A stretch of DNA of 64,000 bases from Thermoplasmatales archaeon SW_10_69_26 (GTDB lineage Archaea; Thermoplasmatota; SW-10-69-26), in assembly GCA_003009755.1 (NCBI GenBank), contig PXUB01000038.1:1-64000 (forward strand). The letters are read 5' to 3'. Positions within the stretch are counted from its first letter, which is position 1, and each line of letters starts with the position of its first letter. The notes below the pieces were generated by a model. It made no database searches, had not been told where the DNA came from, and worked only from the letters and a program-made list of their open reading frames with translations. Below are positions 1 through 64,000 of the stretch, piece by piece. Made by a program: the position numbers and the translations under genes.

Positions 1-21
1 AGCCGACCGGCTGCGACGAGA

Positions 22-377
22 GTACGAGCGCCACCGGCGCTCGTACGAAATTTCGAGGTCGACGGCGACAACGCTTGCCACAGGCGGACTTGTAGAACTC
101 ATGTCGTCGCCGCCTGAGGGCGGCCCCGCCGTGAGGGGGTCACGGAGACCGCTCCCTCTCGATTTGGTGAACATTTCCTGGCCACCCGCTCGTGGGGGGA
201 GACCGTGGGACCCGAAATGTTCTGGTGCGCCGGCCTGAAGCGGGCAATCTCTTCGTCGCCCTCCGCCGTACAACCCGCGAGGGTTGGTTTCCGCGGGCTC
301 TGTGACCGTGCCATGCTCATTCGTACGAGCCCTCCGGGCTCGTAGGCTCGGGAGATCGTCCCCGGTCTCCCGAGACC
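22..377. repeat. Hairpin-rich intergenic segment
   Basis: Bases 1-479 hold no supported gene. Several perfect inverted repeats are visible: GTACGAGCGCC at 22-32 pairs with 36-46 across three bases; GAACATTTC at 169-177 pairs with 214-222; TACGAGCCC at 324-332 pairs with 336-344; CTCGGGAGA at 347-355 pairs with 366-374. The organisation resembles the hairpin mosaics near 17.3, 41.8 and 49.5 kb, although the sequences differ. It could be a 3' UTR of a gene left of the window or a structured RNA; nothing here decides between these. Confidence 0.6.
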
Positions 378-479
378 GGCGCGAGAGCCTAAGCAAAACA
401 AGACCGGCAGTCTAGCATATGAGCCAAGCCAAAGCTTGAGTCGGGGGGACCGAGGGAGGCGGGGGGTGAGGTCCCCGCC

Positions 480-1733
480 ATGCCGACACGAGGTCACGCC
501 CGGCCCAGCCACGGCCCGCACGCGCTCGAGGCCCCGTCACGGGGCGCCCACGGCATCCGGACGCCCGCTCGCCGGCGGACCACCGCCGAGCCCGGGACCC
601 GGACGTCTGCGTTCGACGAGACCCACTTCGCCCAGACGCCGGACTTCACGGTCGGCGTCGAGGAGGAGCTGGTGCTCGTCGATCCCGACGACGGCCGCCT
701 GGTCGACCGCCCGGAGCCGATCGAGGCCGACGTGGCCGCCGGCGGAGACCGTCTGCAGACCGAGATCTTCGCCTCCACGGTCGAGACGACGACCCCGGTC
801 TGCGGGGACGCGATCGAGCTCGGCCGACAGATGCGCCGGTTGCGCGGCCGCGTGGCGGAGGCCGCCCGAGACCAAGGCCTCGCCGTCGCCGCCACCGGCA
901 CCCACCCCTTCGCGCGCTGGGAACGCGAGACCACGACCGAAGCCGACCGCTACGACGAGCTCGTCGAGGAGCTCCAGCTACCGATGCGCAGCGACCTCGT
1001 GTTCGGCCAGCACGTGCACGTCTCCGTCGGCTCGCCCGAAGCCGCGATCCGCGTCACCAACGACCTGTGCACCTTCCTACCCCTCCTCGCCGCGGTGTCG
1101 ACCAACGCCCCATTCTGGCGCGGCATGGACACCGGGCTGGCCTCGGCCCGCCTGAACGTCTCCGAGGGCATGCCCCGCAGCGGGCTCCCGCCCACGTTCC
1201 CCGACTGGGACACCTTCGCCGCGCACATCGGCCACCTCGAGGCGGTGGACGCGCTCGAAGACATGACGAAGGTCTGGTGGGACGTCCGCCCGCGGCCCGA
1301 CCTGGGCACCGTCGAGGTCCGCATCGCCGACCTCCCCACCCGCGTCGAGACGAGCATCGCCGTCGCCGCGCTCACGCAAGCGATCGTCGTCCACCTGGCC
1401 CGAACCCCCGATCGAGACCCGATCCTTCCCGAACCCCCCGCGATCGTGACCGAGAACCGCTGGCGAGCGGTCCGCCACGGCGTCCACGCCCGCTTCGTCG
1501 AACCCCAGGCCGACGGCCAGGCCCGCCTGCGCACGGTCCCGGAGACGCTGGACCGCGTCCTCACGGGACTGGCGGACACGATCGGCCGGCTCGGCATCGA
1601 GACGCAGGCCCGGCGCCTGCGCTCGATCGTGCAAGAGGGCCGCACCGGCGCCGACCGACAACGGGCCGTGTACGCTCGGGAGGGAGATCTGCGCGCCGTC
1701 GTGGCCGACCTCGCCGATCGCACCGTGCCTTGA
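480..1733 (+). CDS. Glutamate-cysteine ligase family protein (GCS2/YbdK type), copy 1
   Basis: Likely an ATP-dependent carboxylate-amine ligase; haloarchaeal members of this family make gamma-glutamylcysteine, the main low-molecular-weight thiol. The family core begins with VGVEEELVLVDPDD around residue 58 and continues through ATGTHPFARWE, HVHVSVG (metal/ATP-site histidines), NAPFWRGMDTG, WWDVRPRPDLGTVEVRIAD and ENRWRAVRHG. The 417-residue reading has about 55 Pro/Arg-rich residues before the core that the paralogue downstream lacks, so the true start may be later; ATG 480 is used because GGTGAGGT lies just before it. It is followed about 110 bases later by a second homologue. Family is sure, substrate is inferred. 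Confidence 0.88.
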   Translation: MPTRGHARPSHGPHALEAPSRGAHGIRTPARRRTTAEPGTRTSAFDETHFAQTPDFTVGVEEELVLVDPDDGRLVDRPEPIEADVAAGGDRLQTEIFASTVETTTPVCGDAIELGRQMRRLRGRVAEAARDQGLAVAATGTHPFARWERETTTEADRYDELVEELQLPMRSDLVFGQHVHVSVGSPEAAIRVTNDLCTFLPLLAAVSTNAPFWRGMDTGLASARLNVSEGMPRSGLPPTFPDWDTFAAHIGHLEAVDALEDMTKVWWDVRPRPDLGTVEVRIADLPTRVETSIAVAALTQAIVVHLARTPDRDPILPEPPAIVTENRWRAVRHGVHARFVEPQADGQARLRTVPETLDRVLTGLADTIGRLGIETQARRLRSIVQEGRTGADRQRAVYAREGDLRAVVADLADRTVP

Positions 1734-1842
1734 CCCCCCGTTTCGAGGTCGAGATGCTCGTGCGACCCGGAGGGAAACCTTCGAGTCCCTGGAGCCTCCT
1801 CCATGGTACGATGGTACGAGGCTACGGGGCGAGGTGGAGGTT

Positions 1843-2964
1843 GTGACGGCGTTCGGCGAGACCGATCCATACACGCTCGGCGTGGAAGAGGAGTTCCAGA
1901 TCCTCGACCCCGACGACTTCGGGCTCGTCTCCCGAGCCGACGAGATCCTCGGCAAAGGGACCGACTACGAGGAGAACCTCCGCACCGAGCTGTTCCAGGC
2001 CGTCGTCGAGACCGCCTCCGACGTCTGCCAGGACGTCGACGAGGTTCGCGAGGAGGTGCACCGCCTTCGTCGGGGATTAGCGGATGTCATCGAAGACAAA
2101 GGCTACAAGATCGCCGCGGCCGGCACGCACCCGTTCGCGCTCTGGGAGGACCAAGACCACACCGAGAGCGACCGATACGAGGACCTGATCGACGAGGTCG
2201 GCTGGCCCGCTCGCCGCGACCTGATCTTCGGGTTGCACGTCCACGTCGCCGTCCGCAACCCGGGCGAAGCCATCTACGTCAACAACCACATCCGTCCGTT
2301 CCTGCCGCTCGTGCTCGCCTTGTCTGCCAACTCCCCGTTCTGGCAGGCCGAGGAGACCGGCCTCATGGCCACGCGGACCCGCATCTTCGACGCCATGCCG
2401 CGCACCGGCATGCCGACGCGGTTCGCCAACTGGACCGACTTCACCCAAACCCTGGAACGCCTGAAAGCGGTCGGCTCGATCGAAGACGTCACGAGGATCT
2501 GGTGGGACACCCGTCCCCGACCCGACCTGGGGACCGTCGAGATCCGCATGGCGGACCTGCCGACGGACCCCCGCATCACGATCGCTCTCACCGCGCTCAT
2601 CCAGGCCCTCGTCGTCCGGCTGTCCCGCGCCCACCGAGCCGGGGAACAGCCGCCGGTCCGGCACGAGGCCGACATCATCGAGGAGAACCGCTGGCGAGCG
2701 ATCAAGGACGGCATCCACGCCGAGTTCATCCAGTACGACAACGTCGACGGCGTCGAACGCATGCCGATCGACCGGGTGCTCTCGTCCACGATCGACCACC
2801 TGGCCGAGGTGCCCCGCGAGCTCGGCATCAAGGAAGAGCTCTCGCTCCTCGTCGACCGGGCCGAACGTAGCGAAGCCGGCGCCGACCGTCAGCTGGCGGT
2901 CCGCGAACGCGAGGGGTCCCTGCAGGCCGTCGCAGGCGACCTCGCCGACCGCACCGTCCCCTAA
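1843..2964 (+). CDS. Glutamate-cysteine ligase family protein (GCS2/YbdK type), copy 2
   Basis: A 373-residue paralogue of the preceding gene with the same landmarks: LGVEEEFQILDPDD at the start, AAGTHPFALWEDQD, HVHVAVRNPGEAI, NSPFWQAEETG, WWDTRPRPDLGTVEIRMAD and ENRWRAIKDG. The GTG at 1843 is preferred over the GTG at 1834 because GGTGGAGGT precedes it and the core begins about ten residues later. The two copies are similar throughout but clearly diverged, so they are an old duplication and may differ in substrate. The role in thiol (gamma-glutamylcysteine) synthesis is inferred from the haloarchaeal members of the family. Confidence 0.88.
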   Translation: MTAFGETDPYTLGVEEEFQILDPDDFGLVSRADEILGKGTDYEENLRTELFQAVVETASDVCQDVDEVREEVHRLRRGLADVIEDKGYKIAAAGTHPFALWEDQDHTESDRYEDLIDEVGWPARRDLIFGLHVHVAVRNPGEAIYVNNHIRPFLPLVLALSANSPFWQAEETGLMATRTRIFDAMPRTGMPTRFANWTDFTQTLERLKAVGSIEDVTRIWWDTRPRPDLGTVEIRMADLPTDPRITIALTALIQALVVRLSRAHRAGEQPPVRHEADIIEENRWRAIKDGIHAEFIQYDNVDGVERMPIDRVLSSTIDHLAEVPRELGIKEELSLLVDRAERSEAGADRQLAVREREGSLQAVAGDLADRTVP

Positions 2965-2993
2965 AGCCCCCAGCACCTTTCCCGCGCGGTCGG

Positions 2994-4160
2994 ATGCGGG
3001 CGTCGATGCCCGAGCCCGAGCTCCTCGAGTGCGGCCACTGCGGTCGCGAGGCCGACGCCGGCGAGCTGCAGACGACCTGCCCGGATGATGGACGGCCCTG
3101 GCTGGCTCGCTACGACCTCGAGGCGATCGCCGCCGGGCACGAGCTGGCCGACCTAGCCGGCGGCCGCAACGACCTCTGGCGCTACGAGCCCGTGCTGCCC
3201 ACGGTCGCGCCCGAGAACCGGGCCTCGCTGGGCGCGGGCCACACCCCGCTCGTCGACGCGCCGCGCGTCGGGGACGAGCTGGGACTGGACCAGGTGCTCG
3301 TCAAGGACGAGGGCCACAACCCGACGGGCACGTTCAAGGCCCGCGGCATGGAGATGGCGATGAGCCGCGCCCTCGAGCTGGGCGCCGAGCGCTTCGCCGT
3401 GCCCACCGCCGGCAACGCGGGGGCCGCGATGGCCGCCTACGCCGCCCGCGCCGGCGTGCCCGCCCGCCTGTTCGTGCCCGAGGACGCCGACGACAGCGTG
3501 TTCGAGCGCGCCGAGGACTTCGCCGCCGAGATCGAGACCGTCGACGGGCTCATCACCGACGCCGGCGACGCCTGCAGCGAGTACGTCGAAGCCCACGACG
3601 ACGTGTTTGACCTCTCCACGCTCAAGGAGCCCTACCGCCTGGAGGGCAAGAAGACGATGGGCTACGAGCTGGCCGCCCAGCTCGACGGCGAGCTGCCGGA
3701 CGTGATCGTGTATCCGACCGGGGGCGGCACGGGCCTCATCGGCATGTGGAAGGCCTTCGCCGAGATGGAGGAGATGGGCTGGATCGCCGGCGACAAGCCC
3801 CGCATGGTGAGCGCCCAAGCCGCCGGCTGCGCCCCGATCGTGGAAGCCCTGGAGGCTGGTGCCGAGTTCGCCGAAGCCCCCGAGAACCCGCACACCGATG
3901 CTGGCGGGCTGCGCGTGCCCGAGGCCGTGGGCGATTTCCTCATCCTGGAGACGATCCGCGACAGCGGCGGCGCCGCCGTCGCCGTCACCGACGAGGAGAT
4001 CCACGACGCCAAGGACCGCATGCCTCGCGCCAGCGGCGTCTCCGCCTGCACCGAGTCGGCGGCCACGCTCGCCGCGCTCGAGGCGATGGTCGACGAGGAC
4101 GTCGTCGCCGAGGACGAGATGGTCGTGTTGTTCAACACGGGCGCCGGGTGGACCGGGTGA
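2994..4160 (+). CDS. thrC: Threonine synthase (PLP-dependent)
   Basis: Converts O-phosphohomoserine to threonine in the cytoplasm. The 388-residue protein opens with a zinc-ribbon-like CGHC...C segment typical of archaeal threonine synthases, followed by the PLP lysine motif NPTGTFKARG, the AGNAGAAMAAYAARAG stretch and the phosphate-binding YPTGGGTGLIGMWKAF loop. The C-terminal FNTGAGW motif is also family-like. ATG 2994 and ATG 3006 are both possible starts; the second begins directly at the ribbon. It follows the second ligase gene by 29 bases and could be cotranscribed. A cysteate- or diaminopropionate-forming relative cannot be fully excluded, but threonine synthase is most likely. Confidence 0.9.
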   Translation: MRASMPEPELLECGHCGREADAGELQTTCPDDGRPWLARYDLEAIAAGHELADLAGGRNDLWRYEPVLPTVAPENRASLGAGHTPLVDAPRVGDELGLDQVLVKDEGHNPTGTFKARGMEMAMSRALELGAERFAVPTAGNAGAAMAAYAARAGVPARLFVPEDADDSVFERAEDFAAEIETVDGLITDAGDACSEYVEAHDDVFDLSTLKEPYRLEGKKTMGYELAAQLDGELPDVIVYPTGGGTGLIGMWKAFAEMEEMGWIAGDKPRMVSAQAAGCAPIVEALEAGAEFAEAPENPHTDAGGLRVPEAVGDFLILETIRDSGGAAVAVTDEEIHDAKDRMPRASGVSACTESAATLAALEAMVDEDVVAEDEMVVLFNTGAGWTG

Positions 4161-4205
4161 GGCGGCGACAACGTCGACAACACGGCGGCGGGGTCGAGCA
4201 GTCGC

Positions 4206-4718
4206 TCACCGCGTCGCGCGCAGGAACACGAACCCCCCCGCGCAGACGAGGGCGACCAGCGGCGCGCTGAGGCCGGCCGCCAACGCCGGACCGGAGAGGA
4301 TCAGGGCCTCGATCTCCCGGGCGACGAGGAGCGAAGCCAGCCCCCAGCCGACCGAGCCCGCGACACCGTAGATGACGGGCCCACCGAACCCGAGCCCGAG
4401 GGCGGCGAGGAGTCCGCGCTTCCCGTCCTCGTGGAACTCGACGAGCCGGTGGGCGCCCGCCAGAGCGAGGACCGCGGGTACCACCAGCAGGCCAGTTCCC
4501 ACGATCGCCATCACCATCGCCGTCTCCGGGTTCAATCGACTCCCCGGGTGCCCGCCAAGGAAGACAAGCAAGCCCGGGAAGAACCAGACCGCGGCCCCGA
4601 GGAGCGCGTGGACCCAGGCCGAGGAACCCGCGATCCCTCGCAGGGAGACGGTGTCGGTATCCGATGGCTCCGAAAGCAAGGCCACAAGGAAATCGATGGG
4701 TTCGGTGTAAAGCCTCAC
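4206..4718 (-). CDS. Small multi-pass membrane protein
   Basis: I do not recognise the family. The reading frame has roughly four hydrophobic segments (for example AWVHALLGAAVWFFPGLLVF, MAIVGTGLLVVPAVLALAG, VIYGVAGSVGWGLASLLV and a C-terminal APLVALVCAGGFVFL) separated by short charged loops, so it is an integral membrane protein of about 170 residues. The GTG at 4718 (VRLYTEPIDFLVALL) is chosen because the upstream reading loses protein-like composition. It converges with threonine synthase. Function unknown. Confidence 0.5.
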   Translation of the reverse strand: MRLYTEPIDFLVALLSEPSDTDTVSLRGIAGSSAWVHALLGAAVWFFPGLLVFLGGHPGSRLNPETAMVMAIVGTGLLVVPAVLALAGAHRLVEFHEDGKRGLLAALGLGFGGPVIYGVAGSVGWGLASLLVAREIEALILSGPALAAGLSAPLVALVCAGGFVFLRATR

Positions 4719-4958
4719 GGTTTCGTGTGGCAGCCGACCGCGGGGTTCGAGCCGACATCCGAGATCCCGTGAGACGATGCAGGACCGCGTCCGCGCGATC
4801 CACGGCTCGCTTGTCGACGAGCACGGCGAGCCGGTCCCACCCCGGGACGTGGCCCCGCTCGTGGCGCTCGTCGGCACGATCTTCTCCCAGCCGGTCCATC
4901 GTGGTCGTCATCTCGGCAGGCGGTGCATCGACGGAGCAAGACGGATGCCAGCCGTGTC

Positions 4959-5351
4959 TCAGTACGTTACGACATCGAGATCGGGAACTTGCTCGAAGTC
5001 GTTGACGTTCCGTGTCAGCACAGGGTGATCTTCGACGAGAGCCAGGCCCGCGATCTGGACGTCGATGGGGTCGAGCATCTCTCCCCGACGGACGAGTTGA
5101 CCAGAGATCCGGCCGGCTTGGCGGGCGTGCACGGTCTCGAACGATAGGACCGTGTAACTATCGAGAACGGTCTCGACCTTGGTTGCCTCCTTCCTCGGCC
5201 GATCGGCCCGTTCGATGCCTTCGAACAACTCGAAAACCGAGGGGCTGGGAACCCAGAGCAGCCGACCCCCCTCTTCGAGATCGCGTACCTTCTCCGATGC
5301 GTGATCGTCACGTCGGAGGAGATCGACGAGCACCGTTGTATCGAGGATCAC
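4959..5351 (-). CDS. vapC: PIN-domain toxin, VapC family
   Basis: A 130-residue PIN-domain ribonuclease, the toxin of a type II toxin-antitoxin pair. It begins MILDTTVLVDLLR, giving the first catalytic aspartate, has the SVFELFEGIERA helix with its acidic residue, DPIDVQIAGLAL with the third acidic site, and ends LTRNVNDFEQVPDLDVVTY with the last conserved Asp and Phe. The gene overlaps the antitoxin stop by four bases, the usual translational coupling. PIN toxins cut RNA, often tRNA or rRNA; the specific target is unknown here. All four acidic positions are present, so it is probably active. Confidence 0.9.
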   Translation of the reverse strand: MILDTTVLVDLLRRDDHASEKVRDLEEGGRLLWVPSPSVFELFEGIERADRPRKEATKVETVLDSYTVLSFETVHARQAGRISGQLVRRGEMLDPIDVQIAGLALVEDHPVLTRNVNDFEQVPDLDVVTY

Positions 5352-5578
5352 TCGAGATCCAGCTCCTCACGGCGGCGTTGGATCCGCTTTTCTCGGTTCG
5401 CCTCGACCGCGCTAGCTACGTCATCGGCGGCTTCCGAGTCCATGGCCTCGCCCAGCTCTGTCAGCGAGCGCGTCCGGGTCAGCCGGCGAACGACGTCGGT
5501 GAAGGACTCCCCCGGCCTCCGCATGGCCGATAGCGCCTCGTAGGCGTCCTCCGCGAGGCTGATCGTTCGAGTGCCCAT
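5348..5578 (-). CDS. vapB: VapB-type antitoxin
   Basis: A 76-residue protein directly upstream of and overlapping vapC. It begins MGTRTISLAEDAYEALSAMR, resembling the DUF217 / VapB antitoxins of archaea: a short N-terminal ribbon-helix-helix-like part that would bind DNA, then a charged helix expected to wrap the toxin. The second segment contains the GESFTDVVRRL motif common in this group. It presumably neutralises VapC and autoregulates the pair. The promoter region immediately upstream (5579-5615) has two copies of TGTGTAT spaced by 12 bases, a candidate operator. Confidence 0.82.
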   Translation of the reverse strand: MGTRTISLAEDAYEALSAMRRPGESFTDVVRRLTRTRSLTELGEAMDSEAADDVASAVEANREKRIQRRREELDLE

Positions 5579-5615
5579 ATACTGTGTATGTGGGATCTGT
5601 GTATATGTAGATTGT
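5579..5615 (-). promoter_or_regulatory. Candidate vapBC promoter/operator
   Basis: Just before the vapB start the DNA turns A+T-rich and holds TGTGTAT at 5584-5590 and again at 5603-5609, read on the plus strand. Antitoxins of this type usually bind such repeats to repress their own operon. The assignment rests on position and repeat structure only. Confidence 0.35.
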
Positions 5616-5699
5616 TCTCTTGGGGGGCTGGCCCCGACTGCCAGCGCGATCTCTCTTGCCTCTCGAGGATGAACACTCCTAACGTCGGTCCCCAGCCTC

Positions 5700-5880
5700 G
5701 TCCCAAGGGGAGAATCACCCTCCCTGTACTCTCCCACGCTGCGGAGGATGTCCTTCTGCAGGGCCTGGCTCTCGAGGAACGCCCGGGTTGCCTCGAGGCG
5801 CTCGACCTCCTCGACGGGGACCGCGACCACGTCTGCTTTCCGTCGGTGATCGATGCTGGAGGCGATGAGTTCGGTCCCCG
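5700..5880 (-). pseudogene. Remnant of a Phd/YefM-like antitoxin
   Basis: In the minus-strand frame of vapB, bases 5707-5878 read GTELIASSIDHRRKADVVAV, then PVEEVERLEATRAFLESQAL, then QKDILRSVGEYREGDSPLG. This has the layout of the C-terminal two thirds of Phd/YefM antitoxins (xxADVVAVPVEEVERLEA, then the toxin-binding helix). There is no start codon or DNA-binding N-terminal part in frame, and the frame continues into vapB without a stop. It is best read as a decayed, beheaded antitoxin left in a toxin-antitoxin hot spot between vapBC and ndk. It could instead be a chance reading frame. Confidence 0.35.
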
Positions 5881-5925
5881 TTTTCTCGGGGTCCCCTTGG
5901 CCTCTTCGGCCCCCGGGTGCGGGTT

Positions 5926-6378
5926 CTACTCCGCGATCCAGCCCTCGTCGATCCGGTCGTAGTCGAGGATCTCGTCCTCGCTGAACCAGAGCTTGATCTC
6001 CTGCTGCGCCGTTTCCGGTGCATCGGAGCCGTGGATGACGTTGCGGCCGACGTCGAGCCCGAAGTCGCCGCGGATCGTGCCGGGCTGGGCGTCGAGCGGG
6101 TCCGTCTCGCCGGCCAGGCCGCGGACGGCCTGGATGGCGTTGGGGCCCTCGACGACCATGGCGACCACGGGGCCGCTGGTCACGTACTCGACGAGCCCGT
6201 CGAAGAACGGCTTGTCGCGGTGCTCCTCGTAGTGGGTCTCCGCGAGCTCCTGGTCGACGTCCACCGTCTCGATCGCGGCGAGCTTGAGGCCGCGGTCCTC
6301 GATGCGTTGGACGACCTCGCCGACGAGCCCGCGCTGGACGCCGTCGGGCTTGACCATGACGAAGGTGCGTTCGGTCAT
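5926..6378 (-). CDS. ndk: Nucleoside diphosphate kinase
   Basis: Transfers the gamma phosphate of ATP to nucleoside diphosphates. The 150-residue length is normal. It starts [20 protein letters not shown] and carries the active-site histidine in NVIHGSD, with [19 protein letters not shown] and [11 protein letters not shown] in the expected order. It is the last gene of the string rpl7ae-rps28e-rpl24e-ndk; only 3 bases separate it from the L24e stop. In many archaea infB follows; here the next downstream genes are a decayed antitoxin and vapBC, so that neighbour has been lost or moved. Confidence 0.97.
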
Positions 6379-6381
6379 TGG

Positions 6382-6585
6382 TTAGCCCTGCGTCTCGCCT
6401 TTCTCGTGGTGGCGGGTCCACTCCTGGTACCGCGGCTCGCGGTCCAGGTCGATCATGTTCTTCTGGCACTTGCTGGAGCAGAAGGCGAACTGCTTGCCGG
6501 TCTTCTTGATGTACAGCGTGCCCGTACCCGGCTCGATCGGGTCACCGCAGAACGAGCAGATCCGGTGCTCGACCATCGGGGTCAC
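6382..6585 (-). CDS. rpl24e: Large ribosomal subunit protein eL24 (L24e)
   Basis: A small zinc-ribbon protein of the archaeal 50S subunit. It shows [19 protein letters not shown], then [11 protein letters not shown], giving the four-cysteine zinc site, followed by a basic-aromatic tail (REPRYQEWT). The start is either the ATG overlapping the rps28e stop (6585) or an in-frame ATG three codons later (MVEHR), which matches homologues better. Coupled to S28e and ndk in one operon. Confidence 0.95.
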
Positions 6586-6809
6586 CGAACTCCCAGCTTC
6601 TTGGCTTCTCGTGCCGTCTCGCGGAGCATCAGGATGTCGCCCTCGCGGATCGGACCCATCGCGTTTCGCGTGATGATCCGGCCCTCGTCGCGGCCCTCGA
6701 GGACGCGGACCTTGACCTGGGTCGCCTCGCCGGTCATCCCGGTGCGGCCGATGACCTCGACGACCTCGGAGGGGATGCCTTGCTCGCTATCCTCGTCACC
6801 TTCGGCCAT
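6582..6809 (-). CDS. rps28e: Small ribosomal subunit protein eS28 (S28e)
   Basis: A 75-residue OB-fold protein of the archaeal 30S subunit. The diagnostic core is [18 protein letters not shown] followed by [17 protein letters not shown] and the C-terminal [11 protein letters not shown]. It lies 6 bases after rpl7ae and overlaps the L24e start region by four bases, so the three proteins are probably translated from one mRNA. Confidence 0.96.
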
Positions 6810-6815
6810 CGGTCA

Positions 6816-7184
6816 TCACTCCTTGAGGCTCTCGACCTGCTCGGAGACCTGGTTGATCAGGTCGGCCGAGCGGCCGGGGTCGGTGATCGCCACGGCGGAG
6901 GTGGCGACCTCGAGACCGGCGCTGACGCCGAGCTCGTCCTTGCTGTGGACGTACGTGTACGGCACGTCCTTCTCCTCGCACAGCAGCGGAACGTGGGCGA
7001 GGACCTCTTCCGGCTGGACGTCCTGGGCCATCACGACGAGATCGGCCTCGCCGCGCTCGACGGCCTTGGTGACCTCGTTGGCGCCCTTCGAGACGTCACC
7101 AGAGTCGCGGGCGTTCTCGACGCTCTCGTAGGACTTGTCCTGCAGCTCTCGCGGGGCTTCGAAACGAACGTACATCGCGGCCAT
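6816..7184 (-). CDS. rpl7ae: Ribosomal protein L7Ae / k-turn binding protein
   Basis: Binds kink-turns in 23S rRNA and in box C/D and H/ACA guide RNAs and RNase P, so it links ribosome, RNA modification and processing. The 122-residue protein has the family core KGANEVTKAVERGEADLVVM, AQDVQPEEVLAHVPLLCEE, PYTYVHSKDELGVSAGLEV and the AVAITDPG strand. GGAGATGATG about eight bases before the ATG is a plausible ribosome binding site. First gene of the ndk operon. Confidence 0.97.
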   Translation of the reverse strand: MAAMYVRFEAPRELQDKSYESVENARDSGDVSKGANEVTKAVERGEADLVVMAQDVQPEEVLAHVPLLCEEKDVPYTYVHSKDELGVSAGLEVATSAVAITDPGRSADLINQVSEQVESLKE

Positions 7185-7307
7185 GCCATCATCTCCTATC
7201 GGATCGCAGCTTGGCGCGCAGGCGCCTCGGCTCGGGGAGCCTCATCGGCTGCGTGACCCCTGACACGCCAGGGGGGTTATTTCAGCGTTGGGGGCTCGGC
7301 TGGCACC

Positions 7308-8213
7308 TTATCCATCCAGCGCGTCGGCCAGCTCCACGGTGCGGCGGGCCTGCTGGATGAGCGGGCGATCGATCATGCGCCCCTCGTGGGCGATGACGCC
7401 GCCCTCCTCGATGTCGGCTTCGTCGACGGCGGCCAGCAGATCGCGAGCCTCGGCGATCTCGTCCCCGTCGGGCGTGAACACGTCGTGCACCGGCTCGATC
7501 TGGTCGGGGTGGATGATCTGTTTGCCGACGTAGCCGAGATCGCGCCCCTCGATCGCCTCCTCGCGGAGGGCCTCGAGATCCTCGTAGTCGACGTGCACCT
7601 GGTCGATGGCCTGCACCTCGCCCAGCGCGGCGGCCAGCACGACGCGCGAGCGAGCGTACAACACCTCTCGGTTCGAGCGGCTTCGGCGAGCGCCGACGCT
7701 GGCGGCGAAGTCCTCGGCGCCGAACACGAGAGCGGTCACGCGATCGACCGTGCCGGCAGCCTCGCCGATCGCTAGCGCGTGGGCGACGCCGGGCGCGGTC
7801 TCCAACTGGGCGAGGACCTCGATCGAGCCCTCTTCGACGTCGTGCTCGGCCTCGGCGGTCACCAGCCGGCCCTCGACCGTCCGCAGCTGGCCGGGGGACT
7901 CGACCTTCGGGACGACGATCGTGTCCGGCTCGGCTTGGACGGCGGCTTCGACGTCCGCCATGAACCACTGCGTGTCGATCCCGTTGACGCGGATGCAGCC
8001 TTCGGCCTCAGCTCCCTCCTCGTCGAGACCAGCCAAGGTCTCTTGCACCGCCTCGCGGGCCTGCTTTTTGTCCTCGGGCCCGACGGCGTCCTCGAGGTCC
8101 CCGACGACTATGTCGGGGCCCTCGGCCATCGTGAGCGCCTTCTCGACGCGGTCCGGTTGCGTCGCCGGCGTGTACATCATCGACCGGCGCGGGCGGAAGC
8201 TGGGTTCGGCCAT
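7308..8213 (-). CDS. CitE-like lyase (HpcH/HpaI aldolase family)
   Basis: A 301-residue TIM-barrel lyase of the citrate-lyase beta/malyl-CoA lyase group. Landmarks are RSMMYTPATQPDRVEKAL at the N-terminus, VVGDLEDAVGPEDKKQARE, the CoA/Mg region IVVPKVESPGQL, and LVFGAEDFAASVGARRS with the metal-binding acidic residue. Such enzymes split or form malyl-CoA or methylmalyl-CoA, or hydrolyse malyl-CoA. A MaoC-type hydratase lies 340 bases upstream on the same strand and an acyl-CoA carboxylase subunit follows further on, which suggests C3-C5 CoA-ester metabolism such as the methylaspartate cycle or branched-chain catabolism. The exact substrate is not determined. Confidence 0.88.
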   Translation of the reverse strand: MAEPSFRPRRSMMYTPATQPDRVEKALTMAEGPDIVVGDLEDAVGPEDKKQAREAVQETLAGLDEEGAEAEGCIRVNGIDTQWFMADVEAAVQAEPDTIVVPKVESPGQLRTVEGRLVTAEAEHDVEEGSIEVLAQLETAPGVAHALAIGEAAGTVDRVTALVFGAEDFAASVGARRSRSNREVLYARSRVVLAAALGEVQAIDQVHVDYEDLEALREEAIEGRDLGYVGKQIIHPDQIEPVHDVFTPDGDEIAEARDLLAAVDEADIEEGGVIAHEGRMIDRPLIQQARRTVELADALDG

Positions 8214-8551
8214 GGCGTGCCGGTCTGGGGGAGGCCGCGAACCGTCCTAAAGCTGACGATTCGGCTCCAAAGAGCGCAAAGAGGGGGAAACGACGGTGAT
8301 AGATGCCACAGGATCGGTGTCTCCAGAGGGCTTGGCGCGGTCGGAACGTGCGCTGATGGCGCCTCGTGGTCGGGAGATCCGCCGCCACGGATCGCGGTCT
8401 CGGCTCTCCCTCGGCGGGCGACAAAGCCAGCTCCCGTTCCCTGGCCTCGCCGAGGGCTGTTCCTCCACCGATGGCCCGTCCCAGCTGTGTGCATCCTCCG
8501 TGACTTCGCGCCTTCGTGTGACGTGTGAGGGCTCCGTGTCCTCCGACCGCT
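8214..8551. other. Intergenic, no gene seen
   Basis: No reading frame with convincing composition occurs on either strand in these 338 bases. The minus-strand segment near 8246-8257 reads AGCTTTAGGACG and could be the TATA region of the CitE-like gene, about 35 bases before its ATG. Nothing else was found. Confidence 0.4.
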
Positions 8552-9016
8552 CTACCCGTCCTCCACCAGCTCGTCGTCCTCGCACTCGACCATCGCGGTC
8601 CGCTGGAACCGGCACACGACCTCGTCGTCCTGGTTCGTCGCCACCGTCTGGAACTCGACGATGCCGCGACCAGGGGAGCTGGTCAACCGTTTCCCCAGGA
8701 CCTCGCTCTCGGCCCGGATCGTGTCCCCGTGGAAGACCGGGTTCGGGTGCTCGACGTGCTCGTAGTCGAGGTTGGCCACGATCGTGCCCTCGGTCAGGTC
8801 CGGCACGCTGAGCCCGACCGCCAGCGAGAACGTCAGCAAACCGTTCACGACCGGCTCCCCGAACTCCGTCTCACCGGCGAACTCGTGGTCCAGGTGCAAG
8901 GGCTGGGTGTTCATCGTCATCGAGCAGAACATCACGTTGTCGGCCTCGGTGATCGTGCGGCCGGGCTCGTGCTCGAAGGTTTGCCCCTCCTCGAACTCCT
9001 CGTAGTACAGGCCCAC
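8552..9016 (-). CDS. MaoC-like acyl-CoA hydratase
   Basis: A 154-residue hot-dog fold protein of the MaoC/(R)-specific enoyl-CoA hydratase group. It begins VGLYYEEFEEGQTFEHEPGR, has the hydratase motif region TITEADNVMFCSMTMNTQPLHL, then GEPVVNGLLTFSLAVGLSV and VFHGDTIRAESEVLGKR. In the catalytic segment the usual Asp/His pair appears as ADN...PLHLD. The GTG start at 9016 is fixed by GGAGGT six bases before it. Its companion CitE-like lyase makes mesaconyl-CoA or related hydration plausible; that is inference. Confidence 0.88.
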   Translation of the reverse strand: MGLYYEEFEEGQTFEHEPGRTITEADNVMFCSMTMNTQPLHLDHEFAGETEFGEPVVNGLLTFSLAVGLSVPDLTEGTIVANLDYEHVEHPNPVFHGDTIRAESEVLGKRLTSSPGRGIVEFQTVATNQDDEVVCRFQRTAMVECEDDELVEDG

Positions 9017-9122
9017 GTGGCGACCTCCGTTCGTCCGGCACGAGAGGGTTCCCCGGTGAAAACCCTGGCCGCGATCCGATCGACTCCCCAAGGCATTAAC
9101 CGGCTCCTGGGCGTCACGGGGT

Positions 9123-9575
9123 GTGAAGCTCGGCATGATGGAACGCGTCGCGGTGGGAACGCTGCTGGTGTTGGGGCTGATGTTGGCGCCGTCCGCGGGG
9201 GCGATCGCTGACGATTCTTGGGTGACCGAAGCCTCCGGGCTCGTCACCGAGCAGACGGACCGCTGCGAGCGGCAAGGAGAGAACGGGTCCAGCACCGAGT
9301 TGGTCTACGACCACGACCGTCGGCGCTTCTTCGTGACGATCGACGGGTGCGGGTCCCTGACGTGGGGGAACCTCGACACCTCGCTGACGGCCAACGTCGA
9401 GGAGACCGGCGACGAGTGCACGACGGCCTCGGATGGCACGATCAGCTGTGAGGCCTCCTACGGACCCGACCGTAACCTCTCGTTCGAGCTGGGCCCCGAC
9501 GGTGGCTTCGAGCTGGTTTTCGCCGAGGACGACCCGTTCGTCTTCACCGGGGACCTCGTCCGCGTCGACGGTTGA
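9123..9575 (+). CDS. Small secreted protein, function unknown
   Basis: A 150-residue protein with a clear signal peptide (RVAVGTLLVLGLMLAPSAGAIA). The mature part is acidic, predicted mostly beta, and has four cysteines (near DRCERQ, DGCGSL, DECTTA and ISCEAS) that could make two disulfides. No family is recognised. It is divergent from the MaoC gene and convergent with the multicopper oxidase, whose stop is 12 bases away. Confidence 0.65.
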   Translation: MKLGMMERVAVGTLLVLGLMLAPSAGAIADDSWVTEASGLVTEQTDRCERQGENGSSTELVYDHDRRRFFVTIDGCGSLTWGNLDTSLTANVEETGDECTTASDGTISCEASYGPDRNLSFELGPDGGFELVFAEDDPFVFTGDLVRVDG

Positions 9576-9586
9576 CCTCTCTCGGC

Positions 9587-11191
9587 TCAAGCGTCGCTGG
9601 CGGGCTCGACCTCGACGACGGCCGTCATCCCGGCCTCGCTGTGCTCGCTGATGTGGCAGTGGATCAACCACGTGCCCGGGTTGCTCATCTCGACCTGGAT
9701 CGTCACCGACTGGTAGTCGCGCACCGGATCGTTGGCGAGCACCGTGTCCTTCCAAACGCGCTCCTCGGGGTCCTCACCGCCGTAATCGGAAACCATGAAC
9801 CGTTGCCCGTGCAGATGCACCGTGTGCGGGACCGGCGAGTGCGCGGCGTGATCGCCGCCGCCCCCGTGCTCGTGCACGATGTCGACCGTGAACTCGACGA
9901 CGTCGCCGACCTCGTACTGGTAGCGAGGCTGCACCTCGCCGGTCGGCACGTCCACCAGTTGCCAGGCGAGCTCGCGGTCGGTCGGTTGCGCGTTGACCTC
10001 GCCCGCCGGCGGATCGGGGGCGCTGTGGTCGTGGCCGCCGTGGCCGTCGTCGCTCGCGTTGGGATCGGCCGGCATCGTCTCGTTGCGCAGCATGCGCAGA
10101 TGCTCGGTGTGGTCGGGCTCCTCGGCGAGGAAGCCCTCTCGGTCCTCGGCCTGGGCGCGCTCGTGCGGCCCGGAGGGCGCCTCCTGGACGACCACGCTCT
10201 GGCCCAGCGCCTCGAAGGACGATGTGACGGTCGCCAGCGTCCACGTCGTCGCCTCGTCCACGATGCGAGCCGAGCTTTCAGCGTCGACCTCGACGTCGAC
10301 GGTCGCCCGCTCGGCCGGACCCAAGCGCAGCCCGTGGATCTCGCGCGGCTGCTCGAGGTAGCTGGGGCCGGCCGCGACCTTCTCGACCGTGGCGAAGCCC
10401 TGGAAGTTCAGCCGCCAGGTGCGCGCGTTCGAGGGGTTGATCAGGTGCAGACGGTGGCGTTCCCCGGGGGCGACCTCGACGTCGGCCTCGGCGGTGCCGT
10501 TGACGAACGGCTGGTTGCCCCAGCGCCCGCTGTCGGCGTAGGTCACCGCCTCCTCGTACACGTCCGGGACGTCGCCGTCGACGAGCCGCATGTCGTCCAG
10601 GTGGAGGACGGACTCGTCGGGGTAGCGCTCGGTGTCCTCCTTGGGCGGATCGACGACGATCGCGCCGTACAAGCCCAGCTCCTTCTGGACATCGGTGCGA
10701 ACGTGGGGGTGGTACCAGAACACGCCCGCGTCCGGGACCTCGATCGTGTACTCGAAGGACTCGCCGGGCTGGACCGGCTGCTGGGTCAGGTTCGGCACGC
10801 CGTCGTTGGGGTTGTCCAGCCGCAGGCCGTGCCAGTGCACGGTCGTGGGCTGGTCGAGGTCGTTGGTGAACGTGACGTCGACCTCGGCTCCCTGTGGGAG
10901 GTGCAGCTCGGGGCCGGGGATCTGGCCGTTGTAGGCCATCATCCGGATCTCCTCGCCGGTCCCGGGGTCGTGCTTGACGTAGCTGGCGGTCAGCTCGAAG
11001 CTGTCGCCGTCGGAGAGGTCGACCCGCTGCGTGGGTTGGGCCTCCTCGAGGCCGCCCGTGGAGCGATCCATCGGTGTCAGCGGCGGAGCCTCGGCCTCCT
11101 GTTTCATGGGCTCGTCCTCGACGATGCCGATGCATCCGACGAGCCCGCTCGTGAGGAGCAGGACAGCTACGACGGCAGCTCTCACGGCCAC
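9587..11191 (-). CDS. Multicopper oxidase, laccase/CueO-like lipoprotein
   Basis: An exported three-cupredoxin-domain oxidase that would couple oxidation of a substrate (phenols, Cu(I) or Fe(II)) to reduction of oxygen to water. All four copper-ligand motifs are present: TTVHWHGLRLDN, GVFWYHPHVRTD, HTVHLHGQRF and the C-terminal WLIHCHISEHSEAGM, which supplies the His-Cys-His of type 1/3 copper and a Met axial ligand. A His-rich insert (DDGHGGHDHS) may hold extra copper. The N-terminus VRAAVVAVLLLTSGLVGC is a lipobox-like signal, so membrane anchoring is likely. GTG 11191 (or 11185) lies about 25 bases after the box TTCAAATA, giving a leaderless mRNA. Pairing with the FTR1 permease at 26.4 kb as a ferroxidase is possible but unproven. 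Confidence 0.93.
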   Translation of the reverse strand: MAVRAAVVAVLLLTSGLVGCIGIVEDEPMKQEAEAPPLTPMDRSTGGLEEAQPTQRVDLSDGDSFELTASYVKHDPGTGEEIRMMAYNGQIPGPELHLPQGAEVDVTFTNDLDQPTTVHWHGLRLDNPNDGVPNLTQQPVQPGESFEYTIEVPDAGVFWYHPHVRTDVQKELGLYGAIVVDPPKEDTERYPDESVLHLDDMRLVDGDVPDVYEEAVTYADSGRWGNQPFVNGTAEADVEVAPGERHRLHLINPSNARTWRLNFQGFATVEKVAAGPSYLEQPREIHGLRLGPAERATVDVEVDAESSARIVDEATTWTLATVTSSFEALGQSVVVQEAPSGPHERAQAEDREGFLAEEPDHTEHLRMLRNETMPADPNASDDGHGGHDHSAPDPPAGEVNAQPTDRELAWQLVDVPTGEVQPRYQYEVGDVVEFTVDIVHEHGGGGDHAAHSPVPHTVHLHGQRFMVSDYGGEDPEERVWKDTVLANDPVRDYQSVTIQVEMSNPGTWLIHCHISEHSEAGMTAVVEVEPASDA

Positions 11192-11210
11192 CGTTTGACC
11201 GCGCCCTGGT

Positions 11211-11222
11211 ATTTGAATATTG
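11211..11222 (-). promoter_or_regulatory. TATA box of the multicopper oxidase gene
   Basis: Read on the minus strand this is AATATTCAAATA, centred about 25 bases before GTG 11191, the spacing expected for an archaeal promoter with a leaderless transcript. Confidence 0.55.
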
Positions 11223-11336
11223 GTTAACGACAGGTGGTCACGGAAGCCCGCTGAGGACCCCAACAGCCCCGCACCAGGCTCGGGCCAGGGCGTCGCCGTT
11301 GGGTGACCACTCGCCGAGGTGACCCATACTGGGCGC

Positions 11337-12911
11337 TCAGATCACGGTCCCGTGCTTCCTGTCGGGCATGTTGAACTCCTTGCCCTCGTAGGTGTCCAAC
11401 CGCTCGATGACCTCCTGGCGCAGGTCCTCGGGCGGCACGATGTGGTCCACGATCAGCTCGTCGCCCATGACCTCGACGTCGATGTCCTCCCGGTACTCGG
11501 CGCGCTTCTCCTCGATGAAGGCCTTGCGCTCCTCGGGGTCCTCGATCTCGTCGATCTTGCGCCGGTACACCGCGTTGACGGCCGCCTCGGGACCCATGAC
11601 GGCGATCTCGGCGCTGGGCAGGCCCAGCAGGGCCTCCGGCTCGAAGGCCAGCCCACACATGGCGTACAGGCCGGCACCGTAGGCGCGGCGCGCCACGATC
11701 GGGATCTTGGGCACGGTAGCGGTGCTGGTGGCGTAGATGAACTTCTTGCCGCGCTTGAGGATGCCCTCCTGCTCGACGTCCTTGCCGACCATGAAGCCCG
11801 GGGTATCGCACAGGAAGACGAGCGGGATGTTGTAGGCGTCGCACTTCGTGATGAACTCGGCGGCCTTGTCGGCGCTGTCGGGGAAGATCGCGCCGGCTTT
11901 GTGCATCGCGTTGTTCGCCACGATGCCGACCGGGCGCCCGTCGAGGCGGGCCCACCCGGTGACGAGCTCGGGGGCGTAGTCCGCCGACAGCTCGAGGAAG
12001 CTGTCGCCATCGACGAGCGCGGTGATGACGTCCCGCACGTCGAAGGGGGCGTTGGGGTCCTCGGGCACGATGTCGGCGATCTCGGCCGGAGCTCGCCCGG
12101 GCTCGCGGGTCTCGTAGCGGGGCGGCTGTTCCTCGCAGTTGTCCGGCAGGTAGGACATGACCTGGGCCGCCAGCATCGCCGCGTGCTCCTCGTTCTCGGC
12201 GACGAGGTGGCAGGAGCCGGACTCCTCGGCGTGCACGTCGACGCCGCCCAGCTCGTCCATCGACACCTCCTCGCCGGTAACCATCTCGACCATGCGCGGC
12301 GAAGCGATGCACATGGCGCTCATCTCCTCGACCATGATCGTGACGTCGCAGAACACCGGCGTGTAGGCCGCGCCCGCCACGCAGGGCCCGTACAGGACGG
12401 CGACCTGGGGGATCTTGCCGGAGAGGATCGAGTGGTTGTAGAAGTACTTCCCGATGCCGCTACCCTGGGCGAAGAACCCGGACTGGTCGGTGATGCGGGC
12501 CCCGCTGGAGTCGACCAGGTACAGCATCGGCTTGCCCGCGCGCAGGGCCCGCTCCTGCGTGCGCAGGAACTTCTCGACGCCCTTGTCGGCCATCGAGCCG
12601 GCCTTGACGGTGTAGTCGTTGGCCTGGAAGAACACCTTGCGGTCGTCGAGCGTGCCGACGCCGGTCACCATGCCGTCGGCCGGCAGCTGGTCGTCGGCGT
12701 TCGCGTTGGCGAAGAGGCCGTCCTCGAAGTCCGGTCCGTCGTCGAAGAACAACCGCAGCCGCTCCCGGACGAACAGCTTGTCGTCGTCCTTGAGACGCTT
12801 TCTGTACTTCTCGGGTCCGCCCTCCCGAATCTCCTCCATCCGCTGGCGGATCCGCTCCTCGCGGGAGAGCTCCTCGTCGGCGTCGGCCGAGGCACTGGCC
12901 TCCTGCGGCAT
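11337..12911 (-). CDS. Acyl-CoA carboxylase carboxyltransferase subunit
   Basis: A 524-residue carboxyltransferase of the biotin-dependent propionyl-/methylcrotonyl-/geranyl-CoA carboxylase family; it moves the carboxyl group from biotin to an acyl-CoA. Seen are the N-terminal helix RMEEIREGGPEKYRKRLKDD, the first oxyanion-hole region YLVDSSGARITDQ...GKYFYNHS, GPCVAGAAYTPVFCD, the VDVHAEESGSCHLVAENEE block and the second crotonase half GIVANNAMHKAGAIFPDSADKAAEFI, FLCDTPGFMVGKDVEQEGI. The HKAGAIF variant and SGSCH block resemble methylcrotonyl/geranyl-type or archaeal propionyl enzymes; I cannot pick the substrate. No biotin carboxylase or biotin carrier gene is adjacent. Confidence 0.93.
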   Translation of the reverse strand: MPQEASASADADEELSREERIRQRMEEIREGGPEKYRKRLKDDDKLFVRERLRLFFDDGPDFEDGLFANANADDQLPADGMVTGVGTLDDRKVFFQANDYTVKAGSMADKGVEKFLRTQERALRAGKPMLYLVDSSGARITDQSGFFAQGSGIGKYFYNHSILSGKIPQVAVLYGPCVAGAAYTPVFCDVTIMVEEMSAMCIASPRMVEMVTGEEVSMDELGGVDVHAEESGSCHLVAENEEHAAMLAAQVMSYLPDNCEEQPPRYETREPGRAPAEIADIVPEDPNAPFDVRDVITALVDGDSFLELSADYAPELVTGWARLDGRPVGIVANNAMHKAGAIFPDSADKAAEFITKCDAYNIPLVFLCDTPGFMVGKDVEQEGILKRGKKFIYATSTATVPKIPIVARRAYGAGLYAMCGLAFEPEALLGLPSAEIAVMGPEAAVNAVYRRKIDEIEDPEERKAFIEEKRAEYREDIDVEVMGDELIVDHIVPPEDLRQEVIERLDTYEGKEFNMPDRKHGTVI

Positions 12912-13111
12912 GCATGGGCCAAGCCGACGCCCGTAGAAAAGCCTACGCGGTCCCGAGGCCGCTCACGGGTCCCCGAACTGGGCGTCGAGCTGGTAGCGGC
13001 GGGGGCGCTCGTTGGCCGACGCGCTCGGGCTCGACCCGGCCCAGACCCGCTCCGGGGGCGGCAGCGAGGGCAACCACGCCAGCCAGCACGCCCCCGCCAT
13101 CGACGGGTCCG

Positions 13112-14572
13112 TCACCGGCGTCGGCGGCCAGCGAGGCTCGCCGCGGCCAGGCCGGTGGCCACGACGGCGAGGGCGCCGGGGCCGGGGGCACCGTTGCCGC
13201 CGGTCTCGCCGTCGGTCCCGTTGGCTCCGCCGTCGGTCCCCCCGTCGCCACCGTCGGTGGAGCCGGTGGCGATGACGTGGACGGCGCCCTGCTGCGTACC
13301 GTCGCCGGAATCGCCGGGGGCGCCGACGAGGGCCAAGTCCCCGGCGAGGGCGGAGCCATCTCCGAAGTCGTCCCCGTCCTCGCCGTCGTCGGGGCGGAAG
13401 GGCGCCGGGTCGGACCAGGAGGCTCCGTCGCGTGTCACCTCGAAGGCGGACCCGTTGCCTGAGGCGTCGACGATGGCGGCCCGATCGGAGAGGGCGAGCG
13501 TCGACCCGTAGTTGTCGGAGCCCTCGAGGGACGCAGAGGTGATGTTGGCGGTCTGGTTCCATGCGCCGTCGGTGCGTTCGAAGGCGTAGGCGGCGCCGTG
13601 GTCCGAGGCGTCGCCGAAATCCTTGTGCGGGGCGCCGCCGACGAAGACGTCGCCGTGGAAGGCGATGGCGGCGCCGAAGCGGTCGCCGCCGTCGCTGTCC
13701 TCGTGGGTGATCTCGGCGGTCTCGTTCCAGTCGCTGGCGGCGTAGGCGAAGACGCCGCCGGGGTAGACCCCGAAGGACCGGTCGACGCCGGGGGCGCCCA
13801 CGAGCGCGGTCTCGCCGTCGAAGGCGACGGCGGTGCCGAAGGCCGTGTAGCCGTCCGAGTCCCGGTCGAGCTCGGCCTCGAGGCTCCAGGACCCGTCGGA
13901 CCGTTGCCAGACGTAGGCCGTCCCGCTGAAGTCGTCGAACCCGTCGGGGGACTCGCTGGTGCCGGGGGCCCCGACGACGACGGTATCGCCCTCGAGCGCG
14001 AGGTCCGAACCGACCTCCTGGTCGCCGAAGGTATCGTCGGGTTGGAGGATGGCCTCGAGAGCGTATCCCTCGCCCTCGGCGGCGAAGACGTACACCGCGC
14101 CGTAGTCGCCGGCGAGGCCCCTGCTGGAGTCGTTCCCGGGCGCCCCGACGGCGATGGTTTCACCGTTGATGGCGACGGCCTCGCCGAACTCGTCGCCGTC
14201 CGCCGCGTCGGGTTGGGTGAGCTTGGTCTCCTGGCTCCACTCCCCGCCGTCGCGGGTGAAGACGTAGACGGCGCCCCGGTTGGCTCGGTTGTCGTCCTCG
14301 GCACCCTGGTCGTGGCGGGGGGTCCCGATGACGGCGGTGTCGCCGTCGATGGCGATGGCGTCGCCGAAGTCGTGCCTGTCACCGGGGTCGTCGGGCCGGA
14401 GCGTTGCCTCGTCGGTGGCCGCGGAGACCGTCGCCGAGGCCCCCAGGAGGGCGATCCCGGCGAGGAGGAGTGTGGCGGCGCAGAGCACCGAGGGCCTCGC
14501 GGCGGCGACGCCCGCGGTCCCTGCCCGTTGCGTGTCGTTCGCGCCTGGCATGGTCCGATCAGCGGAGGACAT
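13112..14572 (-). CDS. Secreted FG-GAP repeat surface protein with GPGAL-type C-terminal signal
   Basis: A 486-residue exported protein. A signal peptide (AATLLLAGIALLGASATVSA) is followed by about seven FG-GAP-like blades, each with a D(F/E)G.A.A..G....VG.P core (for example HDFGDAIAIDGDTAVIGTP and DEFGEAVAINGETIAVGAP), which should form an integrin-like beta-propeller. Then comes a Gly/Thr/Asp linker and a C-terminal tail APGPGALAVVATGLAAASL plus GRRRR: a short Pro-Gly motif, one hydrophobic segment and basic residues, the layout of archaeosortase PGF-CTERM signals. The cohesin protein at 20.2 kb ends almost the same way. Minus-strand TCTAAGAACCCTTAAGT at 14598-14614 is the probable TATA region. 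Ligand unknown. Confidence 0.85.
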   Translation of the reverse strand: MSSADRTMPGANDTQRAGTAGVAAARPSVLCAATLLLAGIALLGASATVSAATDEATLRPDDPGDRHDFGDAIAIDGDTAVIGTPRHDQGAEDDNRANRGAVYVFTRDGGEWSQETKLTQPDAADGDEFGEAVAINGETIAVGAPGNDSSRGLAGDYGAVYVFAAEGEGYALEAILQPDDTFGDQEVGSDLALEGDTVVVGAPGTSESPDGFDDFSGTAYVWQRSDGSWSLEAELDRDSDGYTAFGTAVAFDGETALVGAPGVDRSFGVYPGGVFAYAASDWNETAEITHEDSDGGDRFGAAIAFHGDVFVGGAPHKDFGDASDHGAAYAFERTDGAWNQTANITSASLEGSDNYGSTLALSDRAAIVDASGNGSAFEVTRDGASWSDPAPFRPDDGEDGDDFGDGSALAGDLALVGAPGDSGDGTQQGAVHVIATGSTDGGDGGTDGGANGTDGETGGNGAPGPGALAVVATGLAAASLAGRRRR

Positions 14573-14675
14573 GCTGGCAGCGACCCGACGTGGGCCACTT
14601 AAGGGTTCTTAGATTCGGCGGCCCCGGTGGCGGCGCGGGCACGGGGATGTGCGGGGACGAGGGGAGCTCTCGATC

Positions 14676-15740
14676 CTACAGGATCCCGACGGCGGCCGTC
14701 TGGTCCCCTCGCGGCCGTGAACGCAGGTCGTAGGCCACCGACAACAAAAGCGTCGTCACGACGAGGTTGATCGCGAAGTGAGCCGGGATCGGGTGGGCCA
14801 CGACCCCGATCAACCCCGGCGGCGAGGCAACGCCGAACCCGTAGAACTGGATCGCCTGGGCGAGCGTCTCCAGCACGTGGTAGCTCTGGGCGACGAGGAG
14901 CGCCCGGAAGGCGAGGGCTCCTCGCGTGCTCAGCCGCCACATCGTCTCCGTTCGCAGCCACGAGAGGTACACGACGGCCAGGGCCGCGAACACGAGGGAG
15001 CTGTAGACGAGATGGACCCAGACGACGTCGAACAACGCCCCGAGGATGCCGACCGCCGCACCCGTCCCGGTCAGCCACTGCACCAGTTGGACCGTCTGTT
15101 CGTTCAGGTGGCCCAGCTGGATCACGACCGCGGCGGCGACGACCCAGGACACGCCCTTCGCCAGCGCCGGCCGGGTGATCCCCCAGACGCGACCACCGCC
15201 GGCCCGGGGTCCCTCGGGGGCGTCGTACGGTCGAGGCCGCGGCCGGAAGGAAAAGGCCACCGATAACAAGAGCGCCGTCACGACGAGGTTGATCGCGAAG
15301 TGGGCCGGGATCGGGTGGGCCACGACCCCGATCAACCCCGGCGGCGGGGCAACGCCGAAGCCGTGATACTGAGCGACCTGGGCCACGTGCTCGACGAGGT
15401 GGTAGCTTTGCACGGTGAAGACCAGGTGGAAGGCGAGGGCTCCCCGCGTGCTCGGTCGCCAGATCGTCTCCGTTCGCCGCCACGAGAGGTACACGACGGC
15501 CAGGGCCGCGAACACGAGGGCGTTGTAGACGAGGTGGACCCAGACGGCGTCGAACAGCGCCCCGAAGATCCCCGACGGTTCCGCCACCCCGGCGAGCCAT
15601 TGCACCAGCTGGACCGCGTGCTCGTTCATGTGGCCGAGTTGGATCACGACCAGCGCTACGAGGGTCCAGAACATCGCCGTCGCCAGCGCCGGCCGGGCGA
15701 GCATCCAGCCCCCCTCACCGCCGGTTCGGTGGTCCCTCAC
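14676..15740 (-). CDS. Membrane protein made of two near-identical tandem halves
   Basis: A 354-residue integral membrane protein of unknown family. Residues about 12-170 and 185-345 repeat the same sequence: VVIQLGHMNEHAVQLVQWL versus VVIQLGHLNEQTVQLVQWL, VWVHLVYNALVFAALAVVYL versus VWVHLVYSSLVFAALAVVYL, and GLIGVVAHPIPAHFAINLVV identical in both. Each half has about four membrane segments and conserved histidines (GHxNE, VHLVY, QSYH, AHPIPAH) that could bind metal or haem. The high identity, also visible at DNA level, indicates a recent duplication or gene conversion. The linker between halves is Arg/Pro/Gly-rich and probably cytoplasmic. Confidence 0.8.
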   Translation of the reverse strand: MRDHRTGGEGGWMLARPALATAMFWTLVALVVIQLGHMNEHAVQLVQWLAGVAEPSGIFGALFDAVWVHLVYNALVFAALAVVYLSWRRTETIWRPSTRGALAFHLVFTVQSYHLVEHVAQVAQYHGFGVAPPPGLIGVVAHPIPAHFAINLVVTALLLSVAFSFRPRPRPYDAPEGPRAGGGRVWGITRPALAKGVSWVVAAAVVIQLGHLNEQTVQLVQWLTGTGAAVGILGALFDVVWVHLVYSSLVFAALAVVYLSWLRTETMWRLSTRGALAFRALLVAQSYHVLETLAQAIQFYGFGVASPPGLIGVVAHPIPAHFAINLVVTTLLLSVAYDLRSRPRGDQTAAVGIL

Positions 15741-16024
15741 CCTCCGCCCTCCTCGGAAGCCTGGGCCGGACCCGCTCGAGGGCGTCCCCGGCGGAGCTGT
15801 CGGGACGTGCGTGATGCGAGACGAGGCCCGACGTGGGCGGACGGCGACACGTCCACGAGGAGGCCTGCGGGCACGGACGAGCCCACGAACGCCGCGGTCG
15901 GGAGGCCCCCAGACCCCACCGCGATGCCGGCCTCAGCGACGGTCTCGCGCCACGGGGCCCAGGCGACGTGCTCGTCGACGAACGGGACGGCCTCGACCCC
16001 GGCGACGAGGGCGAGTCCCGGCAA
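15737..16024 (-). CDS. Possible small protein, function unknown
   Basis: An uncertain reading frame of about 90-108 residues between a lipoprotein gene and the duplicated membrane protein gene, whose start it overlaps by four bases. Its middle part (LALVAGVEAVPFVDEHVAWA, then GIAVGSGGLPTAAFVGSS) looks protein-like, but the C-terminus is Arg/Pro-rich and no family is recognised. The overlap with the next gene favours a real gene; the composition is against. Confidence 0.3.
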   Translation of the reverse strand: MPGLALVAGVEAVPFVDEHVAWAPWRETVAEAGIAVGSGGLPTAAFVGSSVPAGLLVDVSPSAHVGPRLASRTSRQLRRGRPRAGPAQASEEGGG

Positions 16025-16069
16025 CCGCGTGCGGCGATCTTGCATCCCTCCCCACCTCCTCATTGAACG

Positions 16070-16966
16070 CTAGCGGGTCGCGTTCGGCGGGAACGTCATC
16101 GAGCTGTCCTTGTAGTTCCCGATCCCGAACAGGAAGTACGCGCGGGCCTGCTCCGTCGAGCCAAGCTCGTCGAGGATGCTTCCGTCGGGAACCGACACGG
16201 TGCCGGTCGCCTCGTAGAGGCTCGTCCCGTGGAAGTAGGTGTGAGCCCGTCCCAGCTCCTCGGTTCCCGGGATCGGCATGTAGCCCACGCACTCGAACAG
16301 GGAGTACGCGTGGCCCACGTACTCGTCCGTCACGCCGCCGCCACGCATCTCGTAGGTCCCGGCGTCCTCCCACGTCAGCGAGGCCTCGAAGGGACCGCCG
16401 GTCCGCTGGGTGAGGACGTCGAAGCCTGCCGAGAAGTCGAGGTCCGGGATCCCCTGCTTCTCGAGGAGGTCCTGCGAGGGCTGGTGATCGAAGGCCCCCT
16501 TGAACTTGTAGATGGCGAAGGCGTTCCCGATGTCCTCGGCAGGGTACACGGGCGTCCACACCGTCGCGTGCTCCATGTTCTGGACCGGGGAGCCGTCGAG
16601 GCCGACCCCTCGCTCGCAGACCTCGAACTCCACGCCGATCAGCGCGTCCCCGTCGACCCCCGCCGCGTCGACGAGGGAGGGAGGCAGTCCAACGTCCTCG
16701 GGGCTGCGGGCCGAGAACCCGTCCGGCAGCCGCTGCTCGACGGCGGAGGCTGGAACGGGGACGAAGGCCATGACGAACTCGCACTCGGACAGCCCCCAGG
16801 GGAGACGGTCTGCTCCGTTCTCGGCCGCCGCCGGGCTCAACCCGGCGTCCTCGACCGTCTCGTCCGCCGAGGCTGCCTCGACCGTCTCGTCGGTCGAGGT
16901 CGCGAGGCAGCCGCTGAAGCCCACCGTGAGGAGAGCAAGACCCAACAGGAGCGTTGCGTGTCGCAT
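16070..16966 (-). CDS. Lipoprotein, possibly acetoacetate-decarboxylase-like
   Basis: A 298-residue exported protein with a lipobox-type signal (LLGLALLTVGFSGCLA) and an acidic linker containing a repeated DETVE motif. The mature domain has LPWGLSECEFVMAFVPVPAS, VEQRLPDGFSARSPEDVGLP, LIGVEFEVCERGVG and AYFLFGIGNYKDSSM. The succession of a lipocalin-like beta fold with a conserved LPxGF segment reminds me of acetoacetate decarboxylase/DUF2071-type proteins, but the catalytic lysine cannot be assigned, so this is only a suggestion. ATG 16966 lies about 24 bases after minus-strand CCTAATAACATA (16985-16996), supporting a leaderless start. Confidence 0.65.
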   Translation of the reverse strand: MRHATLLLGLALLTVGFSGCLATSTDETVEAASADETVEDAGLSPAAAENGADRLPWGLSECEFVMAFVPVPASAVEQRLPDGFSARSPEDVGLPPSLVDAAGVDGDALIGVEFEVCERGVGLDGSPVQNMEHATVWTPVYPAEDIGNAFAIYKFKGAFDHQPSQDLLEKQGIPDLDFSAGFDVLTQRTGGPFEASLTWEDAGTYEMRGGGVTDEYVGHAYSLFECVGYMPIPGTEELGRAHTYFHGTSLYEATGTVSVPDGSILDELGSTEQARAYFLFGIGNYKDSSMTFPPNATR

Positions 16967-17114
16967 CACCAACGCCAACCCCGGTATGTTATTAGGTATC
17001 TGCTGTTAACTGTGAATCCAAGTCTTACTACTAAGAATGGTTGGCTCGTCCAGCGCGACCCGGGTCGCCCCCGGCAGGCCGATGCCACGGAGGGCGCGGT
17101 CGAGAACTCCCAAG

Positions 17115-17480
17115 CGTGGTGGCTGTCGGTGTGTTCGGCCATCCGAGACGGCTCGGCGCGGTTGGTCCAGCCGTCTCGGAGTTCGTACGTCTCCTCCCTC
17201 CGGTCGGAGACGTACTCCCTGAACCCGCCGCGCGTATCTACCGGCGGGCCGAGACGAGGCTTGGACGTTGTCTGCTGCCTCGTCTCGGGGTTCGTACGTC
17301 GGCTCCCGGTGGTCGGAGACGTACTTCTTGAAGGTCACCGCGTGGTGGCTGTCGGTGTGTTCCGTGGTCCGAGACGGCTCGGCGCGGTTGGTCCAGCCGT
17401 CTCGGAGTTCGTACGTCGGCTCCCGGTGGTCGCCGACGTACTCCCTGAACCCGCCGCGCGTATCTACCGGCGGGTTCAGG
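17115..17480. repeat. Hairpin mosaic with 227-bp direct repeat
   Basis: The block starting GTGGTGGCTGTCGGTGTGTTC is at 17115 and, in part, again at 17342. Within it are strong hairpins: CCGAGACGGCT/AGCCGTCTCGG (17142-17152 with 17169-17179, and again 17369-17379 with 17395-17405), three copies of a TTCGTACGTC...GACGTACT stem, and CCTGAACCCGCCG at 17444-17456 pairing with 17468-17480. The last stem overlaps the stop codon of the downstream lipoprotein gene (minus strand, stop at 17476-17478), so on that strand the mosaic begins exactly at the gene's 3' end. There is no reading frame with good composition in it. Confidence 0.85.
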
Positions 17481-17937
17481 CATACCCGAAGTGCGCCTCG
17501 AGGCGGTAGGTGTCCGAGGTGGCCAGCCACGCCACGACGACCAGCTCGTAGTCGCCGGGCTCGAGCGCCGCGTCCAACGTCTCGCGCTTGTCCAGCGGGC
17601 CCGTGCTGGCCGAGGCGACCGGCTCGCCCTCGGGACCGAAGACGTGCAGATCCAGGTCGTTCGTCGCGTTCTCCCAATCCAGCTGCGCCTGCACGCGCGC
17701 ATCCGTGGCGACGGTGAACGGGTAGCTGAAGCACGAGGAGGCCTCCGCCTCGCAACGCTGATCGCGGTCCCCGCCAGCCGGGCTCGCTGCGGCCTCGACC
17801 CGGCGCTCGTCGTGCACGGAGTCGGGCAGCGAGGCCTCCGGGTCGCTGGCCGCGTCCACGGACTCCTCCCCGCCACCCACGCAGCCCGCGATCGGGGCCA
17901 CCAGCAACACCGCCACGATCCAAGCCCGCTCACGCAT
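17476..17937 (-). CDS. Small lipoprotein with C-terminal PPC-like beta domain
   Basis: A 153-residue exported lipoprotein: MRERAWIVAVLLVAPIAGCV gives the signal and lipid-bearing cysteine, followed by an acidic linker. The C-terminal 90 residues (FTVATDARVQAQLDWENATN, DLDLHVFGPEGEPVASAS, LEPGDYELVVVAW) match the layout of bacterial/archaeal pre-peptidase C-terminal beta-sandwich domains, which bind surfaces or aid secretion. Two cysteines flank CEAEASSC. ATG 17937 is about 29 bases after minus-strand GATTTAAGG (17962-17970), a good TATA box. Role unknown; it is divergent from the ABC transporter cluster. Confidence 0.7.
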   Translation of the reverse strand: MRERAWIVAVLLVAPIAGCVGGGEESVDAASDPEASLPDSVHDERRVEAAASPAGGDRDQRCEAEASSCFSYPFTVATDARVQAQLDWENATNDLDLHVFGPEGEPVASASTGPLDKRETLDAALEPGDYELVVVAWLATSDTYRLEAHFGYA

Positions 17938-18058
17938 CAGGTCACCCTCCAACCCCCTCGCCCTTAAATCGTCCGACAGGGCCGGGCTCGACAGCTCACC
18001 GCTCTTGCCACCGCAGCCTTCACCAAGCAAGCCGGGCTCGGGTCGACGGAGCACGAGC

Positions 18059-18976
18059 GTGGCGATCGAGATCGACGGCCTGGCGAAGGCCTACGGCCGC
18101 CAGCGCGCCCTCGACGGGATCGACCTCGAGATCCCGACGGGCGCCACGTGCGGCCTGCTGGGCCCCCAAGGCGCCGGCAAGACGACCCTAGCCCGCTTGC
18201 TGGCCGGCCTCGAAGTCCCCACAGCCGGGAGCGCCCGCATCGACGGGCACCCGATCGGAGAGCCCCAGGCCACCGCGCGCCTCGGCTACATCCCCCATCC
18301 AGCCGGCTTCGACGAGGGCCGAACCCCCCGCCAGATGCTCCGCCTGGCCGGCCGCCTGCACGGGATCCCCACCAGCCGACGAGAGCGCCGCCTCGAGCGC
18401 CTGCTCATCGACCTCGGCCTGGAACACCTCGGCGGCCACGCGATCGAGCACCTCGACGGAGGCCACCGACGACGACTGGCACTCGCGCACGCGCTCGTGC
18501 CCGACCCCGACCATCTCGTCGTCGACGAACCCACGCGCGGCCTCGGCCCCGCCGCCAGTCGCCGCATGCGTGAGGCCTTGATCGAGAAGACGCGCGAGCG
18601 CACGCTGCTCGTCCTCACATCCATCCCCGACGATGTCGAGGCCCCGTGCGAGCGCGTCGTCGGGATCGAGGACGGCACCATCGTGCTCGACGCCGGCGTC
18701 CACGAACTCGCCGCCGACCACGGCGTCGCCATCGCGATCGGCCTCGCCGGCGAGCTCCCCCAACGAGCCCTCGACGAGCTGCGCGAACACGAGGCCGTGG
18801 CCGCCCTCCGACGCGACCCGACCGACGCCGACCTCGAGCTGTGGCTTACCGACCCCGACGAAGCCCCGGCCGTCCTCCGCCTGCTCGTCGAGGCCGACGC
18901 ACCCGTCGCCTCCTTCGACCGCCAGCCCCCACCGCTGGGCGCCACCGTCGCCGAACACATGGAGGGCCAGCTGTGA
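18059..18976 (+). CDS. ABC transporter ATPase (first pair)
   Basis: An ATP-binding subunit of about 305 residues. Walker A is LLGPQGAGKTT, the signature is a variant (LDGGHRRRLALAHAL in place of LSGGQ), Walker B is HLVVDEPTRGL and the C-terminal 100 residues form an extra regulatory domain as in NatA/CcmA-type exporters. GTG 18059 begins VAIEIDGLAKAYGRQRALDG and fits the family start; the longer reading is implausible. It overlaps the following permease gene by four bases (GTGA). This pair is a paralogue of the ATPase/permease pair at 23.3-25.4 kb and lies at the head of the cohesin/dockerin/FTR1 cluster, so it may serve the same surface system. Confidence 0.88.
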   Translation: MAIEIDGLAKAYGRQRALDGIDLEIPTGATCGLLGPQGAGKTTLARLLAGLEVPTAGSARIDGHPIGEPQATARLGYIPHPAGFDEGRTPRQMLRLAGRLHGIPTSRRERRLERLLIDLGLEHLGGHAIEHLDGGHRRRLALAHALVPDPDHLVVDEPTRGLGPAASRRMREALIEKTRERTLLVLTSIPDDVEAPCERVVGIEDGTIVLDAGVHELAADHGVAIAIGLAGELPQRALDELREHEAVAALRRDPTDADLELWLTDPDEAPAVLRLLVEADAPVASFDRQPPPLGATVAEHMEGQL

Positions 18977-20088
18977 TCCCCTCCCTCACCCAGCTCGTCG
19001 AGGAGCTGGACGCCGGGCTCGAACGAGAGGATCCCGAGCTCGTCTCCGAGACCGCCCGAACCCTGCGGGAGACGATCGCGAGGGCCCTCGGCGACCGCCG
19101 CCTGCAGGCCGAGGACCCGATCCTCGCCCGACGTCGCCGCCTGCACCAGCGCCTCGAAGTGTTGGAAGCCAAGGCTCAGGCCGGCCGCTTCGACGACGCC
19201 GACGACGACCTCGACGCCGTCCGCGAGATGGCCCACGAGACCGAACGCGCCCTCGAGCAACGCCCTGCCGCCGACACCGAACCCGAACCCGATCCCGGAC
19301 CCGGCCCCGACGCCAGCCTCCACCTGGCCCGCCGCGAAGCTCGCGCCACGGTGACGAGCCTCCCCGGCGCCGTCGTCGGGACCCTCAGCCTCCTCGTCTT
19401 CACGCTCGCCCTCCAAGCCAGCCTCGACGCTGCCCCGCGGACGCTGGCCGCCGTCTGGGCCAACGCCCGGACGCCGGCCCTCGCCCTGGCTCCCCTGGCC
19501 GGTCTCCTCGTCGGGATCGAGGGCCTCGCCGACGCCCGCGCCGGCCGCATCTGGCTTTCGGCCACCTCCGGGCTCTCGCGGACCCGGATCGTCGTGGCCG
19601 AAGCCCTCGGGGCGCTGGCCGCGCTTGCGGCTCTGCTGTTGGGGCCCGCCGTACTGGTGATCCTCGTCGGCCTGGGCCTGGGCTTGGCTCCCGACCCGAC
19701 GACCACCGCGCCCGTCCTCGGGGGCCTGTTCCTGCTGGCGACCAGCTTCACGGCGATCGCCTTCGCGTTCGCGGCCCGCCCGTCCTCGCGCTCGGTCACG
19801 TTGGCCGGCACCCTCGCCAGCTACCTCTGCCTTGGACCGGTCTGGGAGGCCGCCTTCGCCGCCGGCCAGGCCGCCGGCCGCGGGCGGGGGGCGCTGGTCG
19901 CCTCCCTGCTGCGCGGGCTCTCCCCGGTGAGGGCCGCCGACGCCCTCCTCTCTTCCGTCGACCCCTACGCTCTCCCGGCTGGTCGAGGCCTTCTCGTCCT
20001 CGCGGGCTGGACCGTGGCCGGCCTCGCGTTGGCCGCCTACCTCGTGCAGGAGCGAGGGTTCGGGCGGCCTCACCACGGCGAGCCGTAA
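18973..20088 (+). CDS. ABC-2 type permease with N-terminal helical domain (first pair)
   Basis: A 371-residue integral membrane subunit. The first 110 residues are charged and helical (LVEELDAGLEREDPELVSET, RRRRLHQRLEVLEAKA), a domain not usual in ABC-2 permeases but shared with the paralogue at 24.2 kb. A Glu/Pro linker follows, then about six membrane segments, including VVGTLSLLVFTLALQASLDA, LALAPLAGLLVGIEGLADAR, RIVVAEALGALAALAALLLG and GLLVLAGWTVAGLALAAYLV. The ADARAGRIWLSATSGLSR segment matches the NosY-like pattern of (D)ER..GT...L...P.SR. GTG start overlaps the ATPase stop. Confidence 0.82.
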   Translation: MIPSLTQLVEELDAGLEREDPELVSETARTLRETIARALGDRRLQAEDPILARRRRLHQRLEVLEAKAQAGRFDDADDDLDAVREMAHETERALEQRPAADTEPEPDPGPGPDASLHLARREARATVTSLPGAVVGTLSLLVFTLALQASLDAAPRTLAAVWANARTPALALAPLAGLLVGIEGLADARAGRIWLSATSGLSRTRIVVAEALGALAALAALLLGPAVLVILVGLGLGLAPDPTTTAPVLGGLFLLATSFTAIAFAFAARPSSRSVTLAGTLASYLCLGPVWEAAFAAGQAAGRGRGALVASLLRGLSPVRAADALLSSVDPYALPAGRGLLVLAGWTVAGLALAAYLVQERGFGRPHHGEP

Positions 20089-20091
20089 CTA

Positions 20092-20136
20092 GGACCCACA
20101 AGGTACAACAACCTGGGTCGTTTAGGGGTGCCTAAA
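20092..20136 (+). promoter_or_regulatory. Promoter and DtxR-like operator of the cohesin gene
   Basis: AAGGTACAACAA at 20100-20111 is a TATA-like element and is followed 17 bases after its TAC by the inverted repeat TTTAGGGGTGCCTAAA (20121-20136), where transcription should start. The same 45-base arrangement recurs, ungapped, before the dockerin gene (25410-25454; I count 29 of 45 identical). The TTAGG/CCTAA half-sites resemble operators of DtxR/IdeR/MntR-family metal regulators. A repressor bound there would cover the start site. Confidence 0.72.
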
Positions 20137-20165
20137 CCCGGCGCGAATCCCGCGCAGGTGTTCCC

Positions 20166-22378
20166 ATGAGAGGCTCCCGACTCGCCACGATCGTGCTCGC
20201 GCTCGCCGTCACGACCGCCCCCACATCGTCACCGCCATGGGGGAGGACCGACCCGAGGACGCCGAGGCCACCTACCAACAGGCCTTCGCCCAGCACGGCG
20301 AGACCCTGCCCACGGTCGCGGACACCGTCGAGACCGCACTCGAGGACGCCCGCCAAGCCGAGCCCGGCTCCGCGGAGTACGCCGCCGCCTCGCAAACGGC
20401 CAAGAAGGGCGTGCTCGCCCTCAGCTACCACGCCGCGCACCGATTCGCCGACGACGACAACCGCGACGAGGTCGAAGCCTACATCGAGGTCCTCACCACC
20501 AAGTTCGACGGCGAAGAGCAACTGACCGAGACGAAGACCGCCGTCACCGACGACACGACCCCGCTCGACGAAGCGATGGCCACGCTCGACGCCGAGTACC
20601 GCGACCTCGTCACCGCCAAGGTCTACGCCGAGACCCAGGAAACCCCCGAGCTGCTCACCGCCGGCGAGACCACGACGGCCGCCAAGGAAGCCGGCGAGGC
20701 GCTCGGCTACGCGCTCAGCCTCCACGCAGGCGACCAGAGCCCACCCGAGAAGCTGTACGAGGAGCTCGACGGTCTCGTCGAGCACACGCTCGCCCAGGAG
20801 GAGGATGCCACCCGCGGCGAAGCCGACGAGATCCTCGCCCTGCTCGCCGACCACGCCCTCCAGACGACCCCCACCGAGAAGACCCAGGCCCGCCAAGCCT
20901 ACCTGGCCGCCCTCGACGGGGGCGACATCGACCGAGCCGAGACGATCTACGAGGGCAACTTCTCCGAACACGCCTCCGAGTACGCCCCCGAGGCCCACGA
21001 CCGCATCAACCAAGCCCTCACCGACATCCGCCAAGCCGACGGCGCCAACCGCACCGTCCAGCACGAGATCCTCGCCAAGTCGCTGCTCGACGTCGCCTGG
21101 TCGGTCGGCTTCACCGAGCTCGCCGAGGACGAGATCCACGAAGGGCTGGGTTACCTGGCGATCCTCGTCGAGACGTTCGACGACCCCACCGACCCCGACG
21201 AATTGGGCATGGCACTGGGTCATGTCGCCGCCAGCCAGTCCACCGACAACCCCCACCTGTCCACCGTCCGCGACACCGCCAGCGCCCACTTCCTCGACAA
21301 GGTCCACGAGGAGATCGACGAGGTCTTCATCAACTGGAACGACACCGAGACCGCGCGCGAGAAAGCCATCGAAGGCGTCCTCTACTACCAGCCGATCCGC
21401 GAGGAGGTCGCCCACACGCTCTCCGACGAGGACGCCGACCACCTCGCCGACGAGCTCCGCGGCCTCTACAACGCCACGACCGCCGGCGACCGCGAGGAAG
21501 CCGAACACGAAGCCGAGGAAGCCCGCGACCTGCTCGCCTCCTACGAGAACGCGGGCGAGGACGTCACCGAGATCGATACCGTCCTCACCGACATCGAGCG
21601 CAGCCTCTCGATCATCACCGTCGAGATCGAGGAGTACGTCGACTACAAGGCGGAGGGCAACGACGAGAAGGCCAACGAAGAGGTCGAGGAATCCAAGGCC
21701 TTCATCGGGCAAGCCATCGCCACCTTCGAGGACAACCGCCAGACGCTCGCGGCCGCCGACGCGCAAGCCGCCGACGAGCTCGAGGCCGACATGACCGAGA
21801 TCCAAGATCGCCTCGAGGCCGAGGAGGACATCCCCTCCATCCCCGACGTCGTCGAGCGCGCCATCGACCGCCTCGACGCCTTCGAAACCGACCAACCCGA
21901 AGGCCCTGCCGTCGACGTCGAGATCGGCGATCCCGTGAAGGAAGCGGAGACCGTCCGCGTGCCCATCCGCCTAGCCGACCCGCCGGAGGGCGGCTACAGC
22001 GTGCAAGCCACGATCACCTACGACGCCGAGCGGATCACCGTCGACAGCGTCGAGATCCCGGCCGAGGTCGGCGCCGAGACGAGCTCGCCCGGCGAGATCC
22101 GCTTCAACGCCGCCGAGACCGAGACCCCGGCCGACCCCGTGATCGCCCAACTGCACCTCGCCCCCGCCGATCCCGATGCCCCGCCCGAGCTCTCGGTCGA
22201 CGTCGAGACGCTCACGGACGGCCAAGGCGACCCCCTGGCTCTCGGCAACGTGACCGGCCAACAGCTCGACCTCGCCAGCGTCGGCGACGCGGGACCCACC
22301 AGCAACGTCCCGCTGGGTCCCGGCGCCCTCGTCGCCTCCATCGCCTCCGCGCTCGCGCTCGCCCGCCGACGACCCTGA
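20166..22378 (+). CDS. Cohesin-bearing surface protein with FTR1-ectodomain-like helical repeats (frameshifted)
   Basis: A signal peptide (MRGSRLATIVLALAVTT) reads in one frame from 20166 and the rest in another from ATG 20237; adding one C to the CCCCC run at 20218-20222 joins them as TTAPHIVTAMGEDR. The body has alternating helical modules: ATYQQAFAQHGETLPTVADT and ETIYEGNFSEHASEYAPEAH start two copies of an 85-residue unit that resembles the helical ectodomains of FTR1 permeases. From about residue 556 of the 713-residue ORF a beta-rich domain (VRVPIRLADPPEGGYSVQAT, then ITYDAERITVDSVEIP) has the cohesin pattern. The C-terminus LGPGALVASIASALALARRR is a sorting-signal-like tail. It probably sits on the cell surface and binds the dockerin protein at 25.5 kb. 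Confidence 0.78.
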
Positions 22379-22389
22379 CCCCGACCCGC

Positions 22390-23277
22390 ATGTCGCTTGC
22401 CCGCGCCGCCGTCGGCCCGCTGCTCGCCTTCACCCTGGTAGCCGTGGCCTTCCCGGTCGGCAGCCAGGCGAGCGACGATCTCCGGGTGCCCCAGAGCCTC
22501 GCCGAACCCGCCGAGGACCTCCGCGATGGCCTCACCCAGGTCGCCGACGCCGACACGATCGACGAGGCCCGCCAGGCCCACGACGACGCCGTCCGAGGGC
22601 CGGCCGACCAACTGCTGCCCTACGCCAACGACCTCGCCGACCGCTCGGGGGACCTGCTGGCGACCTACCTCGATCGCCTGGACGAGCAGCTGGCGACCGG
22701 CAACCTCTCCGATGCCCGCTCGCTGGCCAGCGCCGGCGCCCAGCTCGTCGCCGACGACGTCCAACCCGTCGCCGAGCGCTGGGACCGCAACCGCACCGCG
22801 CTCGCCGCCGGCCCCGTCCAAGCGACGGACGAGGGCCCCGCCGTGGCGCTCGTCCTCGTCAACCCGCCGCCGGGGTCGATCGCCGCCGTCGACGCCAGCC
22901 TCACCCTCGAGGCGGCCACCCCGCGGTCCGCGAGCCTCGCGCTCGGTCAAGGCGAGACCACCGTCGACCCCGCCAACGGGACCGTGCGCTGGGCCAGCTT
23001 CGACGCCTCCGCGGCCGCCAGCTTGGCCACCGACGGCGCCCAACCCGTCGCGCTGGGCGAGGCCCGCATCGATCCCACCGGGGACACGATCGCAACGAAC
23101 GTCACCGTGCACGATCTGCTCGACGCCGACGGCCAGTCCACGCCCGCGATCGGGCTCGCCAGTGACCGCGAGGTCCCCACCGACGGGACCGGCCTCCCCA
23201 CGACCTGGCTAGCGCTGGGCGGGGTCGCGCTCGGCGCCGTCGGGCTCGGCTTGTGGGTCCAGAGGTGGGAACCCTGA
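22390..23277 (+). CDS. Membrane-anchored cohesin-like protein
   Basis: A 295-residue protein with a signal peptide (VGPLLAFTLVAVAFPVGSQA), an N-terminal helical region (EARQAHDDAVRGPADQLLPY, ATYLDRLDEQLATGNLSDAR) like the modules of its neighbours, then a beta-rich region from about residue 148: VALVLVNPPPGSIAAVDASL, WASFDASAAASLATDG and ALGEARIDPTGDTIATNVTV. That layout fits a divergent cohesin-fold domain. The C-terminus is one membrane segment (WLALGGVALGAVGLGLWVQR), so it is tethered facing outside. It begins 11 bases after the larger cohesin gene and overlaps the next ATPase gene, so it belongs to the same operon. The cohesin call is less certain than for the first protein. Confidence 0.65.
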   Translation: MSLARAAVGPLLAFTLVAVAFPVGSQASDDLRVPQSLAEPAEDLRDGLTQVADADTIDEARQAHDDAVRGPADQLLPYANDLADRSGDLLATYLDRLDEQLATGNLSDARSLASAGAQLVADDVQPVAERWDRNRTALAAGPVQATDEGPAVALVLVNPPPGSIAAVDASLTLEAATPRSASLALGQGETTVDPANGTVRWASFDASAAASLATDGAQPVALGEARIDPTGDTIATNVTVHDLLDADGQSTPAIGLASDREVPTDGTGLPTTWLALGGVALGAVGLGLWVQRWEP

Positions 23278-24194
23278 GCGCCCCCATCGAAGCCCGCAAC
23301 CTCACGAAACGCTACGACGACCTCGACGCCATCCGCGGCCTCTCCCTGAGCGCCGACGAAGGCCAGGTCCTCGGCCTCCTGGGCCCCAACGGGGCCGGAA
23401 AGTCGACCACGATCAAGGTGCTCGTCGGCCTCGTCCACCCCACCGAGGGCGAGGCCTGGATCGGCGGCCACCACGTCCAAGACGAGGGCATCCAGGCCCG
23501 CCGCCAGCTGGGCTACCTCCCCGAGGTCGTGGGCCTGTACGAACAACTCACCGCCGAGGCATATCTGCGCTACATCGCCCGTTTCCACGGCACCAGCGGC
23601 CCCCGCGCCACCCACCGCATCGAGGCCCTGTTGGCCGACGTCCGCCTGACCCAAGCCGCGGACCGACCGATCGGCACCTTCTCCAAGGGTATGCGTCAAC
23701 GCCTGGCGCTGGCCGGCGCCCTCTTCCACGATCCCCCCGTCCTCGTCCTCGACGAGCCGCTCACCGGGCTCGACCCGGAGGGCATCGTCAAGATGAAGCA
23801 GGCGATCGAGCAACTCGGCCGCCAGCGCACCGTGCTCGTCTCCTCCCACGAGCTCCACGCCGTGGAGTCGCTTTGCGACCGTGCGATCATCCTCCGCGAC
23901 GGCGAGGAGCTCACCTCGGCGCCCGTCGCCGAGCTCACCCGACGCGATCCCCCTCGCTACACCCTCACCACGGCCGACCCCTTGCCCGAGCCTCGAGCCT
24001 TGACCGACGTCGACGGCGTCCGATCGATCCACGCCTCCTCCCAGAGCACGCTGCAGGTCGAGGTCACCGACGCCGACGCCGCCTCCCTCCTCGTGGACCA
24101 CCTCGTCCGCGGGGGCCACCGCGTCCGGCACCTCGAACGCGACGAACGCACCCTCGAGGAAGCCTTCGTCGACATCACGGGGGTCCGCGCGTGA
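23253..24194 (+). CDS. ABC transporter ATPase (second pair)
   Basis: A 305-313 residue ATPase with canonical motifs: Walker A LLGPNGAGKSTT, Q-loop region RRQLGYLPEVVGLYEQLTAE, signature TFSKGMRQRLALAGALFHDP, Walker B VLVLDEPLTGLDPEG and switch histidine VLVSSHELHAV. The C-terminal EEAFVDITG ending is typical of CcmA/NatA-type exporters. GTG 23253 or GTG 23265 may be the start; both overlap the stop of the preceding cohesin-like gene. It overlaps the permease gene by four bases. The pair could export the surface proteins or move iron chelates; the direction is unknown. Confidence 0.92.
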   Translation: MGPEVGTLSAPIEARNLTKRYDDLDAIRGLSLSADEGQVLGLLGPNGAGKSTTIKVLVGLVHPTEGEAWIGGHHVQDEGIQARRQLGYLPEVVGLYEQLTAEAYLRYIARFHGTSGPRATHRIEALLADVRLTQAADRPIGTFSKGMRQRLALAGALFHDPPVLVLDEPLTGLDPEGIVKMKQAIEQLGRQRTVLVSSHELHAVESLCDRAIILRDGEELTSAPVAELTRRDPPRYTLTTADPLPEPRALTDVDGVRSIHASSQSTLQVEVTDADAASLLVDHLVRGGHRVRHLERDERTLEEAFVDITGVRA

Positions 24195-25390
24195 GCGATC
24201 CCTGGACCGACCTCGAGCAAGCCCTCGCCGGGGACGACCCCGCCCAGGTCCACCGCACGACCGACCGCATCCGCGACGCCGTGCGCGGGGCCTTCGAGGG
24301 CCGCCAGCTCGTCCGCGGCTCCCTGCTCGTCGAACGCCGCCGCCGGCTCGAGCACACCCTCGCCGAGCTCGACGACGCGGTCGCCGGCGACCGGATCGAC
24401 GAAGCCCGCGAGCGAGCCGAGCAGGTCCGCGAGCTGGCCCCCGCCCTCGTCGACCAAGCCCGCCAGCTCGACCCGATCGACGCCGAGGAGGAGGTCTCGA
24501 CCGGCGGCTGGTTGGCCAACGCCGGGACCGTCGCCCGCAAGGAAGCCGTGCTCGGCATCCAGGGAACGCGCGGGCTGTTGCTGTTCGGCATCCTGGGGCT
24601 CACGTTCGGCATCGGCCTGCGGTCGGCGATCGGCGGCTCCACGGCCACCGGCGGCCAAGCCAGCGTCAAGCTCGTGTGGAACTACGCCCACAGCCTCGCC
24701 TTCCTCGCCCTCCCGCTGGCCGGCCTCCTCGCCGGGCACGGGCTCGTCAACGAGGAACGCCGCTCGGACACGATCCACATCCTCGCCGCCCAACCCGTGG
24801 GCCGGATCGGGATCGTCCTCGGCAAGTGGCTGGGCATGGCCGCCACCCTGGGCTTGGCCGTCGCCGCCAGCGCGGGGCTCGTCGGCACCGCCGCTTACGC
24901 CGTGACCGGGACGCTGGGCCCCCCGAGCGCCGCGGTCACCTACCCGCTGGCCTGCTTCGGGCTCGCCTTGGCCTTCGGCTCGATCGCGCTGCTGGCCAGC
25001 ACCTTGCTCGAGCGCACCGGTCCCACCCTCGCCGTCGGGCTGGCCAGCTTCGTCCTGCTCGGCCCGGTCTGGCAGAACGCCTTCCTCACCCGCTCGCTGG
25101 AGCAGGCCGGCACGATCCCCGATCCGGGCTCCGTGCTCGTCTACCTCGCCACCCCGTTCACCGCCTGGTGGAACTGGACCAGCGAGCTGTTGGGTCCCGT
25201 GAACGACGCCACCGGGCTCCCCCAGGGCGAACCCTGGCACGCCGCGCTGGTCAACGCCGTCGAGACCGGGGCCCTCGAGGCGCTCCCGTTCTACGCGACC
25301 CAACCCTACTACGCGATCGTGATCGCCGCCTGGATCGCCGTCTGCCTCGGCCTCGCCGCCGCCGTCTTCCGCCGCCAGGATCTGGCCTGA
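24191..25390 (+). CDS. ABC-2 type permease with N-terminal helical domain (second pair)
   Basis: A 399-residue membrane subunit that starts with GTG overlapping the ATPase stop. Residues 1-100 form a charged helical domain (LEQALAGDDPAQVHRTTDRI, RRRLEHTLAELDDAVAGDRI) related to the one in the permease at 18.97 kb. About six membrane segments follow, with the motif NEERRSDTIHILAAQPVGRI, typical of NosY-like permeases, in the first cytoplasmic loop, and YAIVIAAWIAVCLGLAAAVF at the end. An extracytoplasmic segment of about 80 residues lies before the last membrane span (WWNWTSELLG and beyond). It is the last gene of the operon beginning at 20.17 kb. Confidence 0.88.
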   Translation: MSDPWTDLEQALAGDDPAQVHRTTDRIRDAVRGAFEGRQLVRGSLLVERRRRLEHTLAELDDAVAGDRIDEARERAEQVRELAPALVDQARQLDPIDAEEEVSTGGWLANAGTVARKEAVLGIQGTRGLLLFGILGLTFGIGLRSAIGGSTATGGQASVKLVWNYAHSLAFLALPLAGLLAGHGLVNEERRSDTIHILAAQPVGRIGIVLGKWLGMAATLGLAVAASAGLVGTAAYAVTGTLGPPSAAVTYPLACFGLALAFGSIALLASTLLERTGPTLAVGLASFVLLGPVWQNAFLTRSLEQAGTIPDPGSVLVYLATPFTAWWNWTSELLGPVNDATGLPQGEPWHAALVNAVETGALEALPFYATQPYYAIVIAAWIAVCLGLAAAVFRRQDLA

Positions 25391-25409
25391 CCCGTGCGAA
25401 GATGAAACG

Positions 25410-25454
25410 GGACCGCAAAGGTACTAATGCCGGGCCTGTCTAGGCAGCCCTAAA
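25410..25454 (+). promoter_or_regulatory. Promoter and DtxR-like operator of the dockerin/FTR1 operon
   Basis: AAAGGTACTAATG (25418-25430) is the TATA-like element; 17 bases after its TAC comes TCTAGGCAGCCCTAAA (25439-25454), which ends on the first base of the ATG. The transcript must therefore be leaderless and the operator overlaps the start site. The block aligns without gaps to 20092-20136 upstream of the cohesin gene, including spacing, so both operons probably answer to the same metal-sensing repressor. Confidence 0.74.
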
Positions 25455-26428
25455 TGGTGCCCGACGCCCCGCTGCCGACCCTGCTGCTCGCCGCGCTCGT
25501 CCTGACACCCAGCATCCCGGGCGCCCTCGGCCAGGACACCCTGTCCACCGAGGAGCTCGAGACCCGGCTCGACGAGCTGCAACGACGAAGCCAGCAAGCC
25601 GTCGACCGCTACGAGGCCGGCGACCGGGACCAGGCCCTCGACCACGCCCGCCACGTCCGCGAGGCCTTCACCTTCGCGGAGGGCAACGCCTCCGTGCTCG
25701 AACGCACGATCAACGACGTCAGCGCGGTCACCATCGGTGAACAGGTCAAGGCTCAAGCCTCCCGCCTGGCCAGCGCCATCGACGCCGGCGACCCCGTCGA
25801 GGAGGTCCAACAGTCGCAGACCGAGCTGGAACCCCTGCTCAACCGGCTCGTGCTGGTCTCGAAAGGCGAGCACGCGCCCGCGAGCCAACGCCAACTCACC
25901 ACCGAGGAATCCATCCACGAGGCCGCCCAGGAGGTCCGCGACCTCGTCGACGAGGCCGTCACCCTCTACACCGAAGACCAACCCGAGGCGGCGCAGAAGA
26001 GCGCCGAGGACGCCTTCTTCGCGTTCGAGCAGAACGGGCTCGGCCCCGACACGACCGTCGTCGACGAAGGGCTCGAGAACGAGGTCGAACACGACATCAA
26101 GAACTTCCAGGGGGAGGCCGGCGAGCCCGGCCTGGCCGACCTGATCGAGCACGGCGCCCCCGTCGGGGAGGTCGAGGACCAGGCCCAGACGGTCCACGAC
26201 GGCCTCGACCAGATCGTCACCCTGCTCGAGGCCACCAAGCCGCCCAGCGACCTCGGCGACGCCAACCAGGACGGCGACGTCACCATCGTCGATGCCCTCC
26301 TCACCGCGCAAGCCTCGCTGGGCATCCAGGCCGAGGACCCCACCATGGACGCCAACCAAGACGACGCCGTCACGATCGTCGACGCCCTGCTGATCTCGCA
26401 AGCCGCCCTCGGCATCCGGGATCTGTGA
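25454..26428 (+). CDS. Secreted dockerin protein with FTR1-ectodomain-like helical modules
   Basis: A 324-residue exported protein: signal peptide LPTLLLAALVLTPSIPGALG, then two helical modules (REAFTFAEGNASVLERTIND near residue 70 and AEDAFFAFEQNGLGPDTTVV near 185) that resemble the A(Y/F)F.FE..L helices of FTR1 iron-permease ectodomains. The last 60 residues are a textbook type I dockerin: DANQDGDVTIVDALLTAQAS and DANQDDAVTIVDALLISQAA, each with the calcium loop and following helix. A cohesin partner is encoded 3-5 kb upstream. It precedes the FTR1 gene by four bases. It probably docks on the surface cohesins and handles iron for the permease; that role is inference. Confidence 0.88.
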   Translation: MVPDAPLPTLLLAALVLTPSIPGALGQDTLSTEELETRLDELQRRSQQAVDRYEAGDRDQALDHARHVREAFTFAEGNASVLERTINDVSAVTIGEQVKAQASRLASAIDAGDPVEEVQQSQTELEPLLNRLVLVSKGEHAPASQRQLTTEESIHEAAQEVRDLVDEAVTLYTEDQPEAAQKSAEDAFFAFEQNGLGPDTTVVDEGLENEVEHDIKNFQGEAGEPGLADLIEHGAPVGEVEDQAQTVHDGLDQIVTLLEATKPPSDLGDANQDGDVTIVDALLTAQASLGIQAEDPTMDANQDDAVTIVDALLISQAALGIRDL

Positions 26429-26432
26429 AACC

Positions 26433-27818
26433 GTGACGACGACCCCGACCTGCGCCACACCGAGCCGCTCGACGAGCCCCAGCGCTTCGACCGGGCTCGT
26501 CCTCCTCGCCCTCGCGCTGGTCGGGACGAGCCTGGCCCCGACGGCCACCGCCGCCGGCGACGCGTCCCTCCCCGACCAACTCGACACCTTCCGCGCCCAG
26601 ATCGAGACCGCCGTCGCCGACTACGAGGCCGCCTACGCCAACTACACGGAGGCCACAAGCGACGAGGAGCGCCAGCAGGCCCGCCAGGCCATGCACGAGG
26701 CCGGCCGCGCGGTCGGATCCGCCTTCCTCGCCTTCGAGCAAGGCCACGGCGACGACGGCTCCCTGTCCGTGTTCATGCAGACCCAGATGGACCAGGGCTT
26801 CTACCGCTCCTTCGAGCAGGACGTCGTCCTGCTGCGAGCCACGATGACGGACGCCGACACCGGCGAGGTCCCCACGCCCGCCGAGGTCGATGCCAAGACC
26901 TCGCCGGTGTTCCAGTCGCTGGACCGAGCCGAGGGCTGCTTGCCCGAGGGATGCGGGTCCGCCTGGACCGGCGCCGCCGCCCAGTCCTTCCTCGTGCTCC
27001 TGCGCGAGGGCTTCGAGGCGGTGCTGTTGGTGGGCGCCATCGTCGGTTACCTCCACAAGAGCCAACGCTCGGAGAAGGTGGCCAACGTGTTGAGCGGCGT
27101 CGGCGCCGCGCTGGTCGCCACGATCGCGACCTGGGTCCTCTTCGACCGGTTGTTCGCCGCGGCCGCCCGCAGCTCGTTCGCCCAGGCCACGCTCGAGGCC
27201 GCCACGATGCTGTTGGCGTCCGCGATCCTCTTCTACGTCGGGTTCTGGCTGCTGTCGAAGACCGAGTCCGACCGCTGGCGAGCCTTCATCGACGGCAAGC
27301 TCGAGGATTCCCTGGCCGACGACCGCGGCTGGATGCTCGCCCTCGTCGGGTTCCTGGCCGTGTTCCGCGAGGGCGTCGAGACCGTCGTGTTCGTGCAAGC
27401 GATCTCGCTCGGCAGCGGCGGCGCCTGGGGGGAGATCGGGCTCGGCCTCGGGCTCGGGGTCCTCGCCCTCGCCGGGTTGTACTACGCGTTCCAACGAGCC
27501 AGCGTCTCCGTCCCGCTGCGGACGTTCTTCGGCGTCACCAGCGGCATCCTGTGCCTGCTGTCCCTGCGCTTCCTCGGGTTGGGCGTCTTCGAGCTGCAAG
27601 AGGCCGGCCTGCTGGGCGCTACCCCGCTCGACGCCGTCGGTGCCGTCCTCGCCCAGAACGCGCTGCTTGGAACCCTGGCCGGCGCCCTCCTGGGCTTCTC
27701 GCCGACGCTCGAGGTCGCCATCGCTCAAGCGTTGCTGGCCGCCGTCATCCTCGCCGGCGTCGTGTGGACCTTCCTCGTCCGGCCCGCCCGAGCCACAGCC
27801 CCCGCCGCCGGCGGGTGA
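26433..27818 (+). CDS. FTR1-family high-affinity iron permease
   Basis: A 461-residue iron permease. After a signal-like segment comes a helical ectodomain (FRAQIETAVADYEAAYANYT, GRAVGSAFLAFEQGH), then seven or so membrane spans. The two iron-binding motifs of the family are intact: REGFE at residues 191-195 (SFLVLLREGFEAVLLVGAIV) and REGVE at 312-316 (FLAVFREGVETVVFVQA). A CLPEGC pair before the first span may be a disulfide. It is immediately downstream of the dockerin gene and shares its iron-box-like promoter. FTR1 permeases import Fe(III) and often work with a multicopper ferroxidase; the only one in the window is at 9.6 kb. Confidence 0.93.
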   Translation: MTTTPTCATPSRSTSPSASTGLVLLALALVGTSLAPTATAAGDASLPDQLDTFRAQIETAVADYEAAYANYTEATSDEERQQARQAMHEAGRAVGSAFLAFEQGHGDDGSLSVFMQTQMDQGFYRSFEQDVVLLRATMTDADTGEVPTPAEVDAKTSPVFQSLDRAEGCLPEGCGSAWTGAAAQSFLVLLREGFEAVLLVGAIVGYLHKSQRSEKVANVLSGVGAALVATIATWVLFDRLFAAAARSSFAQATLEAATMLLASAILFYVGFWLLSKTESDRWRAFIDGKLEDSLADDRGWMLALVGFLAVFREGVETVVFVQAISLGSGGAWGEIGLGLGLGVLALAGLYYAFQRASVSVPLRTFFGVTSGILCLLSLRFLGLGVFELQEAGLLGATPLDAVGAVLAQNALLGTLAGALLGFSPTLEVAIAQALLAAVILAGVVWTFLVRPARATAPAAGG

Positions 27819-27821
27819 GCC

Positions 27822-28574
27822 TCAGGGATCGAAGCCGTCCTCGTCCTCGAGGCTCGGGTGCTTGTCGGGCGGCGCATCGCGCGGCTTGGCGAAGTACTCC
27901 TGCATCACCTGCACGCTCTCGTGCTCGCGCCGGTTGCGCTCCTCCTTGGGGATCTCCTCGCACCCCTTGGGGACCTCGCGGTCGCGCAGCGTGAAGTAGC
28001 CCTCCGGGGCCACCCAGTCGTGGTAGAACGCCGGGTCGACGTCCTCGACGAGCGTGATCGCCACCTTCGCGCCGTGGCCGGCGCTCACGATCGTCTGGTG
28101 GTACTCCTCGGCCAGCCGGCCGGCCGCGTACAACCCGTCGACCGCGGTCCGGCCGTCGTCGTCGATCGCGACGTAGGTCTTCGAGCCGCTGTCCCGCAGG
28201 TCGACGTCCAGATCCTCGAGGTAGGCGGGGCTGGACTTCGTCGCCGCGATCACGTTGCCGGCGGACACCGTGCCCTCGCTCGTCTCGATCCGGAACCCGT
28301 CGCCCTCGGCCTCGATCGCCTCGACCTTGGCGTCGCGACGATCGCCGCCGTTGCGGTCGACCTGGTCCGCCATCATATCGATCAGCAACCGCGGGTTCAC
28401 GCCGGCCGGGAACCCCGGGTAGTTCTCGAGGTGGGCGTTGCGCTTCACGATCGACGCCCCGTGGTTGATCACGAGCGTGTCCAGCTCGGCGCGCGCGGTG
28501 AAGATCGCGGCCGAGAGACCGGCCACGCCGCCGCCCACGATCACGACGTCTCGGTGCTGGCTGGCCTCGGGCAT
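27822..28574 (-). CDS. Thioredoxin-reductase-like FAD oxidoreductase lacking CxxC
   Basis: A 250-residue flavoprotein with DVVIVGGGVAGLSAAIFTARAE for FAD binding, NYPGFPAGVNPRLLIDMM as in thioredoxin reductases, and the second FAD motif TAVDGLYAAGRLAEEYHQTI, then AGHGAKVAITLVED. The redox-active CxxC is absent; only one cysteine is seen (PKGCEEIP). The NADPH-binding domain also seems to be missing, since the two FAD halves are joined after about 80 residues. Such short forms are known in haloarchaea, but their partner is not clear. Convergent with the FTR1 gene, with only three bases between. Confidence 0.82.
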   Translation of the reverse strand: MPEASQHRDVVIVGGGVAGLSAAIFTARAELDTLVINHGASIVKRNAHLENYPGFPAGVNPRLLIDMMADQVDRNGGDRRDAKVEAIEAEGDGFRIETSEGTVSAGNVIAATKSSPAYLEDLDVDLRDSGSKTYVAIDDDGRTAVDGLYAAGRLAEEYHQTIVSAGHGAKVAITLVEDVDPAFYHDWVAPEGYFTLRDREVPKGCEEIPKEERNRREHESVQVMQEYFAKPRDAPPDKHPSLEDEDGFDP

Positions 28575-28712
28575 GGTCGTGGCCAGGCAACGTGGCGGAC
28601 GTCAAGAAGCCACCGGCCCGGATCGGCCACCGATGCCACCCGGATCGGCGGGAGAAGGCCTCACCACCCGTTCCGCAACGCCTAAGCCACAGAAGGGTCC
28701 ATCTCCCCGGCG

Positions 28713-29642
28713 ATGACGGACCCCTGGCCCGACGTCTACCTCACCGGACCAGGCCGGTCGGGGACGACCTCCCTGTACCAGTACCTCACCCAGCACCCCG
28801 AGATCTACGCCGGCCCGACGAAGGAGCACCGGTACTTCGACGAGACCGTGCCCGCGGTGGAGGACGACCCCCAGGCGCTGGCCGAGGCCCGCGAGGACTA
28901 CCTCGACCGGTTCCGGGGAGCCGAGGGCCACGAGCTGGTCGTCGACGGCACGCCCAGCTACGTCTACTACCGGGACGCGCTGGAACGCATCCACGAGAGG
29001 CGCCCGGATGCGCGGTTCATCACCAGCTACCGCGACCCCGTGGAACGCACCTACAGCCTCTACTGGCTGATGGTCGCCTCCGGCAAGGAGGAGATGGACT
29101 TCCTCGACGCCATCGAGGAGGGCCTGGCCGACGACCGCGCCGGCCGCTACCACACCGATCGCGTCAAGTTCATCCGCAACAGCCGCCAGGGCACCCAACT
29201 GCAGCGCCTGTACGAGATCTTCGGCGAGGACCAGGTGCTCGTGCTGCTCTTCACCGACGTCGTCGAGGACACCAGCCAGGTGCTCGTCGACGTCGCCGAG
29301 TTCCTCGACATCGATCCCGAGGTCGCCGGCGAGCTCGACACCGAGACCCAGCACAACGCCACGCCGGGCGTCCCGCCCAACGAGCTCGCCCACATGATCC
29401 GATCCTCCGACACGCTCAAAACGATCGCGCAGACGCTGTTGCCCGAGAGCGTGCGCGACTTCCTCGGCAACCAGGTGCTGCTCGAGGAGCGCGAGAAGCC
29501 ACCGATGGATCCCCAGGCCCGACGCAAGCTCGCCGATGTGTTCGAACCCGAGGTCCGCCAGGTCGAGAAGCTGCTCGACCGCGAGCTGCCCGAGCTGCGG
29601 GCCTCCTGGCCCGAGGACGTCGGCCGACGAGCCGAGCCTTGA
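28713..29642 (+). CDS. Sulfotransferase 1
   Basis: A 309-residue PAPS-dependent sulfotransferase. The 5'-phosphosulfate loop is VYLTGPGRSGTTSLYQYLTQ, the 3'-phosphate region is ARFITSYRDPVERTYSLYWL, and the C-terminal half has DQVLVLLFTDVVEDTSQVLV plus FLDIDPEV as in heparan-sulfate N-deacetylase/sulfotransferase-like bacterial enzymes. No membrane segment is seen, so it acts in the cytoplasm. It opens a block of four sulfotransferases, a flippase and two glycosyltransferases, suggesting modification of a surface glycan or glycolipid. Confidence 0.9.
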   Translation: MTDPWPDVYLTGPGRSGTTSLYQYLTQHPEIYAGPTKEHRYFDETVPAVEDDPQALAEAREDYLDRFRGAEGHELVVDGTPSYVYYRDALERIHERRPDARFITSYRDPVERTYSLYWLMVASGKEEMDFLDAIEEGLADDRAGRYHTDRVKFIRNSRQGTQLQRLYEIFGEDQVLVLLFTDVVEDTSQVLVDVAEFLDIDPEVAGELDTETQHNATPGVPPNELAHMIRSSDTLKTIAQTLLPESVRDFLGNQVLLEEREKPPMDPQARRKLADVFEPEVRQVEKLLDRELPELRASWPEDVGRRAEP

Positions 29643-29644
29643 CG

Positions 29645-30685
29645 ATGGGCGAGCTCCCGCCACGGCTGAACTGGGCGCGGACGATCGCCGTCGCTCGCAC
29701 CGGCCAGGCCGTCGACCGGCTCAGCGCGCTGCTTCACCGACCGCGCGTCGAGGATGCCATCGTGATCGCCAGCTCCCCCCGAGCCGGATCGACGCTGTTG
29801 ATGGACATCCTCGCGACGCTCGACGGGTACCGGACCGTGTTCGAACCCCTGCACCCGCACTGGTACGCGGGGGTCCGCAAGCTGGGGCTGGGTCCCCGGC
29901 CCTGCCTCGTCGACGGCGCCGCCCCCGAGGGCACCGAGGCCTACCTGCGCGAGGTCCTCACCGGCCGGGAGGCCGGCGCATACCGCCTGACCCGCTTCGC
30001 CGCCACGCTGCCCGGCCGTCTGCTCGAGGGCAACCTCGTCGTCAAGTGCGTGCGCCTGAACCGGCTGCTGCCCTGGTTCGAGTCCACCTTCGACACGCGC
30101 GGGACCGTGCTCCTGCTTCGCCACCCCTGCGCCACCGTCGAATCCCAGCTCCGCAGCAACGTCCACGGCTACCCCGACCACCGGGCCGGGTTCCCCCCGG
30201 CCGAGCAGGTCCAAGACCACGCCCTGCGAGCGCTGGACCTCGGCGCGCCCGAGGACCTCCGCGAGCGCATCCGCTCGGTCGACACCCCTGCCGGCCTGAT
30301 GGCGCTGTCCTGGGCGGTGGACACCCTGATCCCGCTGAGCCATCCCGGTCCCGAGCGCACGACGGTGTTCTACGAGGATCTCGTCACGGACGGACCCGCC
30401 CAGCTCGATCGCCTGTTCGGCGCCCTCGACACCGCCAGGCCCGCCCGAGCGCTGGACGTGCTCGGTGCCCCCAGCCTGACCGTGGACGAGGACGCCGGGG
30501 GCCAGGACTACCTCGAACGCTGGACCGAGGGCCTCGACGACGAGCAGACCGACCGCATCCTCGAGATCGCCGCCTGGTTCGGCCTCGAGGACCTCTACGA
30601 CGAAGCGCCCACCCCGCGCGTGGACCGCGCCGACGACGTCCAGCTGCCCGCCTGGGTGGACCGGCCGGCCCAGCCACAACGATAG
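29645..30685 (+). CDS. Sulfotransferase 2
   Basis: A 346-residue protein starting two bases after the first sulfotransferase. Its PAPS loop is DAIVIASSPRAGSTLLMDIL and the 3'-phosphate site is GTVLLLRHPCATVESQLRSN; TTVFYEDLVTDGPAQLDRLF is the usual downstream strand-helix. The N-terminal 35 residues (NWARTIAVARTGQAVDRL) form an extra helix. Different in sequence from the other three, so substrates probably differ. The tight spacing implies one operon with the flippase that follows. Confidence 0.88.
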   Translation: MGELPPRLNWARTIAVARTGQAVDRLSALLHRPRVEDAIVIASSPRAGSTLLMDILATLDGYRTVFEPLHPHWYAGVRKLGLGPRPCLVDGAAPEGTEAYLREVLTGREAGAYRLTRFAATLPGRLLEGNLVVKCVRLNRLLPWFESTFDTRGTVLLLRHPCATVESQLRSNVHGYPDHRAGFPPAEQVQDHALRALDLGAPEDLRERIRSVDTPAGLMALSWAVDTLIPLSHPGPERTTVFYEDLVTDGPAQLDRLFGALDTARPARALDVLGAPSLTVDEDAGGQDYLERWTEGLDDEQTDRILEIAAWFGLEDLYDEAPTPRVDRADDVQLPAWVDRPAQPQR

Positions 30686-30717
30686 GGCTCTTGTGTTGAG
30701 CGGCGTTCACCCGCCCG

Positions 30718-32316
30718 GTGCTCGCCCGCAAGAGCGCACTGATCGTCCTCAACGCCGTCGTCGGCGGCGCGTTGGGGTTCGTCGCCCTCAAGGTCGTCGC
30801 CCTCTACATGGGAGCGGGGATCTACGGCCAGCTCGCGTACGCGACGAGCCTGGTCGGCCTGGTCATGTTCCTCGGCAACATGGGCTTCACCAAGGCCCAT
30901 GCCAAGCGCGTCAGCGAAGGCGAGGACGTCGGCGACTGCGTGGCGACGCTCACCGCCTGGAACGGCGCGATCGCGAGCATCTACATCCTGATCGTGCTCG
31001 GCGCGTTCGCCGCCAACGAGCTGTTCCTCGGCCAGGACCTGTTCTCCACGACGCAGACCACGATCCTGCTCGTCACGCTGGCCGAGGCCGCCTTCTTCAT
31101 GCGCAAGGTCGCCCGCAGCACGTTCGAGGCCCGCGTCGAGGCGGCGCTCAGCGAGTCGGTCGTCTTCTTCGAGCACATCGTCCGCACCCCGATCATGGCG
31201 GCCGGCGCCCTCCTGTACGCCTCCTCCCAGGGCCGGGAGGGCCCGATCTTCGGCTGGTTGCGCGCCAACGCGCCCGGGCTGACGGACATCGTCGCCGAGT
31301 ACGCGCCCGAGACGCTGGCGTTCGCCGTCACGGCGGCCGCGGTCGTCTCGATGACGGTCGGGTTCGTCCTCTTGCTGCAGCGCGTCAAGCCCGGCGACTT
31401 CAGCATGAAGATGGTCCGCAGCTACGCCGAGTTCGGGCTGCCCGTCTTCGGCGCCAGCTCGTTCAACAGCCTGCAGCAGTACCACGACAAGGCCGCGCTC
31501 GGGTTCTTCTGGTCGGATGCGGTCGCCGGCCGCTACTTCGGCTTCCAGCGCCTGTTCAGCTTCCTGGAGGCCGTGTACGCCGCCGTCCGGTCGATGCTGT
31601 TCCCGATGATCAGCGAACGCCACGCCGAGGGCGACCGCGAGGGCGTGCGCCGGTTGTCCCGCGAGTCCCTGCGGTACCTGTCGATGATCAGCGTCCCCGC
31701 CGCGTTCGGCGCGACCGCGCTCGCCGAACCCCTCATCCGGATCATGCTGTCCGAGGACTGGCTGCCCGCCGTCGAGGTCTTCATCGCGCTCGCCTTCGTC
31801 TACCCCCTGCGCGGCATCGTGCAGACCCTCACCCAGATCCAGTACGGCAGCGACGAGCCGAAGATGTCCGCCGGCATCTCGATGTTCGGCTCGACGATGA
31901 ACGTCGTCGTCGGCCTGCTGTTGATCCCCTCCAGCGTGCTCGGCTTCCAGCTCGGCGGCCTGGCCGGGCTCGGCGCGGCTGCTGGCACCCTCGTCGCGCT
32001 CGTGCTCGATGCCGGCGCGCGCGCCTACACGCTCCAGTTCCCGCTCGGCCGGCGCGTCTGGCTGAGCTGGCTGCGGCACTGGATCGCCGGCGGCCTGATG
32101 GCCTACGTCGTCTACCGAGCCAGCCTGGCCATCGGCGAGGTGCGATGGTTCATCCTGCCGGCCTTGATCGCGCTCGGCGGCGTCGTCTACTTCGCCCTGC
32201 TGTGGGTGTTCCGCGACTTCGGGAGGGACGACGCCATGGTGTTCTGGGCCGCCGTGCACCCCGGCGAGATGGCCTCCTACGTCAAGGACGAGGTCCTGCT
32301 CGACGACGAGGACTGA
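30718..32316 (+). CDS. Polysaccharide flippase (Wzx/MATE-like, PST family)
   Basis: A 532-residue integral membrane protein with about 12-14 spans. It starts VLARKSALIVLNAVVGGALG and continues YMGAGIYGQLAYATSLVGLV, the classic opening of O-antigen/polysaccharide exporters. The central part has YAEFGLPVFGASSFNSLQQY, YFGFQRLFSFLEAVYAAVRS and FPMISERHAEGDREGVRRLS, again family-typical. It should flip lipid-linked oligosaccharides across the membrane for N-glycosylation or surface polymer synthesis. Neighbouring sulfotransferases suggest a sulfated glycan. GTG 30718 is the chosen start. Confidence 0.88.
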   Translation: MLARKSALIVLNAVVGGALGFVALKVVALYMGAGIYGQLAYATSLVGLVMFLGNMGFTKAHAKRVSEGEDVGDCVATLTAWNGAIASIYILIVLGAFAANELFLGQDLFSTTQTTILLVTLAEAAFFMRKVARSTFEARVEAALSESVVFFEHIVRTPIMAAGALLYASSQGREGPIFGWLRANAPGLTDIVAEYAPETLAFAVTAAAVVSMTVGFVLLLQRVKPGDFSMKMVRSYAEFGLPVFGASSFNSLQQYHDKAALGFFWSDAVAGRYFGFQRLFSFLEAVYAAVRSMLFPMISERHAEGDREGVRRLSRESLRYLSMISVPAAFGATALAEPLIRIMLSEDWLPAVEVFIALAFVYPLRGIVQTLTQIQYGSDEPKMSAGISMFGSTMNVVVGLLLIPSSVLGFQLGGLAGLGAAAGTLVALVLDAGARAYTLQFPLGRRVWLSWLRHWIAGGLMAYVVYRASLAIGEVRWFILPALIALGGVVYFALLWVFRDFGRDDAMVFWAAVHPGEMASYVKDEVLLDDED

Positions 32317-32317
32317 C

Positions 32318-33157
32318 TCACGCCTGGAACCCGTAGTCGGCCAGGAACGGGTACCGGTCGAGGCGCTGCTCGATCTCCTCGACGACCTCCGCGTCCCACT
32401 CGACCTCCTCCCGGCGGCGGTTGGGCTCGTCGTACACGAGCTCGGCACACGGCTCCAACCACTCGCTGGGCGCCTCCACGCCGAGGAACGACGCCATGTT
32501 CGATAGCTCGCGGGCGGTGTGCTGGATCAGGTCCTCGTGGCGCACGTCCAGGTACTCCTCCTCGTCCATCTGCTCGCGCGCCCAGGCACACGTGTCGGCG
32601 AGCCGGAAGTACAGCCGGGTTGCCGAGGCCAGCGAGATGTCCCCCACGCGCGCCATCGTCGTGATGTTGTCGAACGGGTTGCGGGTGACGTGCAGGGCCC
32701 GGATCGGATCCTCCACGCGCTCGCGCAAGAGCTCGAGCTTGTCCTCGTCCTGGGCAAGCCAGTTGCTCGTGGCCGCACCCTCCTTGTCCCCGATCACCTC
32801 GAGATCGGTCCAGGTGCCCTGCCAGGCGCCCTCGACGTCGTAGGAGTAGCCGGTCCACTCGCGGCCGCGGTCGGCGAACCAGCGATCGCGGTCGAGGATG
32901 AGCGCGTAGATCTGTTCCCGGGCGAAGCCCGGCTTCAGGTACCGCAGGACGTTGAGCTCGTGGCTGATCACCGTGTTCGGGTGGGCGTTCAACAGCTGGC
33001 CGACGAGCGAGTGCCCGCTGCGAGGGTACCCGATGAAGAAGCAGAACGTCTCGATCCCGTCGAGCAGGGACCGCTTGCGGACCGCATCCCACCACGACGA
33101 GGCGTAGTCCGGCACGAGATCGTGCTTGCGACGGACGAGATCGATCAGACCGCCCAC
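32318..33157 (-). CDS. Sulfotransferase 3
   Basis: A 279-residue sulfotransferase with FCFFIGYPRSGHSLVGQLLN as the PAPS loop (an SGHS variant), RALHVTRNPFDNITTMARVG as the 3'-phosphate site and EYLDVRHEDLIQHTARELSN, FLGVEAPSEWL in the second half. The SGHS loop and NPFDNI motif mark a different subgroup from its neighbours. It converges with the flippase gene (1 base between stops) and diverges from sulfotransferase 4. Minus-strand CGCCTAAGCTATG near 33178-33190 is a likely promoter for the GTG at 33157. Confidence 0.87.
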   Translation of the reverse strand: MGGLIDLVRRKHDLVPDYASSWWDAVRKRSLLDGIETFCFFIGYPRSGHSLVGQLLNAHPNTVISHELNVLRYLKPGFAREQIYALILDRDRWFADRGREWTGYSYDVEGAWQGTWTDLEVIGDKEGAATSNWLAQDEDKLELLRERVEDPIRALHVTRNPFDNITTMARVGDISLASATRLYFRLADTCAWAREQMDEEEYLDVRHEDLIQHTARELSNMASFLGVEAPSEWLEPCAELVYDEPNRRREEVEWDAEVVEEIEQRLDRYPFLADYGFQA

Positions 33158-33255
33158 GGCGTGGTCGAACCGATGGCATAGCTTAGGCGTTTCGCAAACG
33201 CGCCGGCGCCAAGCCCGGGTGAGAACTGAAAACCTAAACCGGCGGGCCCGCGTCC

Positions 33256-34146
33256 GTGCCAGCGATGCCGGACCCGCCCGTCCCCCTCGACTTCATCGTG
33301 TTCGCGTCGCAGAAATCGGCATCGACGTGGTTCTGCCGCTGCCTCGACGAACACCCCGAGATCGCGATCGGGTACCCCTACGAGAAGCGGTTCCTGCGCG
33401 AACGGGAGGGGTGGGTCGAACGCGAGGAGAACCCGCAGTTCCTCGACGACTGGGAGGCCTACCGCGACCAGTTCCCGGACAAGGAGGACCACCAGCTGCG
33501 CGGCGACGGCGACGTCGAGCTGTACTACAACGAGTCCGGCCCCGACGTCGTCGAGAAGTTCTACCCCGACGTCAAGCTGATCGCGATCCTGCGCGACCCC
33601 GTGGCCCGGATCCGGTCCGAGTACGCCTACCGGGTGCGCGACCCCAAGGTCGAGGAAGGCACCCTCGAGGAGTACATCGACGAGAGCCTCACCATCGACC
33701 GATCCAGCTACGCCAAGCAGCTGGACCCCTGGTTCGACCGGTTCGGCGAGGACCAGATCCTCGGGCTCCCCTGGACCGAGCTCGGCGAGGAGGGCGAGGA
33801 CCTGCTCGAGGAGGCCTTCGCGTTCCTGGACGTCGATCCCAGCGTCGAACCGCCCTCGCTCACGGAGCGCGTCAACCCCCACCGGGAGAAACAGCCCTGG
33901 TTCCAGGCCTTGGAGTCGGTGGCCCGCGGCCTCCGCCGCCTCGGGCTGGGACCCTTGATGGATCTGGTGAACCGCGTCGGGGTCGGCCCAGCCGTGCGCG
34001 AGGTCGGCGACCCGCCGGCCGACAAGCCCGAGATGCCGCCCGAGATCGAGGCCGAGCTGCGCCGCGAGCTGGCCGACGACATCGACCAGCTCGAGACGAT
34101 GATCGGCAAGGACCTCAGCGCCTGGAAACCCGAGCCCGAGGCCTGA
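33256..34146 (+). CDS. Sulfotransferase 4
   Basis: A 296-residue protein: DFIVFASQKSASTWFCRCLD is the PAPS loop (QKSASTW), VKLIAILRDPVARIRSEYAY the 3'-phosphate site, and GEDQILGLPWTELGEEGEDL with FLDVDPSVEPPSL complete the fold. It is most like sulfotransferase 1. ATG 33265 is an alternative start. A TATA-like CCTAAACC lies at 33232-33239, about 20 bases before the GTG. Long C-terminal helical tail (PPEIEAELRRELADDIDQLE) as in NDST-like enzymes. Confidence 0.87.
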   Translation: MPAMPDPPVPLDFIVFASQKSASTWFCRCLDEHPEIAIGYPYEKRFLREREGWVEREENPQFLDDWEAYRDQFPDKEDHQLRGDGDVELYYNESGPDVVEKFYPDVKLIAILRDPVARIRSEYAYRVRDPKVEEGTLEEYIDESLTIDRSSYAKQLDPWFDRFGEDQILGLPWTELGEEGEDLLEEAFAFLDVDPSVEPPSLTERVNPHREKQPWFQALESVARGLRRLGLGPLMDLVNRVGVGPAVREVGDPPADKPEMPPEIEAELRRELADDIDQLETMIGKDLSAWKPEPEA

Positions 34147-34155
34147 GCCGCAGGC

Positions 34156-35337
34156 CTACTCCTCGACGAGATCGAGGAACACGTCCTCGTAGCGCTCGGC
34201 GCTTGTGTCCCACGTGTACCCGGATTCCACCGTCTCCCGCAGCCGCTTGCGGTCGGGGTCCAGCTCGAGCCCCTCGCGGACGGCTTCCACGATGTCGTCG
34301 TCCACGACCGTGAACCCGAGCAGTTCCTCGGGTAGCCAGGGCCGACGGATCGCGGCCGGTGTCCCCTCCAACATCGCCTCCAACAGCACCATGCCGAAGG
34401 CCTCGGCCAACGAGGGCAGGCAGAACAGGTCGGCGGCCGCGTACAGCTGGTTGCGCTTGCGATCGGAAACCCACCCGTGCACGGTCACGCCCTCGCCCAG
34501 CGACCGCTCGTCGACGAGCGCCCGGAACCGGTCCAGGTCGGGCCCTTGCCCGGCGACGTGCACCTGGCAGTCCACCTGCTCGGCCACGTCGAGCAACGAC
34601 CCGATGCGCTTGCTTCGATCCATGCGGCCCAGGTAGAGGACGACGCGTTCCTCGGCCCCGATGCCGAGGCGCTCGCGGGCTTGGGCCTGCTCGACGGGCG
34701 GGAACTCCTCGGGGTCGACGCCGTTGGGGACGATCCTCAACCGCGGGTCGTCGTCGGGCACCGACGCCAGCATCGAGACGACCGTGTCACTGACTGGCAA
34801 GATCGCGTCCAGCTCGGCCAGCTGGCGGTTCTCCTTGCGGGTCCGACGCTGGATGTCCAACCACTGCAGCAACCGTCGGGGGTGGTAGCGGCCCTTCTCC
34901 TCGATGAGCTTCTCCCGCGAACCCCCCATGTAGTCGTGGTGGTAGGCGGTCCCGTGCACGGTCGCGGCGACCGGCGGGGCCTCCGGGTCGGCCAGGAACC
35001 CGGCCGCGTAGAAGCTCTGCACGTGGACGACGTCCGCGTCTAAGCCGTGCTCGCGCGCATGCTCGTGGGCGGCGGTATCGAAGAACCGCCACCAGTGGTA
35101 CGCCGGCAAGCCTCGGGCCCACCAGGGGACGTAGGCCATCTCGCGCACCTCGACCCCCTCGCGAGTGTAGACCTCGGCCTCGTGATCCATGGCGGTCGTG
35201 AGGATCGTGACCTCGTGGCCCCGCTCGTGCAGAGCCGTGGCTGTCTGCCAGGTCACCTCCTCCATCCCGCCGCGCACGTGCCAGGGGAGGGTGGGGGCGA
35301 CCGTCAGGATCGACAAGCTCCCCGGCGTGCGAGACAC
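34156..35337 (-). CDS. Glycosyltransferase family 4 (GT-B)
   Basis: A retaining nucleotide-sugar glycosyltransferase of 393 residues. The N-terminal domain has APTLPWHVRGGMEEVTWQTA (glycine-rich acceptor loop) and DADVVHVQSFYAAGFLA; the C-terminal domain has RLRIVPNGVDPEEFPPV, VVLYLGRMDRSKRIGSLLDV, VHGWVSDRKRNQLYAAADLF and the E-x7-E motif in EAFGMVLLEAMLEGTPA. GTG 35337 lies 25 bases from the centre of a shared divergent TATA box. Probably extends a lipid-linked or protein-linked glycan. Confidence 0.92.
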   Translation of the reverse strand: MSRTPGSLSILTVAPTLPWHVRGGMEEVTWQTATALHERGHEVTILTTAMDHEAEVYTREGVEVREMAYVPWWARGLPAYHWWRFFDTAAHEHAREHGLDADVVHVQSFYAAGFLADPEAPPVAATVHGTAYHHDYMGGSREKLIEEKGRYHPRRLLQWLDIQRRTRKENRQLAELDAILPVSDTVVSMLASVPDDDPRLRIVPNGVDPEEFPPVEQAQARERLGIGAEERVVLYLGRMDRSKRIGSLLDVAEQVDCQVHVAGQGPDLDRFRALVDERSLGEGVTVHGWVSDRKRNQLYAAADLFCLPSLAEAFGMVLLEAMLEGTPAAIRRPWLPEELLGFTVVDDDIVEAVREGLELDPDRKRLRETVESGYTWDTSAERYEDVFLDLVEE

Positions 35338-35358
35338 GAAGCCGTCAGCCGCTGTGCG

Positions 35359-35366
35359 TTTAAATA
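35359..35366. promoter_or_regulatory. Shared TATA box of two divergent glycosyltransferase genes
   Basis: TTTAAATA contains the palindrome TTTAAA. Its centre is about 25 bases from GTG 35337 on the minus strand and about 25 bases from GTG 35388 on the plus strand, so one element appears to set two leaderless transcripts. Confidence 0.6.
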
Positions 35367-35387
35367 GTTGCTTCGATTGTGACCGTC

Positions 35388-36356
35388 GTGGCACCGCCCG
35401 ACGTGTCGGTCGTCATCGTGGTGAAGGACGACCCTCGCGTGCTGGACTGCGTGGAGGCCGTGCTGGCCCAGTCGGCCCCGTTCAGCGCCGAGGTCGTCGT
35501 CGCCGTCGACGACGATCCCACCGACGACACGCCCGACCTGCTCGCCGACGCCTTCGGTGACGAGGATCGGGTGCGCGTGCTCGAGACCACCGGCAACGTC
35601 GCCGAGGCCTGGAACGCGGGCGCCCGCGCGGCGCGAGCCGACGTGATCGCCCGCATCGACTCCGACGCCGTCCCACTCGACGGGTGGCTGGCCGCGATCG
35701 CCCACCCCGTCCTCGACGGCGAGGTCGAGTGGTCGGCCGGCTCGGTGGAGGGCGTCCACACCGAGGGCCTGGTGGCCCGCTACTTCCACCACCGCACCGA
35801 AGCCTACTGCCGCCGCTTCGAGGACGAGCGCAACCTCCGCGACGAGGTGCCCTCCTGGAACGTCGCCTACGACCGAGCCACGCTCGAGGAGGCCGGCTGG
35901 TACGACCCCTGGCTGAGAGCCAGCGAGGACTGGGACCTCCACAAGCGCCTGGCCGACCTGGGCGCCCGCGGGATCTACGTCCCCGGGGCCCGGATCCGCC
36001 ACCACCATCCCGAGACGATGGGCACCTTCGCCCGCAAGGAAGCCTGGTACAAGACGGGCCAGTACCAGATGATGCTCAAGCACGGCCCCGCGACGGTCGC
36101 TGAAGCCCTCGTCCTCCCCGCCGCCTACGCAGGCGTGCTCGCCGTGCTCGCCGCCGGGGTTCTCGTCCCGGCGATGGCGGGCGCCGGGCTGGGGCTTTTG
36201 CTCCTCGTGGCCGCCTGGCACGCGGTCGGCGGCCTGCGCGAGGACGACCCCGCCTGGTACCTGCGTCCGCTGTTCCGCCCGATCGAGGCGCTGGCCGGCC
36301 TGTACGGGTTGGCGCGAGGGCTGCTCGTCTACGGCTTCACCCGGCCCTCGGGTTGA
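35388..36356 (+). CDS. Glycosyltransferase family 2 with C-terminal membrane segments
   Basis: An inverting GT-A glycosyltransferase of 322 residues: PDVSVVIVVKDDPRVLDCVE begins the fold, ARIDSDAVPLDGWLAAI contains the DxD-like metal site (DSD), and RASEDWDLHKRLADLGARG has the ED catalytic-base motif. The last 80 residues make two membrane spans (AAYAGVLAVLAAGVLVPAMA and the following GAGLGLLLLVAAWHAVGGL), anchoring it to the membrane. Start GTG 35388 is preferred over 35379 because of the distance to the TATA box. Works with the GT4 gene in surface glycan synthesis. Confidence 0.9.
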   Translation: MAPPDVSVVIVVKDDPRVLDCVEAVLAQSAPFSAEVVVAVDDDPTDDTPDLLADAFGDEDRVRVLETTGNVAEAWNAGARAARADVIARIDSDAVPLDGWLAAIAHPVLDGEVEWSAGSVEGVHTEGLVARYFHHRTEAYCRRFEDERNLRDEVPSWNVAYDRATLEEAGWYDPWLRASEDWDLHKRLADLGARGIYVPGARIRHHHPETMGTFARKEAWYKTGQYQMMLKHGPATVAEALVLPAAYAGVLAVLAAGVLVPAMAGAGLGLLLLVAAWHAVGGLREDDPAWYLRPLFRPIEALAGLYGLARGLLVYGFTRPSG

Positions 36357-36370
36357 CGCGGTCGGTGGGC

Positions 36371-37228
36371 CTACCTCTCGCGCGTGGAGACGAACTCCGC
36401 CAGGTCCAGCAACCGCTTTTTGCCCTCCGTCTCCGGGATCGGTGCCAACAGCTCGAAGGCGCGCTCGACGCGCTCCATCGCGATCTGGCGGGCCTCGTCG
36501 GCCCCGTCGCCGCCGAGGGCGCGGGCGAGGTTGGGCGCGCCGACGCGGGCATCGATCCCCATCGGCTTGCCCGTCTCGTCGTCGCCGGCCACGTCCAGCA
36601 CGTCGTCGACCGCCTGGAAGGCGACCCCGATCTGGACCCCGAAGCGACGGAACCGGTGCCGGATGTCCTCGTCGGCCTCGGCCAGCACGGCGCCGGTCGC
36701 GCAGGCTGTCCCCAGCAGGCTGGCCGTCTTCTCGCGGGCCACCTGTTCGGCCTCGTCGGGCTCCCAGTCGGGATCATCGTGCACCATCTCGCGGGCTTCC
36801 CCCACGATCATGTCCTGCACACCCTCCCGGGTGAGCTGGGCGACCTGCGGGCCCAGGTTCGAGCCCAGCCAGAACGCCTCGGTGAACAACGCGTCGCCGA
36901 GCAGCGTCGACAGCGGCTCGCCGATCAAAAGCGGCGCCGACAGCAGGCCCCGCCGGGTCTCGGCGTCGTCGAGGATGTCGTCGTGGACGAGGCTGGCGCA
37001 GTGGATGAGCTCGATCGAGGCGGCCGCGTCGACGACGTCCTGGCCGACGACCTCGCCGCCTGCGGCGTAGTAGGAGAGGAACAAAAGCCGCGGGCGCACG
37101 TACTTGCCGTCCGTCAGGAACTCGCTGAGCCACTCGTCGGGGATGCCAGGGATCTCGGGCCGGGTGTCGAGCAACCGCTCGCGGACGAGATCGGCTTCCC
37201 GTTCGCAGGGCAGCTCGATCCCCATCAC
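36371..37228 (-). CDS. Polyprenyl (geranylgeranyl) diphosphate synthase
   Basis: A 285-residue all-helical prenyltransferase that condenses isopentenyl diphosphate onto allylic diphosphates. The first aspartate-rich motif is SLVHDDILDDAETRRG and the second is FQAVDDVLDVAGDDETGKP; RPRLLFLSYYAAGG before the first motif is also typical. Chain length cannot be read safely, but archaea use C20 or C25 products for membrane lipids and longer ones for quinones. Its stop-start neighbour, four bases overlapping, is the UbiA-type transferase, which would use the product. Confidence 0.93.
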   Translation of the reverse strand: MMGIELPCEREADLVRERLLDTRPEIPGIPDEWLSEFLTDGKYVRPRLLFLSYYAAGGEVVGQDVVDAAASIELIHCASLVHDDILDDAETRRGLLSAPLLIGEPLSTLLGDALFTEAFWLGSNLGPQVAQLTREGVQDMIVGEAREMVHDDPDWEPDEAEQVAREKTASLLGTACATGAVLAEADEDIRHRFRRFGVQIGVAFQAVDDVLDVAGDDETGKPMGIDARVGAPNLARALGGDGADEARQIAMERVERAFELLAPIPETEGKKRLLDLAEFVSTRER

Positions 37229-38721
37229 GCGACCCCCCGAGCGGCGATCCCGACGGCGACCAACAGGCCGGTCGTGGCGTGCAGCCCCAGCGCGGCGGCC
37301 TGGTAGGCCACCAACTCGTCGGCCTCACCCTCGGCCTCGCGCACGCCGCGGACGACGTGCACGGCCAAGGGCAGCGTCGCCAGCGCACCCAGCGCGGGCC
37401 ACGCCAGCCAGCCGGAGCCCACGAGGCCGACGATCGCGAGGTAGGCGAGCCCGAGCAGGCCCGCGATCGCCCACGGGGCGTGCTCGCCGACGCGGACGAC
37501 CAGCGTCCGCTTGCCGGTGCGCTCGTCCCAGGGGGCATCCGGCAGCTCGTTCACCGCCAGCAGCGCGGCCATCAACGCGCCCACAGGCACACCCACCAAG
37601 AGGGCTTGGGCCGACAGGCCCCCCACCTGGACGGCGTGGGCCCCGGCCACGATCAGCGGACCGAACACCAGGCCCGCAGCCAGCTCGCCCAGGCCGCGGT
37701 GGCTGAGCCGGAAGGGATCGCCCGAGTAGGCGTAGCCGAGCCCGACCCCGAGCACGCCCAACCCCAGCACCGACCCCCCGGTCGTGGCCGCCAACCACGA
37801 GCCCAGGACTCCGCCGAGGACGGCCAGGCCGACGGCGAGGGCCAGCACGCGTCGGGACCCCAGCAGGCCGCGCTGGATGACGCGCGAGCCGCCGGAGAAC
37901 GGGGTCGGCGTCAGGTTGGCCTCGTCCACGCCGCGGCGATGGTCGTACACGTCGTTCAGCAGGTTCGCCGACAGGTGCAAGGCGGCCGCCGCGCCGAGCG
38001 CGGCACCGGCTCGGAGCGTGTCCAGGCTCGCCTGAGCGAACGCCAAGGCGGTCCCGACGAGCACCGGCACGATCGTCGCCGTCAGGAACCGGGCACGGGT
38101 GGCCTCGGCGAGCACGGCCAGCGGGTTGGGCCGCTCGTGGGCGTCAACCGACCAGTCCACGAGCAGCCTGTCCCCGTCGACGGTGACCTCCACCTCGGCC
38201 CCGATCTGGTCGACGAAGGCCTCCAGCAGGCCGGCCTGGAAGGCCACCGGCAGCGAGCGATCGGGCCGCAAGCGGGCGCGGTGATCGTCGACGTGCTCGA
38301 TGGCCAGGTCCGTGTCCGGGAAGAACCACGGGACGACCTCGTCGACGGCCAGCTCGAGCATCCGGCGAGGCCGGCTCTCGAGGTGCTCGACGAGCGTCGT
38401 GTACATCGACGCCCACCGGTCCACGAAGCTGCGCCCGATGCGCGCCAGCCCTTGCTCGGGGTCCTCGGCGATCTCCTCCGCCAGCAGACCCAGGGCCTGG
38501 GTCCACGGCTCGGCCGGGACCGTCTCGTCCAGGCTCAACCGCTTGACGTCGGAGGGCCCGCCGGCCGTGACGACGAGCTGATCCCACGGATCCAAGCCCA
38601 GGCTGGGCCGGTGGTTGGCCAGCAAGATCTTCCAGGCTAGGGCACGGACGCTGCGATCGGTCCGGGGTCGGGTCGACGGGACGGCGGCCAGGGTCTCACC
38701 GCGGAGCCAGCCAGAGGACAC
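37225..38721 (-). CDS. UbiA/MenA-type prenyltransferase with N-terminal extra domain
   Basis: About 498 residues. The C-terminal 300 residues are a UbiA prenyltransferase with nine spans and both Asp-rich motifs: NLLNDVYDHRRGVDEAN and VNELPDAPWDERTGKRTL, closest in pattern to MenA (1,4-dihydroxy-2-naphthoate prenyltransferase). The first 200 residues are a soluble domain with WASMYTTLVEHLESRPRRML, VPWFFPDTDLAIEHVDDHR and AFQAGLLEAFVDQIGAEVEV, a pattern resembling haem-NO-binding/DUF2378-like sensor domains; such a fusion is unusual. GTG 38721 is a tentative start. It overlaps the polyprenyl synthase gene, indicating menaquinone or related quinone synthesis. Confidence 0.85.
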   Translation of the reverse strand: MSSGWLRGETLAAVPSTRPRTDRSVRALAWKILLANHRPSLGLDPWDQLVVTAGGPSDVKRLSLDETVPAEPWTQALGLLAEEIAEDPEQGLARIGRSFVDRWASMYTTLVEHLESRPRRMLELAVDEVVPWFFPDTDLAIEHVDDHRARLRPDRSLPVAFQAGLLEAFVDQIGAEVEVTVDGDRLLVDWSVDAHERPNPLAVLAEATRARFLTATIVPVLVGTALAFAQASLDTLRAGAALGAAAALHLSANLLNDVYDHRRGVDEANLTPTPFSGGSRVIQRGLLGSRRVLALAVGLAVLGGVLGSWLAATTGGSVLGLGVLGVGLGYAYSGDPFRLSHRGLGELAAGLVFGPLIVAGAHAVQVGGLSAQALLVGVPVGALMAALLAVNELPDAPWDERTGKRTLVVRVGEHAPWAIAGLLGLAYLAIVGLVGSGWLAWPALGALATLPLAVHVVRGVREAEGEADELVAYQAAALGLHATTGLLVAVGIAARGVA

Positions 38722-38985
38722 GTTCCTTGAAAACGCTGTCCCCCCACCGCCACGCGCTGTAAGGATAAGAAATGGGGGGGGGACCACCAAGTACGCGAAG
38801 GGACGCCAGGAAACAAAGACGAGCAGCTGCCGTGACAACGCCGCCCGGCGGCGAGTCACAGGGCCTTCATGGCCTTGGCGCTCCTTCGTGTCCTTCGCGG
38901 CCCCTGCTTAACGAGACAGCCGGCCACCGCCACCACGGCCAGCGACCCCGAGGTTCTCAAGTAGGGCGAAGGGATACCCCTGCGC
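38722..38985. other. Intergenic with G9 run and inverted repeat
   Basis: No gene seen. A run of nine G occurs near 38773-38781, after AAGGATAAGAAAT. CGCGAAGG (near 38799) and CCTTCGCG (near 38891) are inverted copies, and the second sits in CTCCTTCGTGTCCTTCGCGG, a type of CCTTCG-repeat motif found between genes in many G+C-rich microbes. Confidence 0.4.
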
Positions 38986-39804
38986 ATGGCCACGCTGACG
39001 TTCCTCGGGACCGGCGGGGGCCGGTTCTCGACGCTCTTCCAGACGCGAGCCACGGGAGGCGTCTACCTCGAGGACGGCCCAGCCCGCCTCCACATCGATC
39101 CAGGGCCCGGCGCCCTCCAGCAGCTGCACGAGGCCGGGCTCGACCCGACCGAGACCACCGGCGTCATGGTCAGCCACCGCCACCTCGATCACGCCAACGA
39201 CGCCAACACCGTGATCGCCGGCATGACGCAAGGCGGCACCGAGGAACGCGGCTACCTCGTCGGCTCCAAGAGCGTGATCGAAGGCCACGGCGACGAGGGC
39301 CCCGTCATCACGCGCCGCCACCGCGACCTCGTGACCGAGCACACGACCGCCCGCCCGGGCGAATCGGCCCGCGTCTCCGGTCGCCGGGTCCGGTTCCTCG
39401 ACACCGAGCACCGCGACCCCACCAACGTCGGGTTCGCGATCGAGACCAGCGAGGGCACGGTCACCTACTTCACCGACTCCGTCGCGCGCGAGGATCTGAT
39501 CGAGCAACTGCCGGGCGCCCGCGTCCTTCTGCTCGGCATCACCCGCCCGCGCGGCGCCGGCATCCCGGACCACATGTCGACCGAGGACGCCGTCGCCATC
39601 GCCGAACGCGTCCAGCCGGACCTGTTGGCCTTCACCCACCTCGGGCTCAAGCTGTTGCGCGGCGATCCCGAGGCCGAGGCCCGCTACGTGGAGGACGAGA
39701 CCGGCGTCCGCACGATCGCAGCCCGCGACCTGACCCGGCTCGAGATCGAGGACGCCATCACGGTCGCCCACCCCGAGACCCCGGAGATGGAGGCAAAAGG
39801 CTAA
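38986..39804 (+). CDS. Metallo-beta-lactamase fold hydrolase
   Basis: A 272-residue MBL-fold protein. It begins MATLTFLGTGGGRFSTLFQT, has the metal-binding motif MVSHRHLDHANDANTVIAGM (H.HLDH), a later RFLDTEHRDPTNVGFAIET, TYFTDS for the bridging Asp, and LAFTHLGLKLL for the last His. The pattern is close to RNase Z/UlaG-like hydrolases, but the exact substrate (RNA, cyclic nucleotide or phosphodiester) is unknown. It lies 77 bases before the L18e gene and may be read with the ribosomal operon. Confidence 0.9.
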   Translation: MATLTFLGTGGGRFSTLFQTRATGGVYLEDGPARLHIDPGPGALQQLHEAGLDPTETTGVMVSHRHLDHANDANTVIAGMTQGGTEERGYLVGSKSVIEGHGDEGPVITRRHRDLVTEHTTARPGESARVSGRRVRFLDTEHRDPTNVGFAIETSEGTVTYFTDSVAREDLIEQLPGARVLLLGITRPRGAGIPDHMSTEDAVAIAERVQPDLLAFTHLGLKLLRGDPEAEARYVEDETGVRTIAARDLTRLEIEDAITVAHPETPEMEAKG

Positions 39805-39881
39805 GAAGAGGAAGGGGATTCCCCGGCCCGTCCCGGCAAGAGTGCACGGCCTCGTGTGCGAGCCCGGGGAGCGTGACGTTC

Positions 39882-40244
39882 ATGCTCGAAGAGAAGACCA
39901 ACCCCCACCTCGTGGATACGGTGCTCGCGCTGAAGCAGGCCAGCAGCGAGCACGAGGCCCCCGTCTGGCGGGCCCTCGCCGAACAGCTCGAGAAACCCAG
40001 CCGCGTCCATCCGGACGTCAACGTCGGCGAGCTCCAACGCGTCGCCGACGATGACGCATCGATCGTCGCCGTGCCCGGCAAGGTGCTGGGCGGCGGGTAC
40101 CTCGACCGCGAATTGACCGTGGCCGCCTGGAACTTCTCCGGGTCGGCCGAGGACAAGATCGAGGACGCCGGCGGCTCCGTGCTCACGCTGTCCGACGCCC
40201 TCGACGAGAACCCCGATGGCGAGAACGTGCAGGTGGTGGGCTAG
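39882..40244 (+). CDS. rpl18e: Large ribosomal subunit protein eL18 (L18e)
   Basis: A 120-residue archaeal 50S protein: [20 protein letters not shown] at the N-terminus, [36 protein letters not shown] and [20 protein letters not shown] are family hallmarks. ATG 39882 is used; an in-frame GTG three codons earlier is possible. The stop abuts the L13 start. Confidence 0.96.
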
Positions 40245-40664
40245 ATGACGAAGGTCTTCGACGCCGGCGGATGCGTCCTGGGCCGCCTTGCCTCCGAGCT
40301 CGCCCAACAGATCCTCCACGACGACGAGCCCGTCAAGGTCGTGAACGCCGAGCAGGCGATCGTGACCGGCGAGAAGAACGACGTGCTCGAGACGTACCGC
40401 AACAAGTACCACCGCGGTACCGAGCGCAAGGGTCCGCACTTCCCCCGCGCCCCCCACCGGCTCGTGAAGCGCACCGTGCGCGGCATGATCCCCTACGACC
40501 AGGCTCGCGGACGGAACGCCTACGAACGGTTGAAGTGCTACATCGGCGTTCCCGAGGACGTCGACGAGTCCGAGATCCAGTCCCTCGACGACGCCCAGCC
40601 CAAGTCCGTGCGCGAGCACGTGACCGTCGCGGAGATCTCCCGGGACCTCGGAGCGAAGGTGTGA
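40245..40664 (+). CDS. rpl13: Large ribosomal subunit protein uL13
   Basis: A 139-residue protein with the L13 landmarks [40 protein letters not shown] and [20 protein letters not shown] followed by [13 protein letters not shown]. It starts at the base after the L18e stop and precedes S9 by 5 bases, the conserved archaeal order L18e-L13-S9-RpoN. Confidence 0.97.
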
Positions 40665-40669
40665 GTTCC

Positions 40670-41077
40670 ATGGCTGACGACGTTGTGAACACGAGCGGGA
40701 AACGCAAGGAAGCCGTCGCCCGGGCCACGGTCCGCCCCGGCGAGGGTCGCATCCGCATCAACAACCGACCGGTCGAGATCATGGAGCCGCGCGTCGCTCG
40801 CGACAAGATGCTCGAACCGCTGCGCGTCGCCGGTGTCGACCACCGCGACGACGTCGACATCAACGTGAGCGTCGAAGGCGGCGGGTTCATGGGCCAAGCC
40901 GACGCGGCCCGCACCGCGATCGCTCGCGGCCTCGTCGACTTCTTCGACGACCCCGAGCTGCAGCAGACCTTCCTGCGCTACGATCGATCGCTGCTCGTGA
41001 ACGACCCGCGCCGCAAGGAGCCCAAGCAGCCGATGGGTCCCGGTGCGCGCGCCAAGCGCCAGAAGTCCTACCGGTGA
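40670..41077 (+). CDS. rps9: Small ribosomal subunit protein uS9
   Basis: A 135-residue protein whose C-terminus, [13 protein letters not shown], reaches the P-site tRNA as in all S9 proteins. The N-terminus [20 protein letters not shown] and the [20 protein letters not shown] core are diagnostic. It is close in pattern to euryarchaeal S9. Confidence 0.97.
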
Positions 41078-41084
41078 TCGCACG

Positions 41085-41279
41085 ATGATCATCCCCGTCC
41101 GCTGCTTCTCGTGCGGCACGGTCATCGCCGACGCCTGGGAGGAGTACAAGGAACGCACCGACGCCGGCGAGAACCCCCAACAGGTCCTCGAAGACGTGGG
41201 CCTGGAACGGTACTGCTGCCGGCGCATGCTCCTCTCCCACCGCGAGACGATCGACGAAGTGCGTCAGTACAGCATCTGA
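41085..41279 (+). CDS. rpoN: RNA polymerase subunit N
   Basis: A 64-residue zinc-binding subunit of archaeal RNA polymerase (homologue of eukaryotic Rpb10). It begins [20 protein letters not shown] with the first CxxC and carries the CC pair of the zinc site in [13 protein letters not shown]. It lies 7 bases after S9. In many euryarchaea rpoN is followed by tRNA-Pro, rpoK, enolase and S2; only the tRNA is kept here. Confidence 0.97.
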
Positions 41280-41307
41280 GGGAGCATCTGAGGTCGACTC
41301 CCGTCGG

Positions 41308-41430
41308 CAGGCTGGCCTGAGCGGTCACGCTGACTGCGTCGGTCGGCATCGAGGTACCGCAGGTATACCTCTGCTTCGACCTCCTGGTCAGCGACCGCTC
41401 AGGGCCTCGACGTTCCCTCGAACCAGCCTG
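41308..41430. other. Large nested inverted repeat between rpoN and tRNA-Pro
   Basis: CAGGCTGG (41308-41315) pairs with 41423-41430; inside it CTGAGCGGTCACGCTGAC (41317-41334) pairs with 41387-41402 with only one bulge and one extra base; inside that GAGGTA (41361-41366) pairs with TACCTC (41376-41381), next to the palindrome AGGTATACCT (41371-41380). The RNA would be a long three-tier hairpin. It may be a transcription-end or processing structure between the ribosomal operon and the tRNA, or a small RNA. Confidence 0.55.
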
Positions 41431-41574
41431 CCTCGGTCCGCCGGACTCGGTCGCCGACGCTCAGATGCCGCAGCGGGCGGTGTGGACCGTGTCATCTATC
41501 GACCCGCACTGTCCCACCGGCGGGTCCGCCGTGGAGAGTAAGGCTAATGGGGAACCGGCCGTTCCCCGCCGCCA

Positions 41575-41647
41575 GGGCCCATAGGGTAACTTGGTATCCT
41601 TGCGCCTTTGGGTGGCGTTGATCCCCGTTCAAATCGGGGTGGGCCCA
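41575..41647 (+). tRNA. tRNA-Pro (anticodon TGG)
   Basis: A 73-base cloverleaf: acceptor GGGCCCA/TGGGCCC with discriminator A; D-stem GGGT/ATCC; anticodon stem GCGCC/GGCGT with loop TTTGGGT, anticodon TGG at the centre; T-stem CCCCG/CGGGG with loop TTCAAAT. CCA is not encoded. No intron. Its place after rpoN is the classical euryarchaeal location for tRNA-Pro. Confidence 0.93.
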
Positions 41648-42014
41648 CTTCTCGACGGCTGATGTCACAGCAGGACAGCCGTCGAGAAGCTCGACGGACC
41701 CGAGGCGTCGGCGAGGGTCCGTCTGAGCCTCGTGACCGCCAGCGAGCCCCCGAGCGCCCGCGGTCTCGAGGATGGTGGATGCAGGCTGACGTCACAGCAG
41801 AGCAGCCGTCGAGAAGCTCGACGGACCCGAGGCGCCAGCGAGGGTCCGTCTGAGGGGAGGGAAGCTCTGCTTCCCGAGCGAGGCCGCATCCATGCGGCCG
41901 GACCTCGAGACCGCAAGTTCGCACGGATCGACGATCCGTGCTCTCGCGAGGGTTCGCCGAGGGCAGGAACCCTCGCGACGAGCCCCGAGCGCCCGCGGTC
42001 TCGGGGATGGTGGG
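41648..42014. repeat. Hairpin mosaic with direct repeats downstream of tRNA-Pro
   Basis: Starts at the very base after the tRNA: CTTCTCGACGGCT (41648-41660) pairs with 41677-41689, followed by GACGGACCC (41693-41701) pairing with 41715-41723. A nearly identical 70-base block lies at 41658-41727 and 41785-41854, and a second unit (GAGCGCCCGCGGTCTC core) at 41744-41778 and 41981-42014. More stems occur between (for example CACGGATCGACGATCCGTG). From 42015 to 42270 no gene or further clear repeat is seen. Confidence 0.85.
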
Positions 42015-42272
42015 CGGCGTCACTCGCAGGTAGGCGTCCGTGTGCGGTCGGAGGCTCCGGCCGGCTCGACCCCCCGCGGACGTCCGCTGGCGGACACGTC
42101 GAGTGAGAGAGCCTGGTAGCCGACGAGAGAGCCGGCCGCGCGGGCGATCCCTGCCAGGGCCGGAGTCGCGTTGACAGCTGCCGTCGGCCCAACCGATCGG
42201 CGTTGCAACACCTATCGAGACGGGTTCGGGCCGCTTGACCGGCGCGATGTGCAGTCTGGAACTCGTGACAAG

Positions 42273-42281
42273 CTTTTATAG
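42273..42281 (+). promoter_or_regulatory. TATA box of the KaiC-like gene
   Basis: CTTTTATAG, the best TATA-like sequence in the region, lies about 35 bases before ATG 42312, so a short leader of about ten bases is expected. Confidence 0.5.
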
Positions 42282-42311
42282 CAGGGAACGGCAGCCCTTG
42301 GTGGCCGGTCC

Positions 42312-43031
42312 ATGGAAGGGTTCGACCGTATCTGCACCGGTGTCGCCGGTCTCGACTCCCAACTGGGAGGAGGGGTACCGCGAGGTACGTCGATCCTCCT
42401 CATCGCCGAATCCACCAACGCCCTCTACAAGTTCCTCGACGAGCTGGCCGCGTTCGGCGTCGAGCAGAAGGAGGAGGTCTTCTGGCTGGAGCTGGACCGC
42501 CCCTGGGACCTCGTCCGCGACAGCCTCGAGACCACGCTCGACGGCCGCCAGGGCAAGCTCACCGTGCTCAACGCCTTCCAACCCCACCTCGGTCAGGCGT
42601 CCACGAACGGCGACGCGATCGGAATGGAGACGATCGACCCCAGCGACATCGAGGACGTGACCACCCACCGGTTGTCGAAGGTCGAGAAGGGCAACTACCG
42701 CATGGTGTTGACCTCGCTCAGCAGCATGCTGCAGACCGAGCCCGAGGACGAGGTGCTGGACTACGTGCGCCAGGTCGTCGCCCTCGGCCAGGACATGGGT
42801 GGCCTGCAGATCTTCACGATGGTCGAGGACGCCCACTCCGCCCAGACGCTGGCCATGTTCAAGCACATGTGCACCGCCGTGTTCGAGCTGGGCATGGAAC
42901 GCAAGGGCTTCGGCCTGTACTCCTACCTCAAGATCGAGAAACTCCTGGGCGTCCCCGACGCCGCCAACCTCATGCTCTTCGACGAGACCGACGAGGGCCT
43001 GCGCCTGGAGAACACCAAACGCGTGTTCTGA
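42312..43031 (+). CDS. KaiC/RadA-like protein with degenerate ATP site
   Basis: A 239-residue member of the RecA/KaiC superfamily typical of archaea (GvpD/KaiC-like, HTR-like). It opens FDRICTGVAGLDSQLGGGVP as in KaiC proteins, but the Walker A place reads ILLIAESTNALYKFLDELAA: the GxxxxGK(S/T) core is missing. The Walker B strand region reads YRMVLTSLSSMLQ. The C-terminal part (ELGMERKGFGLYSYLKIEKL) is conserved-looking. It probably no longer hydrolyses ATP and may act as a regulator or structural partner. Function unknown. Confidence 0.78.
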   Translation: MEGFDRICTGVAGLDSQLGGGVPRGTSILLIAESTNALYKFLDELAAFGVEQKEEVFWLELDRPWDLVRDSLETTLDGRQGKLTVLNAFQPHLGQASTNGDAIGMETIDPSDIEDVTTHRLSKVEKGNYRMVLTSLSSMLQTEPEDEVLDYVRQVVALGQDMGGLQIFTMVEDAHSAQTLAMFKHMCTAVFELGMERKGFGLYSYLKIEKLLGVPDAANLMLFDETDEGLRLENTKRVF

Positions 43032-43062
43032 CCCGCACCGGTCAAGGCATCACGGGCAACAC

Positions 43063-43068
43063 TTTAAC
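43063..43068 (+). promoter_or_regulatory. TATA box of the 43.1-kb lipoprotein gene
   Basis: TTTAAC in CACTTTAACG lies about 26 bases before GTG 43091, supporting that start and a leaderless mRNA. Confidence 0.5.
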
Positions 43069-43090
43069 GCCGCCAGGTCGCGTCCCCACC

Positions 43091-44104
43091 GTGCGCGTCA
43101 CCCACGCGGTGATCGTCGGCCTCCTGCTCGTCAGCGCGGGCTGTCTGACCGGCGCCGACGAGACGGCCGAGGAGCCCGAGGACGGGAGCCTCGATGCTCG
43201 GGCCGACCCGAACACCGAGACCGACGCCACCTCCCGCGCCCCGGAACCGGGCCCCCTCGAGGCCCCGCCCAGCTGGATCCCCGGCGAGTACTGGACGATC
43301 GAGATCGACAGCACCCTGCTCGACGAACCGATCACCTGGACGCGCGTCGTCGCCGGCTACAGCTCGGACACCTACCTGCTTGGCCAACCCGCCGAGGAGG
43401 CCACGCCGGCCGGCCTCCTGTTGCACGTGCCCGGCCTGGGCCCCGTCGACCAGGGCAACCTCTCCTACGGCGTGCACGGAGACGCCTTCCAGCCGACGGC
43501 GTTCCCGCTCGAGGAGGGCCAAGCCTGGCAGACGTCGTTCGAGGGCGACCCCGTGAACGCGACCGTGACCCGCGCCGGCGACGTCGCCGAGATCGCGTTC
43601 TGCTGCTCGCGGAACATCACCGCCACCTACGACCCCAGCGTGCGCGCGATCAGCTCGCTGTCCGTCGACGACGGCTTCCTCGCCTACGAGGTCACCGACC
43701 ACGGCTACGCCTACGAGGGTGACATCGAGGTCCCCACCGAGCGCGAGGTCGTGTTCCTCCAGGGACGCGCGGCCGGCGCCCTCACGACCGACGGCTCGGC
43801 TGGCCCCCCGGCCGGGCAGGCCCAGGTCCCCGAGGCTGTGGACCGGGTCGCTTTCACGCAGATCGTCGGCAACCTCGACATGACACCCGCCGAGGAGATC
43901 GGCGCCTACCTCGAACGGGCCCAACTGCCGAACGGCTCCACCTACACCACCCAGCGATCGGCCAGAACCGACGGCCTGGCCATCAGCTTCCACGAGGCCG
44001 CCAACGCCTCCGGCACGTGGACCTTCGACCACGTCGCCGGCGGTCCCGGCCTGGCCTTCACCGAGGGCATCGGCTACCAGCTCGAGACGCGCACCCTCGG
44101 GTGA
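43091..44104 (+). CDS. Lipoprotein of unknown function
   Basis: A 337-residue exported lipoprotein: VRVTHAVIVGLLLVSAGCLT is a signal with lipobox cysteine, then an acidic Glu/Asp/Pro linker. The mature part is predicted beta-rich (YWTIEIDSTLLDEPITWTRV, EIAFCCSRNITATYDPSV, ANASGTWTFDHVAGG) with a CC pair and several N-glycosylation sequons (NAT, NIT, NGS, NAS). No family recognised. Stands alone between the KaiC-like gene and sufS. Confidence 0.7.
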   Translation: MRVTHAVIVGLLLVSAGCLTGADETAEEPEDGSLDARADPNTETDATSRAPEPGPLEAPPSWIPGEYWTIEIDSTLLDEPITWTRVVAGYSSDTYLLGQPAEEATPAGLLLHVPGLGPVDQGNLSYGVHGDAFQPTAFPLEEGQAWQTSFEGDPVNATVTRAGDVAEIAFCCSRNITATYDPSVRAISSLSVDDGFLAYEVTDHGYAYEGDIEVPTEREVVFLQGRAAGALTTDGSAGPPAGQAQVPEAVDRVAFTQIVGNLDMTPAEEIGAYLERAQLPNGSTYTTQRSARTDGLAISFHEAANASGTWTFDHVAGGPGLAFTEGIGYQLETRTLG

Positions 44105-44150
44105 GGCCCTCAAGGGTGGATACTTCAGGCACGACACCGATACCCCCTGC

Positions 44151-45497
44151 ATGGGTCTGGACGTCCGGGAACGGTTCCCCGTCACCGAGACGACGTTGAC
44201 GAGCCCCGTCGACGGGGCCGAGCGACCGCTGGTCTACCTCGACCACGCCGCCTCGACGCACGCGCCGACCCCCGTGCTCGACGCCCACAAACGCTTCCTC
44301 AGCGAAGCCTACGCCAACGTCCACCGGGGCGCACACCACCTCAGCGAGGTCAGCACGGAGGCCTACGAGGATGTGCGCTGGAAGTGCAAGGCCTTCGTCG
44401 GCGCCCGCCCGGACCAGGACGTCCTCTTCACGCCGAACACGACCGCCGCCCTCGACCTGGCCTCCCACCTCGTCGCCGACGAGCCCGGGTACACGCTCGT
44501 CACGACGATGGAGCACCACAGCAACGACCTCCCGCACCGGGAGAAGGGCGCCACCGCGCACGTCGGCGTCACCGACGATGGCCGGCTGGACCTGGCCGAC
44601 CTCGAGGACAAGCTGGCCACGTACAAGACCAAGCTCGTCGCCGTCACCATGGCCAGCAACGTCACCGGAATCCGGCCGCCGCTGGCCGAGATCACCGACC
44701 TGGCCCACAGCTACGGCGCCAAGGTCCTCGTCGACGGCGCCCAAGCCCTGGCCCACCTCCCCGTCGACCTGCGCGGGATCGGCGACACCGGCGGCCCCGA
44801 CATGTTCGCCGCCGCCGGCCACAAGGCCTACGCCCCGATGGGCGCCGCCTTCCTCGTCGCCCCGCGCGAACTCGTGAACGACGCCGACCCCTACCAGCCC
44901 GGCGGCGGCACCGTGTCCCTGGTCGGCACCGACGACGTCGTCTGGACGAAGGGCACCGACCGCCACCAAGGCGGCACCCCCAACGTGCCCGGCATCGTCG
45001 CCATGGGCGCCGCGCTGGACTTCCTGCGCGGCGTCGGCATGCAAGCCGTCCGCGACCACGAGCGCGAGCTGTTGACCCGCATGCTGGACGGCCTGGACGC
45101 GATCCCGGAGGTCGACGTGCTCGGCTCGGCCCCGGCCCGCGACCGCGTCGGCGCCGTCGGGTTCACGATCGACGGCGTCCACCACCGGCTGGCCTCCCAG
45201 ATCTTCGACAACGAGCACGGCGTCGCCACCCGCAACGGCTGGTTCTGCGCCCACCCCTACATCGTGCGCCTGCTCGGCCTCGAGGACCGGGTGGACGAGC
45301 TGCGTCAACGCGTCCACGACGGCGGCAGCGCCCGCGAACCCGGGTTCCCCGGCGCGGTGCGCGCCAGCCTGGGCATCTACAACACCCGCGAGGAGATCGA
45401 CCACTTCCTCGACGCCGTCCGCCAGGTTGCCGGCCGCGACTGGCAGGGCAGCTACGCCTACACCGAAGGCGACAACTGGCGTCCCGCCCGAACGTGA
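44151..45497 (+). CDS. sufS: Cysteine desulfurase (SufS/CsdB type)
   Basis: A 448-residue PLP-dependent class V aminotransferase-fold enzyme releasing sulfur from cysteine for Fe-S clusters or thiolation. The substrate-site opening VYLDHAASTHAPTPVLDAH, the N-H-T/E motif MEHHSNDLPHREK, PLP-binding DGAQALAHLPVDLRG and FAAAGHKAYAPMGAAFLV (Schiff-base Lys), and the catalytic cysteine loop TRNGWFCAHPY are all present. It is longer than bacterial SufS because of about 30 residues at each end. No sufBCD nearby. It could supply sulfur to LipA at 54.5 kb. Confidence 0.88.
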   Translation: MGLDVRERFPVTETTLTSPVDGAERPLVYLDHAASTHAPTPVLDAHKRFLSEAYANVHRGAHHLSEVSTEAYEDVRWKCKAFVGARPDQDVLFTPNTTAALDLASHLVADEPGYTLVTTMEHHSNDLPHREKGATAHVGVTDDGRLDLADLEDKLATYKTKLVAVTMASNVTGIRPPLAEITDLAHSYGAKVLVDGAQALAHLPVDLRGIGDTGGPDMFAAAGHKAYAPMGAAFLVAPRELVNDADPYQPGGGTVSLVGTDDVVWTKGTDRHQGGTPNVPGIVAMGAALDFLRGVGMQAVRDHERELLTRMLDGLDAIPEVDVLGSAPARDRVGAVGFTIDGVHHRLASQIFDNEHGVATRNGWFCAHPYIVRLLGLEDRVDELRQRVHDGGSAREPGFPGAVRASLGIYNTREEIDHFLDAVRQVAGRDWQGSYAYTEGDNWRPART

Positions 45498-45597
45498 GGT
45501 CGCCGGCGGGTGTGGGCCGGGCCCGCATGCCCGTCTCTGCCTGTACCGTCGGCCCGATGCGAAGGTTGATACCCGGGCAAGCGTTAGATGCGGTCCC

Positions 45598-47220
45598 GTG
45601 ACGCAAACGAGGTTCATCGTGGTCACGGGGGGTGTCCTCTCCGGATTGGGGAAGGGCATCACGACCTCCTCGATCGGACGACTGTTGAAAGCCAGCGGGC
45701 TCTCCGTCACGGCCGTCAAGATCGATCCCTACGTCAACTGCGACGCAGGGACGATGAACCCCTTCGAGCACGGCGAGGTGTTCGTGCTCGAGGACGGGGG
45801 CGAGGTCGACCTGGACCTTGGGAACTACGAGCGCTTCCTCGACACCAACATCCCCAAGGACAACAACCTCACCACCGGCAAGGTCTACCGCAGCGTCATC
45901 GAGAAGGAACGCCAGGGCGAGTACCTGGGCAAGACGGTCCAGATCGTCCCCCACGTCACCGAGGAGATCCGCGAGCGCGTCGAGGAGGCCGCCGCGAAGG
46001 CCAACGCCGACGTCTGCCTCGTCGAGGTCGGTGGCACCGTCGGCGACATGGAGTCGATGCCGTTCCTGGAGGGCCTGCGTCAGCTGTCCCGCGAGCACGG
46101 CCGGGACAACGTCGTGTTCGTTCACACCACGCTGGTCCCGATCCTCGCCCCGGTCGGCGAGCAGAAGACCAAGCCCACCCAGCACAGCGTCAAGGAGCTG
46201 AAGGCGACCGGCATCGAGCCCGACATGATCGTGTGCCGGTGCGAGGAGCCGCTCGCGGAGAGCACGCGCGAGAAGATCTCGCACTTCTGCGACGTCGACA
46301 CGGACGCCGTCGTCGGCGCCCCCGACGTCGACACGAAGTACCAGGTCCCCTTGCTCATCCACGACCAGGGCGTCGACGACTGGCTCGAGGAACGGTTGGA
46401 CCTGGACCGGGACGAGCCCGACCTCGACCCCTGGAAGCGGTTCCTCGACGGCGTCCAGAACCCGACCCACGACGTCGAGATCGCGATCGTGGGCAAGTAC
46501 ACCGAGCTCGAGGACGCCTACATGAGCATCACCGAGGCGTTCAACCACGCCGGCTCGGAGCTGTCGACCGACGTCGGCATCCGCTGGGTCGACAGCGACG
46601 AGCTGACCCTCGAGGACCTCGAGGAGGCCGACGACCCCGATGGCATCCTCGTCCCCGGTGGCTTCGGAGCCCGCGGCACGCAGGGCAAGATCAACGCCAT
46701 CCGGCACGCCCGCGAGGAGAAGATCCCGTTCCTCGGAATCTGCTACGGGTTCCAGCTCGCCGTCGTCGAGTTCGCCCGCAACGTCCTCGGCCTCGAGGAC
46801 GCCACCTCCAAGGAGCTGATGGAGGAGAGGGGCATCGACTCCGAGAACCCCGTCATCGACCTCCTCCCCGAGCAACGCTCCGTGGACGCCAAGGGTGGCA
46901 CGATGCGGCTCGGTGCCACGCCCGTCCGCATCGACGCCGGCACCACCGCCCACGAGCTGTACGGGACCGAGCTCGTGCTCGAACGCCACCGCCACCGCTA
47001 CGAGGTCAACCCCCGCTACCACGACGACCTCATCGACCACGGTCTCACCTTCAGCGGCTGCGACTCGACCGGTCTCCGCATGGAGATCCTCGAGCACGAG
47101 GATCACCCATTCTTCCTCGGCAGCCAGTTCCACCCGGAGTTCAAAAGCCGACCCGGCGACCCCGCCCCGCTGTTCCGCGGGCTCGTGCAAGCCACGCTCA
47201 AGGCCGACGACGGGGTCTAG
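45598..47220 (+). CDS. pyrG: CTP synthase
   Basis: Makes CTP from UTP, ATP and glutamine. The 540-residue length is normal. The synthetase half begins FIVVTGGVLSGLGKGITTSS with the P-loop and continues KIDPYVNCDAGTMNPFEHGE; the glutaminase half has GGFGARGTQGKINAIRHARE, the nucleophile loop FLGICYGFQLAVVEFARNVL and HPEF near the C-terminus (SQFHPEFKSRP). GTG 45598 starts VTQTRFIVVTGG. It is followed after two bases by the AK6-like kinase, so nucleotide genes are coupled. Confidence 0.97.
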   Translation: MTQTRFIVVTGGVLSGLGKGITTSSIGRLLKASGLSVTAVKIDPYVNCDAGTMNPFEHGEVFVLEDGGEVDLDLGNYERFLDTNIPKDNNLTTGKVYRSVIEKERQGEYLGKTVQIVPHVTEEIRERVEEAAAKANADVCLVEVGGTVGDMESMPFLEGLRQLSREHGRDNVVFVHTTLVPILAPVGEQKTKPTQHSVKELKATGIEPDMIVCRCEEPLAESTREKISHFCDVDTDAVVGAPDVDTKYQVPLLIHDQGVDDWLEERLDLDRDEPDLDPWKRFLDGVQNPTHDVEIAIVGKYTELEDAYMSITEAFNHAGSELSTDVGIRWVDSDELTLEDLEEADDPDGILVPGGFGARGTQGKINAIRHAREEKIPFLGICYGFQLAVVEFARNVLGLEDATSKELMEERGIDSENPVIDLLPEQRSVDAKGGTMRLGATPVRIDAGTTAHELYGTELVLERHRHRYEVNPRYHDDLIDHGLTFSGCDSTGLRMEILEHEDHPFFLGSQFHPEFKSRPGDPAPLFRGLVQATLKADDGV

Positions 47221-47222
47221 CC

Positions 47223-47753
47223 TTGCGCGTGATCGCCCTCACCGGCGTCCCCGGCACCGGCAAGACGACGCTTGCCGACCACGTCGACGACGTGAGCGTC
47301 CTCGGCGCCAACGACCTCGCCCGCCAGGTCGACGCCCTCGGGGGCCACGACGACGACCGCCAAGCCGAGATCGTCGACGAGGCCGCCCTGGCCGAGGGCG
47401 CAACCGACGCCTACCCCGAGGGCCCGGTGCTCGTCGAGGGACACCTGGCCCACCACTGCCCGGCCGATCTCGTCGTCCTGTTGCGCTGCCACCCCGACGA
47501 GCTGCGCGACCGGTTGGCGACCAAGGGCTGGAGCGAGGCCAAGATCGAGGAGAACGCGATGGCCGAGACGCTGGACGCCCTCGTGCCCGAGATCGAGCAA
47601 CGCCCCGCCGGCGAGCTCGACACCACCGACACCGAGCCCGCCCGCCTGGCCCAGACCATCGAGGCGTTGTTCGAGGACGGAGGCCCCGAGGTCGTCCTCG
47701 ACCCGCTCGGCACCGCCGACTGGACCCACACCCTCGAGGAGGGCCCGCCGTGA
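47223..47753 (+). CDS. Adenylate kinase-like protein (AK6/Fap7 family)
   Basis: A 176-residue P-loop kinase: VIALTGVPGTGKTTLADHVD at the start, VLVEGHLAHHCPADLVVLLR in the centre and RDRLATKGWSEAKIEENAMA as the LID-like region. This is the pattern of archaeal AK6/Fap7 homologues, which have adenylate kinase/ATPase activity and help finish the small ribosomal subunit. TTG 47223 or GTG 47229 may be the start; no ATG is nearby. It overlaps the next gene by four bases (GTGA). Confidence 0.85.
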   Translation: MRVIALTGVPGTGKTTLADHVDDVSVLGANDLARQVDALGGHDDDRQAEIVDEAALAEGATDAYPEGPVLVEGHLAHHCPADLVVLLRCHPDELRDRLATKGWSEAKIEENAMAETLDALVPEIEQRPAGELDTTDTEPARLAQTIEALFEDGGPEVVLDPLGTADWTHTLEEGPP

Positions 47754-48397
47754 CGCTGCACGACCACCGGGCCCGCTTCGAGGATCAACTGTCGCCGATC
47801 GTGAACTGGTGCATGGCTCACGACGTCTCGCCGAACGTCGTGTCCGTGGTCGCACTCGTGATCACCTCGGCCGCCGGCGTCGTCTTCTGGCAGTCCACCC
47901 CGGCCCGTTGGTGGCTGTTGCCCGTCGGCGCCTTCCTGTTGCTGTTCGGCGCCATGCTGGACTCGGCCGATGGTCTGCTGGCTCGGGCCACCGACCAGGC
48001 CAGCGCGCTGGGCGATTTCCTCGACCACGCCTTCGATCGGTTCGCCGACGTCGCCCTGCTCGTCGGCCTCACGTTCTCCCCCTGGGTGCCCTTCGAGATC
48101 GGCCTGTTCGCCATCGTGGGCACCCTGTTGACCAGCTACATGGGGACCCAAGCCCAAGCCGTCGGGGTCGGTCGCGACTACGGCGGTCTCGTCGGCCGAG
48201 CCGACCGCATGTTCGTGCTCTTCTGCGGCGCGATCGGGCAAGCCGTCGTCGTCCCGCTCGCCGTGAGCCTGCCGCTGGGGCTCAACCTGGTGGAGGTCGC
48301 CGTCGGCTGGATCGCGCTCGCCGGCAACATCACGGCGCTGCAGCGGTTCTGGGGGGCGCTCGCGGCCCTCCGTGACGAGCGCACAAAGCCTAAATAG
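47750..48397 (+). CDS. CDP-alcohol phosphatidyltransferase
   Basis: A 215-residue membrane enzyme that joins CDP-activated lipid to an alcohol (archaetidylinositol-, glycerol- or serine-type synthesis). The signature D-x2-DG-x2-AR-x8-G-x3-D-x3-D is complete: DSADGLLAR, then after eight residues GDFLDHAFD. Six spans are suggested, with VSPNVVSVVALVITSAAGVV as the first. Which headgroup it adds cannot be told. Cotranscribed with pyrG and the AK6-like gene, which supply CTP for the activated substrate. Confidence 0.9.
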   Translation: MTLHDHRARFEDQLSPIVNWCMAHDVSPNVVSVVALVITSAAGVVFWQSTPARWWLLPVGAFLLLFGAMLDSADGLLARATDQASALGDFLDHAFDRFADVALLVGLTFSPWVPFEIGLFAIVGTLLTSYMGTQAQAVGVGRDYGGLVGRADRMFVLFCGAIGQAVVVPLAVSLPLGLNLVEVAVGWIALAGNITALQRFWGALAALRDERTKPK

Positions 48398-48420
48398 TGC
48401 GCACGCTGCAAGGAGAAGCG

Positions 48421-49284
48421 ATGGCAGGCATCGCGAACACGGCGAAGACCGGCGGCTTGTTCCTCGGCATGGTGGCGTTGTTCGCCATCGTCGGGTTCCT
48501 GGTCGGCGGCTTCTTCGGCTCGGACCCGTACTCAGCGATGCTTCTGTTCCTCGTCGTCGCGGCCGTGCTCAACGGCGTCTCCCTGTTCTGGGGGGACAAG
48601 ATGATCCTCAAGGCCTACAGCGCCGAGCAGGTCTCCGAGGCCGACGAACCCGAGCTGCACCGCATCGTGGCGAACATCTCCGCCAACGCCGGCCTCCCGA
48701 AACCGGACATCTACGTGATCGACTCCCAGACGCCGAACGCGTTCGCGACCGGCCGCAACCCCGAGGAGGGCAAGGTCGCGTTCACGACCGGCCTCATGCG
48801 GCTCCTCGACCGGGACGAACTCGAGGGCGTGGCCGCCCACGAGATGGCCCACATCGAGAACCGCGACATGCTCGTCATGACGGTCGCCGCCACGCTGGCG
48901 GCCGCGATCGGGTTCGCCGTCCGCATGGCGATGTGGGGCAGCATCTTCGGCGGCCGCGACACGCGCCAGGCCCTTCCCCTGCTGATCCTGCTCGCCGTCA
49001 CCGCCCCCATCGCGGCCATGGTCGTCAAGTCCGCGATCAGCCGCGCCCGCGAGTTCAAGGCCGACGCCGGCGCCGCCGACATGACCGGCAACCCGCGCGC
49101 GCTCGCCAGCGCCCTCCGCAAGCTCGAGTCCGGCAACGACGCCAAACCGATGGAGGGCGGCAACCCGGCCCACGCCTCCCTGTTCATCGCCAACCCGTTC
49201 CGCGGCGGCGTGCTGACCAAGCTGTTCAGCACCCACCCGCCGATGGACGAGCGGGTTCAGCGACTCAACGACATGGCGTACTAG
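48421..49284 (+). CDS. htpX: HtpX-family zinc metalloprotease
   Basis: A 287-residue membrane protease of the M48 family that degrades misfolded membrane proteins. Two N-terminal spans, DIYVIDSQTPNAFATGRNPE, the zinc motif EGVAAHEMAHIENRDMLVMT (HEMAH) and SRAREFKADAGAADMTGNPR with the third zinc-ligand Glu are seen, and STHPPMDERVQRL closes the family pattern. ATG 48421 is preferred because AAGGAG precedes it. Its last codons (49256-49272) are the left arm of a 17-bp perfect hairpin. Confidence 0.93.
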   Translation: MAGIANTAKTGGLFLGMVALFAIVGFLVGGFFGSDPYSAMLLFLVVAAVLNGVSLFWGDKMILKAYSAEQVSEADEPELHRIVANISANAGLPKPDIYVIDSQTPNAFATGRNPEEGKVAFTTGLMRLLDRDELEGVAAHEMAHIENRDMLVMTVAATLAAAIGFAVRMAMWGSIFGGRDTRQALPLLILLAVTAPIAAMVVKSAISRAREFKADAGAADMTGNPRALASALRKLESGNDAKPMEGGNPAHASLFIANPFRGGVLTKLFSTHPPMDERVQRLNDMAY

Positions 49285-49740
49285 GAGAAGTCGTTGAGTC
49301 GCTGAAGAGGACGAACGCGGGGTCGCCGTACGCGTTCGTCCGAATCGCGAGCATCGCTAGCGCGGAGGCTACCGTGCGCGCTCGATGCTCGCGAGAGCGG
49401 CAGGTTCGACGACATGACGTACTAAGAGAAGTCGTTGAGTCGCTGAAGAGGACGAACGCGGGGTCGCCGTACGCGTTCGTCCGGATCGCGAGCATCGCTA
49501 GCCCGGCGTATACCGCTCGGGCTCGATGCTCGCGAGAGCCCGAGCGACGCCATCGCACGCTCGGGCGAATCCAGAGACCGACGCGTCGGCCCCGGCTGTC
49601 GGTCTCTGGTTCCAGCGTTCGGGTCCACGAGCAGGTCGTGCGCGCTCGATGCTCGCGAGAGCCCGAGCGACGCCATCGCACGCTCGGGCGAATCCAGGGA
49701 CCGACGCGTCGGCCGGGACTGTCGGTCTCTGATCGCGTGC
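49256..49740. repeat. Hairpin mosaic with two direct-repeat families, starting inside htpX
   Basis: Left arm TTCAGCGACTCAACGAC (49256-49272) is the end of htpX and pairs perfectly with 49290-49306. Next stems: GGACGAACGCG (49309-49319) with 49331-49341, CGAGCATCG with CGATGCTCG, CGAGCG...CGCTCG and AGAGACCGAC...GTCGGTCTCT. A first unit of about 110 bases recurs with a 141-base period (GTCGTTGAGT at 49290 and 49431); a second unit recurs with a 123-base period (GCTCGATGCT at 49521 and 49644). No gene is seen from 49285 to 49907. Confidence 0.88.
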
Positions 49741-49907
49741 CGAGCAACCTCCCGGCATGGGCTTAGCACTCCACGCTCGCCCTCCTCCCCCCTCGGCCGA
49801 CCGATGCTGCTCTCCCGATTGCTCGATACCCTTGGCGATGCCGGGGCTCGGCGGCAGGCCGCCTGGAGCACCGGCCGGCCCGCTCCGGCCGGCGCCCGGG
49901 CACGGGG

Positions 49908-52346
49908 CTATGGCGGCCAGGCGTACTCGTCGCTGGTCGTCGTGGCCCCGTCGGCGTTCGTGGCGCGGAACTCGACGGTCACGTCCTCGCCGACGTGCGT
50001 GTTGCGGGCCCACGAGCCCCAGTCGGTGCGCTCGAGCGAGAACCAGTCGCCACCGTCGACGCGGGCGCTGACGCTGGCGATCGCGTCCTCGCTGTCGACT
50101 CCGACCTCGATCCACCACTCGTTGCCGCGCGGCTCCACGAACGTGGCCGCGAAGCCGGAGCCGCTGGAGCCGTCCGGGCACGTCGTGGCCGATGGATCCT
50201 CGCCCCAGGCGTAGCAGCCCGACGTCGCGTGGGCCTGCGAGCCCGAGTGCGCCCGGAACTCGACGACCGTCCCCTCGGGCGCATGCTCGCTGGTGGCCCA
50301 CGAGCCGTAGTCCTGCTGGCTCATCCCGAGCCAGCTGCCGCCGTCCAGGCGCACCTCGACGGCGTCGATCGACCGCTCGCTGGTCACGTCGACCTCGATC
50401 CACCACTCGTTGCCGCGCGCGTTCTCGAAGCTGGCGTCGAACCCGTCCGTCGATCCGCCGGACGAGCTGTCGGGGCAGCTCGTGGGCGAGGGGTCCTCGC
50501 CCCATGCATAGCAGTCTGACAAGGCGCGGTCACCGTCGCCGTTGCGGGCCTGCAGTTGAACGATCGCGCCCTCGGGGGCGTGCTCGTCGGTGGCCCACGA
50601 GCCCCAGTCCTGCTTGTCGAGGCTGAACCAGTCGCCGCCGTCGACGCGGGCGCTGACGCTGGCGATCGACTCCGAGCTTGCGACGTCGGTCTCGATCCAC
50701 CACTCGTTGCCGCGCACGTTCTCGAACGTCGCCGAGAACTCACCGCTGCTCGCCTCATCGCCAGAACCGCCGTCGTCGCCGCTCCCGTCGCCGGCCTCGC
50801 CGCTCGGCGAGCGGGCCCGTTCCTCGTCGGCGTTGCGCAGGTGGTTGTTCGGGTAGACCGCCTCGGCCGGGGACGGCGTGTCGTAAACCTGCAGGGCGCC
50901 CTCGCGGCACCCGACGTCGCGGTCCTTGCTGCAGTGGTCGCTGTCGCGGTGGATCGGCAGGACGATCTCCTGGCCGCCGTCGCCGTTCAGGTCGGCCAGC
51001 GTGGGGCCCTTGGAGACGACCCAGCCGCTGGGCGACGACACGAAGCCGCGCTTGATGCCATCCTGGTCGTAGATGCCGATCCCGTCGCTGCCGTCGACCT
51101 CGTTGGCGAGGATGTCGTGGGTCCCGTCACCGGTCACGTCGCCGACCGCGATGTTCTTGTTCGACCAGTAGTTGGGCTGCTCGGTCCGCCACAGCAGGTC
51201 GCCGGTCGGGCCGTCGACGGCGAAGAGGTTCGAGGGGCCGGTGTGCTGCCACTCGCCGGGCTTGTGCCCGACGGTGTTCCAGTCCTGGAAGACGACGTCA
51301 AGCTGGCCGTCGCCGTCGATGTCGATCGGGACCGGGCGCATGTGGACGTGCGGGTTGCTCCACGACCAGGTCTTCTGCCAGGCGACGTTGCAGTCGGCGT
51401 CAACGGCGAAGTAGTGGGCTTGGGCATCGTCCTCCCACCCCTCGTAGGGGGCGTCCTCGGGCACGTTGCGGACCCCGAAGACGGCCTCCAGGCGTCCGTC
51501 GCCGGTGACGTCGGCCAGCGTGGGAGAGACGCTGATGCTGCCGGGCCATACGCCGTGGTTCTGGGCGTAGAACTGGCAACGCCAGCCCATCGAGGCGGCG
51601 TCGTAGATCGTGATCCGCCCGCCGTCGCTGGGGAACACGGCCTCCTGGGCCCCGTCGCCGGTCACGTCGGCGACGAGCGGTCCGCCGTTCCCGTCGGAAT
51701 GGTCGTTCCAGTCGTCGACGCTCCCGTCGGGGGCGAGCTTGAAGACCGACGGCTGGTCGTCGAGCTGGGCGTAGGTGGCATCGTGGCCGTCGCCGCCGGC
51801 ATCCGCCAGGAACGGGGGAGCGTCGGTGGCGGGCGTCTCCCAATCGCGGTTGGGGTCCTGCTGCTCGGGATCCATCCGGGTCTCCCACAGCCGCGTGAAC
51901 TCGAGCTGGCGCTGGTCGTCGGTCGGGCGGGCCTCGAAGGCGGTGACCCACGCGGCGCTGTTGGCGAGCACGATGTCGGTCACGCCGTTGCCGTCCGTGT
52001 CACCGATCGCGGGTCCGCCGAGCTCGCGCGGCGTCCAGCCGTCGGGGTGGTTGGTCGACAGCTCGGTGATCAAGCCGCCATCGGCGCCGTCGAAGACGTA
52101 GGCGTGGTTGTTGTCGTTGTGCGTGACGATCTCCTTGTCCCCGTCACCGTCGAGGTCCACGGCGGCGATCGTGACCGCGTCGAAGGCCTCGTAGGGCGTG
52201 GGCGGGTCCGTCGTCGCCATGCTGATCCGGTGGTCGGGCTCGATGCCGAGATCCGAGTCGGCGCTGGCCGCAGCCGCGAGGCAGAGCACGCTCGCCCCGG
52301 CGAGCACGATCGCGGCGAGGACCCACCGTCGACCGGGCCGGGTCAC
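49908..52346 (-). CDS. Secreted VCBS/FG-GAP propeller protein with three C-terminal beta repeats
   Basis: An 812-residue exported protein. After the signal (VLAAIVLAGASVLCLAAAAS) come at least six VCBS/FG-GAP-type blades with calcium-binding D.DGDG cores (VDLDGDGDKEIVTHNDNNHA, VTGDGAQEAVFPSDGG, IDIDGDGQLDVVFQDW). After an Asp/Gly/Ser linker, three copies of a 95-residue domain follow: each has RGNEWWIE, then VDGGDWFSL or LDGGSWLGM, WGSWA or YGSWA, and CYAWGEDP. These look like carbohydrate- or peptide-binding modules. The GTG start overlaps the stop of the DUF4430-like lipoprotein gene, so both are made together. The 3' end faces the hairpin mosaic of htpX. Confidence 0.85.
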   Translation of the reverse strand: MTRPGRRWVLAAIVLAGASVLCLAAAASADSDLGIEPDHRISMATTDPPTPYEAFDAVTIAAVDLDGDGDKEIVTHNDNNHAYVFDGADGGLITELSTNHPDGWTPRELGGPAIGDTDGNGVTDIVLANSAAWVTAFEARPTDDQRQLEFTRLWETRMDPEQQDPNRDWETPATDAPPFLADAGGDGHDATYAQLDDQPSVFKLAPDGSVDDWNDHSDGNGGPLVADVTGDGAQEAVFPSDGGRITIYDAASMGWRCQFYAQNHGVWPGSISVSPTLADVTGDGRLEAVFGVRNVPEDAPYEGWEDDAQAHYFAVDADCNVAWQKTWSWSNPHVHMRPVPIDIDGDGQLDVVFQDWNTVGHKPGEWQHTGPSNLFAVDGPTGDLLWRTEQPNYWSNKNIAVGDVTGDGTHDILANEVDGSDGIGIYDQDGIKRGFVSSPSGWVVSKGPTLADLNGDGGQEIVLPIHRDSDHCSKDRDVGCREGALQVYDTPSPAEAVYPNNHLRNADEERARSPSGEAGDGSGDDGGSGDEASSGEFSATFENVRGNEWWIETDVASSESIASVSARVDGGDWFSLDKQDWGSWATDEHAPEGAIVQLQARNGDGDRALSDCYAWGEDPSPTSCPDSSSGGSTDGFDASFENARGNEWWIEVDVTSERSIDAVEVRLDGGSWLGMSQQDYGSWATSEHAPEGTVVEFRAHSGSQAHATSGCYAWGEDPSATTCPDGSSGSGFAATFVEPRGNEWWIEVGVDSEDAIASVSARVDGGDWFSLERTDWGSWARNTHVGEDVTVEFRATNADGATTTSDEYAWPP

Positions 52347-53380
52347 TGGCCGCCACCTCCCGAGGTGCGTTCGAAGGTCCACTCGTACGTCGAGCCGTGC
52401 TGGACGCGGATCGCGGTCAGGCTGGCCGTCTCCGGTTCGTCGTCGACGGCGAGCGTCCACCGCCAGGCGCCGCCCTGCGTGGAGTGGGCTGTGACGCCAT
52501 CGACGGTGTTCAGGCGGAACCCGGTGTCGTCGTGCTCGCGAGCGATGTGATCGGTGCCGGTCTCGTTGGACCAGTCGGAGACGAGATCGTGGAGGATGTA
52601 GGCGTCCGGGCGCCCAGTGTCGGCCTCCTCGTAGCGATGCAGCGTCGGCCGGGCGTCCGGGTCGTAGCCGACGACGTGCTCGGTGCGCTGGGGATCCTCG
52701 TTGCGGAACCCGTTGTAGTCGACGATCACCGTCGCCTGATCGGTGTCCGACCCGCCGGAGGGCCCGTCCCGTGAGGCGTTCTCGCGGGTCGTCGGCTCCT
52801 CGTCGCCGCCGTCGGCGGTCCGCCGTTCGCGTTCCCCGTCACTGCCGGCCTCGTCGGTGGCCGCCTCCGCCATCCGCCACTCGTAGGTCGCGTCCTCCTC
52901 GACGGTGATCGTGTTGAGGCTGGCGGTCTCCTCCTCGTCGTCGACGTAGAGGGTCCACCGCTCGGGCGAGGGCTCCGCGGGGATCCCCTGCACCGAGCCC
53001 AGCCGGTACCCGAGCTCCTCCTCGTGGGTGACCTGGAGAGCGGTTTCGGTCTGCTCGCGGAGATCGGCCAGCAGATCGTGCGCGGTGTAGGCGTCGGGCC
53101 CGGTGGCGTTGGTGGCGTTCAGCGTATCCTCGGCCGGACGCTCGTCGGGGTCGTAGGTGACCGTCTGCTCCCACACCTGGGGGGCCTCCTCGCGGGCTCC
53201 GCCGAAGTCGAACACGACGGTCGCCTCCGAGGTGTCGCCCGCTTGGGTCTGAGAGGAGGGTTCCGAGGTCGTGCACCCGGTCAACGCCAAGGTCAGGCCC
53301 AGGCCCACGAGGACGAGCAGGCGGGCTCGGCTACCGTCCTCGTTCGAGGGACAAGAAGGGTCTGCAGGCAGGTGGCTCAT
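52343..53380 (-). CDS. Lipoprotein with two DUF4430-like domains
   Basis: A 345-residue lipoprotein: LLVLVGLGLTLALTGCT is the signal. Two homologous domains follow, each with ATVVFDFGGAREE or ATVIVDYNGFRNE, DAYTAHDLLADLRE or DAYILHDLVSDWSN, RWTLYVDDEEETASLNTITV or RWTLAVDDEPETASLTAIRV and a final YEWRM or YEWTF. This is the pattern of DUF4430 (transcobalamin-like C-terminal fold), found in surface proteins with binding roles. It is cotranscribed with the propeller protein through a GTGA overlap. Together they may form a surface binding complex; ligand unknown. Confidence 0.8.
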   Translation of the reverse strand: MSHLPADPSCPSNEDGSRARLLVLVGLGLTLALTGCTTSEPSSQTQAGDTSEATVVFDFGGAREEAPQVWEQTVTYDPDERPAEDTLNATNATGPDAYTAHDLLADLREQTETALQVTHEEELGYRLGSVQGIPAEPSPERWTLYVDDEEETASLNTITVEEDATYEWRMAEAATDEAGSDGERERRTADGGDEEPTTRENASRDGPSGGSDTDQATVIVDYNGFRNEDPQRTEHVVGYDPDARPTLHRYEEADTGRPDAYILHDLVSDWSNETGTDHIAREHDDTGFRLNTVDGVTAHSTQGGAWRWTLAVDDEPETASLTAIRVQHGSTYEWTFERTSGGGGQ

Positions 53381-53467
53381 CGGGGCCGAGCATGCTCTGC
53401 GACCCGAAAAACCCGCCTCGTGGCCGAGATGTACGGCCGGACTCAGCCTAGGGCTCGCCGGGGACGG

Positions 53468-54034
53468 TCAGGGTTCCTTGGCGACCTTCACGCGAGCTGC
53501 GCGCACCAACCGGTCCCCGATCGCGTACCCGGGCTGCAACAGCTCGATCACGTGATCGGGCTCGTGCTCGTCGGTGGTCTCCGTCAACAGCGCCTCGTGG
53601 CGCTCGGGGTCGAAGCGCTGCCCGGGCTCGGGCTCGACGCGCTCGGCGTCGAGGCTGTCCAGCTTGTCCTCGACGCGTTTGACGACGAGCTCCAAGCCCT
53701 TGCGCACGTTCTCGTCCGGGTCGGCCTCCAGGGCGCGATCGACGTCGTCGAGCACGCCGGCCAGCACCTCGACCAAGCCCGTGCGGGCCTCCCGTCGGGC
53801 CTCGTCTTTCTCTTGCTCGACGCGCTTGCGGTAGTTCTCGTAGTCGGCCTGGACCTTGGCCAGCGCGTTCGTGCGCTCCTCGAGCTCGGCCTCGAGACGC
53901 TCGCGTTCGGCCTCGAGGTCCTCGACCTGGCCCTCCAGCTCGTCCACCGCGGCCGCGAGCCGTTCGGATCGCTCGCTGGGCGGGGCCGTCGACTCGCGGT
54001 TCGGCGCGGGATCGGCGGAGCCCTCGGGAGCCAT
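53468..54034 (-). CDS. grpE: GrpE nucleotide exchange factor
   Basis: A 188-residue co-chaperone that releases ADP from DnaK. A long coiled coil (VDELEGQVEDLEAERERLEA, then ERTNALAKVQADYENYRKRV) leads to the beta domain with FDPERHEALLTETTDEHEPD, VIELLQPGYAIGDRLVRAAR and VKVAK at the end. Usually grpE sits beside dnaK and dnaJ in archaea that own them; neither is in this window. Confidence 0.95.
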   Translation of the reverse strand: MAPEGSADPAPNRESTAPPSERSERLAAAVDELEGQVEDLEAERERLEAELEERTNALAKVQADYENYRKRVEQEKDEARREARTGLVEVLAGVLDDVDRALEADPDENVRKGLELVVKRVEDKLDSLDAERVEPEPGQRFDPERHEALLTETTDEHEPDHVIELLQPGYAIGDRLVRAARVKVAKEP

Positions 54035-54152
54035 CAGCCGCGCTTAGGCCTCTCCTGGGTTGAAGGTTACGGAGGAGACGCCCAGGGTCCAGCCCCGGGA
54101 TCTCCCTGGCCCAGGAGGAGGCTGGAGGGTCGGGGCCGGACGGGCTCCGAGG

Positions 54153-54485
54153 CTACTCGTTTCCGCGGGTGCGGATCCCGCCCTCGGTGTCGAGGACCTT
54201 CGTCTCGAAGGTCTCGCACTCGGCGCACTTGTAGCCCTCGAGGACCGAGGGTTCCCCGTCGACCTCGGCCACGCGGTTGGCCTTGTGCCAGGCCGTGGTC
54301 GCGCCGCACGTGTCGCACACGGCGGAGAACTCCGGCTCGAACACGCGCAGGTAATCGCCGTGCCCGCCTTGACGGTATCGCTTCTCGGCGAGGCCCAGCC
54401 GGCCTCTCCCGCGCTGGACGAGGCCGAGCGTGGCAAGCCCAGTGACCGAGGGGTCGGACCGAGGTCGGATGGCTGCGACCACCAC
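54153..54485 (-). CDS. Small zinc-ribbon protein
   Basis: A 110-residue protein with two CxxC pairs, SAVCDTCGATTAWHKANRVA and GYKCAECETFETKVLD, forming a zinc ribbon in the C-terminal half. No specific family is recognised. GTG 54485 gives the longest form and lies about 30-35 bases from the A+T-rich element at 54514-54526 that also serves lipA in the other direction; a shorter start nearer the ribbon is possible. Confidence 0.5.
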   Translation of the reverse strand: MVVAAIRPRSDPSVTGLATLGLVQRGRGRLGLAEKRYRQGGHGDYLRVFEPEFSAVCDTCGATTAWHKANRVAEVDGEPSVLEGYKCAECETFETKVLDTEGGIRTRGNE

Positions 54486-54513
54486 CCGATCCGAGGGAGC
54501 CGAGGGACCGAGC

Positions 54514-54526
54514 TTAACGCTTTTCT
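54514..54526. promoter_or_regulatory. Promoter region of lipA and the divergent zinc-ribbon gene
   Basis: TTAACGCTTTTCT is the only A+T-rich element here. It lies 24-36 bases before GTG 54550 (lipA, plus strand) and about 30-35 bases before GTG 54485 (minus strand). Confidence 0.45.
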
Positions 54527-54549
54527 ACCCGGGGCCACCTCGCTCGGTT

Positions 54550-55479
54550 GTGGCAGCTCCAGCTGAGGGTCGTCGACTCCCCGACTGGCTGAAGGTTCGC
54601 CCGCCGGGAGGCGAGGAGTACAAGCGCATCAAGGAGATGCGGACCGAGCGCGAGCTCGCGACGGTCTGCGAGGAAGCCCAATGCCCCAACGTCGGCGAGT
54701 GCTGGGGTGGCGGAACGGCGACGTTCATGGTCATGGGCGACACCTGCACGCGCGGTTGTCGCTTCTGCGCCGTGGAGACCGAGCAGGACGGCCAAGCGCT
54801 CGATCCGATGGAGCCGGCCAAGCTGGCCCGCTCCGTCGACGAGATGGATCTCGCGTACGTCGTCGTGACCAGCGTCGACCGCGACGACCTTCCCGACCAG
54901 GGAGCCAGCCACGTCGCCACCTGCATCGACACGCTGCACAAGGAGTGCCCGGAGACGAAGGTCGAGTTCCTCATCCCCGACTTCCAGGGCGAGGAGGACC
55001 TGATCAGCCTCGTCTGCGACGCCCAGCCGCACGTGCTCGCCCACAACATCGAGACCGTGCGCCGCCTGACGCCGGAGGTCCGCGACGACCGCGCCGGCTA
55101 CGACCAGTCGCTGGAGGTGCTGCGGTTCGCCAGCGAGTACGCCGAGAAGGCGCTCGACGGCCCGATGTACACGAAGTCCAGCATCATGGTCGGGCTCGGC
55201 GAGACCGAGGACGAGGTGCGCCAGGCGATGGACGACCTGCGCGCGGCCGGCGTCGACTTCCTGACGATCGGTCAGTACCTGCGCCCGTCCGAATCCCACA
55301 TCGAGGTCGACGACTTCGTGCCCCCCGATCTCTTCGACAAGTACGAGGAGATCGGCGAGGAGAAGGGCTTCAAGTACGTCGCCTCGGGCCCGCTCGTCCG
55401 GTCCTCCTACCGCGCCGGCGAGTACTACATCTCGAACGTGATCGAGTCCGGCGACACCCCCGACCTGCCGCAGCCGTGA
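54550..55479 (+). CDS. lipA: Lipoyl synthase (radical SAM)
   Basis: Inserts two sulfurs into octanoyl groups on E2 lipoyl domains. The 309-residue protein has both Fe-S clusters: the auxiliary CEEAQCPNVGEC and the SAM-binding CTRGCRFC, plus GLGETEDEVRQAMDDLRAAG, FLTIGQYLRPSESHIEVDDF and the C-terminal RSSY signature (VRSSYRAGEYY). Starting at GTG 54550 gives the normal length and a leaderless transcript. It stands 9 bases before pdhA, so lipoate attachment and its target complex are encoded together. No lipoate transferase (LipB/LplA) is in the window. Confidence 0.95.
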   Translation: MAAPAEGRRLPDWLKVRPPGGEEYKRIKEMRTERELATVCEEAQCPNVGECWGGGTATFMVMGDTCTRGCRFCAVETEQDGQALDPMEPAKLARSVDEMDLAYVVVTSVDRDDLPDQGASHVATCIDTLHKECPETKVEFLIPDFQGEEDLISLVCDAQPHVLAHNIETVRRLTPEVRDDRAGYDQSLEVLRFASEYAEKALDGPMYTKSSIMVGLGETEDEVRQAMDDLRAAGVDFLTIGQYLRPSESHIEVDDFVPPDLFDKYEEIGEEKGFKYVASGPLVRSSYRAGEYYISNVIESGDTPDLPQP

Positions 55480-55488
55480 GGTGATCGG

Positions 55489-56577
55489 ATGCCCCAACTC
55501 GACCAAGCCAAAGCGATCATGGACGACGACGGAGGGGTCCAGCGCGAGGTCAAGGTCCCCGACCTCTCCGAGGACACCATGCGCGACATGTACGAGGCGA
55601 TGGTGACCACGCGCCTCATGAACGAACGCGGCATGAAGCTGCAGCGGCAGGGCCGCATCAACTTCTACGTCGGTTCCGAAGGCCAGGAGGCCGCCCACGT
55701 CGGGTTCGGCGCCGCCTTCGAGGATCAGGACTGGTACTTCCCCCACTACCGCGATCCCGGCGTCGCGCTGTACCGGGGCGCCTCGATCGAGGAGATGGTC
55801 CACCAGTGCTACGGCACCGGCGAGGATCGGATGCAGGGGCGCCAGATGCCGAACCACTACAGCTTCGAAGAGCTCAACTTCTACTCCATCAGCTCCCCCG
55901 TCGCCACGCAGATCCCCCACGCGGTCGGCGCCGCCTACGCCGCCGATCTCGAGGGCGACGACGTCGTCACGGGCGTCAGCTTCGGCGACGGCTGCACCAG
56001 CGAGGGGGACTTCCACGTCGGCATGAACTTCGCGGGCGTCTGGGACACGCCGACCGTGTTCCTGTGCGAGAACAACCAGTGGGCGATCTCGGTCCCCAAC
56101 GAGAAGCAGACCGGCTCGGAGACGTTCGCCCAGAAGGCCGACGCCTACGGCTTCGAGGGCCGCCGCGTCGACGGCAACGACGTGCTGGCCATGTACGCCG
56201 AGGCCAAACGCGCCGTCGAGAGCGCCCGCGAGGGCGAGGGCCCGACGCTGATCGAAGCCCTCACCTACCGCATGGGACCGCACAGCTCCTCGGACGATCC
56301 CGACCGCTACGTTCCCCAGGAGGAGATCGAGGCCTGGGCCGGGCGCGACCCGATCGACCGCTTCCGCACGTTCCTGATCGAGCAAGGCGTGATCACGGAG
56401 ACCGAGGACGAGCAGATGCACGAACGCATCACGGACGAGATCGAGGCGGGCGTCCAGTCGGCCGAGGACGCCGAGGGGCCCACGATCCAATCGATGGTCG
56501 AGGACGTCTACGACGAGGTGCCCTGGCACCTCCAAGAACAGGCAGACGACCTCAAGCGCTTCTACGAGGAGGACTGA
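55489..56577 (+). CDS. pdhA: 2-oxoacid (pyruvate) dehydrogenase E1 alpha
   Basis: A 362-residue thiamine-diphosphate subunit. Seen: LQRQGRINFYVGSEGQEAAH, WYFPHYRDPGVALYRG, the ThDP/Mg motif VTGVSFGDGCTSEGDFHVGM followed by VFLCENNQWAISVP, and YRMGPHSSSDDPDRYVPQEE. The pattern is between pyruvate and branched-chain enzymes; archaeal complexes of this kind may use either substrate, so pyruvate is a preferred but not certain call. Three bases separate it from E1 beta. Confidence 0.93.
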   Translation: MPQLDQAKAIMDDDGGVQREVKVPDLSEDTMRDMYEAMVTTRLMNERGMKLQRQGRINFYVGSEGQEAAHVGFGAAFEDQDWYFPHYRDPGVALYRGASIEEMVHQCYGTGEDRMQGRQMPNHYSFEELNFYSISSPVATQIPHAVGAAYAADLEGDDVVTGVSFGDGCTSEGDFHVGMNFAGVWDTPTVFLCENNQWAISVPNEKQTGSETFAQKADAYGFEGRRVDGNDVLAMYAEAKRAVESAREGEGPTLIEALTYRMGPHSSSDDPDRYVPQEEIEAWAGRDPIDRFRTFLIEQGVITETEDEQMHERITDEIEAGVQSAEDAEGPTIQSMVEDVYDEVPWHLQEQADDLKRFYEED

Positions 56578-56580
56578 CAC

Positions 56581-57555
56581 ATGCCGGAGATGACGCTGGT
56601 CGACTCGGTGAACGATGCCCTGCACACGGCGATGGACGAGGACGACCGCGTCGTCGTCATGGGCGAGGACGTCGGCGTGAACGGCGGCGTGTTCCGCGCC
56701 ACCGAAGGCCTGCACGACAGCTACGGCGAGGAGCGCGTGATCGACACGCCGCTGGCCGAGGCCGGCATCGTCGGTACCGCGCTCGGCATGGCCATGTACG
56801 GCCTGCGCCCGGTGCCCGAGATCCAGTTCATGGATTTCATCTACCCCGGGTTCGACCAGATCGTCAACGAGATCGCCAAGCTCCGCTACCGGTCCGGCGA
56901 TCAGTACGAGGCGCCCATGGTCATCCGCACGCCCTACGGCGGCGGGATCCGGGGTGGCCACTACCACAGCCAGTCCAGCGAGGCCTACTTCACGCACACG
57001 CCCGGCCTCAAGATCGTCGTCCCCAGCACGCCCCAGGACACGAAGGGCCTGCTGTTGAGCGCGATCGAGGACCCCGACCCGGTCATGTTCCTCGAGCCCA
57101 AGCGCGTCTACCGCGCCGTCAGCGACGACGTCCCCGAGGGCCACTACACCGAACCGATCGGCGAAGCCCGCCTCGCCCGCGAGGGCGAGGACGTGACCCT
57201 GATCGCGTACGGCGCGATGCACCACGTCGCCATGGAGGCGGCCGAACGAGCCGCCGACGAGGGCGTCAGCTGCGAGGTCGTCGACCTGCGCACCCTGGTG
57301 CCCTTCGACCGTGAGACGCTCGAGGAATCCGTCACGAAGACCGGCCGCGCCGTCATCGTCCAGGAAGCCCCCCGCACGGCCGGGTTCGCCGCCGAGCTGT
57401 CCGCGTTCCTGCACGAGGAGTGCATCCTGCACATGATCGCACCCGTCCAACGCGTCACAGGCCTGGACACCCCGTTCCCGTACACGCTGGAGGAGGAGTA
57501 CCTCCCCACACCCACGCGCGTCCTGGATGCGATCGACGAGACCCTGACCTATTGA
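56581..57555 (+). CDS. pdhB: 2-oxoacid (pyruvate) dehydrogenase E1 beta
   Basis: A 324-residue partner of E1 alpha: MTLVDSVNDALHTAMDEDDR, VVVMGEDVGVNGGVFRATEG, DTPLAEAGIVGTALGMAMYG, PYGGGIRGGHYHSQSSEAYF, VVPSTPQDTKGLLLSAIEDP and PYTLEEEYLPTPTRVLDAI are all family blocks. It completes the alpha2beta2 decarboxylase that loads acyl groups on the E2 lipoyl domain. Confidence 0.95.
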   Translation: MPEMTLVDSVNDALHTAMDEDDRVVVMGEDVGVNGGVFRATEGLHDSYGEERVIDTPLAEAGIVGTALGMAMYGLRPVPEIQFMDFIYPGFDQIVNEIAKLRYRSGDQYEAPMVIRTPYGGGIRGGHYHSQSSEAYFTHTPGLKIVVPSTPQDTKGLLLSAIEDPDPVMFLEPKRVYRAVSDDVPEGHYTEPIGEARLAREGEDVTLIAYGAMHHVAMEAAERAADEGVSCEVVDLRTLVPFDRETLEESVTKTGRAVIVQEAPRTAGFAAELSAFLHEECILHMIAPVQRVTGLDTPFPYTLEEEYLPTPTRVLDAIDETLTY

Positions 57556-57566
57556 GGTGACACACG

Positions 57567-58901
57567 TTGACCGAGGACTTCCACTTCGAGCTTCCCGACG
57601 TCGGTGAAGGCGTTCACGAGGGCGAGATCGTCAACTGGCTCGTCAGCGAGGGCGATCAGGTCGACGAAGACCAGGACATCGTCGAGGTCATGACCGACAA
57701 GGCGACCGTCCAGATCTCCGCTCCCGTCGCCGGCACGATCAAGGAGCTGCGTTACGACGAGGGCACCGTCGTCGACGTCGGCGACGTCTTCGTCGTCATC
57801 GGTCCCGAGGGCGCGGTCGAGACCGACGAGGAGGAGACCGCCGACACCGGCGGTGAAGACGGCGCCCCCGAGGCCGAGGCCGGCGAGACCGAGGCCGAGG
57901 AGGACGAGGACGAGGACAAGACCCTCTTCGAGCTGCCCGAGGGGCCCGGCGGCTCCGAGGACGAGCGCCGGCCCGCGCGTCAGCGCGAGTCCACGCCGTC
58001 GAGGTCGGGTGAGGTCCTCGCGATGCCGCGCGTTCGCCACGCCGCCAAGGACCGCGGCGTCGACCTGGCCAGCGTGCAAGCCACCGGCTCCCAGGGCCAC
58101 GTCACCCTGCAGGATCTCGAGGCCTACCTCGAGGGCGAGGCCGGCGGCTTCGAGCTCGAGCACTTCGACTTCGACCTGCCCTCCGTCGACCGTGACCAGG
58201 CGCGCGAGGTCGAGCCGCTCAAGGGCCTGCGCAAGCGCATCGCGGAGAACATGACGCGCGCGAAGACCCTGCAGCCGCACTTCACCTACGTCGACGAGCT
58301 CCGCGCCGACGAGCTCGTCTCCACGCGCAACGAGCTCAAGCAGCTCGGCGAGAAGCGCGACGTCAACGTCACCTACCTGCCCCTGCTCGTCAAGGCCGTC
58401 GTCCGCGCCCTCCGCGAGCACCCGCGCTGCAACGCGCTCATCGACGAGGAAGACCAACAGCTGGTGATCAAGCAGCCGATCAACGTCGGCATCGCCGTCG
58501 CCACCGACCGCGGCCTCGTCGTCCCCGTCGTCAAGAACGCCGACGAGAAGACCCTGCTCGAGATCGCCTCGGAGATCGAGACGCTCGCCCAGAAAGCCCA
58601 CGAGAACCGTCTCTCGATGGACGACCTCACCGGCGGCACGTTCACGATCACCAGCCTCGGCGCCGTCGGCGGCATGCTGGCGACCCCGATCCTGTTCCAT
58701 CCCCAGGTTGCCATCATGGGCGTCCACGCCATCCGCGATGAACCCGTCGTCGAGGACGGCGAGGTCGTGCCCGGCAAGAAGATGAACCTCTCGTTCACCT
58801 TCGACCACCGCATCGTCGACGGCTACGACGGTGCCCTGTTCGCCCAGGACGTCAAGAAGTACCTCGAGGACCCGAACCTGTTGCTGCTCGAGGGCCGCTG
58901 A
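57567..58901 (+). CDS. pdhC: 2-oxoacid dehydrogenase E2 (dihydrolipoamide acyltransferase)
   Basis: A 444-residue core subunit. An N-terminal lipoyl domain has the modified lysine in VEVMTDKATVQISAP, followed by a very acidic linker, a peripheral-subunit-binding domain (AMPRVRHAAKDRGVDLASVQ, then TGSQGHVTLQDLEAYL) and the acyltransferase domain ending FTFDHRIVDGYDGALFAQDV (catalytic His-Asp). No E3 (dihydrolipoamide dehydrogenase) gene follows, although in haloarchaea it normally does; it must be elsewhere. Confidence 0.95.
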   Translation: MTEDFHFELPDVGEGVHEGEIVNWLVSEGDQVDEDQDIVEVMTDKATVQISAPVAGTIKELRYDEGTVVDVGDVFVVIGPEGAVETDEEETADTGGEDGAPEAEAGETEAEEDEDEDKTLFELPEGPGGSEDERRPARQRESTPSRSGEVLAMPRVRHAAKDRGVDLASVQATGSQGHVTLQDLEAYLEGEAGGFELEHFDFDLPSVDRDQAREVEPLKGLRKRIAENMTRAKTLQPHFTYVDELRADELVSTRNELKQLGEKRDVNVTYLPLLVKAVVRALREHPRCNALIDEEDQQLVIKQPINVGIAVATDRGLVVPVVKNADEKTLLEIASEIETLAQKAHENRLSMDDLTGGTFTITSLGAVGGMLATPILFHPQVAIMGVHAIRDEPVVEDGEVVPGKKMNLSFTFDHRIVDGYDGALFAQDVKKYLEDPNLLLLEGR

Positions 58902-58974
58902 CGTCGCCCGGGCCCCGGCCAGCCGCCGCCGGCACCCGTCAAGCCTTTGAGACGGGTGCGGGTTGGCCCTCGCG

Positions 58975-59532
58975 ATGCTGGAGACCCCCGTCCTGGCGTT
59001 GACGATGGGCACGTGGACGATGCTCGGCCTGCTGGGCGTGTTCGCGCTCGTCGGGCTCGTCGCCTTGACGAGCAAGGGCCACGACCCGGCGGCAAGCCAC
59101 GGCGAGCGTCGCCGCTACGTCTTCGGGCTCGGCAAGTACCCGCGCCTGCACGCTCTCCCCGAGCTGCGTGATCTGCCCGCCACCGTCGAACCGCTCGGCC
59201 CCGAGGGCCTCCGCAAGCTCGGCAAGAAGGCCGATGCCACGACCGGGCTCACCACGACCAAGTACCGCATCCCCGAGGGTCGACGTCCCTGGCAGCTGTC
59301 CGCCGACATCCCGGATACGGTCGAGGCGATCGAGATCGAGCGCGAGGGCGGCCGGCTTTGGTTCACCGCCGACGGCCACCTCACCGCCGAGCCGCCGCTC
59401 ACCGAGGACGAGCTCGACACGGTCGGCGATCTCCTCTACGACGTCGAGGACCGCCCCGATCTCCGCGCCGACCGACGAACGTGGGCCCACAGCGTCGAGA
59501 GCCCCGAGAAGATCAACGCGAAGCGCGTGTGA
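58975..59532 (+). CDS. Membrane-anchored protein of unknown function
   Basis: A 185-residue protein with one N-terminal membrane segment (TMLGLLGVFALVGLVALTS) and a soluble domain with KYPRLHALPELRDLPATVEP, KKADATTGLTTTKYRIPEGR and IEREGGRLWFTADGHLTAEP. No family recognised. ATG 58975 is preferred; TTG 58963 would add four residues. It lies 73 bases after the E2 gene on the same strand. Confidence 0.6.
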   Translation: MLETPVLALTMGTWTMLGLLGVFALVGLVALTSKGHDPAASHGERRRYVFGLGKYPRLHALPELRDLPATVEPLGPEGLRKLGKKADATTGLTTTKYRIPEGRRPWQLSADIPDTVEAIEIEREGGRLWFTADGHLTAEPPLTEDELDTVGDLLYDVEDRPDLRADRRTWAHSVESPEKINAKRV

Positions 59533-59704
59533 GGCCCGACTTTCGCTGGGGCTGGGCGGCCCCTCCCGCGCTTGGTCTCCCTGCTTTCCCTCCAGCCTTA
59601 GAATCGTCGGTCCTCGGGCTTGACTGGTGAGCCCGGCCTCCTCCTCCGGCGCAGGGGTCCGTGTCCCGTGGACGGCCCGTTCCAGCACCTGAGTTCACGC
59701 GCCG

Positions 59705-60496
59705 CTGTCATGGTAAGCGGGTGGACGGGTCTTGGTTGAACAGCCAGGCGAACGCCTGAGCCCACGCCTCGACCTCGTCTCTCGAGGCGTTGGCCGGCCA
59801 GCGTCTGCGGAACGGGCCGATCCGCTCTTTGAGCAGGCCAAACCAGGTTTCCACGGTGTTGCGGACCCCGCCCGCGGTGACCTGCCACGCCAAGCCCAGC
59901 ACGTTGAGCGGCCAGGGGTACCACACGCCCCGGTCGACGTGGATCGCCGGCCGGTTGTCACACCGGGCCAACACGCCCTTCACAAAGCCCAGGGCCTCCA
60001 CGCTGCTGCGGCCCTGAGTGAGGGCGACGTGGACGAGTTGCTGGGTATCAGGGTCGACGGCGGCCCACAGGAACAGCTCGGTGAGATGATCGCCGGCATC
60101 CTTGTCGCACTCCTCGGGCCACTCGGATCGGGGTTGCTCGATGGGCAGACTGGTCTCGTCAATGACCAGCCGCTCGTGGCGTTGGACGGATTGCTCGCGG
60201 AACAGGTGGCTGGCGCGGCGGTACCAGGCGCTGATCGGGTTGTACGTGACCGGTTCAGCAAGCAGCGACACCAGTTGGCTGGTTCGCCGGCAGCTTAGGC
60301 CCGCGTGGTGCAGCAACAGGCTGAGGGCGCGGGTTCGGGGTTGCTTGCGGTCACGGTCGAAGATGTCTTCTTGGGTGAGGCGCTGGGTGAGCGTGCCGAG
60401 CAGGGCGTCGTTTTGGTGGAACACAACGGGCCCTGCTCGATGTTCTTCCTCGTTGTTGTGGTTCGTGTTCGGGTGGCTCCCCGCTTAACTAGACAG
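59705..60496. mobile_element. 792-bp insertion sequence, IS6-like
   Basis: Ends are imperfect inverted repeats: CTGTCATGGTAAGCGGG at 59705-59721 and CTGTCTAGTTAAGCGGG as reverse complement of 60480-60496 (14 of 17 agree). Length and one transposase gene fit the IS6/IS240 group common in haloarchaea. The eight bases outside each end (ACGCGCCG and TCCGTGGG) are not alike, so no target duplication is visible. It marks the left edge of the low-G+C accessory segment. Confidence 0.78.
59708..60424 (-). CDS. IS6-like DDE transposase
   Basis: A 238-residue transposase. Its catalytic pattern is RLVIDETSLPIEQP for the first Asp, HVDRGVWYPWPLNVLGL for the second and RNTVETWFGLLKERIGPFRR with the Glu of the DDE triad. 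LHHAGLSCRRTSQLVSLLAE at the N-terminus is the helix-turn-helix region. It is complete and its stop lies within the left inverted repeat. ATG 60424 may be preceded by an earlier start. Confidence 0.88.
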   Translation of the reverse strand: MFHQNDALLGTLTQRLTQEDIFDRDRKQPRTRALSLLLHHAGLSCRRTSQLVSLLAEPVTYNPISAWYRRASHLFREQSVQRHERLVIDETSLPIEQPRSEWPEECDKDAGDHLTELFLWAAVDPDTQQLVHVALTQGRSSVEALGFVKGVLARCDNRPAIHVDRGVWYPWPLNVLGLAWQVTAGGVRNTVETWFGLLKERIGPFRRRWPANASRDEVEAWAQAFAWLFNQDPSTRLP

Positions 60497-60527
60497 TCCG
60501 TGGGAGTCCGCTAGGAACATTTAAGTC

Positions 60528-62105
60528 ATGGTCCGAGGACGACAGGCTATGCCGCGGATGTCTCTCGGCATCGTGGCGGCCTTGGTCCTTCTCCCAGGTT
60601 CGTCGATTCAGGCCGTGGCCTTTGGTATTTCTCCGGATGTAAACCCGGGCCAGGCAGCTGTAGAGATAGAAGAGGATCTGGCCCTGGCTCCCCGCGGAAG
60701 TATTGTGATTGAGGGCGACGAAGACTTTGAAGAGCGAACCGAGATCAGCGGCGTCCGTGGTGGGACCGGAAGCCCTGACGATCCCTATGTCATCAGTAAC
60801 TGGACGATCGCATCCACTGGTAGTGTTGGTATTCAACTCCGAGACACCAGTGCCCATGTTGTGATCCAAGATATCTTAGTCTCAGGCACTCCGCCAGCAA
60901 CCTATGGGATCCATCTGGAAGGGGCAGAGAATGTAACTATCCGGGATGTCCACATCGCGAGAACAAGCACGTTCCACACTCCCTTGGATGACATTCGAAC
61001 TGGGATCATGGTCGAAGACTCCTCGAATGTGAAAATCGAGCGGAGCCAGATAGCGCCCCTCAGCACGGACCGCAGCCGCGCCTTCGTAATTGGATTGAGG
61101 GTGATGGATAGCACCCAGGTTGTTACCGAGAACGTGAGTATTGAGGCCGCTCGGACTCCCATTTCGGTCCAGCGGTCTTCGGCTCTTCGTGTAGCGTCAA
61201 GTACTCTGGCGGAGGATCCTGAAGAGCTTGTCGGGGATACGACAGTGTATCTCTTCCGTCCGGAGAACGTGACATTTGAGGAAGTTCTCTTTGACGGGGT
61301 TGGGTTGGATACTGAAGATACCACCAATCTCACATTCAGGCGAAACGTAATTGCTGCTGACTCGGGTCGCGCTGGCGAGGTCTTCTCAAATCCGTTGGAA
61401 AGCGGAATCTCTTCGTTCGGGAAAGCCCAATCCATCGAGATTTGTGGGAGTGTCTTTAAGGATTTGACATTCGAGGCTGTGGCGATCGAAGGAGCGAACA
61501 TAGAGATCCGCGGTAATCAGTTCCTAAACAATACAGACGCGCTTTCGATTCGGTCGTTTAGCGGAGGGGCTGAGATCCTACGCAATGAGTTCAAGGCCGT
61601 TGACCAGAACCTGGATCTCAAGTCCCCTGCTGCTCAAGTCCACGAGAACTCTTTCCCGGAGGACGCTTTCGACTCCTCTTTGTTTGTCAACGATACCAAC
61701 GCCTCAGGGAATTGGTGGGGCCACCCGAGCGGGCCGTCGGTCGAGGGGGAGTCTGAGTCGGGTGAAGGCCATCCTGTACATATCCTCTCGGCGAATGTCA
61801 CGTTCGCTCCAAACTTGACGGCCGAACCCGAAACCGGGCCCTCATCGGTCGATTGTGGTGGCCACGAAGGTCCTGTTGGTGTCCAGGCCAAGCCGAATCT
61901 GGTAGCCAGTGCCCGCGCTGGGGTGCATCTCTCCTCCAACCTAAACGAGAAGGTGGGCTCGGTCCACCTCAAGGCGAAGGCCAAGGTATCGACGGATGCA
62001 GAAACGTTCGAGGTATCGATACCCGAGCAGACACCGTCTCCGCTTAGCGAGGGGGCGGAGACGCGACCGGACGCTCGTGGAAGCCTTCAAGATCGAGGGC
62101 GATGA
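60528..62105 (+). CDS. Secreted beta-helix surface protein, copy 1, with run-on end
   Basis: A 525-residue exported right-handed beta-helix protein (NosD/PbH1-like). Signal peptide SLGIVAALVLLPGSSIQAVA, then IEGDEDFEERTEISGVRGGT, GSPDDPYVISNWTI and many short rungs of the kind NVTIRDVHIA, NVKIERSQIA, NVTFEEVLFD; the helix ends at NDTNASGNWWGHPSGP. A conserved tail follows: ETGPSSVDCGGH, a Val/Ala stretch, NEKVGSVHLKAKAKVSTDAE. The last 16 residues after SPLSEG are out of the family pattern and look like a fusion into copy 2. The coding sequence is much poorer in G+C (28 of 60 in 61261-61320) than neighbours, indicating transfer. Confidence 0.85.
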   Translation: MVRGRQAMPRMSLGIVAALVLLPGSSIQAVAFGISPDVNPGQAAVEIEEDLALAPRGSIVIEGDEDFEERTEISGVRGGTGSPDDPYVISNWTIASTGSVGIQLRDTSAHVVIQDILVSGTPPATYGIHLEGAENVTIRDVHIARTSTFHTPLDDIRTGIMVEDSSNVKIERSQIAPLSTDRSRAFVIGLRVMDSTQVVTENVSIEAARTPISVQRSSALRVASSTLAEDPEELVGDTTVYLFRPENVTFEEVLFDGVGLDTEDTTNLTFRRNVIAADSGRAGEVFSNPLESGISSFGKAQSIEICGSVFKDLTFEAVAIEGANIEIRGNQFLNNTDALSIRSFSGGAEILRNEFKAVDQNLDLKSPAAQVHENSFPEDAFDSSLFVNDTNASGNWWGHPSGPSVEGESESGEGHPVHILSANVTFAPNLTAEPETGPSSVDCGGHEGPVGVQAKPNLVASARAGVHLSSNLNEKVGSVHLKAKAKVSTDAETFEVSIPEQTPSPLSEGAETRPDARGSLQDRGR

Positions 62106-63456
62106 AGAGTTAGCTAAGCATCCGGCAGTGCGTGGAGGCGATGGCTCACCTGATGATCCCTATCGCATTTCCGATCTACTCGTGATCCAGGACCAGGTGT
62201 ACGGGCTATGGTTGGCGAACGTGACCAGCCACGTCGTGATCCAAAACGTGATCGTTGATGGATCCAAGCTGGCGACGACAGAGACTGTTCGGTGTACGAC
62301 AGACACTGGGGATTGCGGGTTAACGCGGGGGCTTTTCCTGAATAACGTGACAGATGCTACGGTCCGAGATGTTCGATTAGAGGACCAGTTCTGGGGGGTC
62401 CTCGTATCCGAGTCGGGTTCGGTGAATATGAAGCGAGTCGAGCTGGGTTTTCCTGCCACGCGAACCCTCAACCCTCTCTCGAACGAGACGGCGACGGCTA
62501 CCACCTTTACTCGGGGATTCGATGTCTCTAATACGGGAGAACTGGCCCTGGAGAACGTGACTATCGGTGATGCTAGGGTTACATTCTCGGCTCGAAACAT
62601 GGAACGGTTAGAGCTGACGAACACAGAGTTCAACGGTCGCTCGTCGGAAGCTATCGTTCAAAATGTTAGGGAAGTTGAGGTCTCACAGTCGGTATTCTCG
62701 AAGGTCCAGCTCTTGGTGGAGGAGCAGTCTGAAAACGTGACGATCGTTGGGAGTAAGTTCGCGGAGTCTCCTGGGGTCGCGATGCGCGTCCACGCACGTA
62801 CCGATGCGCCCTCGGTGGAGTTGATCCGTGTATGCGGGTCCTTCATTCAAAAATCTACAGGGAACGAAGCTCTTGATCTCTCCCGAACCAAACGGGTGGA
62901 GGTAATCGGCGCAACGTTCGAGGACACTGGGGGAGGGATACAAGCCCCGGACGCTAGCGAAGGGATCGAGGTGCGTCACTCGTCGATCACAAACACCTCC
63001 GGACCAGGGCTATTGCTTAAAGGATCAGGTATGGAGGTTCACAACAACTCAATCGCAGGTAACGGCGATGCGAGCATACTAGAGGCTCACGAATGGGGAA
63101 ACGCCTCTCACAACTGGTGGGGTGATCCAGATGGGCCGGACATCAAGTTCGAGGAAGGGCCGGGTGATGGGGACGATCTCTGGCCTCCTGTGAATGTCAC
63201 TTTCCGTCCCTTCCTGTCTGGGCCACCGGAGACGGGCCCGTCGGCGGTGGATTGCAGGGGTTCGGGGACTGATCCTGGCGTGAAGGCTGAGCCGTCGATT
63301 CCTGTCGCCGCCCACGCGGGAGTAGGTATCGAGCATACCGTGAATGTCAATGAGAAGATCGCCGACCGCCGCGTGAAGGAGAAGGCCAAAGTGAAGGCGG
63401 AGGCCGAGGCCAGTATCGGCCCGGTCGCGATCCCCACGGATCCGCTCCCCGAGTGA
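62077..63456 (+). pseudogene. Beta-helix surface protein, copy 2, 5'-truncated
   Basis: A paralogue of the preceding gene without signal peptide. The homology begins abruptly at FKIEGDEELAKHPAVRGGDG and SPDDPYRISDLLVI, matching the IEGDEDF...SPDDPYVIS part of copy 1; the frame upstream of GTG 62077 reads only Arg-rich noise that overlaps copy 1. The body has rungs such as NVTDATVRDVRLED and NVTIVGSKFAESP, NASHNWWGDPDGP at the end and the shared tail ETGPSAVDCRGS...VNVNEKIADRRVKEKAKVKAEA. A deletion joining the end of copy 1 to the inside of copy 2 explains both abnormal termini. The product, if made, would stay in the cytoplasm. Confidence 0.7.
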
Positions 63457-63497
63457 TCTGGCATATCTAGCCCTGGAGGACACCGGGGCCTCCTTCC

Positions 63498-63512
63498 CCG
63501 ATTTCTTTCTCT
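63498..63512 (+). terminator. Candidate T-rich terminator after the beta-helix genes
   Basis: The stretch GATTTCTTTCTCTG, followed 30 bases later by more T-rich sequence, is the first pyrimidine/T-rich run after the stop at 63456 and could end transcription in archaeal fashion. No stem precedes it clearly. Confidence 0.3.
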
Positions 63513-63603
63513 GATCAGGCAGGTGTCTCGTCTTCTGTTCCTCTGCCTTCTTTTCTACCACCTCCCCCCTCCAAGTTAGCCTCTGTGCCTAGCGGTCACG
63601 AGG

Positions 63604-64000
63604 TACGCGCAGGATCACCGCAACCCCTCGCTCGAGGGACCCCCGGGCTCGACCACAGGCTTCGGGTTCCTCTGGGGCAACGGTGAGACGACCGATCAAG
63701 CGCGAACGGGCCTGCAAGGGGTGAACCTGGGCCCCGGTGACACCGACGTCACCGGCTTCGGCGCGACCGCGTCGGTCGGCCTGGACCCGTTGAACCCCGA
63801 CGGGGCCTATGCGGATAGCCCTGTCGGCTCTGCAGGCGCGACCGTGGGCGCTGTTCCCATCGAAGCCGTGGACGAGGTCGTGTACCACTACAACGTGCCG
63901 AACCCGATCTCGGACCCCGATGGGGGTATCATCCAGACGTACATCTACGTGCAGAACGAGCCAGGCGCGACGACCTTCGGGTCCAGTCCGATCACCGATC
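63604..64000 (+). pseudogene. Broken, partial secreted-protein gene running off the window
   Basis: From 63580 one plus-strand frame is open to the window end and reads like the inside of a secreted beta protein: YAQDHRNPSLEGPPGSTTGF, GFLWGNGETTDQARTGLQ, GVNLGPGDTDVTGFGATA, VVYHYNVPNPISDP, IIQTYIYVQNEPGATTFGSS. No start codon or signal peptide precedes the homology-like part; the first in-frame GTG is 63721. G+C is high again, unlike the genes just before. It is likely the 3' part of a gene beheaded by insertion or deletion at the edge of the accessory segment; the remainder lies beyond 64000. Confidence 0.5.

Follow-up and report, generated by a model that had tools for sequence, protein, structure and literature searches.

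Hairpin arrays behind htpX and other genes of an archaeal genome: a dispersed two-hairpin element opening with inverted copies of host gene ends

In Thermoplasmatales archaeon SW_10_69_26, the htpX gene runs directly into an array of hairpins, and the question raised by this locus is whether the array grew out of the gene itself or is one instance of something more widespread. The window analysed here is a stretch of 64,000 nucleotides (69% GC) from a genome of 2.8 Mb in 49 contigs, 95% complete, and the coordinates of its features are collected in Table 1. The initial annotation had described a perfect 17-bp stem with its left arm in the final htpX codons and its right arm just downstream, which proved exact: the arms are 100% complementary and enclose a 17-nt loop holding the TAG stop. 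When the 60 nt downstream were shuffled 5000 times, stems of at least 12 bp arose in 0/5000 shuffles and the longest reached 11 bp, so this hairpin (H0) lies far beyond chance. It belongs to a direct repeat (49265-49398 / 49406-49539; 134 nt, 92% identity, spacing 141), the 141-bp unit of which comprises gene end, stem and two hairpins, H1 and H2. A second tandem pair lies beyond the first (49518-49608 / 49641-49731, 95%), and the hairpin pair at 49538-49609 is arranged like H1-gaat-H2. Regarding the copy at 49431, held to repeat the right arm plus the htpX end, both parts are indeed copied but in the opposite order: the duplicated htpX end (CGACATGACGTACTAAGAG, its stop changed to TAA) occupies 49410-49428, and the duplicated right arm comes after it, at 49431-49447. 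This direct copy differs from the gene end by one synonymous and one nonsynonymous change. The nearest named HtpX relative (76%), from the Thermoplasmata archaeon MAG of isolate CSSed11_322R1, has no array at its htpX end.

Table 1. Features of the window and gene-end stems at other protein genes of the same genome
Feature	Position or locus	Strand	Description
htpX (M48 peptidase), host gene	48421-49284	+	ORF; PF01435, 6.6e-38; last codons are the left arm
H0, gene-end hairpin	49256-49306	+	left arm X 49256-49272; stop 49282-49284 in loop; right arm X' 49290-49306
H1, hairpin	49309-49341	+	GGACGAACGCG / CGCGTTCGTCC; GAG before, GAA(T) after; model R1 match 49307-49397, 93.6 bits
H2, hairpin	49345-49394	+	TCGCGAGCATCG-CT-AGC...CGATGCTCGCGA; genome-dispersed
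D, downstream htpX-end copy	49406-49447	+	stop TAA 49423-49425; copied right arm 49431-49447
Second H1	49450-49482	+	covariance-model match 49448-49538, 93 bits
Second H2	49486-49535	+	repeat analysis and covariance model
Further hairpin pair	49538-49609	+	GCCCGAGCG/CGCTCGGGC (49538-49566) - gaat - CCAGAGACCGAC/GTCGGTCTCTGG (49571-49609)
Diverged tandem copy of the further pair, with H2 right-arm fragment	49637-49731	+	95%
Second array of the window, same build	17142-17488	-	CCTGAACCCGCCG / CGGCGGGTTCAGG stem over TGA of gene 17476-18054(-)
Third array of the window	41648-41978	+	directly behind tRNA-Pro (41575-41648)
GMP synthase C-terminal gene	L171		gene-end stem 19 bp
Class II tRNA synthetase	L173		gene-end stem 18 bp
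Cys/Met enzyme	L154		gene-end stem 16 bp
Ferredoxin-like gene	L176		gene-end stem 15 bp
Rhodanese	L181		gene-end stem 15 bp
Cdc6	L177		gene-end stem 14 bp
Spt5	L174		gene-end stem 14 bp
FBPase	L167		gene-end stem 14 bp
Ribosomal S7	L167		gene-end stem 11 bp

BLAST places the H1-H2 stretch at over a dozen additional sites of its own genome. An alignment of fifteen copies (A1) supports a two-helix structure, with 97.8% of cells paired, 46 double-sided changes and 0/500 shuffles doing as well. The covariance model finds 76 matches at E<=1 in the genome, a few of which are the same palindromes read antisense, and about 50 at E<1e-3; among 37 strong copies, 97.2% of cells are paired and 158 double-sided changes are counted. 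H1 and H2 are common to dozens of loci in constant order and orientation, joined by the recurrent linkers GAG and GAAT; copy numbers are minimum values, as runs of N interrupt some arrays (L168, L179, L180, L218). The family is known from this one MAG: under stricter filters, 0/292 other Thermoplasmatota genomes passed 1e-3, and one weak match was seen in a relative (G006). Rfam models gave no match at gathering score in the window.

On gene calls from a home-made heuristic using a codon-position GC rule, most arrays sit 3' of a gene and on that gene's strand, and the apparent exceptions mostly turned out to lie behind tRNA genes. At about 16 unrelated protein genes, identified by Pfam and including a class II tRNA synthetase, GMP synthase, ribosomal S7, COX3, Spt5, Cdc6 and FBPase among others, the array opens with an inverted copy of the host gene's own 3' end. 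A direct copy of that end often occurs further on. The opening stems are perfect over 10-19 bp: the left arm lies within the final codons or spans the stop, and GAG and H1 mostly follow the right arm. Stems of at least 10 bp occur at 14/24 gene ends with the element vs. 3/130 without (p about 4e-11), and these three also resemble array loci. In 461 kb sampled independently of the element, the full pattern marks 3/329 protein gene ends (twice in the window, once at L213), with a few other stems of 10-11 bp outside it; together with small samples from five relatives, these 329 ends rule out that such stems are a general property of gene ends. The notion that the array had grown by inverted and direct copying of the htpX end is thus borne out in part, since both types of copy occur in the array and follow a genome-wide rule, but the array did not simply arise out of htpX: a search for its units beside unrelated genes places H1 and H2 at dozens of them. 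The htpX array is a dispersed element, the first stem of which is made anew from whichever gene precedes it.

Transfer RNA genes are hosts as well. A gene-end stem was found at 18/33 tRNA genes, part of this set having been picked via model hits; among those fetched only as tRNAs, roughly half carry a stem or a copied end. At several tRNA genes, the inverted copy X' corresponds to the T-arm or the acceptor end: Gly (L157 and L182), Glu (L161), Arg (L160), Val (L281) and Ile (L286). The direct copies have a near-fixed boundary, beginning at T-loop positions -16 to -20 (TTC/GAATCC) at most of the listed loci of this genome. Often, the distance from the tRNA to the copy of its 3' end is about 110 nt; an H1-like right arm often stands directly before the copy. 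In sequence, the H1-GAATC junction resembles a split T-arm (GGTTCG/AATCC), a likeness and not proof of origin.

The direct copies behind protein genes retain the C-terminal peptide and the stop, and their differences bear a coding signature. The copies of FPRDRDRLRP*, NKPPGTVEWE*, VYAIVYLQWI* and IGVPVETGE* carry 6, 3, 4 and 3 synonymous changes, respectively. Summed over 15 copies, with codon pairs curated by hand and a bias toward copies still recognisable, 31 changed codons are synonymous and 5 nonsynonymous, where random change would give a synonymous share of 22% (p about 5e-16); by codon position, the differences number 8, 8 and 29. Copies were searched at the nucleotide level, far and low-scoring matches (13-16) being taken as chance. 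Because of the synonymous bias, untranslated drift does not fit these copies, and random decay was rejected as the sole process behind them; htpX and L154 (0 synonymous, 2 nonsynonymous changes) do fit decay, and their copies look like plain tandem duplication. As judged from their codons, the direct copies would have been working gene ends until recently or would derive from a diverged allele. Besides, the left edges of inverted (X) and direct (D) copies agree within about -2 to +18 nt, which suggests a single event behind both.

Simpler versions of the plan occur in two other families of the class Thermoplasmata, represented by G002 and G006: at tRNA-Met and tRNA-Arg of the former and tRNA-Asp of the latter, behind the gene end stand its inverted copy, a single hairpin of unrelated sequence and a direct copy, the copies at G006 tRNA-Asp and G002 tRNA-Arg measuring about 14 nt. 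No such pattern was found at the tRNAs examined in G001 (5), G003 (15) and G004 (7). A ferredoxin-like gene carries a gene-end stem and a hairpin both in the genome under study (L176) and in G003 (L234). From these tRNA and ferredoxin-like loci, the gene-end plan is probably older than the H1-H2 family.

The reading that we favour, with a probability of roughly 0.55, is that non-autonomous, site-selective mobile elements enter conserved gene 3' ends and restore the gene by a copy. Such an element would measure about 110-140 bp, with fixed orientation, and would enter between the tRNA T-loop and the tRNA end or in the last codons of a protein gene, giving the order gene end (a copy, the host gene being intact) - X' - GAG - H1 - GAAT - H2 - displaced gene end. 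Staggered nicks around the gene end would leave it single-stranded; filling in the overhang would produce the direct copy, and extension from its folded-back form would produce the inverted one, with the two-hairpin cassette joined between them. Arrays would grow by unequal recombination, also with diverged alleles, leaving synonymously different gene ends downstream. We infer the mobility, the staggered-cut route and an enzyme, with a tyrosine recombinase as the leading candidate.

Two tyrosine recombinases score above cut-off in this genome, and one adjoins a tRNA-Gly array. At L182 2312-3563(-) (contig C2 near 33474-34700), beside that array, the gene is split over two overlapping frames; it is perhaps frameshifted, or perhaps the enzyme of the elements. 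This bears on the foremost alternative, namely that the arrays are decayed tyrosine-recombinase integrative elements, in which the direct repeats at tRNA genes and conserved gene ends would be attL and attR. For archaeal integrases, tRNA genes are the most common sites; the 3' part of the tRNA is duplicated and the gene restored (PMC8371274). Ends of conserved protein genes serve as sites too. The present arrays likewise lie at tRNA genes and at conserved 3' ends, the gene 3' end is duplicated directly and the gene restored, and the direct copies span the T-loop to the tRNA end. We nonetheless consider this unlikely, as dozens of different targets in one genome share a common core of 100 bp in cargo-free tandem units of about 110-140 bp, with an inverted copy that ordinary att sites do not need; the units hold no genes, and the integrases lie elsewhere in the genome. 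Viruses were considered as carriers, but viral contigs scanned twice by exact pattern gave 0 matches; a retroelement (group II intron or retron) was discarded, RVT_1 being absent from the genome while control searches were positive.

Less probable still is that these are RNA-level 3' structures, selected in transcripts for termination or for 3'-end protection or processing, with right arms evolved to match. The arrays are sense-oriented behind genes, the stems covary, and REPs near stop codons can affect translation in E. coli (PMC12306157). However, perfect arms of 14-19 bp match unrelated codons at many genes, the pattern is found in only about 1% of protein genes, the direct copies are left unexplained, and at a tRNA locus X' would base-pair with the 3' half of the tRNA itself. 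Besides, G-U pairs make up 17 of about 864 in H1-H2 (2.0%) vs. 68/806 (8.4%) in the genome's own tRNA folds, a difference in favour of DNA-level copying or selection. A guide-RNA reading, in which antisense H2-H1-X would serve as scaffold and guide, was also set aside: only the geometry suggests it, and the host's own gene would be a perfect target.

REP/BIME systems consist of small dispersed palindromes in mosaic arrays with a preference for gene 3' ends (PMC3733652), and the elements described here are likewise short, dispersed and palindromic and lie between genes, at 3' ends. Mobilisation by a RAYT (Y1) transposase is nevertheless very improbable. The Y1 domain (PF01797) was found in 0/8 genomes, that is the 95% complete host and seven relatives, with a control search finding it elsewhere. 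In contrast to REPs, there are two distinct hairpins in fixed order, and each host gene end is copied in inverted orientation; neither a GTAG nor a CGTC tag was found next to the palindromes, the recurrent linkers being GAG and GAAT, and target copying by REPs is not described in the literature examined. Least probable of all is an origin without any mobile element, each gene end having undergone its own local replication slippage and template switching. This would suit the htpX and L154 copies and the X-loop-X' form, a product of fold-back synthesis, but as sole explanation it is contradicted by H1-H2, whose order and orientation are shared by dozens of loci. Template switching may nevertheless be the step producing X'.

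Double-hairpin mobile elements without genes are cited for Allomyces fungal mitochondria in PMC5910586. The present elements are similarly two-hairpin and gene-free; they differ in the copying of the target gene end, which is not described there, and relative to it the bacterial or archaeal setting is new. Integrons are known in archaea (PMC9668308), and attC arrays share tandem hairpins with an unpaired bulge. On their description they stand apart, as no ORF-sized cassettes separate the hairpins here and the first stem derives from the host gene. Casposons target tRNA 3' ends and duplicate the target, which the 14-nt copies in G006 and G002 recall, whereas the elements here hold neither genes nor cas1. 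No description of the gene-end-copying architecture was found in the open-access literature searched. Somewhat short of even odds, the elements may form a new minimal class in which the target end is copied inverted and direct as part of the insertion chemistry, allowing harmless entry into essential and tRNA genes. If so, genes as essential as those for a tRNA synthetase, GMP synthase, ribosomal S7 and many tRNAs can take up gene-free DNA within their ends and stay intact, and an enzyme duplicating its target in both directions is to be expected. Any genome can readily be screened for the signature, in which a stem reaching from the final codons to a point shortly beyond the stop precedes GAG and a hairpin pair common to the loci.

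In the second array of the window, the first stem is followed by GTACGTCGGC and CCGAGACGGCT hairpins, repeated; its host at 17476-18054(-) is PPC-domain-like, the hairpins are not H2, and the gene-end copy is repeated. First stems of the CTTCTCGACGGC type recur behind tRNAs for Val (L213), Met (L218), Pro (L156) and Val (L285). An ARAGORN tRNA-Arg of 97 nt at 42879-42975(-) of the window does not pass the filter on T-loop and length, and the call is probably spurious. At L220 13673 and L224 2129, ATTTTCTTT...AAAGAAAAT stems lie directly behind genes, A/T-rich vs. the 69% GC genome, and may be ordinary terminators. At L234 3842(-) and L176 2309(-), a hairpin stands at about the same codons of the ferredoxin-like gene in two different families. 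At L165 1900-2400(-), a gene end (EEVSA*) repeats about every 90 bp downstream, several times, stem included.
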